Origin: a virus
Virus record (IMG/VR): IMGVR_UViG_3300040960_001766
Span: 1 to 39,266 of that record
Length of the DNA stretch: 39,266 bases
Strand: one strand, 5' to 3'
Part shown: piece by piece, positions 1 to 39,266 of the stretch
Numbering within the stretch: the first letter of the stretch is position 1
Layout of the letters: each line of letters begins with the position of its first letter
Program-made: the position numbers and the translations under genes
Notes under the pieces: model-generated
The model's input: the letters and a program-made list of their open reading frames with translations, nothing else
Told to the model about the DNA's origin: nothing
Databases searched by the model: none

Positions 1-35
1 ACAATGACGCAACAATACGCGGAAAGAGAGACTAA
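1..35 (+). CDS. 3' end of the tail tip gene (second copy, partial)
   Basis: These bases repeat 39140-39174 and encode the last residues of the 867-residue tail tip protein, ending in TAA at 33-35. The full gene lies at 36571-39174. It appears here only because the circular genome was opened at this point. Confidence 0.9.
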   Translation, partial: NDATIRGKRD

Positions 36-127
36 AACATGGCATTACAATCATTTACTATAACCATAGGCGCGCTAACTGATGCGGGTAATAATGGTAA
101 AAACTATGTAAACAATCAACCTGTTTA
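1..127. repeat. Terminal repeat, left copy (circular closure)
   Basis: Identical over 127 bases to 39140-39266. Both copies span the last codons of the tail tip gene and the first 30 codons of the tail spike gene, so the repeat cuts through coding sequence. A length of exactly 127 is a common assembler k-mer, which suggests the overlap left when a circular or circularly permuted genome is closed rather than a biological terminal repeat. Confidence 0.95.
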
Positions 128-2501
128 CATTAAAAAAGCTAACGGTACGCTGGCGAGTATTTATCGCGATTTAGCAGGTACATCGCAAATTTCTCAAGAT
201 GGACTATCTAACGTAACAAACTCAAAAGGTCAGTTTACTTTCTTTGTTGATGCTGGCGATTACAATGCAGAATATCAAAGCCAAGTTACACCAATTACTG
301 TTGTTGGCCCTGATTACTTTAATAATCGAATTGATGATGTAACTAAAGATTTGCAAGATCAATTTAATGCGCTAGCAATTAACTTTAATCTATCACCTGC
401 TGGTTTTGATTTTGCAACTGGGGGTACGCTAACAAGCAACGCGCAAACTGTTGCAGATTCTAGCGGTAACGATTGGATTTACACTCAGACAATATCAGAG
501 GGTGGCTATACTGTTGCAGCTGGAACCGTACCAAGTGAACCAGCATACAAGCAAGTTAGTTACAGCGATCAACAACTGTCAATAGACAGCATTCAAGCTT
601 CCTTGATAGGTGCTGTTTACCCCCTTGTAACCTCATCGGCTTTAGCTGTAGGGGATGTTTTACCATCTGGCGTTGAAAGGATTAGAGTTGACACGGTAAG
701 TGGGCTTAAAGTTCTGGTTATATGGGAGGGATCTCCAGATAACAGCACAATAACTTCTATCGGAAATACCCCAGATACTTTTATGGAATATACCATTGGC
801 TCTAGTAATGGCGTGTTGAAAGCCGTAGAGTTAGATGTTTTCGATATGAGAAACGAGCTAGACCCGAGGGGTTGGGGTGCGATACCTTTTAACACGACAG
901 TTCAGATGGACTGGGAAACACCTGTGGCTGGTCACGACAGCACTGCCAGCATTATAAGGGCGCTAACTTATGCTCAAGAGATTGGTAAACAGGATGACAA
1001 TACAGCTTACACCAAGGCTGGTAATCTAGATTTAAAGAATAACTCTTATATAATTAGTGGTGAGAATCCTCTTGGTGCTCATGTAGATGATGGTAGCACA
1101 TACCATTACTCCATAAATAACGGGCAATTTATATGGAATAGGGGGGGTGCTCAAGAGTTGTTTGGCAACTATAACTTCAACAATGCAAGAAGATTAAACT
1201 TAAACAAACTTAAAATACTTATCACAGGCAACTCTGATGTTAGTGGTACCGTGTTCGGTTTCGGCAGTGACACTACTAACGTAAGAATAGGGGGTGGTAA
1301 CTTCTCTGAGGTTGAAATATTGTGCGGATCAGTACAACCTAATGCTACAGAAAATTGTTGCGAGACGGTGTTCTCTTGTGGTGGTAGCACTCTTGCTGAC
1401 AGATTCAGTGTCAATGAATGTTCAATAAATGGATTTCAAAATCTGTTCTCTTTGGATAATACAGAGGCGGTTTCGTGGTCTTTCAATGATACAAGCATAC
1501 TAACTGGTAGAGACCATGCTACGTTCTTTAGCTTTAAGAAAAACTGGTCAGGATCAATGCACATAACTGGTTCAGATATAATAGGTCTAGGTAATAATAA
1601 CACCGTGTTCTCTGCGAAGAATAACAATGATGCTGCGTTCTCTATAGCAACTATACACATTTCCTCTAGGTTCGAAATGCGTGGAACTGACTGTAATTGG
1701 TTTGATATTGAGCACTCAGACTTTGTTGTGAAAGGCATGAACCAACTGGCAGGTTCTGGAAGTAAGACAGGTCATACAGCGCTTTCTTTACGGCAGGCAG
1801 CTAGTATAGACCTCGAAAATAGCACCCTTGTTAAAGGGGTTAGACTGTGGACAGTTAACACCTTGACTGCAAGTAGAAAAGGAACGGCTAGGTTGAAAAA
1901 TTGTAGCTTTGAGGGAGGTCAACCAATAGTTAGCTATGGCCTTTCATCTGGGGACATACGCAGCGTGGTATCTTCTGGTTTTAAAACCACAACCATGTTG
2001 GTATCTGACTCAAACAGGACTGTAAACGGAACTTGGGGTATACCTATAGATGAGAGGGGTTTTGGATATTTAGATAATTCAATTATAGGTAGAACAGACA
2101 CATCTGGCATATACCGAATAAACTCTGGTGGCGCACCTATTTCAACAACACTACCTTCTAACGTATTTATAACTAGAGTAGACATAGTGTGCTCCGGTAG
2201 ATCGTCAGGCACTGATAAGTTGTGGCTGTATTTAGACGACACTCCAGTTAAGAGTGTGACTTTGAATGCGGGGGCTAACAACTCTAAGTATGAACTATTG
2301 GCAAGCAACATTGGCGCGTATGCAATATCTCCCGCCCCAACCAATGCCAACGTAGATGCTAAACTTGTGCTAACTGACAGCAGTAATACTCCATACACTA
2401 ATGCAGAACAAGCCACGCTTGTGGGTTGGGCAACGGTCTATCATAGGCCGGTAAAATCTCAAGCTGATTATAGTGCGTCTCAATTAGTTGGATTAAGATA
2501 G
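39..2501 (+). CDS. Tail spike / receptor-binding protein, beta-helix type
   Basis: 820 residues, last gene of the late operon, starting 3 bases after the tail tip stop. Residues 1 to about 110 look like a particle-binding domain (starts MALQSFTITIGALTDAG and has a repeated Gly/Asn/Val pattern). A segment around 115-175 (SPAGFDFATGGTLT, then NDWIYTQTISEGGYTVAAGT) is the connector seen in many phage tail spikes. From about 300 to 650 the sequence is Asn/Ser/Gly-rich with short beta-strand periodicity, as in right-handed beta-helices of depolymerase-type spikes. About 690-820 is a separate beta-rich C-terminal domain, probably for trimerisation or carbohydrate binding. It should sit at the tail tip and bind or digest surface polysaccharide; no catalytic residues can be assigned from sequence alone. 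The promoter lies far upstream; the hairpin at 2560-2576 ends the transcript. Confidence 0.75.
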   Translation: MALQSFTITIGALTDAGNNGKNYVNNQPVYIKKANGTLASIYRDLAGTSQISQDGLSNVTNSKGQFTFFVDAGDYNAEYQSQVTPITVVGPDYFNNRIDDVTKDLQDQFNALAINFNLSPAGFDFATGGTLTSNAQTVADSSGNDWIYTQTISEGGYTVAAGTVPSEPAYKQVSYSDQQLSIDSIQASLIGAVYPLVTSSALAVGDVLPSGVERIRVDTVSGLKVLVIWEGSPDNSTITSIGNTPDTFMEYTIGSSNGVLKAVELDVFDMRNELDPRGWGAIPFNTTVQMDWETPVAGHDSTASIIRALTYAQEIGKQDDNTAYTKAGNLDLKNNSYIISGENPLGAHVDDGSTYHYSINNGQFIWNRGGAQELFGNYNFNNARRLNLNKLKILITGNSDVSGTVFGFGSDTTNVRIGGGNFSEVEILCGSVQPNATENCCETVFSCGGSTLADRFSVNECSINGFQNLFSLDNTEAVSWSFNDTSILTGRDHATFFSFKKNWSGSMHITGSDIIGLGNNNTVFSAKNNNDAAFSIATIHISSRFEMRGTDCNWFDIEHSDFVVKGMNQLAGSGSKTGHTALSLRQAASIDLENSTLVKGVRLWTVNTLTASRKGTARLKNCSFEGGQPIVSYGLSSGDIRSVVSSGFKTTTMLVSDSNRTVNGTWGIPIDERGFGYLDNSIIGRTDTSGIYRINSGGAPISTTLPSNVFITRVDIVCSGRSSGTDKLWLYLDDTPVKSVTLNAGANNSKYELLASNIGAYAISPAPTNANVDAKLVLTDSSNTPYTNAEQATLVGWATVYHRPVKSQADYSASQLVGLR

Positions 2502-2559
2502 CAAACTTACAGCTCTATTAATCCCCTAAAGATGCACAGCTAGAGGTTGCACCATACTG

Positions 2560-2589
2560 GCGCTCTACATGAGCGCTTTATTTATTTTT
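2560..2589. terminator. Terminator closing the late operon, shared with the lysis operon
   Basis: GCGCTC (2560-2565), a 5-base loop, GAGCGC (2571-2576), then a T-rich tract TTTATTTATTTTT. It follows the tail spike gene on the plus strand. The leftward lysis operon also ends here, so it is the meeting point of two convergent units. Confidence 0.75.
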
Positions 2590-2640
2590 AATCCAATCTT
2601 TTAACCTGCTTCCAATTGTAGGGCCAAATCGGTAATTCAT
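2578..2640 (-). CDS. Possible 20-residue basic peptide after the holin
   Basis: ATG at 2640 opens MNYRFGPTIGSRLKDWIKNK, with its stop inside the T-tract of the late terminator. It begins 7 bases after the holin stop codon. It is basic and short, without a convincing Shine-Dalgarno sequence, so translation would rely on coupling to the holin. I do not recognise it. Confidence 0.3.
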   Translation of the reverse strand: MNYRFGPTIGSRLKDWIKNK

Positions 2641-2646
2641 TACTTG

Positions 2647-3030
2647 CTAACTACCTTTTTTTACATTGTAAAAATTAACACCAAAACTCGCACCAATAAT
2701 CATTCCGAAAGCCGTGGTTATTGGTGCAAACAACTCACCTAGCTTTTGAGTAACTGCGGCAACTTGCTCTGGAGTTTGCCCGCTTGGCACAAATCCGAAA
2801 AACTCACAGACTAACAAACCAAGCATGGTAAAAAGATAAACGCCATAAAAGAAAGTTACACATCGACTCAATTGTCGGCGCATGATGCCGTTAGGGTCTA
2901 GAACCTTTAACATTAAAGTTTGCGCTTCTGCAGACTCTTTTTTAGTTTCAATCATTTCAGTGGCAATGCTTTCAACGGTGCTAAAAAATCCACCTGTAAA
3001 AATTGCTTTTATTCCTGCCAACAAACTCAT
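2647..3030 (-). CDS. Holin, 3TM-family type
   Basis: 127 residues. The N-terminal third is amphipathic (SLLAGIKAIFTGGFF), followed by a charged helix (ETKKESAEAQ) and two clear membrane segments at about 58-80 (VTFFYGVYLFTMLGLLVCEF) and 101-121 (FAPITTAFGMIIGASFGVNF), with a basic C-terminus. Size and layout fit the GTA/phage 3TM holin family. It would form the inner-membrane lesion that triggers lysis. It sits directly downstream of the small membrane protein and the endolysin, and its start overlaps the preceding stop by four bases, so the three form a lysis cassette. Confidence 0.75.
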   Translation of the reverse strand: MSLLAGIKAIFTGGFFSTVESIATEMIETKKESAEAQTLMLKVLDPNGIMRRQLSRCVTFFYGVYLFTMLGLLVCEFFGFVPSGQTPEQVAAVTQKLGELFAPITTAFGMIIGASFGVNFYNVKKGS

Positions 3031-3209
3031 TGTGTCAACCTCGCTATAACTGCGATTAATAATAAAAAGAACATAACAAAGCAGTAAAAATTAAGCTCGG
3101 TTATCCTCTTTCTTAGTTTGATATTTTCTTTAACTAGAGCGTGCGAATCATGAGGGTTACATTCGCATTGCTCTGTTTCTTGCTCTTGGCTGTCTATGTG
3201 TGCTGTCAT
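3027..3209 (-). CDS. Small tail-anchored membrane protein of the lysis cassette
   Basis: 60 residues from ATG at 3209; a GTG at 3218 overlapping the endolysin stop would add three residues. The N-terminal part is polar with CECN and a short helix (HALVKENIKLRKRITELN); the last 20 residues (YCFVMFFLLLIAVIARL) form one membrane segment, so the protein is probably C-terminally anchored. Lying between endolysin and holin, it could be an antiholin, a pinholin or a reduced spanin. No lipobox or nested Rz1-like frame is evident on this strand. Confidence 0.6.
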   Translation of the reverse strand: MTAHIDSQEQETEQCECNPHDSHALVKENIKLRKRITELNFYCFVMFFLLLIAVIARLTQ

Positions 3210-3210
3210 G

Positions 3211-3603
3211 TCAGTCACTCAACTCAAAGTGCGGCATATCAACAAAATTACGCCAATGACCGCCCCACTCAAGCTTATAACCAAGCACTGACGCAGCCTG
3301 AAGCATTGCGCAAGCAACCATTGCTAAATGCTCTTTTTCCCAACTTGCCCTGCCATTAACAAAAGCGTAAACGTCTAGCGCCTTTCCTGTCTGATGAAAG
3401 CTTTTTCTTTTATACCCATCAAGCTGAGATTTACCGCCATGATAAAGTCTATTTTGTTCTTCTGCGGTTCTAAGTCCGCCGCTTGAAGGTATGCCAAAAT
3501 CAACCTTACTTATTGATAGGGCGAGACTTGCTATCTTCTGCAATCGCTCATCAACTGATTGCAGTCTATTTAGACTTGCTTGACCAAACTTAAAGTTACT
3601 CAT
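3211..3603 (-). CDS. Endolysin, M15-family L-alanyl-D-glutamate peptidase
   Basis: 130 residues, a single catalytic domain. The zinc-peptidase signature SFHQTGKALDVYAF supplies H70 and D77, and DMPHFEL near the C-terminus supplies H125; E112 in YKLEWGGHW is the likely catalytic glutamate. This matches the VanY/T5 Lys type of peptidase that cuts the peptide stem of peptidoglycan. There is no signal peptide, so access to the wall depends on the holin. The start is used because ATG overlaps the stop of the 48-residue gene upstream (TAATG). Confidence 0.88.
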   Translation of the reverse strand: MSNFKFGQASLNRLQSVDERLQKIASLALSISKVDFGIPSSGGLRTAEEQNRLYHGGKSQLDGYKRKSFHQTGKALDVYAFVNGRASWEKEHLAMVACAMLQAASVLGYKLEWGGHWRNFVDMPHFELSD

Positions 3604-3749
3604 TACTCAACTCCTCGCTCTTTTAAATAAAGCACATCCTCCGCATTTCTGCGGCGCTCCAAATTCTTTGCAGCTTTTTCTTTGTTGCGTCTATTTACTA
3701 TTGATTTAATCAATCTATGGCGCGCTGCTTTTTGCTCAAGTGTTAGCAT
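3603..3749 (-). CDS. Small basic helical protein, unknown function
   Basis: 48 residues from ATG at 3749, running MLTLEQKAARHRLIKSIVNR and ending KERGVE. It is rich in Arg and Lys and predicted almost wholly helical. It overlaps the end of the 84-residue gene upstream by 14 bases, and its stop shares TAATG with the endolysin start, so it is coupled into the lysis operon. I do not recognise the family. Confidence 0.65.
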   Translation of the reverse strand: MLTLEQKAARHRLIKSIVNRRNKEKAAKNLERRRNAEDVLYLKERGVE

Positions 3750-3990
3750 TGTCACTCTCCAATTTTGCTAGTTGCCTCAAAAGCTCAAGCTCTAGCACTT
3801 CATTCATTGTGTTTTGTGCGGTTCTAATCTTGCGCAATAACTCGCATCTTTTAGAGTGCTCATATCTTGCGCGCTTAGTAAAGTCTAGTGTGTTTTTTCG
3901 CAACACGTGCATCTCGCCGCAATTGAGCGGTGCGTGCATTTTTAACACTAGACTATCAATTAAGTCTGCCTGGTCATTTAAGTAATTCAC
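3736..3990 (-). CDS. Helical protein of the lysis operon, unknown function
   Basis: 84 residues, mostly helical. A central charged stretch (RKNTLDFTKRARYEHSKR) is followed by a leucine-rich helix (MNEVLELELLRQLAKLE), which suggests a coiled coil or small adaptor. No enzyme motif is visible. Its start touches the stop of the HTH gene upstream, which supports co-translation. Confidence 0.6.
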   Translation of the reverse strand: MNYLNDQADLIDSLVLKMHAPLNCGEMHVLRKNTLDFTKRARYEHSKRCELLRKIRTAQNTMNEVLELELLRQLAKLESDNANT

Positions 3991-4277
3991 TACGCTTCAA
4001 TCCTTATTTTCTTTTTGTATCTATATCTATATTGAGATGCGTGTTCGCCTGTCATATTTAGGATTTTTGCAACCTCTTTGATTGGCATATCAGACATTAA
4101 AAGTTTTAGTTCATTAGCTTTTATCTGCCTGTAAGATCCAGTTAAGCCTAACCTCTTCCTTTCAGCTTTAATTTTGTAAATGCTGCAACCTGTTATTTCA
4201 GAGATTTCTTTTATTGATTTGTCGCTTTCAATATTTAACTTTAAAGCAAGCTCGATGCTTTTAGTTCTATCATTCAT
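3990..4277 (-). CDS. Small protein with two helix-turn-helix segments
   Basis: 95 residues. Residues about 18-42 (SDKSIKEISEITGCSIYKIK) and 58-82 (MPIKEVAKILNMTGEHASQY) both look like helix-turn-helix units of the type found in small resolvase-like or transposase-like DNA binders. There is no partner domain, so a DNA-binding regulator is the best guess. It lies in the operon that carries the lysis genes, which makes it a candidate for binding the repeated intergenic element at 5430-5455, but nothing in the sequence proves that. Confidence 0.55.
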   Translation of the reverse strand: MNDRTKSIELALKLNIESDKSIKEISEITGCSIYKIKAERKRLGLTGSYRQIKANELKLLMSDMPIKEVAKILNMTGEHASQYRYRYKKKIRIEA

Positions 4278-4669
4278 TGCTTGCCACCAAATCCCAAACC
4301 TGCAAACGGGTCTAATATTGTTTTAACTGGTTTTCTAATTCGCTTTTCTTCAAATGGGTTTAAGCCATTCTCAAGCATCCAAATGAGCTGACCTTGAACC
4401 TTTATCGCATTATCAAAAGAGCCAGTAAACAAAAGCTTCATTTTATATCTCACTCGCCACTTTGATGAGTGTTGCCATTTATCAAAGTGAAAAAACGGGA
4501 TGCCTACGCCACTGTACGACCATTTCACGCCGCCATTTCTGCCTCTATAGCCTGTAACTGTATTTACACTTAAACCAAGAAGCTTTGCTAGCTTGCCGCT
4601 TTGCAGGTGCGGATTCTGGCCTAGAACCCGCTTTTGCTCATCTGTAAGCTTGTTACGAGGCGTAAGCAT
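4274..4669 (-). CDS. HTH-containing protein, unknown function
   Basis: 131 residues from ATG at 4669, preferred because AAGG lies 6 bases upstream; ATG at 4681 is an in-frame alternative without a ribosome binding site. Residues about 8-40 (QKRVLGQNPHLQSGKLAKLL then GLSVNTVTGYRGR) resemble a helix-turn-helix. The rest is rich in aromatic and basic residues (HFDKWQHSSKWRVRYKMK), with a proline-containing tail. It overlaps both neighbours. Probably a DNA-binding protein; the family is not recognised. Confidence 0.5.
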   Translation of the reverse strand: MLTPRNKLTDEQKRVLGQNPHLQSGKLAKLLGLSVNTVTGYRGRNGGVKWSYSGVGIPFFHFDKWQHSSKWRVRYKMKLLFTGSFDNAIKVQGQLIWMLENGLNPFEEKRIRKPVKTILDPFAGLGFGGKQ

Positions 4670-5072
4670 GATAACCTTCATCTAGCTGGCTAATAACACC
4701 TAGAATCGCAACTGACGCTTTCATGTGCGTGAAATATTTATTGGTTCTTTGAGCGTGCCAGCCTGCCGACGTTGACTTTAAATCAATTGCATAGTGCCAA
4801 GCCATACCAAGCATTTCATCTGTTTCAGACCAGTCATAATAGCTGTTATCTTCATTCTCATATCGAACTAAAAATTGATTGTACGAGAATTGAAAGTATT
4901 CAGCCTTATCAGTAAGCCACTGAATCACTAAAGAGTCTTTAGCTGGTTTCTGATTTGCTATTGAGTAAGCGGCCTTAACTTGGATTACCATTTCATCACT
5001 AATGTTAGCGTGAAAGTTTTCGATGTCGTTCTCGTCAATAATCTGACTTAGAAGTGATGGTGTAAGTTTCAT
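4653..5072 (-). CDS. Conserved-looking phage protein, unknown function
   Basis: 139 residues from ATG at 5072, chosen because GGAGATAAAC precedes it; an upstream in-frame start at 5165 would run through the end of the previous gene. The protein is acidic and tryptophan-rich (NSYYDWSETDEMLGMAWHYA) with a helical C-terminus. No recognisable domain and no membrane segment. The preceding gene ends 2 bases away, so the two are translated together. Confidence 0.55.
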   Translation of the reverse strand: MKLTPSLLSQIIDENDIENFHANISDEMVIQVKAAYSIANQKPAKDSLVIQWLTDKAEYFQFSYNQFLVRYENEDNSYYDWSETDEMLGMAWHYAIDLKSTSAGWHAQRTNKYFTHMKASVAILGVISQLDEGYHAYAS

Positions 5073-5074
5073 GT

Positions 5075-5374
5075 TTATCTCCACTCCAAAACAATAACAG
5101 CAACATAGTTTCCGCAAGCGTCGCGGAATTGTAATTTGTTTTTTGCCCCAGATGGTGAAGGCCATGTATTTGAGATCTCACAATCAAAGAACATGACCTG
5201 TAGTCCGTTGACTAGCAGATAGCTCTGGTTGTGGTACCAAGTAACTTTGTAATCAACACCAAGCGCATTAAAGGCAAACTCTCTGCTAAAACCATGCTCA
5301 TCAATATTGATGAGCTTGCCGCCTAGCAACTTAACAAATATCTGCTCTGCTTTTTCGTATTCAAATTTATTCAT
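5075..5374 (-). CDS. First gene of the lysis operon, unknown function
   Basis: 99 residues from ATG at 5374, with GGAG 7 bases upstream in the leader GGAGATAAATATGAA; the start at 5386 is less likely because it is part of that leader. The sequence has alternating beta-like segments (YKVTWYHNQSYLLVNGLQVM) and no motif I recognise. It lies just downstream of the repeated regulatory element at 5430-5455 and opens the leftward unit that ends with the lysis genes. Confidence 0.55.
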   Translation of the reverse strand: MNKFEYEKAEQIFVKLLGGKLINIDEHGFSREFAFNALGVDYKVTWYHNQSYLLVNGLQVMFFDCEISNTWPSPSGAKNKLQFRDACGNYVAVIVLEWR

Positions 5375-5429
5375 ATTTATCTCCATTAGTTGATAGCTTG
5401 ATACTAGCGAAGATAAATGAGTTTTTGAA

Positions 5430-5455
5430 ATAACATTTAGTTATATTGATATAAC
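5430..5455 (+). promoter_or_regulatory. Repeated 26-bp late element, copy A (lysis operon)
   Basis: ATAACATTTAG followed by TTATA, a 4-base spacer and TATAAC. It can be read as three related half-sites: ATAAC, GTTATA and TATAAC, the last two forming an inverted repeat around TTGA. It lies between the terminator of the ssb operon and the first gene of the lysis operon. Copies B, C and D are at 25420, 29026 and 32567. Confidence 0.65.
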
Positions 5456-5461
5456 AAAAAG

Positions 5462-5485
5462 AAAAAAGCCATCATAAAGATGGCT
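5462..5485 (-). terminator. Terminator of the leftward recombination operon
   Basis: Read on the minus strand: AGCCATC, 5-base loop, GATGGCT, then TTTTT. It lies 85 bases beyond the ssb stop and separates the recombination operon from the lysis operon. The stretch 5486-5569 between it and ssb holds no gene. Confidence 0.8.
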
Positions 5486-5569
5486 AGCAAGTAATGGAGT
5501 AGTAAAATAGCAGAGTTGGGGAGACAATGCCTTTTTGAATATTATTTCACTACTCTGGTTTAGTCAAAT

Positions 5570-6031
5570 TTAAAATGGCGGGTTGTTATTCTGCTGTGGC
5601 GCGAAGCCTCCCTGTTGCTGCTGGTATTGATGTTGCTGTGGTGCAAATCCGCCTTGTTGCTGTGGTGCTTGCTGCTGTGGTTGCTGATATTGAGCCTGCT
5701 GCTGCGGCGCTTGCTGACCAGTATGTACATAACCAAGCTTTGCATTTAAAATCTCAATGCTTAACTGTTGGCCGTTCTGACCATCAAAAGATTTAATCTT
5801 TAAAGCATCGCCAGAAACCTCAATCACACTACCTTCAACTAAAGCATTTTGATAGAACTGAATTTGACTAGGTTGCTTTGCAAAAATAGCACAATCATAA
5901 TTAGTCCATTCATTCTGTTTAGTTTCACGATCATAGTATTTAACACCAAGACGAACACCAAAACCTGTAGACTCACCAGCTTGAAAGATTGAAGCGTTTT
6001 TATTTAATTTACCTACTATTGTATGGGCCAT
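5570..6031 (-). CDS. ssb: Single-stranded DNA-binding protein
   Basis: 153 residues: an OB-fold of about 105 residues (starts MAHTIVGKLNKNASIFQAG and contains YYDRETKQNEWTNYDCAIF), then a Gln/Pro/Gly-rich linker with repeats of APQQ and QQGGFAPQQ, and a terminal NNNPPF. The layout is that of bacterial SSB, where the tip recruits partner proteins. The usual acidic residues of the DDDIPF-type tip are missing; only PPF remains. It binds exposed single strands during replication and works with the ERF recombinase two genes upstream. The Shine-Dalgarno sequence AGGA precedes the ATG. Confidence 0.85.
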   Translation of the reverse strand: MAHTIVGKLNKNASIFQAGESTGFGVRLGVKYYDRETKQNEWTNYDCAIFAKQPSQIQFYQNALVEGSVIEVSGDALKIKSFDGQNGQQLSIEILNAKLGYVHTGQQAPQQQAQYQQPQQQAPQQQGGFAPQQHQYQQQQGGFAPQQNNNPPF

Positions 6032-6040
6032 TTTATTTTC

Positions 6041-6736
6041 CTATTTAATAAAGTTAATTTTGTTGTAAATTTCACGAAGTAAACGCACATCATCAGCGCA
6101 ATACTCTGCAATTTTATCTATGTTTCCAGCCTTGAACTCTGGCCAAACCTGAGAGCCGTCCATGCCCTCATACTTGCCACCTAACCCGAGTTGCTTTGCT
6201 AGATTATCTAGTGATATACGACCGCCAAAGCCTTCCCATAATTCCATTGTGCAAATATGTTTTTTAGCATAAGCATCAAAACTAAATTGCGGTTCAACAC
6301 CATTAATAACAAAGCGCTTGAACAAGAAAGGTAAATCAAACTTTTTGTTATGAGCTATAAAAGTTACGCTTGGGTATTCTTTTAAAAGTACATTAATACT
6401 TTCTAGCATTTGCTTTTCGCTGCCAGTCAGAGTGATTACAGGGTCGTCGCCAATAGCAATACCAACACAGCATAGCTGACCTTTGCCACCATCAAATGAA
6501 GTTTTTAACCATTGCTCAGTGGCTTGGCTTTCTTTTTCTGATTCGGCAAATTCAGCAATCCAAAGCTCTTTTAACTCATCAACTGTTTTATATTTGCCTT
6601 GATCACCAAGATTTAAAGCTTCTATTAACTTAGGCTTTGTTAAACTTGGCGCTTTAACCTCTAGGTTTTCAGCAATCGACGCAACTGCGCCGACTGTTTG
6701 GTCTGGTGTTGTCTCAATATCTATAAATACGTTCAC
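6041..6736 (-). CDS. DnaQ-like 3'-5' exonuclease (DEDDy type)
   Basis: 231 residues starting at GTG 6736, which overlaps the ERF stop as GTGA and is preceded by AGGAG. ExoI has DIET at residues 6-9, ExoII lies in FIAHNKKFDLPFLFKRF, and ExoIII is YCADDVRLLREIY near the C-terminus, giving the acidic cluster and the tyrosine of DEDDy exonucleases related to the PolB proofreading domain. No polymerase domain follows. With ERF and SSB it would process ends for strand annealing or serve in proofreading with the host polymerase. Confidence 0.8.
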   Translation of the reverse strand: MNVFIDIETTPDQTVGAVASIAENLEVKAPSLTKPKLIEALNLGDQGKYKTVDELKELWIAEFAESEKESQATEQWLKTSFDGGKGQLCCVGIAIGDDPVITLTGSEKQMLESINVLLKEYPSVTFIAHNKKFDLPFLFKRFVINGVEPQFSFDAYAKKHICTMELWEGFGGRISLDNLAKQLGLGGKYEGMDGSQVWPEFKAGNIDKIAEYCADDVRLLREIYNKINFIK

Positions 6737-7326
6737 AGTGCTAACTCCTGTATTTTTTTGATGGTTTCTTTGCTAAGCGATAAGCCTTGACCTGTAAGGT
6801 TTTCAATAATATCTTGCACAGAACCACCGTTATTAAGATGATCAATCATACCCTGCTTATCATTCTCAAAACCGTTATACCAATTCTTTTGCTGTGCTTG
6901 ATTGTTTTGCGCTCTAGGCGAGCCAGAAACGCTTGCCGCGTCGTCATCTTCCTGGGCTAGCCCGATTATAGCGGCGTAAGCGTAACGGCGCTGATATGTT
7001 ATTGCAGAGCCTAATACTTGGGCTGGGTTTTTGCCGCTACCACCTTGAAGCACAGCATTAACCATGACAAACTCCGATGAAATCCATTGACCGCTAGAGT
7101 GGCTTAACAGTGTTATCATCGTCTGTTTACCCTGATCATCCGAACCAAGCATTTGAGATACAGCCAAGCCATTTGCAGCTAGATGCGGTTTAGCAACATT
7201 AATGCACTCTGCAAGGTCTGCATACTTATAACCATGGCCTTGCTTGCCCTTACTTGCGTTTTCTAGCTCACCTTGAAACTTAGATAAGGCAGCAAATAAA
7301 TCATTTAACTTATCTGACATTTTCAT
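6733..7326 (-). CDS. erf: ERF-family single-strand annealing recombinase
   Basis: 197 residues. The hallmark ERF pattern is clear: KGKQGHGYKYADLAECINVA in the first 50 residues, LLSHSSGQWISSEFVM, and GSAITYQRRYAYAAIIGLAQ followed by EDDDAAS. ERF proteins anneal complementary strands and promote circularisation or repair of phage DNA. The C-terminal 60 residues (after PRAQNNQAQQKN) are a flexible linker and helical tail. The start overlaps the stop of the 33-residue gene as ATGA; a second ATG lies two codons in. Confidence 0.88.
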   Translation of the reverse strand: MKMSDKLNDLFAALSKFQGELENASKGKQGHGYKYADLAECINVAKPHLAANGLAVSQMLGSDDQGKQTMITLLSHSSGQWISSEFVMVNAVLQGGSGKNPAQVLGSAITYQRRYAYAAIIGLAQEDDDAASVSGSPRAQNNQAQQKNWYNGFENDKQGMIDHLNNGGSVQDIIENLTGQGLSLSKETIKKIQELAL

Positions 7327-7424
7327 GATCTTGCACTCAATATTTGCTCAATCTCATAAACTAAAGCTTCATCATCATTTGCTTTAGCTTGCTCCAACTC
7401 TTTTAGTAACTTTTCACTACTCAT
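7323..7424 (-). CDS. 33-residue acidic helical protein
   Basis: ATG at 7424 opens MSSEKLLKELEQAKANDDEA and the frame ends in ILSARS with a TGA overlapping the ERF start. The peptide is helical and acidic. Tight coupling on both sides (12 bases after the previous stop, ATGA overlap downstream) supports a real gene. Its role is unknown; an ERF partner is possible by position. Confidence 0.55.
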   Translation of the reverse strand: MSSEKLLKELEQAKANDDEALVYEIEQILSARS

Positions 7425-7436
7425 TTCACTACCCCA

Positions 7437-7568
7437 CTAACCTTTCTTTTCTTGTCTTTTTGCCCAATCAATCAACAGCCTTTCTGCATTGCCTTTTTTA
7501 CCACCTGGAAGTTTAGCTAATTGCTCGTGCACGCTATGTGGCAAATCTAACCTAATACCTTTCTTCAT
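7437..7568 (-). CDS. Small ribbon-helix-helix-like protein
   Basis: 43 residues from ATG at 7568, preceded by AGAGG. The start MKKGIRLDLPHSVHEQLAKL has the short beta-strand then helix pattern of Arc/CopG-like DNA binders, followed by a basic helix ending AKRQEKKG. It is the first gene of the leftward recombination operon and lies next to the promoter at 7599-7627, so autoregulation is plausible. The match rests on pattern only. Confidence 0.5.
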   Translation of the reverse strand: MKKGIRLDLPHSVHEQLAKLPGGKKGNAERLLIDWAKRQEKKG

Positions 7569-7598
7569 ACTTAAACCTCTTTTGCGTTTGGTGTGGTA

Positions 7599-7627
7599 AC
7601 TTTAATTCAGCGTGTGTAAATTGTCAA
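7599..7627 (-). promoter_or_regulatory. Leftward early promoter of the recombination operon
   Basis: On the minus strand, TTGACA (7622-7627), a 17-base spacer and TAAAGT (7599-7604). The -35 is perfect and the -10 has four of six consensus bases. TGTTGA occurs twice near the -35 (a direct repeat separated by 7 bases), a possible operator. The rest of the divergent region up to 7715 holds weaker candidates for the rightward promoter. Confidence 0.7.
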
Positions 7628-7715
7628 CATTAAATATCAACATATTTTGTACATTTTCATATTGCACAATTAAACCGCAACTGCTACAGTTACCGAAACT
7701 TAATAGGAGATAGTG

Positions 7716-7973
7716 ATGAGAGAGAAATTTAACGAGCTATTCCCATACGGGATTGATTTTGATAGTGCAGGCCATGGCACTATAATGCAGAACCGCTATG
7801 ATGAGCTGGGCGAAAATCAAATAGAGTACATTGAAAATGCAACTCTAGCTCATGCTGATATGTATGAAATGTTAAAGCTAGCAATAAGCCTAATGGATGG
7901 TGACAGCATCGAAGATTTTACATACCAATATAAAGAAATCGAATCTCTACTTAAACGCGCAAGGGGTGAGTGA
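7716..7973 (+). CDS. Small acidic early protein, unknown function
   Basis: 85 residues from ATG at 7716, six bases after AGGAG; the GTG at 7713 is too close to it. The protein is acidic with a C-terminal helix (YQYKEIESLLKRARGE). It is the first gene of the rightward early group. Its stop overlaps the next start (TGATG). No family recognised. Confidence 0.6.
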   Translation: MREKFNELFPYGIDFDSAGHGTIMQNRYDELGENQIEYIENATLAHADMYEMLKLAISLMDGDSIEDFTYQYKEIESLLKRARGE

Positions 7974-8146
7974 TGGACAAGCAACTTAAAAAATATTGCG
8001 AAGATAACCAAACCGCAATAGCCATGCGAGCAAGCAAAAGTGGTGAAGCTTTAATCTACGTAAATCCAAACGCGGATAGCAAAGAAGTTTCAAAAAGCTT
8101 AATGATTGCAATGACTGAGATATTAAAAATTAAGGGTGGTGAGTGA
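7973..8146 (+). CDS. 57-residue early protein, unknown function
   Basis: ATG at 7973 overlaps the preceding stop and the frame ends in a TGA that overlaps the next start. The sequence begins MDKQLKKYCEDNQTAIAMRA and ends MTEILKIKGGE. GGTGAG precedes both this start and the next, so the three genes form a tightly coupled series. No domain recognised. Confidence 0.6.
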   Translation: MDKQLKKYCEDNQTAIAMRASKSGEALIYVNPNADSKEVSKSLMIAMTEILKIKGGE

Positions 8147-8583
8147 TGGGTATTACAACAGAAACAAAAACAGTTTATACGTGCAGTGATGGTAAAAGCT
8201 TTACAAATGAAGATGATGCTTTGAGGCACGAAAAGAAGTTAGAGCAAATTCAGTATTTTGAAATTTCTTTTGGTGCAGATACAATCGAGGGCAGAAACTG
8301 CCTTCAAAACACCGCTGTAATTGCAGTTAATGCCAAGGGAAGCCACAGGCAATTTGCTGAACACGCAATGTATAAGGCGCTTGGATCACCATACGCTTTC
8401 GTTCAAGGTTGCTTTGGCAGTAATGCAATTCTTCCGTACTGGGAAATAAAAGCTAAGCTTTCTGGAAATCCTGGCAATTCAGATATAATTTTCCGAGTTG
8501 AAGAAAGGTTTGCTGAAAACAAAATATTTGGTGAGGGTATAAAGAGGCTGCTCAATGGTGAGTGGGTGAATGTAGGGCATTGA
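8146..8583 (+). CDS. Early protein, unknown function
   Basis: 145 residues from ATG at 8146, with GGTGAG just upstream. The N-terminus (TVYTCSDGKSFTNEDDALRH) is a short domain found at the start of many small phage proteins, followed by an alpha/beta body (FEISFGADTIEGRNCLQNTA). No catalytic motif is visible. It overlaps the previous gene by one base; the next begins 3 bases after its stop. Confidence 0.6.
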   Translation: MGITTETKTVYTCSDGKSFTNEDDALRHEKKLEQIQYFEISFGADTIEGRNCLQNTAVIAVNAKGSHRQFAEHAMYKALGSPYAFVQGCFGSNAILPYWEIKAKLSGNPGNSDIIFRVEERFAENKIFGEGIKRLLNGEWVNVGH

Positions 8584-8586
8584 GAA

Positions 8587-8784
8587 ATGATTAAACTACC
8601 CGCAAAATTCACACAGCTAAACGAGTTCCAAGCTCAAAGCCTTTTATACGCAACACGCGAAGCTATGGAGCTGCGCAAAAACAACAAGGTAAATACGCGC
8701 ACAATCGAAGGTAAGTGCGGACTGGTATTTACTTTTAACTTTACAGACGCAGGCCATGTGTCGATTGATTGGAGTGAGAAATGA
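8587..8784 (+). CDS. 65-residue early protein, unknown function
   Basis: Starts MIKLPAKFTQLNEFQAQSLL and has a C-terminal beta segment (GLVFTFNFTDAGHVSIDW). It overlaps the next gene by four bases (ATGA). The ribosome binding site is weak, so coupling is likely. Not recognised. Confidence 0.55.
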   Translation: MIKLPAKFTQLNEFQAQSLLYATREAMELRKNNKVNTRTIEGKCGLVFTFNFTDAGHVSIDWSEK

Positions 8785-8966
8785 GTGAATTAGTATCAAA
8801 AGAATTAGTACAAGAGATTGTAGAGTGCATTCAAAGCTGTAACTGGTCATGCACAGAAGAAATCGAGTGTTATATGCACTCAGCGATAAATGACACTGAC
8901 GAATACGAGCCAGAAGGCTGGTTATATGGAAAGGGTAAAAAGTGGCTAGAAGCGCAAAATGATTAA
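8781..8966 (+). CDS. 61-residue acidic early protein
   Basis: Acidic, with three cysteines in the first half (ECIQSCNWSCTEEIECY gives four counting the last) and a C-terminal KGKKWLEAQND. The cysteine cluster might bind a metal, but the spacing is not that of a standard zinc finger. Starts in ATGA with the previous gene. Confidence 0.55.
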   Translation: MSELVSKELVQEIVECIQSCNWSCTEEIECYMHSAINDTDEYEPEGWLYGKGKKWLEAQND

Positions 8967-8977
8967 GGGAGGTTAGT

Positions 8978-9160
8978 ATGAGTTCATTTCCAAACCATAA
9001 AGAAAACATCAAAGAGCTTGAAAGTATGGGCTTTGATGTAAGCGAAGCCATTGAAGACGGCGAGGTAACAATTGAATCATGGAGTTATGATGACTTAACT
9101 TACTTGTTAGGTGACATAATTACTGTGTTAAGGAAGCAGAATTTTAAGGTTGGAGGTTAG
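8978..9160 (+). CDS. 60-residue acidic early protein
   Basis: Begins MSSFPNHKENIKELESMGFD, preceded by GGGAGG. Small acidic helical proteins in this position are often host-takeover factors, but this is only inference. The following gene starts 1 base after its stop. Confidence 0.55.
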   Translation: MSSFPNHKENIKELESMGFDVSEAIEDGEVTIESWSYDDLTYLLGDIITVLRKQNFKVGG

Positions 9161-9161
9161 T

Positions 9162-9347
9162 ATGAGCGATAAACAGTATAAATTAAGTGGCGGAATTAAC
9201 TGGTTTGATTGCGAGGTAATCGCAGAGTTTGGCGATGAAGTGTGGTTGCACAACAAAACAACTGGCTCAACACCAAAGTGCAATAAAAGAGATATTTGTT
9301 TTAGAGATAAACCAAAGCAAATACGCGATCATCCTTATTGCGGATGA
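9162..9347 (+). CDS. 61-residue protein, unknown function, last of the early group
   Basis: ATG at 9162 is preferred over the upstream TTG because GGAGG lies 7 bases upstream. The sequence MSDKQYKLSGGINWFDCEVI continues as a beta-rich domain with VWLHNKTTGSTPKCNKRDIC, resembling small SH3-like phage proteins. Three cysteines are present. The first terminator starts 14 bases after the stop. Confidence 0.55.
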   Translation: MSDKQYKLSGGINWFDCEVIAEFGDEVWLHNKTTGSTPKCNKRDICFRDKPKQIRDHPYCG

Positions 9348-9360
9348 TAAAAATAACCAG

Positions 9361-9382
9361 ACCGCCTACGGGCGGTTTTTTA
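9361..9382 (+). terminator. Terminator 1 after the early group
   Basis: ACCGCC (9361-9366), 4-base loop, GGCGGT (9371-9376), then TTTTTTATT. A strong intrinsic terminator directly after the last small early gene. Confidence 0.85.
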
Positions 9383-9453
9383 TTGTCTGATGCTGGAATT
9401 TTAACCAAGCCATTGGCTGAGTCAGAATTAAACCGTAGGGAAAATAGTTACAC

Positions 9454-9476
9454 AGCCGCTTAATTGCGGCTTTTTT
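9454..9476 (+). terminator. Terminator 2 ahead of the replication operon
   Basis: AGCCGC (9454-9459), 6-base loop, GCGGCT (9466-9471) and TTTTT. It lies just upstream of the strong promoter at 9488 and insulates that promoter from read-through. The bases between the two terminators hold no gene. Confidence 0.85.
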
Positions 9477-9487
9477 GTGCCTGATGG

Positions 9488-9516
9488 TTGACACAATATT
9501 ATGCACAGTGCATAAT
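9488..9516 (+). promoter_or_regulatory. Strong promoter with a palindromic operator
   Basis: TTGACA (9488-9493), 17-base spacer, CATAAT (9511-9516). A perfect 19-bp palindrome, arms ATTATGCAC and GTGCATAAT around one central base, occupies 9498-9516 and so covers most of the spacer and all of the -10. A dimeric repressor bound here would exclude RNA polymerase. It drives the replication genes; the regulator is not identified. Confidence 0.85.
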
Positions 9517-9547
9517 TGCTTAAACACACTAAATAAAGGTAATTAAA

Positions 9548-9799
9548 ATGAATATGACAAAAGAAGACTTGATGGATTTAATCAAGTATTGCAACACACA
9601 AAGACATAACGATGAAAGGGTCATAAGAAGAATTAAGCGAAACTACAAAGGGATTATGGAGAGATACAATCAAATTCCAAAAGAGCTAATAAGCGAGGAT
9701 GGGATCATGTCACCAGATGAAGAAATTCAAATGCTTGTAGACTCCAAGGCTAAAGCAACAATACTTAAAAAGAAACTTCAATTAGAGCTTAGAAAATAA
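9548..9799 (+). CDS. Charged helical protein, first gene of the replication operon
   Basis: 83 residues. Starts MNMTKEDLMDLIKYCNTQRH and is nearly all helix with many Arg, Lys and Glu (DERVIRRIKRNYKGIMERY, then KATILKKKLQLELRK), suggesting a coiled-coil dimer. AAAGG lies upstream. As the first gene after an operator it may be an autoregulator, but no HTH is evident. Confidence 0.55.
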   Translation: MNMTKEDLMDLIKYCNTQRHNDERVIRRIKRNYKGIMERYNQIPKELISEDGIMSPDEEIQMLVDSKAKATILKKKLQLELRK

Positions 9800-9847
9800 A
9801 AGCCAGTGGGTCAGACTGGCAGTTTAGTAGGATAAAGCGAGGTAATT

Positions 9848-10360
9848 ATGACAGTTAAAAAGAAGTGCGACAACGGTTTTGTGTATGTGGCATCAGTTAA
9901 TGGTAAGCCCATGATGTCAAAAATAGGTTTTACCAATGCAGATCCAAGTGAAAGAGTGTCACAATTAAAAAGAGATTATAAGGGATTTGACTTTAAGCTT
10001 TTCGGTTATGAGGAGGCGGAAAAACCAAAGACCGTAGAGCAACAAACGCACCTGTTTTTAGGTTCGAAGTTATTTGATAGGGAGATTTTTAATGTATCCC
10101 CTAGCTCAGCTATGAGAGCGGTTAGATTATGCAAATCAAGGAGGTTTGGACTCGCAACAAAATCAAACATTTTAGACTTCTCATCTACATCAATTAAGTT
10201 TTATGAGTATTGCAACTTAAACATGGATAGCGCAATTAGAAGAATTAATAAATTCTTATTTTTGAATGAAGCCAGAAACATATCAGATATATACAAAATC
10301 GGAAAAGTAGATGATATGGAAAGCTTTGTGATGAGTGAAAATTTTAGAGGTTTAAAATAA
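9848..10360 (+). CDS. T5orf172-domain (GIY-YIG-like) protein
   Basis: 170 residues. GFVYVASVNGKPMMSKIGFT followed by PSERVSQLKRDY is the T5orf172 signature, a member of the GIY-YIG superfamily; THLFLGSKLFDREIFNVS supplies the second half with the usual His and Glu. About 110 residues form this domain and the rest is a helical tail. These proteins are predicted DNA nucleases or DNA binders in phages. GAGG precedes the ATG. The next gene starts in the stop (TAATG). Activity is inferred from the family. Confidence 0.72.
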   Translation: MTVKKKCDNGFVYVASVNGKPMMSKIGFTNADPSERVSQLKRDYKGFDFKLFGYEEAEKPKTVEQQTHLFLGSKLFDREIFNVSPSSAMRAVRLCKSRRFGLATKSNILDFSSTSIKFYEYCNLNMDSAIRRINKFLFLNEARNISDIYKIGKVDDMESFVMSENFRGLK

Positions 10361-11070
10361 TGAAGTGGATTAAACACGATACAGACGCAAACCAAGATGC
10401 AAAACTTCAAAACGTTTTACTTGATTACGGCTTAGAAGGTTACGGGCTTTACTGGTACTGCATAGAGCTTATAGCTGGAAAAGTTGACAAGGAAAATATT
10501 ACATTTGAACTTGAGCATGACGCCAGAATAATAGCAAGGAACGTTGGAAGCACAGCGCAAAAAGTTGAAGAGATGATGCGCTATTTTGTTGAGCTTGGCT
10601 TGTTTGAAAATAGCCAAGGAACAATAACCTGCATGAAGTTAGCTAGGCGACTTGATAAGTCAATGACAAGTAATCCAGAAATGAGGGTGATAATTGAGAA
10701 ACTTAAAAGTCATGATGGAGTCATGATTGAATCAAGAAACATCATGCAAGATAAGATTAGATTAGATAAGAATAAAAAAGATAATTTAGATCAATCAAAG
10801 ATTGCTCGCGCAAAACTTGAAGAAGATAGCTTTGAATATTGGTGGAAAGCCTACCCAAAGAAAGTTGCAAAAGCATCAGCTCTTAAATCTTGGAAAAAGG
10901 TTATTAAGAAAATGGATGATGAAACAGTAACAGAGCTAACCAATCACATTGTTAGCGATGTTGAATTTAGACTTAAAGACTTGGAAAGTGGCAATGATAG
11001 ATTTATCGGCTTTGATAGACTTCATGCAACAACATATTTAAACCAGGAGCGATATAACGATGATTATTGA
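10360..11070 (+). CDS. Replication initiation protein (DUF4373 / lambda O-like)
   Basis: 236 residues. The N-terminus MKWIKHDTDANQDAKLQNVL, then DYGLEGYGLYWYCIELIAG, is the DUF4373 (Lin1244/Lin1753) winged-helix domain, to about residue 95. A linker with VIIEKLKSHDG leads to a C-terminal part (FEYWWKAYPKKVAKASALKS, then FDRLHATTYLNQERY) shared with phage replication O/DnaT-type proteins. It probably binds the origin and loads the helicase encoded next, with which it overlaps by 11 bases. No iteron cluster stands out inside the gene by eye. Confidence 0.75.
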   Translation: MKWIKHDTDANQDAKLQNVLLDYGLEGYGLYWYCIELIAGKVDKENITFELEHDARIIARNVGSTAQKVEEMMRYFVELGLFENSQGTITCMKLARRLDKSMTSNPEMRVIIEKLKSHDGVMIESRNIMQDKIRLDKNKKDNLDQSKIARAKLEEDSFEYWWKAYPKKVAKASALKSWKKVIKKMDDETVTELTNHIVSDVEFRLKDLESGNDRFIGFDRLHATTYLNQERYNDDY

Positions 11071-12376
11071 TAACTTATGGGCTGTATTGTCTACAGCGTT
11101 GTTAAAAGGTGTAAGCCCAAAAACAAGGGAAGCATTAAACATAATCACCGAGGATATGATTGATGATAAGTTTTCTCTTGAAGTTTACAAGACGATTAAA
11201 CAACTAGATCAGTTTGGCTCTACTGTTAGCTTGGTTGCCGTTGATGACGTTGCTAGTGGAAAGCTTGGATATTCAGATTTAATTGAAGCAACCCAAAAGG
11301 CAGGGACAACATCAGACCCGATTTATTCAGCAATGCAAGTGCGATCAATGCACAATGACAAGCTTGCTGCGAACGAATTAAAAAATATATTGGGAATGAT
11401 ACAAGGCGGTAAACCGTTTGAGCGCGAAGTTGTTAGTCAGTCACTAAGCGAATTAAGTCAATTGCTAGCGCCAAGCGTCAAAACGGCACCAAAGCCATTT
11501 AGTGAGCTTGCATCTGGTTACATTGATGTAATCGAGGAAAGGCAAAACAATCCGCAAGGGAGTTACCTAGATATAGGCTTGAATGTAATTGTCGAAAAGG
11601 TTGCTTTAGTTGTTGCTGGTGGTCAACCTGGCATGGGTAAAACTGCGCTAGCATTGTTTTGTAATCGCTACGTTGCACAGCAAGGCTTAAAAACTTTGAT
11701 GTTCTCTCTTGAAATGGAAGGTGGCCAGCTTTTTGAGCGTGAAGTTGCAGCCTTTACCAAAATACCGACAAGAAGACTTAAAAAGGTTGGCGAGGAAGAT
11801 TTGACTGATTACCAATGGGCGCAACTTACAAAAAGCCTTGATGACTTGGATAAGCAACAAATATTTATTGATGATGACCCAATGCTATCAATGCCAATAC
11901 TTCAAAAGAAGTGCAGAGAGTTTAAAGAGAAGCACCCAGACTTAGCTTTGATAACTGTTGATTACTTAACGTTGATGAAAATGCCTGACGCTTATTCTAG
12001 GGCGCTTTCAGTGGGTGAGGCAACTAGACAGATGAAGTTACTAGCAAAAGAGCTTAAAACGCCTATTCTGCTACTCTCACAGCTAAACCGTGAAGCAGAT
12101 AAAGCACTGAGAGAACCAAGACCATCCGATTTGCGTGATTCTGGCTCAATTGAGCAGGATGCTGATATTATTGTTTTTCCTTACCGTGAAGAAGTTCACA
12201 AGCCAGAATCAAACAATAAAGGGCTAGTAAAAGTAATAAAAGCGAAGGTTCGAGATGATGAGGTTGGCGAACATGTTTTAAGCTTTGAGAATGGCGCTAT
12301 GTACGAATCAAATAGGGATTGGTCTGAAACCGTTGAGGATGATGTGGGCGGATTTGTACCAAGGAAGAAATTTTAA
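11060..12376 (+). CDS. dnaB: Replicative DNA helicase, DnaB family
   Basis: 438 residues, the usual length for a phage DnaB. The N-terminal domain (1 to about 130) is helical; the RecA-like domain has Walker A GGQPGMGKTAL at 187-197, the DnaB motif FSLEMEGGQL near 216, Walker B LALITVDYL near 300, and LSQLNREADK with PRPSDLRDSGSIEQDADIIV towards the end. It unwinds DNA at the phage fork and would be loaded by the initiator protein just upstream. Confidence 0.92.
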   Translation: MIIDNLWAVLSTALLKGVSPKTREALNIITEDMIDDKFSLEVYKTIKQLDQFGSTVSLVAVDDVASGKLGYSDLIEATQKAGTTSDPIYSAMQVRSMHNDKLAANELKNILGMIQGGKPFEREVVSQSLSELSQLLAPSVKTAPKPFSELASGYIDVIEERQNNPQGSYLDIGLNVIVEKVALVVAGGQPGMGKTALALFCNRYVAQQGLKTLMFSLEMEGGQLFEREVAAFTKIPTRRLKKVGEEDLTDYQWAQLTKSLDDLDKQQIFIDDDPMLSMPILQKKCREFKEKHPDLALITVDYLTLMKMPDAYSRALSVGEATRQMKLLAKELKTPILLLSQLNREADKALREPRPSDLRDSGSIEQDADIIVFPYREEVHKPESNNKGLVKVIKAKVRDDEVGEHVLSFENGAMYESNRDWSETVEDDVGGFVPRKKF

Positions 12377-12714
12377 TGAAAAACGATGCGCAAAAACAAT
12401 TTGAAAACCATTGCTCAGAACACCTAGATATGCGCCATCATTTACCGATAGCGCAACAGGTATACAGAGAAGCATACGAAGCAGAGCCTAACCAAGTTAA
12501 AAAGGAAAACGTAGCAGGCAGAGTAATGAATCAATACCTATACGCACAATTAAAAGCGATAGGCTGGCAGAATTGGAAGCCAGACGAAAAAGGCAATAAG
12601 CCAAAGCGAGTAACACCACAACAAGGCAAATTAACAGATTCAGAGCGCGCAGCAGTAGCACATAAAGCAAGCAAAGAAATGCCGAAAGGCATGGGTATAA
12701 AATTAGATTGGTAG
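12376..12714 (+). CDS. Phage protein downstream of the helicase, unknown function
   Basis: 112 residues, hydrophilic, with several His and Gln (starts MKNDAQKQFENHCSEHLDMR). A helical N-terminal half is followed by a basic, Pro/Gln-containing segment (DEKGNKPKRVTPQQGK). The start overlaps the helicase stop (TAATG). Position suggests an accessory replication role; no motif supports one. Confidence 0.55.
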   Translation: MKNDAQKQFENHCSEHLDMRHHLPIAQQVYREAYEAEPNQVKKENVAGRVMNQYLYAQLKAIGWQNWKPDEKGNKPKRVTPQQGKLTDSERAAVAHKASKEMPKGMGIKLDW

Positions 12715-12723
12715 GAGAGGGTA

Positions 12724-12999
12724 ATGAGTGAGCAATTAAAATTAATAGGTCGATTAACAAAAGAAAACTACATGCACAACAATGAGATTGTTAGCAAGTG
12801 CAAATTTAAGCTTTTAAAGAGAAAGTCAAAAGGTCAATTGCAAGATTTAATATGTGATGAGTTTTATGATATTCCAAAGCTTGATATGCACAGAATGGAT
12901 GAGGGTATTTACGAGTTAACGGCAACCAATATTAGCACTGATTACGAAACAGGCATTGTTGATGATTGGGGTATAAAATTGATTGAGGCTGTAGAGTGA
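12724..12999 (+). CDS. Small protein, unknown function
   Basis: 91 residues, preceded by GGAGAGG. Beta-rich with a basic patch (KCKFKLLKRKSKGQL) and an acidic C-terminus. It lies between the replication genes and ninG. A small nucleic-acid-binding fold is possible but not shown. Confidence 0.5.
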   Translation: MSEQLKLIGRLTKENYMHNNEIVSKCKFKLLKRKSKGQLQDLICDEFYDIPKLDMHRMDEGIYELTATNISTDYETGIVDDWGIKLIEAVE

Positions 13000-13049
13000 G
13001 CAGCATATGCAAAGAATACACTAACAAATTGATTGGTAAGGGGTAGAAG

Positions 13050-13619
13050 ATGAACAAGCCAAAACGCAAACGCTGCAAGCAATGCAAAAAGCTGTACGAA
13101 CCAATAAATAGCTTTCAAACAACCTGCTCGCCTAAATGCGCAATCGAATACACAAAGGACAAGAAAAACCGCAAACAGGTATTTAAAAGCGCCATAGCAG
13201 CCGATAGGAAAGAGATTAAAGGTAAGTTAAGGCAATTGGGTAAGTCTGATCGTTCGAAAGCTCTAAGAGCTGCACAGAAAGCCTTTAATGCATTTATCAG
13301 GGAAAGAGATAAAGATTTACCATGCGTTAGTTGTGGTCGTCACCATCAAGGGCAATACCATGCCGGACACTACAAACCAAAAGGCAGTAATCCAGAACTT
13401 GCTTTTTGTGAAATCAACGTGTGGAAACAGTGTTCAGTATGTAACAACCACTTAAGCGGCAACCTAACCAATTACAGAATAGAGCTAATCAATCGGATAG
13501 GTTTAGAAAAAGTTGAATGGTTAGAGGGCCCGCACGAGCCTAAAAAATACTCAGTCGATGAGCTTTGGCAGATTGAAAAAGATTACAAGCAAAAGCTAAA
13601 GGAGTTGCAGAGTGATTGA
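13050..13619 (+). CDS. ninG: NinG/Rap-family recombination endonuclease
   Basis: 189 residues. The N-terminal zinc ribbon has CKQC and TTCSPKC within the first 36 residues. The core has CVSCGRHHQGQYHAGHYKPKG and CEINVWKQCSVCNNHLSGN, the cysteine and histidine pattern of NinG, and the C-terminus WQIEKDYKQKLKELQ is typical. Lambda Rap resolves branched recombination intermediates, so this protein probably works with NinB and ERF. The gene overlaps ninB by 8 bases. Confidence 0.9.
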   Translation: MNKPKRKRCKQCKKLYEPINSFQTTCSPKCAIEYTKDKKNRKQVFKSAIAADRKEIKGKLRQLGKSDRSKALRAAQKAFNAFIRERDKDLPCVSCGRHHQGQYHAGHYKPKGSNPELAFCEINVWKQCSVCNNHLSGNLTNYRIELINRIGLEKVEWLEGPHEPKKYSVDELWQIEKDYKQKLKELQSD

Positions 13620-14049
13620 AAAATACAAGCTAGTCACAAGCAATAAATCAGCATTGATTGAGGCTCTTGAGGTTATGCTTAGTCAAAACGAAGCGGTACA
13701 AGTTACCGCTAATCCTTGGAGTAGCAAAAGAAGCTTACCAGCTAACGCACAGGTTTACGTTTGGTACTCGCATATAGCAAAGCTGGAGGGAGAAAGCACC
13801 GAGTCAGTGCGTAACTTTTGTAAATTGATGTTCGGGCTACCAATACTGCTACAGGATGAAAATTACAAAGATAAAATATCATGGACGCTTAACAAGCTAG
13901 GTTTTTATAACTGGAATCATGAACAGCAAGTTAATTACATGGAATTACTACCAGTTAGCAGCTTGTTCAATACGAAACAGCACAATGAATATAGGGATAA
14001 TATACAGGCTTACTACGCTAAGAGCGGCGTGATGCTTGATTATAAATAA
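13612..14049 (+). CDS. ninB: NinB-family recombination protein
   Basis: 145 residues. The family pattern SLPANAQVYVWYSHIAKLEG is present, as is the preceding WSSKR; the rest (FCKLMFGLPILL and a C-terminal Gln/Tyr-rich helix) fits NinB (Orf of lambda), which binds single strands and modulates recombination with SSB. Starts at an ATG-like codon overlapping ninG (GTGATTG context; initiation is GTG or the neighbouring codon). Confidence 0.82.
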   Translation: MIEKYKLVTSNKSALIEALEVMLSQNEAVQVTANPWSSKRSLPANAQVYVWYSHIAKLEGESTESVRNFCKLMFGLPILLQDENYKDKISWTLNKLGFYNWNHEQQVNYMELLPVSSLFNTKQHNEYRDNIQAYYAKSGVMLDYK

Positions 14050-14056
14050 TCATCAT

Positions 14057-14091
14057 TTAAATATTTGCATGGTTAATATTTAAGATATACA
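14057..14091 (+). promoter_or_regulatory. Promoter and inverted repeat before the KilA-N gene
   Basis: TTAAATATT (14057-14065) and AATATTTAA (14075-14083) are a perfect inverted repeat around a 9-base centre. A weak promoter TTGCAT (14064-14069), 16-base spacer, TATACA (14086-14091) overlaps it. The arrangement suggests an operator, perhaps for the KilA-N protein itself. AT-rich repeats can arise by chance, hence moderate confidence. Confidence 0.5.
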
Positions 14092-14120
14092 ATAATTAAA
14101 AATAAGTAGAGGTGTTAAAC

Positions 14121-14612
14121 ATGAAAGAGTTGATTATAAATGATATCGAGATTAAAAAGGATGATAGCGGAAGGTTTTCGCTAAATGATTTGCACAAATC
14201 CGCTGGCGGAAACAAGAAGTATGAGCCTTACAAGTTTATGAGGTCAGAGTCATTTAAGAATGTGGTAGATATTTTAAAACACCAGAATCGGGGTTTTAAC
14301 CCAGTATCAAAGAGGCAGGGCAGGTATGGTGGAGGTACATGGATTTGTAAAGAGCTGGTTTACAAGTACGCTATGTGGGTTAGTGCCGAGTTTGAAGTTA
14401 AGGTTATTCAGACTTTTGATAAGGCAATTAATAATAATGGCATTGAAAGCTCAATGATCGCATTAAATGAGTTGGTAAAAAAGATAGATAGCGACAAGAG
14501 GGTTGCAAGCTTTTTGGGTGCTGAGCTGCAAAAGTACAGAAAGATAAAGGAGCAAAACATTAAGGAATGGAATGAGCAAGCTGATAAAGCTCAGATTAGC
14601 CTTGGAATTTAA
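14121..14612 (+). CDS. KilA-N domain DNA-binding protein
   Basis: 163 residues from ATG at 14121; the in-frame GTG at 14112 lies inside the AGAGGTG ribosome binding site. The KilA-N domain fills the first 100 residues: DDSGRFSLNDLHKSAGG, KKYEPYKFMRSESFKNVV, then GRYGGGTWICKELVYKYAMW and FEVKVIQTFDKA. A helical C-terminal extension follows. KilA-N proteins are phage DNA-binding factors, often regulators. It has its own promoter region, in contrast to its neighbours. Confidence 0.85.
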   Translation: MKELIINDIEIKKDDSGRFSLNDLHKSAGGNKKYEPYKFMRSESFKNVVDILKHQNRGFNPVSKRQGRYGGGTWICKELVYKYAMWVSAEFEVKVIQTFDKAINNNGIESSMIALNELVKKIDSDKRVASFLGAELQKYRKIKEQNIKEWNEQADKAQISLGI

Positions 14613-14647
14613 AATGCTAAATTCGGTAAAGTTAAATGGAGAATGAA

Positions 14648-14866
14648 ATGACACCATTGCAAGCAGATTACTGTGACAAGTTATCAAGCGGCAACATTGA
14701 GGTTGCTGTACCGTGTGAAAATGCGCTTAGCTTGTTTGAGCTTGAGTTTTATTCTGGAATGTTAGCAAAGCTTGGTTTAAAGCGCATTAAGCGAAGAGAT
14801 CATAACTTGGCTTATGTTGAAACTACGATAATTGTTAGTGAGGTTTTGGAGGGTTTAGGTAAATGA
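14648..14866 (+). CDS. Small protein, unknown function
   Basis: 72 residues from ATG at 14648, with GGAG 6 bases upstream; an in-frame ATG at 14636 precedes that signal and is less likely. Starts MTPLQADYCDKLSSGNIEVA and has a C-terminal helix. It overlaps the next small gene as ATGA. Confidence 0.5.
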   Translation: MTPLQADYCDKLSSGNIEVAVPCENALSLFELEFYSGMLAKLGLKRIKRRDHNLAYVETTIIVSEVLEGLGK

Positions 14867-14997
14867 AATGCAGAAAGAGAGAGCAGCACGTAAACGGAAA
14901 GCAAACCGCTCAATCTTTAGGTTGGCGCAGAGATTATAAAATCTTAGCGCCTGCATGGTTGGTAACTAGCTATAAGGTAAATAACGAAAAAGAATAA
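14863..14997 (+). CDS. 44-residue basic protein
   Basis: ATG at 14863 overlaps the preceding stop (ATGA). The sequence MKCRKREQHVNGKQTAQSLG continues to YKVNNEKE. Basic N-terminus, one tryptophan pair region (GWRRDYKILAPAW). Coupling to the gene upstream supports it; the function is unknown. Confidence 0.5.
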   Translation: MKCRKREQHVNGKQTAQSLGWRRDYKILAPAWLVTSYKVNNEKE

Positions 14998-15312
14998 GCA
15001 TATAACAAAACGGTATTAAACAAACTCACCGATTTTGCTATAATAAATTCATCGGGTTCAACGACAGAAGGCCCGATAATCTATGTTTGACAGCTACGGA
15101 AAGACGGCCCTCAATAGATTGGAGGTGATAAAATCTCGCTCTCACTTGCGTTAAAGTGGGTTGTAACAAATTAACTACAGTCGTGAGATAGCAGTTAGAA
15201 AACCTTAAACTATAATCTTTTAATTAATAATGGAGACTGTAGTTCGAGGATTGAATATTTACGTTTTGGCGAACGTGTAAACCTAACGATGTGAATCAGC
15301 AAAGGGGTTTTT
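14998..15312 (+). ncRNA. Gene-poor region with clustered inverted repeats; candidate structured RNA
   Basis: 315 bases without a convincing gene. A TGC-TATAAT extended -10 lies at 15036-15044. From the predicted start near 15051, paired segments follow closely: 15051-15056/15072-15077 (ATCGGG/CCCGAT), 15078-15084/15114-15120 (AATCTAT/ATAGATT), 15133-15139/15183-15189 (7 bp, one G-T), 15141-15146/15155-15160, 15173-15182/15235-15244 (AACTACAGTC/GACTGTAGTT) and 15242-15246/15270-15274. The fifth pairing crosses the third, as in a pseudoknot. A tRNA follows at 15466. Structured phage RNAs such as GOLLD often sit beside tRNAs, but I recognise no known class here. A 23-codon frame at 15083-15154 has no ribosome binding site. 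Confidence 0.4.
15036..15044 (+). promoter_or_regulatory. Extended -10 promoter before the hairpin-rich region
   Basis: TGC directly followed by TATAAT. The -35 (TTAAAC, 17 bases upstream) is weak, as expected for extended -10 promoters. The core GCTATAAT recurs at 17363, 24265 and 29043, each upstream of a gene group. Confidence 0.5.
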
Positions 15313-15453
15313 ATGAGGAAGTCTAGACTATCACTAATGATTGAGCTGAATCTTGCTGGAAAATATGGTGAGGCTAGAAAGCAAGCCCAATATTTTATGG
15401 GTGGATTTAATTTAAATTGCTGGCTTGGTAATGAAGAAGATTTGCCAATTTAG
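15313..15453 (+). CDS. 46-residue protein beside the tRNA
   Basis: ATG at 15313 with AGGGG 6 bases upstream. Starts MRKSRLSLMIELNLAGKYGE and ends GNEEDLPI. A helical N-terminal half is followed by a Gly/Asn-rich segment with one cysteine and one tryptophan. Good ribosome binding site, unknown function. Confidence 0.5.
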   Translation: MRKSRLSLMIELNLAGKYGEARKQAQYFMGGFNLNCWLGNEEDLPI

Positions 15454-15465
15454 AGCTTATTTGAT

Positions 15466-15543
15466 ACTCCAATAGCATAATAGGTTAATGCACTCGACTC
15501 ATAATCGGAAGAAGGAGCGGTTCGAATCCGCCTTGGAGTACCA
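15466..15543 (+). tRNA. tRNA with CAU anticodon (Met or Ile2)
   Basis: Cloverleaf by hand: acceptor ACTCCAA/TTGGAGT (7 perfect pairs), TA, D stem GCAT/ATGC, anticodon loop CTCATAA with CAT at 15500-15502, T loop TTCGAAT with stem AGCGG/CCGCC, discriminator A and encoded CCA (15541-15543). Two A-C mismatches occur, at the base of the anticodon stem and at the first T-stem pair, and the variable loop has 6 bases. CAU can be elongator Met or, with lysidine, Ile for AUA; the A1-T72 pair and AT-rich codon use fit Ile2 at least as well. Confidence 0.88.
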
Positions 15544-15586
15544 AATACGCTTTTCCCATGGTGTATACATTGAACGAGAGTAAGCA

Positions 15587-15612
15587 AAGCCACTTTAACA
15601 GGTGGCTTTTTA
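15587..15612 (+). terminator. Terminator after the tRNA
   Basis: AAGCCAC (15587-15593), 8-base loop, GTGGCT (15602-15607), then TTTTTATT. It ends the unit that holds the hairpin-rich region, the 46-residue gene and the tRNA. Confidence 0.8.
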
Positions 15613-15679
15613 TTATCTGTTGTAAAATTGACCTTAGATCTAAAACCCATTAACATTTACCCACCGAGGAACGATAAGC

Positions 15680-16180
15680 ATGGAGAATGATTTATGTCTA
15701 CTCTTAAACGCCGCACAGGTAGCGGTAAAAAGCGTAAGTAACGTAACTTTAATAGCTGTGTTCTTAATCGCTTCATTTAAAGTTCACAGCTACCCTGTTT
15801 TTGTTCACCTGGTTATTTGCAATATAGCTTTTATATTAACAGCGGCACAGCCTGCGGAAGTCTACTGGTTGTTATGTTTTATATCAGCAACATATATGTT
15901 TGAGTATTATTACAAACTTAAAAAGGCCGCTTGCATACCTGCTTTTGCTTTAAGCGCTGTAACTCTGGCAATGGGATGCGGAGTGATATTTGAATATCTG
16001 GGATGGTACAATATTTATGATTCACTTTTTAACCGCTATGAGATATACGTCAATATCATTTATATATCTCTCTTTTTGTCTCTTATTGATTGGCGACGAG
16101 TTCAAAAGCATCTGGGCGACTTCATTGATAATGTACGCAGCGGGCAGGTTGGTTTTAACAATCTATTTATTGTACTATAG
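15680..16180 (+). CDS. Multi-spanning membrane protein, possibly frame-broken
   Basis: 166 residues in this frame. Segments at about 20-38 (VTLIAVFLIASF), 42-58, 64-78, 87-108 (FALSAVTLAMGCGVIFEYLG) and 120-138 are hydrophobic, so it is an inner-membrane protein with four or five spans. After SLFLSLID the frame turns polar (RRVQKHLGDFIDNVRSG). The overlapping +1 frame, to 16283, continues hydrophobically (SIWATSLIMYAAGRLVLTIY). A one-base indel near the T5 run at 16071-16075, or a +1 shift, would join the two. Function unknown. Confidence 0.5.
   Translation: MENDLCLLLNAAQVAVKSVSNVTLIAVFLIASFKVHSYPVFVHLVICNIAFILTAAQPAEVYWLLCFISATYMFEYYYKLKKAACIPAFALSAVTLAMGCGVIFEYLGWYNIYDSLFNRYEIYVNIIYISLFLSLIDWRRVQKHLGDFIDNVRSGQVGFNNLFIVL
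15694..15741 (+). CDS. Possible 15-residue nested basic peptide
   Basis: ATG at 15694, with GGAG 8 bases upstream, encodes MSTLKRRTGSGKKRK in a frame different from the membrane protein that overlaps it. It is strongly basic. The ribosome binding site fits this start better than the membrane protein start, so it may be a leader peptide or a competing start. Evidence is thin. Confidence 0.25.
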   Translation: MSTLKRRTGSGKKRK

Positions 16181-16215
16181 GTATAAATACGGTGAATTTT
16201 TAAACTTAACTTACT

Positions 16216-16578
16216 ATGGCAACAAACGAACAAATACATCAAGACTTGAAAGAGATAGCGCACAAGCTAACAGAAACCAATGAGCTATTAGTTAAAGTTG
16301 TTGCTGATAATGAGCACAGAGATAAAAGAATGGACTCTCAAGATAAAGCTTTAGCTGCTATGAACCAAGAAATCCAGGCAATGAAAACGCAGCGCATATC
16401 AGACAGGGAAGAGTATAAACCTGTTTGGGATAAGTCCAAGAATGAGCAAGAAACAAAAGCGGGCTTTATTCGCAACGGCATTTGGATATTTATAGTTTGC
16501 TTAGTTCTTGTTGTGAGTAATAGCATTTCTTCTGGTGCAATTAAACTGCCAATGCAGGGAGAAGTTAAAAATGAATAA
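16216..16578 (+). CDS. XhlA-like protein: coiled coil with C-terminal membrane anchor
   Basis: 120 residues. Residues 1 to about 75 form an amphipathic coil (DLKEIAHKLTETNELLVKVV, then DSQDKALAAMNQEIQAMKTQ); about 92-108 (IWIFIVCLVLVVSNSIS) is one membrane span near the C-terminus. This order is that of the XhlA family of small phage membrane proteins linked to lysis. The gene lies far from the main lysis operon. There is no clear Shine-Dalgarno sequence, so coupling to the overlapping upstream frame is possible. Role in lysis is inferred from architecture only. Confidence 0.5.
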   Translation: MATNEQIHQDLKEIAHKLTETNELLVKVVADNEHRDKRMDSQDKALAAMNQEIQAMKTQRISDREEYKPVWDKSKNEQETKAGFIRNGIWIFIVCLVLVVSNSISSGAIKLPMQGEVKNE

Positions 16579-16627
16579 GAAAAGAAAAGACTTCAAAAAA
16601 TCACACTCAAAATACAGACCGCGTTAA
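16571..16627 (+). CDS. 18-residue highly basic peptide
   Basis: ATG at 16571, overlapping the end of the previous gene, gives MNKKRKDFKKSHSKYRPR. Ten of 18 residues are Lys or Arg. The stop codon falls within the terminator hairpin at 16618-16637. Small basic peptides can be phage nucleic-acid-binding factors, but the size makes the call uncertain. Confidence 0.35.
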   Translation: MNKKRKDFKKSHSKYRPR

Positions 16628-16637
16628 TGCGGTTTTG
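16618..16637 (+). terminator. Terminator after the XhlA-like gene
   Basis: ACCGC (16618-16622), 6-base loop, GCGGT (16629-16633), then TTTGTT. A short stem with an imperfect T-run. Confidence 0.55.
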
Positions 16638-16720
16638 TTATATCTATATTCCAATAAGTTATTTCTAAAGCTTCAATTAATGAATTAAGATTGGGTTAAT
16701 TTAAACAATGGAGAAGAAAA

Positions 16721-17038
16721 ATGATTGAGCTGAATGGTGAGAAAGAGAAGATTAAAACATCTGTTGATTACCTTAACGAGTGTATCGAGGTGCAAGCGGA
16801 AAGGGGTAAGCAATACGATTCAAGTGGCACAGGTGAGAGATCATTTGATGCAGCGGCAAAAGCTTTTAACGCTTTAACAGGTGAGAAGTTAAGCGGCTCT
16901 GATGTTTGCTTGTTGTTAGCTTGCGTTAAAGTTGTAAGGCAGAATAGCGATAAGTCAAGGCTGCATGATGATAGCTTGCTTGATGGTGTTAGTTATTTGT
17001 CGTTGTGGGCGGAAGAGTTGAATAAGGAGTTAAAATGA
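16721..17038 (+). CDS. DUF6378-type phage protein
   Basis: 105 residues with GGAGAAG upstream. The pattern is that of small phage proteins related to the MazG-like DUF6378 group: ERGKQYDSSGTGERSFDAAA then GSDVCLLLACVKVVRQNSDK and DSLLDGVSYLSLWAEELNKE. The helical conserved Lys/Tyr and Asp positions are seen. The function of these proteins is not known; a nucleotide-pool role has been suggested for related folds. The next gene starts in ATGA. Confidence 0.65.
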   Translation: MIELNGEKEKIKTSVDYLNECIEVQAERGKQYDSSGTGERSFDAAAKAFNALTGEKLSGSDVCLLLACVKVVRQNSDKSRLHDDSLLDGVSYLSLWAEELNKELK

Positions 17039-17313
17039 ATGTTATAGAGATTACTTTGTGGTGGGTATGTACTGGATTTGCAGCTATAAGCTCATCAATC
17101 TGTTTAATGGCACTTATAGGCTGCATTAAAAGACGTGAAGAAATAAATTTTTTCAAATTCTTAATCAATTGCAAAAATGGATTCAAGGAGGCAGCTCAAG
17201 ATATGGTAAGAGAGCACGGTGTTAGCTCAGTATTTGCTGACTTTCTTGTCTCATCGTTGCTTTGGCCGATTTCTGTTTATTTTGTTTTAACTGGAAAGTA
17301 TTCCTGGAATTAA
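17035..17313 (+). CDS. Small membrane protein with two spans
   Basis: 92 residues. Span 1 is about 5-30 (ITLWWVCTGFAAISSSICLM), span 2 about 68-86 (SSVFADFLVSSLLWPISVYF), with a basic loop between (KRREEINFFKFLINCKNG). An inner-membrane protein of unknown role, co-translated with the DUF6378 gene. The terminator follows 13 bases after the stop. Confidence 0.55.
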   Translation: MNVIEITLWWVCTGFAAISSSICLMALIGCIKRREEINFFKFLINCKNGFKEAAQDMVREHGVSSVFADFLVSSLLWPISVYFVLTGKYSWN

Positions 17314-17326
17314 ATCCAAATCAAAG

Positions 17327-17348
17327 CCCCGCAATGGCGGGGTTTTTT
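17327..17348 (+). terminator. Terminator before the packaging operon
   Basis: CCCCGC (17327-17332), 4-base loop, GCGGGG (17337-17342), then TTTTTT. It separates the middle genes from terS. Confidence 0.88.
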
Positions 17349-17362
17349 ATTGCCTGTAATAA

Positions 17363-17420
17363 GCTATAATAACTTAGATGCTCTATCAGGAGATAGGGCG
17401 CTTAATTATCAGGAGATAAT
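17363..17420 (+). promoter_or_regulatory. Promoter and repeated Shine-Dalgarno hairpins before terS
   Basis: A GCTATAAT box at 17363-17370 lies just after the terminator. Downstream, TATCAGGAGATA occurs twice, at 17384-17395 and 17407-17418, 23 bases apart. Each copy is a small hairpin (TATC/GATA, extended to ATTATC/GATAAT in the second) with AGGA in the loop. The second copy is the ribosome binding site for terS and for a three-codon frame at 17419-17430. A role in translation control of terS, or as a pac-like site, is possible. Confidence 0.5.
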
Positions 17421-17426
17421 GAGTGA

Positions 17427-17876
17427 ATGACGAAGTTAAACGAAAGCCAACCGACAAAATACAACTTTAGGGTTGCAACTCAAATAATCAAGCGAATTAT
17501 GAATGGCGAGGCTGTTTGTAGTATCGTTAAAGACCCAGAAATGCCAGCTAACAGCACTCTGTATAAATGGCTTGCAAATAAGCCTAAATTCGCGGAGAGA
17601 TATGCACAGGCTCTAGAGTTTAGAACGCACCTGAAAGCCGAAGAAAGGCACCAAGTAATAGACTCAGCAATTAAAGAATTAAAGATTGGCGATATGCCAG
17701 AAGGCTTTAACTATAACGTCTGGGGCAACCTAGTAAAAGAGAAGGTTAGAGCTATTGAGTGGGATGCTGAAAGATTGGCGCCTATCAAATACAAAGCTGG
17801 CCATGTCGCTAAAGAAGAAGATCAAGATGAGAAGCTTACCGTTATACCTGTGAGAATTGTTGATGCCTCTAAGTGA
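17427..17876 (+). CDS. terS: Terminase small subunit (Sf6-type)
   Basis: 149 residues. A helix-turn-helix lies near residues 15-50 (IIKRIMNGEAVCSIVKDPEM, then PANSTLYKWLANKPKFAERY), as in the Sf6/P22-like small terminase family that recognises the packaging site. The central helices (FRTHLKAEERHQVIDSAIKE) would form the oligomer core and the C-terminus is charged. It starts at ATG 17427, which overlaps a three-codon frame. terL overlaps its end by 14 bases. Confidence 0.82.
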   Translation: MTKLNESQPTKYNFRVATQIIKRIMNGEAVCSIVKDPEMPANSTLYKWLANKPKFAERYAQALEFRTHLKAEERHQVIDSAIKELKIGDMPEGFNYNVWGNLVKEKVRAIEWDAERLAPIKYKAGHVAKEEDQDEKLTVIPVRIVDASK

Positions 17877-19194
17877 TGGTATACGGCTTAACGAGCCTCA
17901 AGGTGAGTTTATAGCCTCAACAACTCCATTTAGGGGTTATGTTGGCGGCTATCGAGCAGGTAAGACTTTTGTTGGTTGTTTTAGGCTTTGGACTTTGGCA
18001 GTTAATTACCCGGGCATTAAGCTTGGCTACTTTGCGCCGACCTACCCACAAATCACAGATATTTTTTACGATACAATTGCAGAAGTTGGTGAGGCTTTTT
18101 CTCATCATGTTGGCGTGCAGTGTTGGGTTGATATTAACGTATCAAGTAAAACAGCTAAGTTAATGGTTGGCCGCAAATGCTATGCAACTGTTAAGTGTCG
18201 CTCAATGGAGCATGCGCACAGGATAGTAGGCTTTGATATTAGTCATGCTTTGGTTGATGAAATCGACACCATGAAAAAAGCCAAGGCTGATGCTGCATGG
18301 AAGAAGATAGTCGCTCGAATGTCATCTGTTCGTGATGATTACAAGGTTAACACCGTTGACTTTACGACTACGCCCGAGGGCTTTAATTGGATGTATGACT
18401 TTTTTGTCAAACAACTAAGAGAAAAGCCAGAAATGCAAAAGTATTACTCACTGGTCAAAGCTAGCACGCTAAAGAATGCTAAAAACCTGCCAGATGATTA
18501 CATTGATAAATTATATGCAACTTATCCTGGTAACTTAGTTGATGCTTATGTGAATGGTGACTTTGTTAACTTAACAAGCGGGACAGTCTATCCACAATTC
18601 GACAGGCGGTTGAATAACTCAACTGAGCAATACCAGCAAGGTGAATCTATTTACATCGGCATGGACTTCAATGTTGGCCGCATGTGTGCAGTTGTTTATG
18701 TTTTGAGAAACGGTAACCCTCATGCGATTGATGAGTTTATAGATGCTTATGATACTCCAGAAATGATTAGGTTGATTAAGCGTAAATACTGGCGCGAGGT
18801 GTCAGAGGGTGAATTTGAAAAGCTTAATACTATTTATGTTTACCCTGACAGCTCAGGCAAAAACCGCAAATCAGTCGGGGCAAGTGAGACTGATATAAGC
18901 TTACTTAAAAATGCAGGCTTTACAGTTAGAGCAAAATCAAAGAACCCACCTGTAAAAGACAGGGTTAACTCAATGAATGCAGCTTTCTGTAATTCAAAAG
19001 GTGAGCGCACTTTATTCATTAATACTAAGCTTTGCCCGCACTACACAGAGAAGCTAGAGCAGCAAGTTTACAATGATAGAGGCGAGCCAGACAAGGATGG
19101 TACGGAAGACGTCAACGACGCTGGTGGCTATTATATCGCCTACGAATACCCTATAATCAAGCCTATGTGGACTGGCGGCTTAAAAATGAGATAA
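17863..19194 (+). CDS. terL: Terminase large subunit
   Basis: 443 residues from ATG at 17863; TTG codons just upstream are poorer starts. Walker A is GGYRAGKTF at about 28-36, Walker B is HALVDEID near residue 128, and the coupling motif TTTPEGF follows. The RNase H-like nuclease domain has GMDFNVGRMCAVVYV near 267, the VYPDSSG strand, and DVNDAGGY near the end. It is the ATP-driven motor that pumps DNA into the procapsid and cuts it. The family type suggests headful packaging, which would fit the circular assembly. Confidence 0.93.
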   Translation: MPLSDGIRLNEPQGEFIASTTPFRGYVGGYRAGKTFVGCFRLWTLAVNYPGIKLGYFAPTYPQITDIFYDTIAEVGEAFSHHVGVQCWVDINVSSKTAKLMVGRKCYATVKCRSMEHAHRIVGFDISHALVDEIDTMKKAKADAAWKKIVARMSSVRDDYKVNTVDFTTTPEGFNWMYDFFVKQLREKPEMQKYYSLVKASTLKNAKNLPDDYIDKLYATYPGNLVDAYVNGDFVNLTSGTVYPQFDRRLNNSTEQYQQGESIYIGMDFNVGRMCAVVYVLRNGNPHAIDEFIDAYDTPEMIRLIKRKYWREVSEGEFEKLNTIYVYPDSSGKNRKSVGASETDISLLKNAGFTVRAKSKNPPVKDRVNSMNAAFCNSKGERTLFINTKLCPHYTEKLEQQVYNDRGEPDKDGTEDVNDAGGYYIAYEYPIIKPMWTGGLKMR

Positions 19195-19196
19195 AT

Positions 19197-20675
19197 ATGA
19201 ATGCTAACAATTTAGTGAATCCAGAATACGCGCTCAACTATAAAAAATATCAGTTAGTGCGCGACTGTATAAATGACATGGTAAAACAGCGAGCTTGTAG
19301 AGGCGCTAGCTGCGTGTATGAACATCAACAAAGCGTAAATCATGGTTACATAGTAAGAGCGCCTGACATTAGCGATGAGTCCTATTATGCTTTTGCTAAT
19401 CGAGCTGTGTTCAAAAACTACGTAGGCAATACACTTGATATTTTATGTGGTGCAGCAATGATGCGGCCTTATAAATTAACAGGTGAGAGTTTAGATGATC
19501 AAGAGCAAGACCTGCCCGAGTCAATATCTTACATTACTGAAACATTTACCCGCTCAGGTAATAGCTACTACGACAGCTTAAAAGAAAAGCTTAGAGAAGT
19601 TTGCTCAGTTGGTCGTTATGGTGTTTGGGTTGATTATCCTGGTTCAGCAGAAGGTAAAACCGCGGCGGATATTGAGCAAAACAAATTGTACGCTAGAGCG
19701 CAAGCTTTTAAAGCTGAACACATTAAAGATTGGTCAGAGAAGATCATAAACGGACGCAAGCAGTTAAACTATGTTCGCTTGGAAGAGTGCAGGACTGAAA
19801 TAGACTTTTCTAATGGCTCGCCTAATCGTGTTGAGTTTAACGTTTCTTATGAGCTTTATATTGACGCTGATGGTTATTACAGCGTGAAGCTTGACGATGG
19901 CACAAACGAGATTATCTACCAGCCAACCTTGGGTAATGGTCAAAAGCTTGATTTTATCCCGTTTCAGTTTTACGGCTCGATTGATAACACGCCAAGCGTT
20001 GACCCGTTGCCACTGTACAAGATAGCTGAGATTAACATTGCATTGTTTAACTCTGATGCAACTATGAGGCAGGCCACTTGGTTGTTCGGTTCGCCCACTG
20101 CAACATTTAGCTTAAACGAGGGCGTATCACCGCAGGAGTTTATGAGTATTAACGGCATTGCAGAAGGTGGCTCTCCTGTGTTCGGTGGCTCTGCTTATGT
20201 TGGCTGTGAAATTGGATTAGCTCAGATTAGTGTTGATTCAATGCTGCTCGAAACAATGGATAAAGACGTTGATTCAATGGCTCAGATTGGCGCTCAGATT
20301 ATTACTGTAGGTCAAAACGAGACTGCGGAAAGCGTAAGGGTTAGAAAAGGTTTAAGTCTTGCTAGCTTGAGCGGAATTGTGAATAACATCGAGTCGGGCG
20401 ATAAGAATGTAATCAAATGGATGATGATGTTTAATAATCAGTCTGGCGAAGCTGATGAGTTTATCTTAGAGTTAAACAAGAAATTCTACGATGACAAAAT
20501 TGACGCTCAGTCATTGCAGCAGTTATTCCAAGGTCACTTCCAAGGCGTTTACCCGTCCGAGTACCTATTCAGAATCTTAAAGGATAACAACCTTACAATT
20601 GAATCTGATACTGCCATGGATTACAAGGAGAGGCTAGGTAATGAAATACCTAGCGGCAATATGAATTTAGACTAG
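19197..20675 (+). CDS. Portal protein, DUF4055 type
   Basis: 492 residues from ATG at 19197, preceded by GAGATAAAT; the in-frame start at 19167 lies inside terL. The N-terminal part (GYIVRAPDISDESYYAFANR then AVFKNYVGNTLDILCGAAMM) and VGRYGVWVDYPG, with ERL-like YVRLEECRTEID, are the pattern of DUF4055 portal proteins. A central stem and clip region (PLYKIAEINIALFNSDATMR) and an acidic C-terminus follow. Twelve copies would form the channel at the capsid vertex. Its position directly after terL supports the call. Confidence 0.85.
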   Translation: MNANNLVNPEYALNYKKYQLVRDCINDMVKQRACRGASCVYEHQQSVNHGYIVRAPDISDESYYAFANRAVFKNYVGNTLDILCGAAMMRPYKLTGESLDDQEQDLPESISYITETFTRSGNSYYDSLKEKLREVCSVGRYGVWVDYPGSAEGKTAADIEQNKLYARAQAFKAEHIKDWSEKIINGRKQLNYVRLEECRTEIDFSNGSPNRVEFNVSYELYIDADGYYSVKLDDGTNEIIYQPTLGNGQKLDFIPFQFYGSIDNTPSVDPLPLYKIAEINIALFNSDATMRQATWLFGSPTATFSLNEGVSPQEFMSINGIAEGGSPVFGGSAYVGCEIGLAQISVDSMLLETMDKDVDSMAQIGAQIITVGQNETAESVRVRKGLSLASLSGIVNNIESGDKNVIKWMMMFNNQSGEADEFILELNKKFYDDKIDAQSLQQLFQGHFQGVYPSEYLFRILKDNNLTIESDTAMDYKERLGNEIPSGNMNLD

Positions 20676-20681
20676 AAAAGA

Positions 20682-20705
20682 AAGCCCCGTTATTGGGGCT
20701 TTTTA
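20682..20705. terminator. Bidirectional terminator between portal and minus cassette 1
   Basis: AAGCCCC (20682-20688), 6-base loop, GGGGCTT (20695-20701), with TTTTT on the plus strand and, on the minus strand, CTTTTC after the stem. It ends the packaging operon and probably also the cassette that converges on it from the right. Confidence 0.82.
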
Positions 20706-20706
20706 G

Positions 20707-21759
20707 TTATGGTTTGTATGTTAAACCTTTTATTTCACCTTTAATGATTGCCTCTGCTAATCTATCGTAGGTTTTCCCGCTTTCAAGGAATTTTAAGATG
20801 GACTCGCTTAACTCTTCTTCTGGTGTTTTTGGTTTTTTAATCCATGAGCCAAAAACCATGGCAAAAATACCATCAGATTCATTTTTGATAGTTATGTAAT
20901 CAATGCCATCAAATGAGTATTTTGCAATTACTTTTGAAACCGCCCCTTTTATTGATTTAAATCTATTCGATGAACCATTATACAAAACCTCATCACCAAC
21001 TTGCGGCCAATCTTTGCTTTCAGCCTCTTCTTTGGTTTTACCAATAAAATCTGGCAGATTGCCAATGGGTGGCTTCCAATACTCACCACCGCAAAACTTA
21101 TAACCAATGTTTTCTAGTGTTTTAATCGCTGCATTCTTTTTGTTTGCATCGTAAACCATTTCTTCTAAGTTTGATTTAGACTCACCAGCAGATAAAAGGT
21201 TGTCGCCGTTGTTTGGTAGGTCATTAATAAAAACAGAAATAACCTTTTCATCATCGCTTTTAACTATTTGAACTACGCTGTTAGTGTTGTTAGTTACGTT
21301 TACTTTTACACCGTTGTTCTTTTCAGTCTGCTGCATTTCAAATTCCTCTTCTGGTGTTGCGGTTGGTGCTAGGGTTTTAGGTGGTAAAGGTATTGTGATT
21401 AGCTTTTCGCCGCTATCGCGTGCCGTGCTTTCCAAGGAGAACAAAAGCACATTAAGGTTGTCACAATCAGTAAAGAAACAAAAAAAAGCATCTTTATACC
21501 AAGTGTTGCAAACTCTTATCCCGTTAGCTTTCGCAAGCTTAGCAATAAACTCAGCATGCTCTTTACTCTCAATCTTGCCGTAGGTGTTAGCTAGGTATTC
21601 GCGAGTGATATTTTTGAATACTTCCTCGTTAATACAATTGCCATCATAAACACCCCTAAGTGCTGAGCTACTAGCTTCGATTACTGCACCTTTTGCTTGC
21701 CCGTAAAATAAAATCACCGCATTTGTTTTTAAGCTTTTGCCGATGTATGGAAATTTCAT
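20707..21759 (-). CDS. Cassette 1 protein, unknown function
   Basis: 350 residues. An alpha/beta N-terminal part to about 110 (KTNAVILFYGQAKGAVIEAS) is followed by a linker with TPEEEFEMQQTEKNNGVKV and, from about 250, a small SH3-like domain found in many phage proteins (WPQVGDEVLYNGSSNRFKSI, then GSWIKKPKTPEEEL). The C-terminus has ILKFLESGKTYDRLAEAIIK. No catalytic residues are evident. It is the last gene of a counter-transcribed block in the late region, so it is an accessory gene. Confidence 0.6.
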   Translation of the reverse strand: MKFPYIGKSLKTNAVILFYGQAKGAVIEASSSALRGVYDGNCINEEVFKNITREYLANTYGKIESKEHAEFIAKLAKANGIRVCNTWYKDAFFCFFTDCDNLNVLLFSLESTARDSGEKLITIPLPPKTLAPTATPEEEFEMQQTEKNNGVKVNVTNNTNSVVQIVKSDDEKVISVFINDLPNNGDNLLSAGESKSNLEEMVYDANKKNAAIKTLENIGYKFCGGEYWKPPIGNLPDFIGKTKEEAESKDWPQVGDEVLYNGSSNRFKSIKGAVSKVIAKYSFDGIDYITIKNESDGIFAMVFGSWIKKPKTPEEELSESILKFLESGKTYDRLAEAIIKGEIKGLTYKP

Positions 21760-22373
21760 TTTTCACCTCTATAAATTTTAATGTTTTTTGTATACCAATT
21801 CTCTTCTTCAAATATGGACAGTAGGCCAGACTTTGCCCTATCGTCGATAACCATCCCTAACTCAACCATCTTCTTGGCAACACCAAGCTTTTTAATTCTC
21901 CACATTTCGTGAGCATACTCTGGGTTATCGTAAGTGCCTATATGCTCAATCTTATTTGTAATTGGATTTTTAAAGTGAGACTCATACTTTCCATTCTTTA
22001 TCATATGAACACCAACAAATCCGCTATTGCTTGATCTTGGGTTTGTCCTTATAAAGCCGTTTACAGCTCTAGGTATAAAGCAACATTTCTCTGGGGAATA
22101 AACCTTGTTGCCAAAATCTATTAAATCCTTATCAAGCTCCATGCCATACCAATCCTTACCGCTCATCCAATCTTTAAACTGAGTGAAAAATTCCCACTCA
22201 TTGCAAACTGAATCCCCAATATAGGTAGGTTTACTATCCTGGTACTTTTTTGAGTAACATCTATTTATCATACTCCTCCATTTAATGTAATAAGGGCAAG
22301 CCCACCCAGAATTTCTATCCGTAACCTTGTAAGCGGCATCATTCACGCCAAAACCGTATCTACTCTTTCTCAT
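21756..22373 (-). CDS. HNH-like / AP2-domain protein
   Basis: 205 residues. The first 110 residues have the pattern of free-standing phage HNH-type proteins: WRSMINRCYSKKYQDSKPTY, VCNEWEFFTQFKDWM, then LDKDLIDFGNKVYSPEKCCF. Residues about 118-165 are an AP2-like DNA-binding unit (NSGFVGVHMIKNGKYESHF, then HIGTYDNPEYAHEMWRIKKL). Proteins of this form are often homing-type endonucleases, so it may be a mobile gene within the cassette. It overlaps the next gene as ATGA. The minus-strand promoter TGC-TATAAT lies about 20-30 bases upstream. Confidence 0.72.
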   Translation of the reverse strand: MRKSRYGFGVNDAAYKVTDRNSGWACPYYIKWRSMINRCYSKKYQDSKPTYIGDSVCNEWEFFTQFKDWMSGKDWYGMELDKDLIDFGNKVYSPEKCCFIPRAVNGFIRTNPRSSNSGFVGVHMIKNGKYESHFKNPITNKIEHIGTYDNPEYAHEMWRIKKLGVAKKMVELGMVIDDRAKSGLLSIFEEENWYTKNIKIYRGEK

Positions 22374-22395
22374 AGCAATCTCGCAAGCAAAATCC

Positions 22396-22404
22396 TATTA
22401 TAGC
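22396..22404 (-). promoter_or_regulatory. Minus-strand extended -10 before the HNH/AP2 gene
   Basis: On the minus strand ATGCTATAATAGG gives TGC followed by TATAAT, about 25 bases upstream of the ATG at 22373. The same TGCTATAAT occurs on the plus strand at 15036 and 24264. The stretch 22374-22438 holds nothing else. Confidence 0.5.
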
Positions 22405-22438
22405 ATACTTCCTATATTGTTATACTTACTCTTCATTT

Positions 22439-22918
22439 TTACTCTCCACTAACAAGCTCGGTTAAAGCCCAAGCTCTTCTAACTGTTAAAATATTATCAA
22501 TTTGTTCATTGCTGATTGAATCACCATTAGGCACAGCTAACCAGCACAAATTAGTAAGCGTGTTGCGCTCTCTAAAACTCTCTGCAAGAGCTTCGTGTGC
22601 TTCATTGAGGTAATCTACTAGCTGTGACTGCAAAAGCGGCTCAGTAAGCTTTACCTCTTCAACTTCAAAGCGTGACTTGCCATTACTTTCCACACCTACA
22701 GCGATTAGGTGAATATTCCATAGGTGGCGGATTTTTGACACTGCTTGCGCCATTGAATATCCAACATCAATACAGCGACCAGTTTTAAAATTCAACATAT
22801 GCGCCGTGTACTTTTCATTGTCATCAGTTTGACTATGAAATACCGCTAGATTTTTAAGGCCAGCCCTAGCACAAGCTAGAGCGCCTTTCATTTTGTTGTA
22901 CTTCTTCTTACGAGCCAT
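22439..22918 (-). CDS. Cassette 1 protein, unknown function
   Basis: 159 residues from ATG at 22918; earlier in-frame starts run through the end of the neighbouring gene and lack a ribosome binding site. The N-terminus is basic (MARKKKYNKMKGALACARAG), the middle alpha/beta, and the C-terminus helical (LLQSQLVDYLNEAHEALAES). No domain recognised. It overlaps the first gene of the cassette by 11 bases. Confidence 0.55.
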   Translation of the reverse strand: MARKKKYNKMKGALACARAGLKNLAVFHSQTDDNEKYTAHMLNFKTGRCIDVGYSMAQAVSKIRHLWNIHLIAVGVESNGKSRFEVEEVKLTEPLLQSQLVDYLNEAHEALAESFRERNTLTNLCWLAVPNGDSISNEQIDNILTVRRAWALTELVSGE

Positions 22919-23150
22919 ATTTATATCTCTTTGCGCTTGACTTTGCATAACCGAATTTATCACTAACAATCACACCGTTTTCACGAATAATAACGCGCTT
23001 CATCTTTCTGTTATGACAAGCGGCAAGGTTTCCAGGTGTCTTCATTGGATGACTTGGATCTTGCGCTGCGTTGTAACGCTTCATGTGCATAGTTGTTTGT
23101 GTGAATGATAAATCACTCATTGATTCTGGTGCGAATATGTTGTCTGTCAT
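22908..23150 (-). CDS. First gene of cassette 1, unknown function
   Basis: 80 residues, with GGAG upstream of the ATG. Starts MTDNIFAPESMSDLSFTQTT; contains AACHNRKMKRVIIRENG and a basic C-terminus. One His/Cys cluster (HMKRY, ACHNRK) is present but no known fold. A degenerate copy of the repeated late element lies about 75 bases upstream of its start. Confidence 0.5.
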   Translation of the reverse strand: MTDNIFAPESMSDLSFTQTTMHMKRYNAAQDPSHPMKTPGNLAACHNRKMKRVIIRENGVIVSDKFGYAKSSAKRYKYGS

Positions 23151-23217
23151 TTTATTTACTCCGTTTGTTTTGATAGGTGAATACTATTAGATTATTTTGC
23201 TGTGGTGAAATAACAAA

Positions 23218-23244
23218 TTGGAATATACATATAACTAATCGGTA
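23218..23244 (-). promoter_or_regulatory. Degenerate copy (E) of the repeated late element
   Basis: On the minus strand the block GATTAGTTATATG, then TATATT, matches the centre of copies A and B (TTAGTTATAT) but the left arm and the TATAAC end are changed. It precedes minus cassette 1, the position that copies C and D hold for the other cassettes. A TATATT -10 at the right spacing from TTAAAT could be the promoter. Confidence 0.3.
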
Positions 23245-23725
23245 TTTAACTTTTACACAGTTTGTGGTTAAGGTTTGCGCTGTTGGTTATGTGGTGTATA
23301 ATTTGTACTGCGGTGTGGAAGCCGTTAAAAGAAAAGTCGGTTGAGGATATTTACACATGCGATTCTAGGGGTTTTTATAACCGTCAAGTTTCGCCCCTCT
23401 TCCACCTAGAGGATCGCAGTTGTAAGTGTCCTTTTTGTGTCTGGTGGTTTGTCCGCCGAAAACGAGTAAGGTCGAAATTGGTAATATGACCGCCAGTCAC
23501 AACCCCTTCTAACACTCCCACAGATTAAGCATTCGGTACTTACCGCAAAACACCAACAATTTAAAATAACACTGGTTAGTGCGTCGACTTTTAGACCGAG
23601 GATAAAGCGAGTTAATGTTGATGTGATCACATAAGCCGAATTTAACAAATTCATATAGGCGTGATGTATCGGAGCGACAACTCTAAAAACTGTTTCGCAT
23701 ATTGAGTAGCTAACATAACAGTAAA

Positions 23726-23760
23726 AGACCTTATTTGTTTGATGTATCAACTAAAGGTCT
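23726..23760. other. Nested hairpin before the 147-residue membrane gene
   Basis: AGACCTT (23726-23732) pairs with AAGGTCT (23754-23760), and inside it TTGAT (23739-23743) pairs with ATCAA (23746-23750). On the minus strand it is followed by TTTTAC, so it might stop leftward read-through; on the plus strand no T-run follows. Confidence 0.5.
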
Positions 23761-23794
23761 AATGATAACTATTATTTAAATTTGGAGAGTAGAA

Positions 23795-24238
23795 ATGATT
23801 AAAGTATTTAACTTGGCAATGTTTGCAGCGCTAATAACTGGCGTTTACTATGATAATGAAGGACTGCTTGAGCTTTATTCAGCATACGCATTCTCATTGC
23901 TTGTACTAATTTCCATTGCTGGCGCTTATTGCGTCTACCTAGCTTTTGAATTTGATCAAGAAAGCGACAAGTCTTTTTACTTGAAAGATAAGCTTATAAC
24001 TAGTTTCAATGGCGAGATTACCACCTATCAAAAAATTGTGGTTATACCTGTGAGGGTTGCGTCTTTAGTCTTATTGGTTTTGTCTCAGCAGTATTTAGTG
24101 GCGGCTGCGCTTTTCTTATCAATTGTAATATTTCACAGAATCAATAAAGGCATGACTAGAAGGTTCAATCAAATGAGCGATTACATGACATCAAAATCAG
24201 ATTCTAAAGTTGTTATTGCTGATTTCGGTAAAAGCTAA
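23795..24238 (+). CDS. Membrane protein in the head gene cluster
   Basis: 147 residues with GGAGAG upstream. Hydrophobic segments at about 5-20 (FNLAMFAALITGVYY), 31-50 (YAFSLLVLISIAGAYCVYLA) and 83-113 (IVVIPVRVASLVLLVLSQQY, then LVAAALFLSIVIF). The ends are charged (FDQESDKSFYLKDKL; TRRFNQMSDYM). It looks like an inner-membrane accessory protein, for example superinfection exclusion, but that is inference from its location between portal and minor head genes. Confidence 0.5.
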   Translation: MIKVFNLAMFAALITGVYYDNEGLLELYSAYAFSLLVLISIAGAYCVYLAFEFDQESDKSFYLKDKLITSFNGEITTYQKIVVIPVRVASLVLLVLSQQYLVAAALFLSIVIFHRINKGMTRRFNQMSDYMTSKSDSKVVIADFGKS

Positions 24239-24244
24239 CCTTAA

Positions 24245-24300
24245 TTGCCCCAATTCCCCGCCATGCTATAATTGCCCTATATCAAATTAGGGCTTTTTTA
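24245..24300 (+). promoter_or_regulatory. Promoter nested in a terminator that also holds the ribosome binding site
   Basis: TTGCCC (24245-24250), 16-base spacer, TATAAT (24267-24272) preceded by TGC: an extended -10 promoter. The hairpin GCCCTA (24274-24279), 8-base loop, TAGGGC (24288-24293) and TTTTTT follows at once. AGGG in its right arm is 7 bases before the ATG at 24300. RNA started near 24279 would lack the left arm and leave AGGG free, while read-through RNA would form the terminator hairpin. Confidence 0.6.
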
Positions 24301-25403
24301 TGCAATCTCCAGAACTTTTCGCAGCATTAACAAACAGAAGTATATTAGACCAGCGCTTTGCCTCATCTCTAAACAAGCAAACAACCGAAGCACTCCAAGA
24401 GCTTGCTAAGTGGCTACGTGAGCGTATCAATCGAGAGGGTGCTACCATTGCCTCTAGAAAGCGATATCAAAAGCTTTTAGATGATGTTGAGACAAAGACA
24501 GCGCAAGTGTACGAAGATATCACAGCGCTTTACTATGAGCAGTTTAAAGCACTATCTGCTGACGAGGCTGAATTTATCACGCAAGCTATTCAGGCGTCCG
24601 TAGTCACTGATGTAATTGTTGAATCACCATCAAATAGAAAACTGTGGGCGGCAGTAACTAAAAATCCATTAGCCATTGGCGGTAATAACTCATTTGTTGA
24701 TTTTGACGAGATGATAGAGCGATTAGGCGATAACAGTCGCAAAGTTGCAAGCGTTATATCTGGCGGATTCTCTCAAGGCTTAACACTTCAAGAAATGACT
24801 CAAACCATCATCGGAACTAGAGCGCAAAAGTACACTGACGGAATTATTGATGCTTCAAGGCGAGAAGCTGAGTCAATTGTTAGAACTGCAGTAACTCACA
24901 TTGCTTCGACTTCACGCGATGAAATATTTAGACAGAATGACGACATCATATGGGGTTATACCATCTTGGCCACTTTAGATACTCGAACATCTGAAACGTG
25001 TCGGTATTTTGACGGTAAGACTTTTAAATACTCAGATAGCTACAATCCCAAACCAGCCTTTCATTATCGCTGTCGCAGTCAGATAACAGCAGAGTTTTAC
25101 AATGACAAACTAAACCGCACAGGTTCAACTCGTTCAGCTAACTTCGAAGATGAAACAGGGCAAGTTGACGCAACTAAGCAATATTATGACGTGCTGAAAA
25201 GACAACCTGCTTACGTGCAAGATGAGGTGCTTGGTAAATCACGAGGTTTGATATTCCGTAACGCAGGATTAAGCGCTCAAGAGTTCAGAGATGCTTTAGC
25301 CAACAGAATGGGTGAGCCTTTAACGCTCGCAGAAATGGCGCAGAAGAATAAGAAAATACTCGAGTACATGCGCAAGAATGAATTTTTAAAAGGTTATATC
25401 TGA
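24300..25403 (+). CDS. Minor head protein, SPP1 gp7-like
   Basis: 367 residues. The C-terminal half holds the head morphogenesis signature: SIVRTAVTHIASTSRDEIFR, then LDTRTSETCRYFDGKTF and FHYRCRSQI, with the CR..D and HYRCR pattern of SPP1 gp7 / Mu F. The N-terminal half is helical with a coil (LRERINREGATIASRKRYQK). Such proteins join the procapsid with portal and scaffold. The position between portal and scaffold fits. No Shine-Dalgarno sequence other than AGGG in the upstream hairpin. Confidence 0.85.
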   Translation: MQSPELFAALTNRSILDQRFASSLNKQTTEALQELAKWLRERINREGATIASRKRYQKLLDDVETKTAQVYEDITALYYEQFKALSADEAEFITQAIQASVVTDVIVESPSNRKLWAAVTKNPLAIGGNNSFVDFDEMIERLGDNSRKVASVISGGFSQGLTLQEMTQTIIGTRAQKYTDGIIDASRREAESIVRTAVTHIASTSRDEIFRQNDDIIWGYTILATLDTRTSETCRYFDGKTFKYSDSYNPKPAFHYRCRSQITAEFYNDKLNRTGSTRSANFEDETGQVDATKQYYDVLKRQPAYVQDEVLGKSRGLIFRNAGLSAQEFRDALANRMGEPLTLAEMAQKNKKILEYMRKNEFLKGYI

Positions 25404-25410
25404 CGATAGT

Positions 25411-25439
25411 TTGACGCTTATAACCTTTAGTTATATCAT
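25411..25439 (+). promoter_or_regulatory. Promoter for scaffold and capsid genes
   Basis: TTGACG (25411-25416), 17-base spacer, TATCAT (25434-25439): five of six matches in both boxes. The repeated late element copy B (25420-25445) covers the spacer and the -10, so a protein bound to the element would act directly on this promoter. Confidence 0.7.
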
Positions 25440-25445
25440 TATAAC
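25420..25445 (+). promoter_or_regulatory. Repeated 26-bp late element, copy B (capsid)
   Basis: ATAACCTTTAG, then TTATA, TCAT and TATAAC. It differs from copy A only at the sixth base and in the 4-base spacer. It overlaps the promoter at 25411-25439. Confidence 0.65.
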
Positions 25446-25495
25446 AATTATTAACCAGTAGCAGGGCTACACCCATTTTAATCAGGAGATTCTAA

Positions 25496-26146
25496 ATGGC
25501 AGAGTACACAGAAGAGCAATTGAAAGAATTGCTAGCTAAGCAAGAGCAAGAGCTAACAGCTAAGTTTGAAGCTGAAACCGCAGGCTTAAAAGCCAATAAA
25601 GATGCACTCCTAGCTGAAAAGAAAAAGCTAGAAGAAGAAACGCAGGCCAAATTATTGGAAAAAGAGCAAGCGGCAATTGAAGCAGCAAAAGAGGCTGGAG
25701 ACGTTAAAAAAGCTTTAGAGCTTGAGCAAGCTAAATACGAGCGTGAACGCAAAGAGTTATCTGAGCAACTAAGCGCACGTAACGAAATGATTCTTTCATC
25801 TAAAAAGCAAGCTTCTGTTCAAAGCATTGTTTCTAACTTTGCTAAAAACGACAAGCTCAGTCAGTTAACAGCGAGTCAATTAGTTGATTATGGCTTTGGT
25901 GAAGACGGTAACGTAGTCGCAAGCTATAAAGACTTAGATGGCAAGCATATAGCTGATAATCATGACGATTGGTTAAAATGGGCTAAGTCTGACCCTGATA
26001 TGCAAAATCATTTGGCAGGGTCAAAAGCTAGTGGTACTGACTATAGCGCGATCAAACCATCGCAAAATAGTCATGATAAAGATAATTATTCCAAGATGAG
26101 CGGCGAAGAAAGGCTAGCTTACTTGGATAACGTACAATTAAAGTAA
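25496..26146 (+). CDS. Capsid scaffolding protein
   Basis: 216 residues with AGGAGAT upstream. Residues 1 to about 105 are an almost unbroken charged coiled coil (KELLAKQEQELTAKFEAETA, then AEKKKLEEETQAKLLEKEQA). The C-terminal half is shorter and mixed, with a charged tail. Position directly before the major capsid gene and the coiled-coil content are those of phage scaffold proteins that guide procapsid assembly. No protease gene is seen nearby. Confidence 0.8.
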   Translation: MAEYTEEQLKELLAKQEQELTAKFEAETAGLKANKDALLAEKKKLEEETQAKLLEKEQAAIEAAKEAGDVKKALELEQAKYERERKELSEQLSARNEMILSSKKQASVQSIVSNFAKNDKLSQLTASQLVDYGFGEDGNVVASYKDLDGKHIADNHDDWLKWAKSDPDMQNHLAGSKASGTDYSAIKPSQNSHDKDNYSKMSGEERLAYLDNVQLK

Positions 26147-26161
26147 ATTTAGGAGTCCATT

Positions 26162-27115
26162 ATGGCACTAGGCGATTTTCAACTGTTTAATGATTACGCA
26201 TACCGCGCATTTGCAGTTACATTACAGCAAAATATCCAGTTATTTAACCAAGCAACACGCGGAGCTATTACGCTAGATACAATGGCGGTGGCTGGTGATA
26301 AGCACCAAAAGGCAGCCTTTGAGAATCTTAGCTCTCTTGTCGGCAATCGTGATCCAGAGTCAACGGCAGCAGCCACAGAGCACGCACTAAAAGAACTGTT
26401 AAAAATTGACATTAAAGTAGGTTGGGGTACGCCTAACATTACTTACACCAATACTTCTTTCGACTGGACAAATCGCGACCCGCGTGAAGCTGGCCGTTTA
26501 TTCGGTGAGGATATTGCAGCGGGTGCAATGCAGTATATGCTTAACTCGCTTCTGTACTCAGCTGTTGCATCGATGGATGACGCAGACGTTAACTACGACG
26601 GTACGGCTGGTATTGCTTCAATTGCAAGCCTTGTTCAAGGTGCAGGCAAGTTCGGTGATCGTCAATCATCTATCGTATGCTGGGTTATGCACTCTAAGTC
26701 GCAAACAGATATTTGGGCCGGTGCTGTGGCAAACTCTAACGATCTATTTGACTTTGGCAACATTCGAGTTGTTACTGACGGTCATGGCCGCCCATTGGTT
26801 ATGACTGACTCTGATGCGCTACACTTTGATAACGCCGGTACAGAAAACTACATTCAACTAGGTTTAGTTTCTGGCGCTCTGTCAGCTCAAGATCAAGGAG
26901 ATATGCGCTCATATAACGTAACCGATTTAGACGAAGAAAATGCTCGACAGCTGTTAAAGGCGGAGGGTTCATTTATGATTGGTATTAAGGGTTACACTTT
27001 CAGTAACTCAGTTGTTAAACCTAACGATGCTGCATTAGCGAACGCTGCAAACTGGTCTCGTGTTACTGGCTTAGGCCACAAAGACACTGCTGGCGTCGTA
27101 GTTACAACCCTGTAA
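26162..27115 (+). CDS. Major capsid protein
   Basis: 317 residues with AGGAG upstream. N-arm MALGDFQLFNDYAYRAFAVT, a helix with ALKELLKIDIKVGWGTPNIT, and a body with GRLFGEDIAAGAMQYMLNSL and VCWVMHSKSQTDIWAGAV, followed by VVTDGHGRPLVMTDSDALHF. This is the layout of SPP1 gp13-like HK97-fold capsid proteins. It should form the icosahedral shell. The gene follows the scaffold gene and precedes a 62-residue protein 10 bases away. Confidence 0.9.
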   Translation: MALGDFQLFNDYAYRAFAVTLQQNIQLFNQATRGAITLDTMAVAGDKHQKAAFENLSSLVGNRDPESTAAATEHALKELLKIDIKVGWGTPNITYTNTSFDWTNRDPREAGRLFGEDIAAGAMQYMLNSLLYSAVASMDDADVNYDGTAGIASIASLVQGAGKFGDRQSSIVCWVMHSKSQTDIWAGAVANSNDLFDFGNIRVVTDGHGRPLVMTDSDALHFDNAGTENYIQLGLVSGALSAQDQGDMRSYNVTDLDEENARQLLKAEGSFMIGIKGYTFSNSVVKPNDAALANAANWSRVTGLGHKDTAGVVVTTL

Positions 27116-27125
27116 GGAGTCTTAA

Positions 27126-27314
27126 ATGGCTACTAAAAAATCATACAGCAAGACTGATATTGTATTGACTGCAAAATGTGAACGAAAAGGTAAACAGGTT
27201 GAGTACAAGCTAACGCCTGTATCATTCAACACTGTAAACCTTAAAGATCTAAAGGTTACTGGTGAGCCTTACTATGTAGATAAAGCTGTTAGCCTTGGTG
27301 CAGTCAAAGGTTAA
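27126..27314 (+). CDS. Small protein after the capsid gene
   Basis: 62 residues, AAGGAG upstream. Starts MATKKSYSKTDIVLTAKCER and continues as a beta-rich domain (LTPVSFNTVNLKDLKVTGEP). Small beta proteins next to the capsid gene are often decoration or stop proteins, but no motif confirms this. Confidence 0.55.
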   Translation: MATKKSYSKTDIVLTAKCERKGKQVEYKLTPVSFNTVNLKDLKVTGEPYYVDKAVSLGAVKG

Positions 27315-27337
27315 TCCAGTCAATGTTTAACTTTAAC

Positions 27338-27364
27338 AGCCTCACCTTTGAGTGGGGCTTTTTT
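27338..27364 (+). terminator. Terminator after the capsid genes
   Basis: AGCCTCAC (27338-27345), 6-base loop, GTGGGGCT (27352-27359) with one G-T pair, then TTTTT. The next gene's start codon region begins immediately after it. Some read-through must supply the downstream fibre genes unless a promoter was missed. Confidence 0.8.
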
Positions 27365-27377
27365 ATGCGAGGAAATT

Positions 27378-27488
27378 ATGAGGAATGATTTACTTAAACA
27401 AATTGTAGTTGCGGCTGGCGGCACTGTTACCGACCCAAACAACAGAAATGAACTATTAAAAGATTGGCTTGCAGCTTTAGGAGGTTGA
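27378..27488 (+). CDS. 36-residue protein, N-terminal relative of the fibre-like protein
   Basis: ATG at 27378, with AGGA upstream, encodes MRNDLLKQIVVAAGGTVTDP and ends NRNELLKDWLAALGG. The NELLKDWL segment resembles NELLADIL at the start of the next protein, whose gene begins 1 base after this stop. It may be a small head-anchoring peptide or an ancestral duplicate. Confidence 0.55.
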   Translation: MRNDLLKQIVVAAGGTVTDPNNRNELLKDWLAALGG

Positions 27489-27489
27489 T

Positions 27490-28752
27490 ATGGTTGATGA
27501 AACTAGAAACGAGCTATTAGCAGATATACTGACAGCAACACAGAATATTAGCGGCGCTTATGATGCTAGGGTTGTTGTAAAGCAAGCATCGGACCTTGCA
27601 GGAACACTTGATAGCACCAAAGAGTATTTTATTGACGGTGTCGTGGATATGGGGTCTCAGTCGATTGAAGTGCCAGCGGGCGGCCTATACTTATCTGGTT
27701 ATAACTTTGACACATCCAAACTAATATCTAGCGCAGCAGGCTATACAATGTTCACCTCGCCCGTTGGTGGTAGCGGTAATGTGATTGGTAAGGATTACGC
27801 GATAGAGGTCACAGGAGCAACATCAAAAGTATATGACTTAACTAGCGCAACTGGTTTTGATGCTTTTGAGTTTAGCAGGATCAACTATAACAACTGCGAA
27901 TCTCTTGGTGAAATAAACGGGTACAGACAAGGCTTTGAAAGTGGAACCGGTAGGTTTGGCGGAAAACCAGAACTGACACTATCTGGCACTTGGGTTGGCG
28001 GGTATTTTATCGACGCATCAATAGTTAGAAGCCTTGCCGATGGCGCTTACTCGCTATTCAAGGCAGGGGCTGGCTTTAGCATGGCCTCACGATTTAGAAC
28101 TAACATGAATTTAGACTTACCAGCTAGCGCTTCATTCTTTGACTTTGCTCCCGCTAACTTTCCAAACCCATCAACAGTACAAGTGGATGGCGCGATAGTT
28201 AGCAGGCAGGGCGTACAAGATGCAACCGACGCAAACTACACACCAAATATAACAGCAGGTGACTTAGCTTGCGCGTGGTCTAACAATGTAGGTATGCCCA
28301 ATACTTTTGAGGGTGGTGCGATTGCTATTGCGGCAGAGGCTGCAACAACAATTAATACGGCTGGTACTTTTGAAGATGTTAATGCTGTGGCGTGGAATGT
28401 TACTGACTTGCAGCACTTTGACAACCCTGTGGGAGGCCAGCTCAGACATATAGGCATAAACCCAAGGGAGTATAAAGTTGTAGCTTCAATGTCTGCATCG
28501 TCAACAGCAAATAATGTTCTAACCTTGAGGGTTTTGAAATGGGATAACTCAGCCTCAGCATTTGCAACTGTTTTAGATCAAGTTAGACCAATTAACAATT
28601 TCACGGGCGCAAGGGATGTTGCTTTTTTCGATGTGAACATAAACACAACGCTAGATCAAAATGACTACATAAAGTTACAGGTGACAAATAACACAGCCAC
28701 TAACAGTGTTACTTTTGAAACTGATGGATATTACCTGGTAGAGGAAAGATAA
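27490..28752 (+). CDS. Fibre-like or decoration protein, beta-rich
   Basis: 420 residues with AGGAGG upstream. The N-terminal helix (DETRNELLADILTATQNISG) is followed by a beta-rich body: LYLSGYNFDTSKLI, then a segment with FGGKPELTLSGTWVGGYFID that I have the impression recurs in other phage capsid-associated proteins. The last 120 residues (NVLTLRVLKWDNSASAFATV) form a separate beta-sandwich-like domain. Placed between capsid and connector genes, it is probably displayed on the head as a fibre or decoration. It could alternatively be a carbohydrate-binding appendage. Confidence 0.6.
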   Translation: MVDETRNELLADILTATQNISGAYDARVVVKQASDLAGTLDSTKEYFIDGVVDMGSQSIEVPAGGLYLSGYNFDTSKLISSAAGYTMFTSPVGGSGNVIGKDYAIEVTGATSKVYDLTSATGFDAFEFSRINYNNCESLGEINGYRQGFESGTGRFGGKPELTLSGTWVGGYFIDASIVRSLADGAYSLFKAGAGFSMASRFRTNMNLDLPASASFFDFAPANFPNPSTVQVDGAIVSRQGVQDATDANYTPNITAGDLACAWSNNVGMPNTFEGGAIAIAAEAATTINTAGTFEDVNAVAWNVTDLQHFDNPVGGQLRHIGINPREYKVVASMSASSTANNVLTLRVLKWDNSASAFATVLDQVRPINNFTGARDVAFFDVNINTTLDQNDYIKLQVTNNTATNSVTFETDGYYLVEER

Positions 28753-28755
28753 CAA

Positions 28756-28778
28756 AAAGCCCCATTAATCGGGGCTTT
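28756..28778. terminator. Bidirectional terminator, cassette 2
   Basis: AAAGCCCC (28756-28763), 7-base loop, GGGGCTTT (28771-28778), T5 on the minus strand and TTTCTTC on the plus strand. The stop codon of the minus gene (28765-28767) lies in the loop. Confidence 0.85.
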
Positions 28779-28968
28779 CTTCATTCGCTTGATGGTCTAT
28801 CTGACTGTCAATAACAGCGACGCCGCACAGAAATATAGTTGCAATTGCCGTTAATGCAGTTAACAGCGAAAACATGCCGTGAAACATTAAAAGCTCAAAA
28901 GCTTCATTAACCATCCAAAGACAAGAAGCAGTTAATGCTAAAGACTGCAAAAATATTTTAATTTTCAT
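28765..28968 (-). CDS. Cassette 2: small membrane protein
   Basis: 67 residues from ATG at 28968, GGAG 7 bases upstream. Two hydrophobic segments, about 5-22 (FLQSLALTASCLWMVNEA) and 28-52 (MFHGMFSLLTALTAIATIFL, then CGVAVIDSQ), and an acidic C-terminus (HQANEESPD). A single counter-transcribed gene between fibre and connector genes, with its own terminator: a moron-like unit. Function unknown. Confidence 0.55.
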   Translation of the reverse strand: MKIKIFLQSLALTASCLWMVNEAFELLMFHGMFSLLTALTAIATIFLCGVAVIDSQIDHQANEESPD

Positions 28969-29025
28969 AGCTATCTCCATTTGTTTAACTAACTCGAATA
29001 TAGACCATAATCATTTGAATGTTTA

Positions 29026-29051
29026 ATAACCTTTAGCTATAAGCTATAATC
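29026..29051 (+). promoter_or_regulatory. Repeated 26-bp late element, copy C (connector genes)
   Basis: ATAACCTTTAG, then CTATA, AGC and TATAATC. The spacer is one base shorter than in A, B and D, which turns the right half-site into TATAAT within GCTATAAT (29043-29050), a good -10 for the connector genes. It lies between the divergent minus cassette 2 and the plus connector genes. Confidence 0.65.
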
Positions 29052-29082
29052 AAAAGCAATAAAAACATTATAGGCTCTTAAC

Positions 29083-29139
29083 ATGATTGAATTTAACGAA
29101 GAAGATTGGCCGATAATTGAAGAAGATTGGAGTTTTTAA
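29083..29139 (+). CDS. Possible 18-residue acidic leader peptide
   Basis: ATG at 29083 encodes MIEFNEEDWPIIEEDWSF and stops in TAATG with the next gene. The EEDW unit is repeated. A weak AGG lies 10 bases upstream. The overlap suggests translational coupling to the adaptor gene, but the length is marginal. Confidence 0.35.
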   Translation: MIEFNEEDWPIIEEDWSF

Positions 29140-29612
29140 TGGCTGTCACAGTTGGTACAGATTCTTACTTAACACTAGCAGAGTTTAAGGCGCAAGCTGA
29201 TGCGTTAGCGCGTGATTACACAAGTTATACAGATGAACAGATTGAAGCGGCATTAATTGAGAGCTCACTTTTTTATATTGACCCAACTTACACATTTAGA
29301 GGTAGCAAGGTTGATGAGTCTCAAGCAATGGATTTACCGACCACGTCAGTATCTATTGCTGATATTTCAAAAGGTGCGTTTCAGGCTGCATGGCAAGCTT
29401 TAACTGGTTATTTATTTGTTGATCAAGCGGTGGGCGCTAACGGCAAGGTAATCAAAGAGCGCAAAAAGCTAGCAACGCTAGAAAAGGAAACCGAATATAA
29501 AGATGGTTCAATTCCTACGGTTACTTATGACACAAGCAGAATCACAGCATTATTGAGACCGTACTTAGCAAATCAATCAGGCGCGCTTATGGTCGCTAAA
29601 GGTTATAGCTAA
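29139..29612 (+). CDS. Head-tail adaptor (DnaT-like domain)
   Basis: 157 residues from ATG at 29139, GGAG 6 bases upstream; the in-frame TTG at 29127 would overlap this signal. The pattern GTDSYLTLAEFKAQADALA, then YTDEQIEAALIESSLFYIDP and RGSKVDESQAMDLP, matches the phage DnaT-like domain (PF20557) found in connector position. It should close the portal ring on the capsid side. The next gene starts in its stop (TAATG). Confidence 0.75.
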   Translation: MAVTVGTDSYLTLAEFKAQADALARDYTSYTDEQIEAALIESSLFYIDPTYTFRGSKVDESQAMDLPTTSVSIADISKGAFQAAWQALTGYLFVDQAVGANGKVIKERKKLATLEKETEYKDGSIPTVTYDTSRITALLRPYLANQSGALMVAKGYS

Positions 29613-29965
29613 TGGCTACGTTTAAAAGTGAATTTCAATCTTTAGCTGTTGAGCTTTTTAATGAGTTCGCTGATTTTCAAGTGGACTTTACTATTAAAAA
29701 AGATCTTGGTTATGATCCAATTGCTGACACTGAAACAAAATTCAGTGAAACTGTTGGCGCTATACCCATCGACATTAAAACGGCTGAGAATATTTTTGGT
29801 GAAGTTACGGCGAGTGATATTTATTTAGTTATTCTTGATTCTTCACCTGTACCTGGTGACTTTGACGCAAGTTACTATTGCAACTATGATGGTGCAGACC
29901 GTGATATAGTTCAAGTGATGAGCGATGCGGCTGACGCTGCTTATTTTGTGCGGGTAGTTATTTAA
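29612..29965 (+). CDS. Head closure protein
   Basis: 117 residues, beta-rich (DFQVDFTIKKDLGYDPIADT, then VTASDIYLVILDSSPVPG). Size, position between adaptor and gp10-like protein, and overlap with both neighbours fit a head-completion or stopper protein. The sequence match is weak, so the call rests mostly on order. Confidence 0.6.
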   Translation: MATFKSEFQSLAVELFNEFADFQVDFTIKKDLGYDPIADTETKFSETVGAIPIDIKTAENIFGEVTASDIYLVILDSSPVPGDFDASYYCNYDGADRDIVQVMSDAADAAYFVRVVI

Positions 29966-30345
29966 TGGCTGGGCGCAATGAGTCAAACGCTGACGTATCG
30001 GACTTTTTGGAAGATGCGGTTAACAAAGAGACTCGCGAAACTGCTTTATATATTGAGCAAGAGCTAGTTAGAAAAGCGGCAGTTGATAAAGGTGTGTTAA
30101 GAGCTAATTTTATTGCTAGCGTTGGCGCTCCTGATAACTCTGAGATAGATAGCGAAGACTTAACAGGCAATTCAACAATAAACACGGCATTCAGCGTTAT
30201 AGCAACGGCAAAACCTATTAAGTATCCGGCAATCTATGTGCAAAACAATTTACCTTATGCTTATAGAATTATGGAAACAGGTTACTCTAAACAAACGCCA
30301 CCAAAGGCGCTAAGCTTAACAATACAAGCGGCGGTTAATAAATGA
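29965..30345 (+). CDS. Tail completion protein, HK97 gp10-like
   Basis: 126 residues. EDAVNKETRETALYIEQELV, then KGVLRANFIASVG and IYVQNNLPYAYRIMETGYSK with KAL near the end, is the gp10-like pattern. These proteins sit between head and tail. It overlaps both neighbours. Confidence 0.75.
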   Translation: MAGRNESNADVSDFLEDAVNKETRETALYIEQELVRKAAVDKGVLRANFIASVGAPDNSEIDSEDLTGNSTINTAFSVIATAKPIKYPAIYVQNNLPYAYRIMETGYSKQTPPKALSLTIQAAVNK

Positions 30346-30761
30346 GTTATTTAAATAATCTAACAAGAGCTTTCCAGCTTAGATTGGTGCAGAATTTACC
30401 AACTGGTTACGCTGCTTCTAATGTCGTAAATCTAGACAGAGGGCCAGAGGCAACTAAAACCGAAAAGCATTTAGTGCAATCAACGGGCTTAGGATTAAGG
30501 CAGCAAACAGCGCCAGATACAAAGCGATGCATTAGGCAATACTTCATCCACACAATATCGGTTAACGTACCAAATTCAAATAGAGCGCAAAGAGCTGATA
30601 TAATGACAACTGTATCAGAGATTCAAACGCTTTTTGAAAAACTTGAGTTTGATGAATACAAAACGCAAACAGCGACTATTGATGTTGTTGGCAAATTAAC
30701 AGATTCAAAATTTTACAGAGTTGACGTTAATGTCAACGGCTACTACGAGGAAATTTTATAA
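30342..30761 (+). CDS. Tail terminator protein
   Basis: 139 residues. The start MSYLNNLTRAFQLRLVQNLP and the centre IRQYFIHTISVNVPNSNRAQ with a terminal YYEEIL match the usual tail terminator layout: an alpha/beta fold capping the tail tube. The position between gp10-like and tube genes supports it. Confidence 0.68.
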   Translation: MSYLNNLTRAFQLRLVQNLPTGYAASNVVNLDRGPEATKTEKHLVQSTGLGLRQQTAPDTKRCIRQYFIHTISVNVPNSNRAQRADIMTTVSEIQTLFEKLEFDEYKTQTATIDVVGKLTDSKFYRVDVNVNGYYEEIL

Positions 30762-31933
30762 TGGCCACTACAGTAACAGATAGAGAGTTGGTAGGCGAAG
30801 ATATTAGCGTCTACTTATCAGCTCAAACAGTTAAAGGCACAGTTGATGCTACTCCTGAGTTTTTTAAAGTTAAACGAGTTGGCGGAGCTCCTAAGCAATC
30901 AATCAGCTCAACAACTTCAAGCACTTTAAGCAATTCACAGAATGGCAAGCAAAACATTCAAACCAACTCCGAGCAAGCGGCAGAGTTATCGACTGAGGTA
31001 TTTCAGCAAACAAAAGATCTACTTGTTGCTGCGATTCATTCTGAGCTTGATGATAACTCTTACACTGGCACTGATGTTGAAATCACTGCTGCGGGTGTGA
31101 CATATCCAGGCGCAGGCTCATTGCTTTCAATCGGTGATTTTGTATTTATCAGTGGTGCAACTGATGATGAAAACAATATTACTTACCATGTTTCTAATGT
31201 TGTCGGTGACGTTGTTACATTAAGCCCAGCTCCACCAACAACCGAAGCAGTTGGTGCAAGCATTACAGTTGCAAGTAAGAAGTACGCAAACGGTTTAAGT
31301 CCGACTTACTTCCTGGGTCAGCGTAGGCAGTTAGATAAATCAGCGGCGGGCGAAACGACATACTTTAACTTTGTTGACGGACTTATCGACTCGTTAACGC
31401 TTGAAGTGCCTGAATCTGATTTAATGACTGCTACGACTAATATTTTGTGGGAAACTGCAACAGATAGCCGTCTAGCAATCGCAGGCCAAACCGATGCAGC
31501 GGACGACACAAGCGAAGCGGCAGGCGTAGAGAATCAATTCAAAAAATTCTGGCTTGATGGTGCTCCTGCTGAATGTTCGCTTAAATCTGCAAGCTTAGAA
31601 ATCGCTAACGGCTACCAATCAAGCGCTGCGGCTGGCTGTAAACGCAACAGTTTAGGTGGTCGTCAATTTGCTGTTACAGGCTCATTTGTGGCTAAAAACT
31701 TTATTTCAGACTCGACCTACTGGGAAGAATTGTACCTTGCAGGCTCTCGCGTTGACTTGGCTTTTGAAATTGTGTGGAATGATGGTAAGTCTATGATTGT
31801 TCAAGTTGAGCAGGCTTATTTATCTGAGCATGAGCAATCTATGGAAACAGGATTCTCTAACTCAACGCTAAACATTAGCGCGGAAGAAAACACGACAACA
31901 GGTACAACCATTAGGGTTTTCTCAAGCTTCTAA
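30761..31933 (+). CDS. Major tail tube protein
   Basis: 390 residues, longer than the usual 150-250. The N-terminal part (STTSSTLSNSQNGKQNIQTN, then SEQAAELSTEVFQQTKDLLV) is like the phage tube family PF18906. An inserted Ig-like segment may span about 90-180 (GAGSLLSIGDFVFISGATDD), and the C-terminal domain (YWEELYLAGSRVDLAFEIVW) repeats the tube fold. It would stack as hexamers along the tape measure. Extra length suggests a decorated tail tube. Confidence 0.72.
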   Translation: MATTVTDRELVGEDISVYLSAQTVKGTVDATPEFFKVKRVGGAPKQSISSTTSSTLSNSQNGKQNIQTNSEQAAELSTEVFQQTKDLLVAAIHSELDDNSYTGTDVEITAAGVTYPGAGSLLSIGDFVFISGATDDENNITYHVSNVVGDVVTLSPAPPTTEAVGASITVASKKYANGLSPTYFLGQRRQLDKSAAGETTYFNFVDGLIDSLTLEVPESDLMTATTNILWETATDSRLAIAGQTDAADDTSEAAGVENQFKKFWLDGAPAECSLKSASLEIANGYQSSAAAGCKRNSLGGRQFAVTGSFVAKNFISDSTYWEELYLAGSRVDLAFEIVWNDGKSMIVQVEQAYLSEHEQSMETGFSNSTLNISAEENTTTGTTIRVFSSF

Positions 31934-31941
31934 AAAAATAA

Positions 31942-31960
31942 AGCCCCTATTATGGGGCTT
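31942..31960. terminator. Bidirectional terminator, cassette 3
   Basis: AAGCCCC (31941-31947), 6-base loop, GGGGCTT (31954-31960). On the minus strand the stem is followed by TATTTTTTT. The stop codon of the minus gene (31950-31952) is in the loop, as in cassette 2. Confidence 0.82.
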
Positions 31961-32123
31961 CTACTTTCATACCTCTAAAAGCTAAATACAACATTCCGCA
32001 AACCATGCTGTTAACCATCAACGCAGGCCAAAACATAACGCCTAAAACATCGTCATTGTATAAATAATAATCAGCTAGGCTCGCACCGATAACCCATAAG
32101 CAAGATAAGATAAAACCGATCAT
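31950..32123 (-). CDS. Cassette 3: 57-residue membrane protein
   Basis: ATG at 32123, overlapping the upstream stop as ATGA. MIGFILSCLWVIGASLADYY is span 1, and VLGVMFWPALMVNSMVCGML is span 2, then a short basic tail (RGMKVEAP). A small double-spanning protein encoded against the tail genes. Its function is unknown; superinfection exclusion is a common job for such morons. Confidence 0.6.
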   Translation of the reverse strand: MIGFILSCLWVIGASLADYYLYNDDVLGVMFWPALMVNSMVCGMLYLAFRGMKVEAP

Positions 32124-32542
32124 TTTTTACCATCCTGCATCATTAGAAATACAATCATTGCGGCGCGTAGTGGGTTTTCATCCACGAATTCAAAACCATA
32201 AATTGCATCCTCTCCAAACGTGTAAGATGCAACCTGTGAGGCTCTCCATTTACCACTAAATAATGGAGATGTCTCAATGCCATAATCTAAAATTATAGGC
32301 CGCACATCTGATGGGTTGTTGCATGGGTTGAAAAGCTCAAATTCTGACGGATCACAAAAATCAACTTTATACCATTTTACGCTATTTGAATTATTAGCAC
32401 TCAAATAGCAGTCGATGGCTGTGGTTGAATCATTAACACTAATACCATCTATAGCTCTAGCAACAAGCTTATTAATTTCAAAATCACTTAACTTTGAATA
32501 ATCCACTTTTAAAACTCCATTAATTAAAAGCAACTTAAACAT
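32120..32542 (-). CDS. Cassette 3: soluble protein, unknown function
   Basis: 140 residues from ATG at 32542, with AGGTGAT just upstream; the start at 32587 would overlap the regulatory element. The sequence starts MFKLLLINGVLKVDYSKLSD, has a helix (NKLVARAIDGISVNDSTTAI) and an alpha/beta remainder, and ends IVFLMMQDGKK. It resembles small phage proteins that contain a DUF2591-like pattern (WRASQ, VASYTFGED), but I cannot be sure. First gene of cassette 3. Confidence 0.55.
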   Translation of the reverse strand: MFKLLLINGVLKVDYSKLSDFEINKLVARAIDGISVNDSTTAIDCYLSANNSNSVKWYKVDFCDPSEFELFNPCNNPSDVRPIILDYGIETSPLFSGKWRASQVASYTFGEDAIYGFEFVDENPLRAAMIVFLMMQDGKK

Positions 32543-32566
32543 ATCACCTGACACCAATAAATCTAA

Positions 32567-32592
32567 ATAACATTTAGCTATAAGCATATAAC
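32567..32592 (+). promoter_or_regulatory. Repeated 26-bp late element, copy D (tail genes)
   Basis: ATAACATTTAG, then CTATA, AGCA and TATAAC. It lies between the divergent cassette 3 and the tail genes. Downstream, TGC-TAGAAT (32602-32610) is an extended -10 for the tail operon. Confidence 0.65.
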
Positions 32593-32640
32593 TTTTTATT
32601 TTGCTAGAATGTAAGCATTGATATTAATAAGAGTAGAAAT

Positions 32641-33102
32641 ATGTTTTTCCGTAAACGCAAGCAAGAATTAAACGAGCAAGTAAGCGCATCAATATCATGC
32701 TTCAAAGAGTGCCCTGATAAATTAAAAAATGGCGCTCCTATTTATCCATTTCCTGATAATGCAGATTTATTTTTTAATGTGTTGCGAGTCGGTACGCATC
32801 AGCAGCAAATTCAAATGGAAGAAGTGAGAAAAGCTGTTTACGGATTTAACCCGCCTCGACACGTTGATCACAACTTATTATTTGCTCATTGGCTTGGTAA
32901 TTATGGTGTTACTGGGTGGGGATATTTAGAAGATGAAAACGGTAAAGAATTAAAATTTACCCGCGAAACGTGCCGCAAAATATTCCTTGATGAGTCACAC
33001 AGGAACTTTCTAGTGCCAACGTTAATCAACGGTGCGAGCGATGCTTACGCTTATTTAGCTGATGAGGCAGTAGAGGCTATAGAAGAACTAAAAAAGCGTT
33101 AG
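32641..33102 (+). CDS. Tail assembly chaperone, upstream frame (G-like)
   Basis: 153 residues. Basic N-terminus (MFFRKRKQELNEQVSASISC), a body with FPDNADLFFNVLRVGTHQQQ, then a helical C-terminus (AYAYLADEAVEAIEELKKR). The frame ends in CTA-AAA-AAG-CGT-TAG; the heptamer A-AAA-AAG at 33090-33096 allows a -1 shift into the downstream frame. Lambda-like siphoviruses make G and GT chaperones in this manner to load the tape measure. The gene sits directly before the tape measure gene. Confidence 0.78.
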   Translation: MFFRKRKQELNEQVSASISCFKECPDKLKNGAPIYPFPDNADLFFNVLRVGTHQQQIQMEEVRKAVYGFNPPRHVDHNLLFAHWLGNYGVTGWGYLEDENGKELKFTRETCRKIFLDESHRNFLVPTLINGASDAYAYLADEAVEAIEELKKR

Positions 33103-33461
33103 CGTGGGATTCAAGTGGCAATCAAGCGACTTTAGACACTTTACTGCGGACACCTGTTAAGCATTTATCGCCGCATTTAAAGAAAATGCTCGAGCAATTA
33201 CAAAAACAAAAGCCGAATCTCACGGAAAAGACGCAGGAATTACTTGGTGCTTTTTACAGATTAGACAGAGAGCGCGAAAGGGTGGGGCAGATGGCAAGCC
33301 CGCAACACATTAAGCAGAGTCAAATAATTGACTACATAAAAAATAATGGCTCGCATGGATTCGAACATGATTACTTTGAAAAGATTATTTTTGAAATTGA
33401 CGAAGCGCACTTAAAAGCGTTTTACGAAAAGCAGAAACAGGAGGCCAAAAAATATGGCTGA
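32641..33461 (+). CDS. Tail assembly chaperone GT fusion made by -1 frameshift
   Basis: A -1 slip at A-AAA-AAG (33090-33096) joins 152 residues of the upstream frame to 121 residues of the downstream frame, which starts ALAWDSSGNQATLDTLLRTP, then reads through the ATG at 33186 (MLEQLQKQKPNLTEKTQELL) to the stop at 33459-33461. Total 273 residues. The downstream frame is open from the slip site. A Shine-Dalgarno-like GAGG (33073-33076), 13 bases upstream, and a weak stem downstream (CAAGTG at 33114-33119 with CACTTT) could stimulate slipping. The T part ends 8 bases inside the tape measure gene. Confidence 0.78.
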
Positions 33462-35688
33462 TGAAAGAATTATCCGAATACGCCTAGAGGGAAGTAGCGC
33501 AAGAAATCAAGCTGACAGAACAAATAAATCTGTTAAAGCTGTTGGCGCAAGCGCTGATAAAGCCACAGATTCAATGTTTAGACTGTCAAGTGCTGCGGCT
33601 GCTGTTGCTGCTGCATTGGCTACTGGTGCGCTGACTAGGTACGCCGACACTTGGACTAGTGTAAATAACCAGATAAAGCAGGCGACAAGCACAACGCGAG
33701 AAGCCTTAGCGGTTCAGGAGGCTATATTCTCAATAGCTAAAGAGGCTAGGGTTGATATTGAAGGTGTCGCGGAAGCCTATCAGCGTATATCAAATTCAGT
33801 TGCAGATTTTGGGTTTAACGCAAAGCAATCGCTTGATGTGGTGGAAGGTTTAACTAAAGCATTTAAAGCTAACGGCGCAAGCGCTCAAGAGGTTTCAAGC
33901 GTACTTGTTCAGCTTGGGCAAGGTTTAGGTTCTGGCGCTCTGCAAGGTGAGGAGTTAAGAGCGATACTAGAAGCCTCATTGCCAGTATCAAGGGCTTTAG
34001 CAAAAGAGTTTGGCGTGACAGTTGGCGAGCTTAAAAGGCTAGGTTCTGAGGGTCAGTTAACAACTGAAAGAGTATTCACGGCACTACAAAAGGCTCTACC
34101 AGAATTTGATACGGCATTCGATAAGGCATCAAAAACAATTGCTGACGGATTGCAGGTTGCAGGCAATTCAATAACTAGATTGATCGGATTAACTAGCGAA
34201 GCAACTGGGGCAAGCGAAACGTTTGCAGACTCTTTGATAGATTTATCTAACTCTATTGACTTGCTCGCCGACTCAATCGCAAGCGGCGCGGCTGGTAAGA
34301 TTGCGGAATTGTTTAGATTCCAGTTGCAGCAAGTTGCTAGCGATGTAAAAGCCACCACATCATTTATATTTGATGATTGGGATAGTTTGAGCAAGTCTAT
34401 TCAAATGTCTACAGGCTCAACCACTGAATTTGTCGGGCAAGCATTCTTGAATATAATCCCGAATATTAGAACGCTTACACAGGTTATTGCTGTTGAGATT
34501 ACTGCGGCTGTTGACAAGCTAGGCTCTTACGCTGACGCTGTGCAAGCAACATTAAATCCTTTTGATGATGTAAGTGTTGATCAAGCTCGCGGGGCATTCG
34601 GTAGACAGTCAAAGATTATTGATCAAAATAGAGAAGCGGCTTTACAGTCTATTTTTGATCAAAGAGAGGCTGAAAATAAAGCTCAAGAGCAATTCTTATC
34701 TCAATCAAGAGGGCGACTAGAGCAATACAGAAAAGAGCGAGAAGCGAGAAGTCTATCACTATCAAGCATTGGCGGTAAGGCAAGCCCAAGCGGCTCAAGT
34801 GCTAGCGGTGGAAATGTAGAGCAAGACAGCGCGCTAACTGAGCAATTAACAAGAGAAAACCAGTTAATACAGCAATCATTACTAGCTAGGCAAGGCATTT
34901 ACCAGCAATACTACCAAGGCGCTAACGACCTGCAAAAGTCTGATTTTGAGCGCGCACAAGCTCAACTATTAATAGATATAGAATTGCAAAAGCAAACCGA
35001 GCAAGAAGCTTTTGTGCAGAGATTGCAAGCAATATCAGATAGACAGTTATCTATTGCTGAAAATAAATCACTGACCGATCAACAAAAAAGCGAAGCTGAC
35101 GCACTACTAAGAGAGCAGGCGGTTTTGGCGGCGCAAGAGTTTGAAAACACCCTGACGCAAATCACAGAGGAGGGTAGCGCAAGGCGGCAACAATTAGATC
35201 AAGCAGCTTTAAATGCTCGCATAAGCGCTTATTCTGGCTTTGCTAACTCAGCGCTATCATTAATTAGCGCTTTTGGTAGTCAATCTGAAAAGACGCAAAA
35301 GAAATTCGCCATTGCAGAGTCTATAATCAATATAACTGCTGGTGTAGCTAAAGCCTTAAATAATCCATACCCCGCTAACTTAGGTTTTGCAGCACAGGTA
35401 GCAGCTCAAGGGGCTGCACTGGTTAGCACCATAAAAGGCACAAGCTCAGGCAGTACAACAACGCCAAGCATTAGCGCTCCATCAACTAGCGCGGCGTTTT
35501 CTAGAAGCTCAGCGCAGGCGAGTGAAAACCAATCGCAGAGAAGGGTTATTGACTTGCGAGGATTTGAAAGTGGTGGATACTTAACTAAGCAACAGTTAAC
35601 CGAATTACTGCAAAGCGATGATGATGTTATACTAGCTAGTAACAGCGGGCAGACTCAAGCGCAACGCACAGGATTAATAAATGGCTGA
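33454..35688 (+). CDS. Tail tape measure protein
   Basis: 744 residues, with GGAGG 9 bases before the ATG. Residues 60-240 match the lambda-type tape measure domain (VAEAYQRISNSVADFGFNAK, then LVQLGQGLGSGALQGEELRA and LASLPVSRALAKEFGVTVGE). An Ala-rich hydrophobic segment lies near 43-62 (SSAAAAVAAALATGALTRYA), a long Gln/Arg/Glu coil near 400-560, and hydrophobic segments near 615-690 (AESIINITAGVAKALNNPYP). At about 0.15 nm per residue the tail would be roughly 110 nm long. It overlaps the chaperone gene. Confidence 0.9.
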   Translation: MADERIIRIRLEGSSARNQADRTNKSVKAVGASADKATDSMFRLSSAAAAVAAALATGALTRYADTWTSVNNQIKQATSTTREALAVQEAIFSIAKEARVDIEGVAEAYQRISNSVADFGFNAKQSLDVVEGLTKAFKANGASAQEVSSVLVQLGQGLGSGALQGEELRAILEASLPVSRALAKEFGVTVGELKRLGSEGQLTTERVFTALQKALPEFDTAFDKASKTIADGLQVAGNSITRLIGLTSEATGASETFADSLIDLSNSIDLLADSIASGAAGKIAELFRFQLQQVASDVKATTSFIFDDWDSLSKSIQMSTGSTTEFVGQAFLNIIPNIRTLTQVIAVEITAAVDKLGSYADAVQATLNPFDDVSVDQARGAFGRQSKIIDQNREAALQSIFDQREAENKAQEQFLSQSRGRLEQYRKEREARSLSLSSIGGKASPSGSSASGGNVEQDSALTEQLTRENQLIQQSLLARQGIYQQYYQGANDLQKSDFERAQAQLLIDIELQKQTEQEAFVQRLQAISDRQLSIAENKSLTDQQKSEADALLREQAVLAAQEFENTLTQITEEGSARRQQLDQAALNARISAYSGFANSALSLISAFGSQSEKTQKKFAIAESIINITAGVAKALNNPYPANLGFAAQVAAQGAALVSTIKGTSSGSTTTPSISAPSTSAAFSRSSAQASENQSQRRVIDLRGFESGGYLTKQQLTELLQSDDDVILASNSGQTQAQRTGLING

Positions 35689-36571
35689 TAACTTATTTAA
35701 CAACTTGATAGTTACTGACTCGGTACAAAGTGCCGATTTAGTACCGATGAGCAATAATGTTTTTGTGCTTGGCAGTGAGGATGGTCCAGGCGGCGGTATT
35801 GATAGCTCAGGCGGTATTTGCAAAAGCATTATAGGCTTTAGAAACTCGATCCTAACATCAACAGTAAGCGGCCAACAAGAGGATTCAAACTATCCTTTTT
35901 CTAACTGCTTAGACTATCGAGATAATACGCAATATAGCCCATCTATAACTAGCGGCTCAGTCGTTATTGAGTTTACCCAAACTGCTAATATTGATATTGA
36001 TTATATTGGTATTGCTATTCATAACGGGCGCACAGCTAACCTAGTTGGTTCGCTTGAAGCGCAAATCAATGGCGCGTGGGAAGTGGTGGCAACGTTTACG
36101 CCTATTGGAGATTTACGCACTATCTGCGAGAAGTTTGGCACTGTATCAAGTCGCAAGCAACGCCTAACGCTTAACTTTGACTCCAAGTTATACATTGGCA
36201 CTATTTACATGGGTAAGTCTTGGGAGTTTGACAGGATGCCCAATGTTGGCTTTACTCCTGCAAACTCTAACAATATTGATGAAGTCGTTAACTTTCAATC
36301 AAACACGGGGCAATTCATAATCTCAAGACGCAAGCAAATTGGTTACGCGCAAAGCGGTGACTTTGACTTCATTGCATTTGATGACATTAATGTAAATTAC
36401 ATTGACTATATGCACCATGTAAAAGATGGTAAACCATTTTTTATGAAGTGGGACAGCGAGGCGAATCAAAACATTTTCGGACAGCACGCAAACCCCAACA
36501 ACTTAAGAGCGCCAAGATACACAAGCCCAAACACTGCAACATTCAGCTTTGAGATGGTGGGGTATAACTAA
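35681..36571 (+). CDS. Distal tail protein, probable
   Basis: 296 residues. The first 130 residues hold a carbohydrate-binding-like beta-sandwich (SNYPFSNCLDYRDNTQYSPS, then IDIDYIGIAIHNGRTANLVG); the second half (SNNIDEVVNFQSNTGQFIIS, then HVKDGKPFFMKWDSEANQNI) resembles tail hub modules. In this position, between tape measure and tail tip, siphoviruses encode the distal tail protein. It overlaps both neighbours (ATG within the tape measure stop; ATGG at its end). Confidence 0.6.
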   Translation: MADNLFNNLIVTDSVQSADLVPMSNNVFVLGSEDGPGGGIDSSGGICKSIIGFRNSILTSTVSGQQEDSNYPFSNCLDYRDNTQYSPSITSGSVVIEFTQTANIDIDYIGIAIHNGRTANLVGSLEAQINGAWEVVATFTPIGDLRTICEKFGTVSSRKQRLTLNFDSKLYIGTIYMGKSWEFDRMPNVGFTPANSNNIDEVVNFQSNTGQFIISRRKQIGYAQSGDFDFIAFDDINVNYIDYMHHVKDGKPFFMKWDSEANQNIFGQHANPNNLRAPRYTSPNTATFSFEMVGYN

Positions 36572-39174
36572 TGGCATTTGATAACAATAAAAGCTTACAC
36601 GGAACAAAGGTAATTCAAGCTGTTGCTATATATCCAAACGCTTGCAAATACTCAACGCCCGAAGCGCTTGCTGCTGGCGAAGTTGTTTCGGGTGGTGATT
36701 ACTCAGATAGCTACACGGGCAATGTATCCGTATCAGGTGGCGATTTAACTATATTTACAGCGCAATCTAACGAATATATAAAGATTGGTAATGAGCTAGC
36801 TAAATGCTCAGTAGTTAACGCTACGACTGTAAATATCACAGCTAGAGCGCAACTAGGTACAACTGCGGAAGCGATAACAAGCGGGCGGGCGATAAGAGTT
36901 TTGCATGGCGGCGAGGCTGACGGCTCATGTCGCGGCTATCCTAAGCGCCCAGACGGTAAAGGGTGCTCAACTGATGACAGTTTTGACGCTGATGTAACTA
37001 GAGAGTTTTTGATAACCGATACACAATTAGTTGCTGGTGAGATTTATTACAACGGATTGCGCTCAATAAGTCACAGTCCGACACTTTTAAAGCCTGGTAA
37101 AGAGATTGCAAAAAATGCGAGTGTAACAGTGACTATCAGCGACAACACTGATGATGATGTTTATTCTGTGCCATACCCAAGTGTTAGAAATAGCAGATCT
37201 ACCTACTTGCGTAAATTACACGCTCGAACTGGTGGCTATCTAAGAAATCGCAAAATGATAGTTTACTCTGGGTTTACGTTTGGCAATACATTTGATCCAA
37301 ATGAATGCATATCAAGAGAGTACATAATTGATGACTTCAATATCAGCAATGATGATGTTGTTACTGTTCGCGGTGTTGATCCACTTATATTTACTGAGGA
37401 AGCAAAAGCTAAAACTCACGATGTTAGTGCAGGAGTATTGCTAGCCGATATTGATAATACGTCAACTCAAATTACGCTTAAAAACTTTGCTGTTGGCGAG
37501 TATGGCGCAGACACAGAAAGCGGTACGGTTTTAATTGATAGCGAGCTAATTGACTACACTGTAAATGATAGCGCGACAGGCGTTTTGGATATTGTTAATC
37601 GAGGGGTTGGTGGTAGCACTCAAAAAGACCACAAAATAAACGCATCTGTTCAAAAATGCCTAGTATTAACTGACTTTAACCCGATTACTGAAATTGTTAA
37701 CATTTTGCAAACTCGCACCATGATAGAGAGTCGTTTTTATGATGATTACACGGCTGTAACTGCAACTGTGCCAAATAACAGCGGCACAGTTTATGTGCCA
37801 AAGCCTGAAAGCATTAAGTCATTTATAAACACGATAATTAGGTCGTGGGCTGAAAATAACATCAGCTTATACTTTGACGAGCTTGCAAAAAAGATACGCA
37901 TTAAAGCTGTCGGAGACTTTGAGCAACAACCTGTAACCATCACAGATACTGATATTAAGCGCGACAGCGTACGCATTGATAACAAATATCAAGATCAAAT
38001 TACTCGCGCGTCAATCGGCTTTGCTCCATTTGATGCAAGTAAAAAAGTTAATGATGAAAACAGCTCAATACTATTTCAATCAATAAATTTGCAAACTGAG
38101 TCAGTCGGCACTCTTGAGCCTCAAGAAGATAAAACGTTTTACTCCAAGTTTTTAACGTCTAGTGATACCGATGTGAGTATTGCTGTTGGCGGCGTGTCGC
38201 GCATTGCAAATGTAAACACTAAGCCACCACAGGAGTACACATTTACACTAGATTATGAAAATTACGGTAATGTATCAGGCGGCAAGATTGAGGAAGGCGA
38301 GATAATAAACGTAAAGACTGAATTATCTATAGATGATGACGGCCAGCCAATGTCGCAAAACCTGCAAATTCTTAGCATTAAAGATGATATGAAAAACAAG
38401 CAGGTACAAGTTAAAGCTGTTACGTATCAAGACGTTATAAATGAGCAGGACTTTGATTTTGTTATCAATGAGAATAAAGAAAACTACGTATTAAGTGACG
38501 AATTTGCACCCACTGACGCTGGCGAGTACACTGTTTTTATTGCTTCAAATGTAACTATTGGCGCAACATCATCGAGCGGCTTTGCTTTTGATACTGGCGC
38601 GCAAAACAATGGCGTAACACTTAGGGTGATTCATCGCGGGCAAATTCTCGGGGCTGGTGGCGATGGTGCGGCAGGGCCAATTGCTAGAGCACCAAACCCT
38701 AACGACAACCCCCGAAGAGTTGTTGCGAGTGGATTGAATGGCCTTAATGGTGGTGACGCAATAAACATTACAGTGCCAACCATAATAGATGCAACGCAGG
38801 GTGTTATTTACTCTGGGGGTGGCGGTGCACCGTCAACCGATTCAATAGCAGATAGCTCTGTTGATCCATTTTTCTTAAGTGGCGGCAATGGCGGCAGTGG
38901 TGGACAGGGTTATATCGGTGGCATTGGTGGCAGTGGCGGCTCTGCAATAGTCGAGGGCGAGACTGACGAAGATGCTGGTATAGATGGCGTTAGCGGCTCG
39001 CGATCAGTTGCTGGTTCTTTGGCTGGATTAAGCGCTGGCGCGTGGGGTGAGAACTCTGATTCAAACTTACAAAGCGGCGAAGCAGGCCAAGCGGGTTACG
39101 CAATACGCAGCAACGGAAATAGTGTTACAATTATCGGTGACAATGACGCAACAATACGCGGAAAGAGAGACTAA
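36571..39174 (+). CDS. Tail tip protein with a glycine-rich C-terminal adhesin region
   Basis: 867 residues. The first ~630 residues form a hub-like body (ITDTQLVAGEIYYNGLRSIS, then FTFGNTFDPNECISREYIID and TRTMIESRFYDDYTAVTATV), with a short Cys-containing segment (CRGYPKRPDGKGCSTDD). From about 640 the protein becomes extremely glycine-rich: GAGGDGAAGPIARAPN, YSGGGGAPS, LSGGNGGSGGQGYIGG, IGGSGGSAIVEG. Polyglycine blocks of this kind are known from gp38 adhesins of T-even phages and carry receptor specificity. Its stop is 3 bases before the tail spike ATG. Confidence 0.72.
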   Translation: MAFDNNKSLHGTKVIQAVAIYPNACKYSTPEALAAGEVVSGGDYSDSYTGNVSVSGGDLTIFTAQSNEYIKIGNELAKCSVVNATTVNITARAQLGTTAEAITSGRAIRVLHGGEADGSCRGYPKRPDGKGCSTDDSFDADVTREFLITDTQLVAGEIYYNGLRSISHSPTLLKPGKEIAKNASVTVTISDNTDDDVYSVPYPSVRNSRSTYLRKLHARTGGYLRNRKMIVYSGFTFGNTFDPNECISREYIIDDFNISNDDVVTVRGVDPLIFTEEAKAKTHDVSAGVLLADIDNTSTQITLKNFAVGEYGADTESGTVLIDSELIDYTVNDSATGVLDIVNRGVGGSTQKDHKINASVQKCLVLTDFNPITEIVNILQTRTMIESRFYDDYTAVTATVPNNSGTVYVPKPESIKSFINTIIRSWAENNISLYFDELAKKIRIKAVGDFEQQPVTITDTDIKRDSVRIDNKYQDQITRASIGFAPFDASKKVNDENSSILFQSINLQTESVGTLEPQEDKTFYSKFLTSSDTDVSIAVGGVSRIANVNTKPPQEYTFTLDYENYGNVSGGKIEEGEIINVKTELSIDDDGQPMSQNLQILSIKDDMKNKQVQVKAVTYQDVINEQDFDFVINENKENYVLSDEFAPTDAGEYTVFIASNVTIGATSSSGFAFDTGAQNNGVTLRVIHRGQILGAGGDGAAGPIARAPNPNDNPRRVVASGLNGLNGGDAINITVPTIIDATQGVIYSGGGGAPSTDSIADSSVDPFFLSGGNGGSGGQGYIGGIGGSGGSAIVEGETDEDAGIDGVSGSRSVAGSLAGLSAGAWGENSDSNLQSGEAGQAGYAIRSNGNSVTIIGDNDATIRGKRD

Positions 39175-39266
39175 AACATGGCATTACAATCATTTACTAT
39201 AACCATAGGCGCGCTAACTGATGCGGGTAATAATGGTAAAAACTATGTAAACAATCAACCTGTTTA
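39140..39266. repeat. Terminal repeat, right copy (circular closure)
   Basis: Exact copy of 1-127. The duplicated bases must be counted once: unit length 39139. Confidence 0.95.
39178..39266 (+). CDS. Tail spike gene, duplicated 5' end (partial)
   Basis: The first 29 codons of the tail spike gene, which continues at 128 in the circular molecule. It is not an additional gene. Confidence 0.9.
   Translation, partial: MALQSFTITIGALTDAGNNGKNYVNNQPV

Follow-up and report, generated by a model that had tools for sequence, protein, structure and literature searches.

The promoter early stem-loops (PeSLs) of T4-like phages, the subject of Arbiol 2010 and Comeau 2014, are reportedly promoter-terminator cassettes in a gene-swapping region. 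Hairpin-nested late promoters are described, in the accessible parts of two reports, for gene e, soc and I-TevI of phage T4 and for mobE of Aeh1 (PMC2988022, PMC3014915). In the same parts, the T4 elements are gp55 late promoters (TATAAATA) and their hairpins are presented as translational blocks (PMC2988022, PMC3014915). Two other systems place comparable signals next to genes. Phage morons are defined, in the available text, as accessory genes with their own promoter and terminator (PMC1524935). The SAS/ESAS elements of cluster K mycobacteriophages lie at start codons and carry inverted repeats in their extended form; these repeats are imperfect, 17 bp long and of shared sequence, and lie upstream of the start-associated motif; the portion of the source available here describes no overlap of a -10 with a terminator (PMC3203893). 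Harden et al. 2020 (PMC6978322) suggest, in the accessible sections, that RNA polymerase retained at an intrinsic terminator could restart at a nearby sense promoter and so couple neighbouring genes, a possibility that they regard as needing further study.

The element in the window

The window (i.e. the whole stretch of DNA analysed) comprises the 39,266 bases of a virus record whose closest named relatives are Pseudoalteromonas phages. An element of ~36 nt ahead of the minor head gene is probably a fused stop/start module of this marine bacterial virus. The features of the locus and its surroundings are as follows.

20679-20704, two-way: terminator 3' of the portal gene, at the other border of the cassette region
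20707-24238, both strands: cassette region that separates the portal and head genes and varies between close relatives
23795-24238, plus strand: gene for 147 aa in the upstream cassette; its end lies 25 nt short of the -10
24245-24250, plus strand: -35-like TTGCCC (4/6 matches), from the promoter scan
24264-24272, plus strand: extended -10 TGCTATAAT (TGC 24264-24266, TATAAT 24267-24272), from the sequence and the promoter scan
24274-24293, plus strand: terminator hairpin GCCCTA-N8-TAGGGC, from scan, fold and compensatory changes in relatives
24279, plus strand: predicted transcription start A, 7 nt past the -10, placed by the -10 spacing
24289-24292, plus strand: AGGG, Shine-Dalgarno (SD)-like, in the right arm, 7 nt before the ATG
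24294-24299, plus strand: T6, terminator U tract and SD-AUG spacer
24300-25403, plus strand: head morphogenesis/minor head gene (phrog_241), its ATG directly abutting the end of the T tract

The hairpin comprises the arms GCCCTA (24274-24279) and TAGGGC (24288-24293), i.e. six pairs of which four are G-C, around a loop of 8 nt (TATCAAAT); in the scan it is followed by T6, and a single T separates it from the -10. The predicted promoter has 10/12 matches, a spacer of 16 and an extended TG. Its predicted start, A24279, is the final base of the left arm, and this arm doubles as the promoter discriminator. The ATG at 24300 is the start of the head gene, as protein alignment with phages BS5 and HS2 begins at Met1 and the annotated start of the BS5 gene is the same ATG. 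A preliminary description of this DNA had proposed a -10, a stem, AGGG and the ATG at 24300 in this arrangement, and all were found in the sequence where it had placed them. The promoter/hairpin overlap that it had pointed out proved to be conserved and to recur in other phages, and its geometry proved to matter, as examined below with shifted -10 controls.

As described in the accessible text for T4 and mobE, the likeness lies in where the promoter is placed: longer RNA folds a hairpin over the ribosome site, and RNA from this promoter is missing the hairpin's 5' arm (PMC2988022, PMC3014915). Both T4-type features are present here: only 0-1 nt separates the -10 from the left arm in 20 loci, with the +1 predicted at the arm end, and the long RNA pairs the ribosome site in the predicted fold. 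The proposed hiding of the ribosome site in the window element matches the known arrangement of T4 gene e and I-TevI, as far as it is described in the text at hand. The window differs from T4 in having a sigma70-type extended -10 (TATAATTG) rather than TATAAATA, a hairpin in terminator form with a T tract, and a weak SD. The likeness to PeSLs, judged from sequence and from the part of their description available, is a short intergenic cassette that unites a sigma70-like promoter with a terminator. A scan of bases 1-50,000 of phage RB49 found 15 hairpins, three of which are followed by TTGACA within ~25 nt (i.e. stem-loop first and promoter after), and none of the 15 had the layout of -10, stem, T tract and ATG. 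One of them, at 46809 on the minus strand, carries TATAAT inside its loop. Compared with RB49, the order in the window is reversed and the bases are shared; moreover, the window holds a single copy of the element, whereas PeSLs occur in many copies per genome. As with morons, in the available account, the element borders an accessory cassette; unlike in that account, one set of bases in the window serves both as terminator of the cassette and as promoter of the phage gene that follows. A literature search recognised no account of this layout within its reach, beyond which lay most subscription papers and the PeSL originals. Because of the T4 and PeSL precedents, and as the scanned part of RB49 is without the layout, the mechanism is regarded as one of known type and the geometry as a variant.

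Conservation and gene neighbourhood

Twenty loci of the head-gene family with upstream sequence were compared, i.e. the window, ten close IMG/VR relatives, L404/L041, L407, L410-L414, BS5 and HS2. The head proteins of BS5 and HS2 share 57-59% identity with that of the window, and L410-L414 are distant relatives (23-26% by tblastn; 24% for the two aligned). L409 was dropped, its match starting at residue 64 and without upstream sequence, and second copies of contigs already in the set (L396-L403, L405, L406 and L408) were counted once. All 20 loci carried TGNTATAAT or TGNTATACT, followed within 0-1 nt by a hairpin rich in G+C, then by a U-rich tract and an ATG. The element is kept from 97% down to 24% protein identity while the upstream gene is exchanged. 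In L005, BS5 and HS2, blastn homology to the window restarts at 24262-24264, i.e. at the start of the -10, and L005, L404, BS5 and HS2 agree with the window at no more than 7-8 of the 20 positions directly above the -10, so that a -35 is not conserved. Since the sequence above the -10 is not kept, the -35-like TTGCCC is probably dispensable and the unit appears to start at the extended -10. No prophage relative was found in the bacterial genomes searched with the head protein.

Pairs 1-6 of the stem are intact in all nine distinct hairpins of the family, among them those of two Vibrio phages. At pair 4, eight of these have C-G and L414 has T-A, and pair 6 is A-T in seven and C-G in the two Vibrio phages. 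A family of endonucleases that also carries the layout (see below) has C-G at pair 5 in two and T-A in one of its three distinct forms. These compensatory events are few and each is a double change. Pairs were counted per arm by script because the MAFFT alignment puts one Vibrio row wrongly. The hairpin is conserved as a structure. Additionally, T occupies 5-7 of the first eight bases 3' of the stem in all ten variants counted, with an exact T6 in most. The T tract is interrupted in BS5, HS2, L407 and L009 while the stem is kept, and these interruptions count against the fused stop/start reading.

The cassette region ahead of the element is variable. Its 147-aa gene, which had no PHROG match, is exchanged for other sequence in L002, L005, L008, L011, BS5 and HS2, and the element is the border between this swappable region (20707-24238) and the head gene. 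An HNH-type endonuclease lies on the minus strand within the region. Traces of exchange may also be seen in L051, where the same head gene is preceded by tandem copies of the element (2685-2716 and ~2890-2930) with an insert of ~200 bp between them. The left arm of the second copy is degenerate, and the arrangement looks like the result of an insertion or recombination event at the element.

What precedes the head gene was assessed for 23 regions from named phages (seven from the 25 listed of 946 records, 15 from 60 spread over 1,339 records, and one other). The head gene abuts or overlaps the preceding gene in 11 phages, and the element was absent from all 11. The neighbour is on the opposite strand in seven, all of which lacked the terminator; TGTATAAT is visible in three of this class (phiHSIC, V1.216 and V1.119). 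A co-directional gene with a gap is present in four, and two of these have the element. Vibrio phages 1.060.A and 1.291.O carry TGATAAAAT and TGATAAACT, respectively, fused to a GCCCTC hairpin and T6ATG, with the annotated head-gene starts 11 and 14 nt beyond the T tract. In the same class, K1H has a terminator and no recognised -10, and R9Y1 has neither. VPv64 is included in the total of 23 and stands outside the classes. This pattern agrees with a stop-and-start boundary, which is needed when a co-directional cassette lies ahead. Both K1H and R9Y1, and the annotated starts of the Vibrio phages, speak against the fused stop/start reading.

Three further observations were made in these sequences. 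The match to the head morphogenesis gene of Vibrio phage 1.197.A (L462, 1204-3276) is split in two, and the annotation of this gene includes an intein C-terminal splicing region. A second terminator in the window (27338-27363), after the gene at 27126-27314, has a T tract running into an ATG, no adjoining -10, and a better SD and ATG downstream at 27379. At 29023-29050, TTAATA-16-TATAAT lies ahead of a gene of the late region, and the gene upstream of it is encoded on the minus strand; this promoter without a terminator agrees with the absence of terminators in the opposite-strand class.

Recurrence in viral DNA and controls

The combined pattern of the element occurred once in the window and in none of 100 dinucleotide shuffles. 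Promoter-like and terminator-like sites taken singly were at chance level in this half of the window (42 against 45.4 +/- 6.5 expected, and 19 against 16.4 +/- 4.2 expected, respectively), and this counts against the fused stop/start reading. As single-class sites are at chance level, the weight rests on the combination and its conservation.

A search for TATAATN0-3 GCCC N5-15 GGGC T6 ATG detected the exact layout in 25 IMG/VR contigs. The ATG opens a frame of at least 150 aa in 21 of the 25 and of at least 50 aa in 22, the short frames being those of L388 (48 aa), L051 (3 aa) and L088 (13 aa). The genes behind the layout encode phrog_241 head proteins of two subfamilies, phrog_3517 head morphogenesis proteins, a terminase large subunit (L056), phrog_760 (L079), a homing endonuclease family, presumably GIY-YIG by its motif and the family cited above for pair 5, and two other endonucleases. 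A GTG form of the layout adds the head-tail adaptor Ad1 (L391, with L035 and L068 by similar sequence). The 25 contigs represent only ~8 gene families, a small number that weighs against the fused stop/start reading. One copy of the element is present in the window, two each in G009 and G010, and none of the other 16 records searched has more than one. The second copy lies before the Ad1 gene with its GTG start in G010 (L391) and G009 (L035), i.e. at least two uses per phage.

Controls with altered geometry or an altered -10 were examined in IMG/VR. With TATAAT placed 10-13 nt upstream of the stem, a spacing from which the RNA would include the whole hairpin, seven contigs (four distinct sequences) were found and none of the seven opened 50 aa. 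Replacement of TATAAT by TAATAT gave three contigs, likewise none opening 50 aa. Hairpin-T6-ATG without a -10 requirement opened at least 50 aa in 20/102 among the matches listed (L242 counted twice). TATAAT is not enriched beside viral terminators in general, with no occurrence at 237 loci chosen without a -10 requirement in 2.07 Mb; the other 19 permutations of TATAAT gave 0-8 at the same loci. Among the matches listed, no TATAAT peak was observed beside the stem for either hairpin-T6-ATG or hairpin-T6-GTA. The lack of a general viral excess of TATAAT at terminators is a further point against the fused stop/start reading. A search of 84,980 species genomes for the exact ATG pattern gave 20 contigs, seven of which opened at least 50 aa.

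The possibility that the layout is a theme of the Pseudoalteromonas host was rejected: 108 genomes hold 18 matches at 0-3 nt versus 29 at 10-13 nt, indicating that the layout is not a theme of these chromosomes. Chance co-occurrence was ruled out by the shuffles, the recurrence in 25 contigs, and the shifted -10 and TAATAT controls. There is no general TATAAT excess and the ATGs open genes; the layout is therefore rare yet gene-linked. Within the sequences searched, it is gene-linked in phages only at the spacing that would spare the new transcript. As other viruses share it, the layout looks selected and not accidental.

Proposed mechanism and alternatives

The fused stop/start reading is based on sequence, conservation, compensatory pairing, recurrence and the geometry controls. 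RNA polymerase arriving from the upstream cassette would transcribe the full hairpin and U6 and would terminate just before the ATG at 24300, and any readthrough RNA would carry AGGG in paired form. The preliminary description had called the promoter late; a consensus extended -10, however, could be used by host sigma70 RNA polymerase at any time. Such a sigma70-type polymerase would recognise the extended -10 and begin its transcript near A24279. The left arm would then act as discriminator and be left untranscribed from the inner promoter; because of this, the new RNA would be unable to form the hairpin and would not be terminated. The leader of the new mRNA would measure ~21 nt, AGGG lying 7 nt ahead of the AUG. 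In this scheme, promoter activity and the +1 are predictions, as are termination and translation, and the head gene would depend on the inner promoter, with a 36-nt stretch parting a swappable cassette from an essential gene.

Predicted folds suggest that cassette RNA would be terminated before the AUG and that the inner promoter would yield a hairpin-free mRNA. The hairpin alone has a predicted energy of -9.1 kcal/mol. In the fold of 24100-24400, AGGG is paired with an unpaired probability of at most 0.001, in line with the preliminary description's claim that RNA from upstream would hide the ribosome site. RNA from the predicted start at 24279 would lose 5/6 left-arm bases and its leader to the AUG has no predicted structure, which lends model support to the proposal that the promoter's own transcripts escape the hairpin. 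The accompanying claim, that AGGG is thereby free for translation, held for the predicted leader up to the AUG and only in part for the 122-nt fold of the own transcript (to 24400), in which GGG is still partly paired. AGGG is also a weak SD, as its pairing with the anti-SD is only -3.4 kcal/mol, tied 23rd among 27 genes picked by the analyst, and this weakness argues against the fused stop/start reading. The same right arm forms a better SD ahead of other genes (L018, -8.4; L056, -12.6).

An alternative with a known precedent in T4 gene e and I-TevI is that the main role of the hairpin is to cover the ribosome site of long transcripts, with little termination and with the U-rich run mainly a spacer. 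Stems that are kept beside the interrupted T tracts of BS5, HS2, L407 and L009 would suit this explanation, as would the purine core (AAGG in L414) that the right arm retains in altered sequences. It is nevertheless thought rather unlikely, given that T is found at 5-7 of the first eight bases in every variant counted and mostly as an exact T6, that the element sits where a co-directional cassette ends, and that the SD of the window is weak. It is improbable that promoter and terminator were merely pushed together by compaction and that their overlap is functionless. Phage intergenic regions are short and each signal is common alone, but the same overlap lies ahead of unrelated genes, genes are absent when the -10 sits at 10-13 nt, and the stem changes are compensatory. 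Hardly any likelihood is attached to the inverted repeat being a DNA operator, or merely a G+C-rich discriminator that tunes the promoter. Relative to the predicted start, the repeat would span about -5 to +15, where repressors typically bind, and the left arm is the discriminator; however, the arm changes are compensated and the loop length varies, which points to RNA pairing and not to a dimer site of fixed spacing, and a discriminator alone would not preserve the right arm or the U-rich tract.

The fused stop/start module might, in a speculative and doubtful extension, also operate as a relay, in which polymerase would release the cassette RNA at the U tract, stay on the DNA, fall back ~20 bp to the overlapping promoter and restart in the same direction. 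This extension is drawn from the suggestion of Harden et al. and from the layout alone. If true, cassette transcription would activate the head gene rather than only being excluded from it, and phages would have evolved a compact layout for this repeatedly. With both signals on the same bases, the element is a natural test of that suggestion. The layout is also a searchable signature for promoters that are lost among chance hits in simple scans, and the element is a compact part for synthetic biology. For the phages themselves, it shows how accessory genes may come and go within a head operon while control of an essential gene is kept, within 36 nt.
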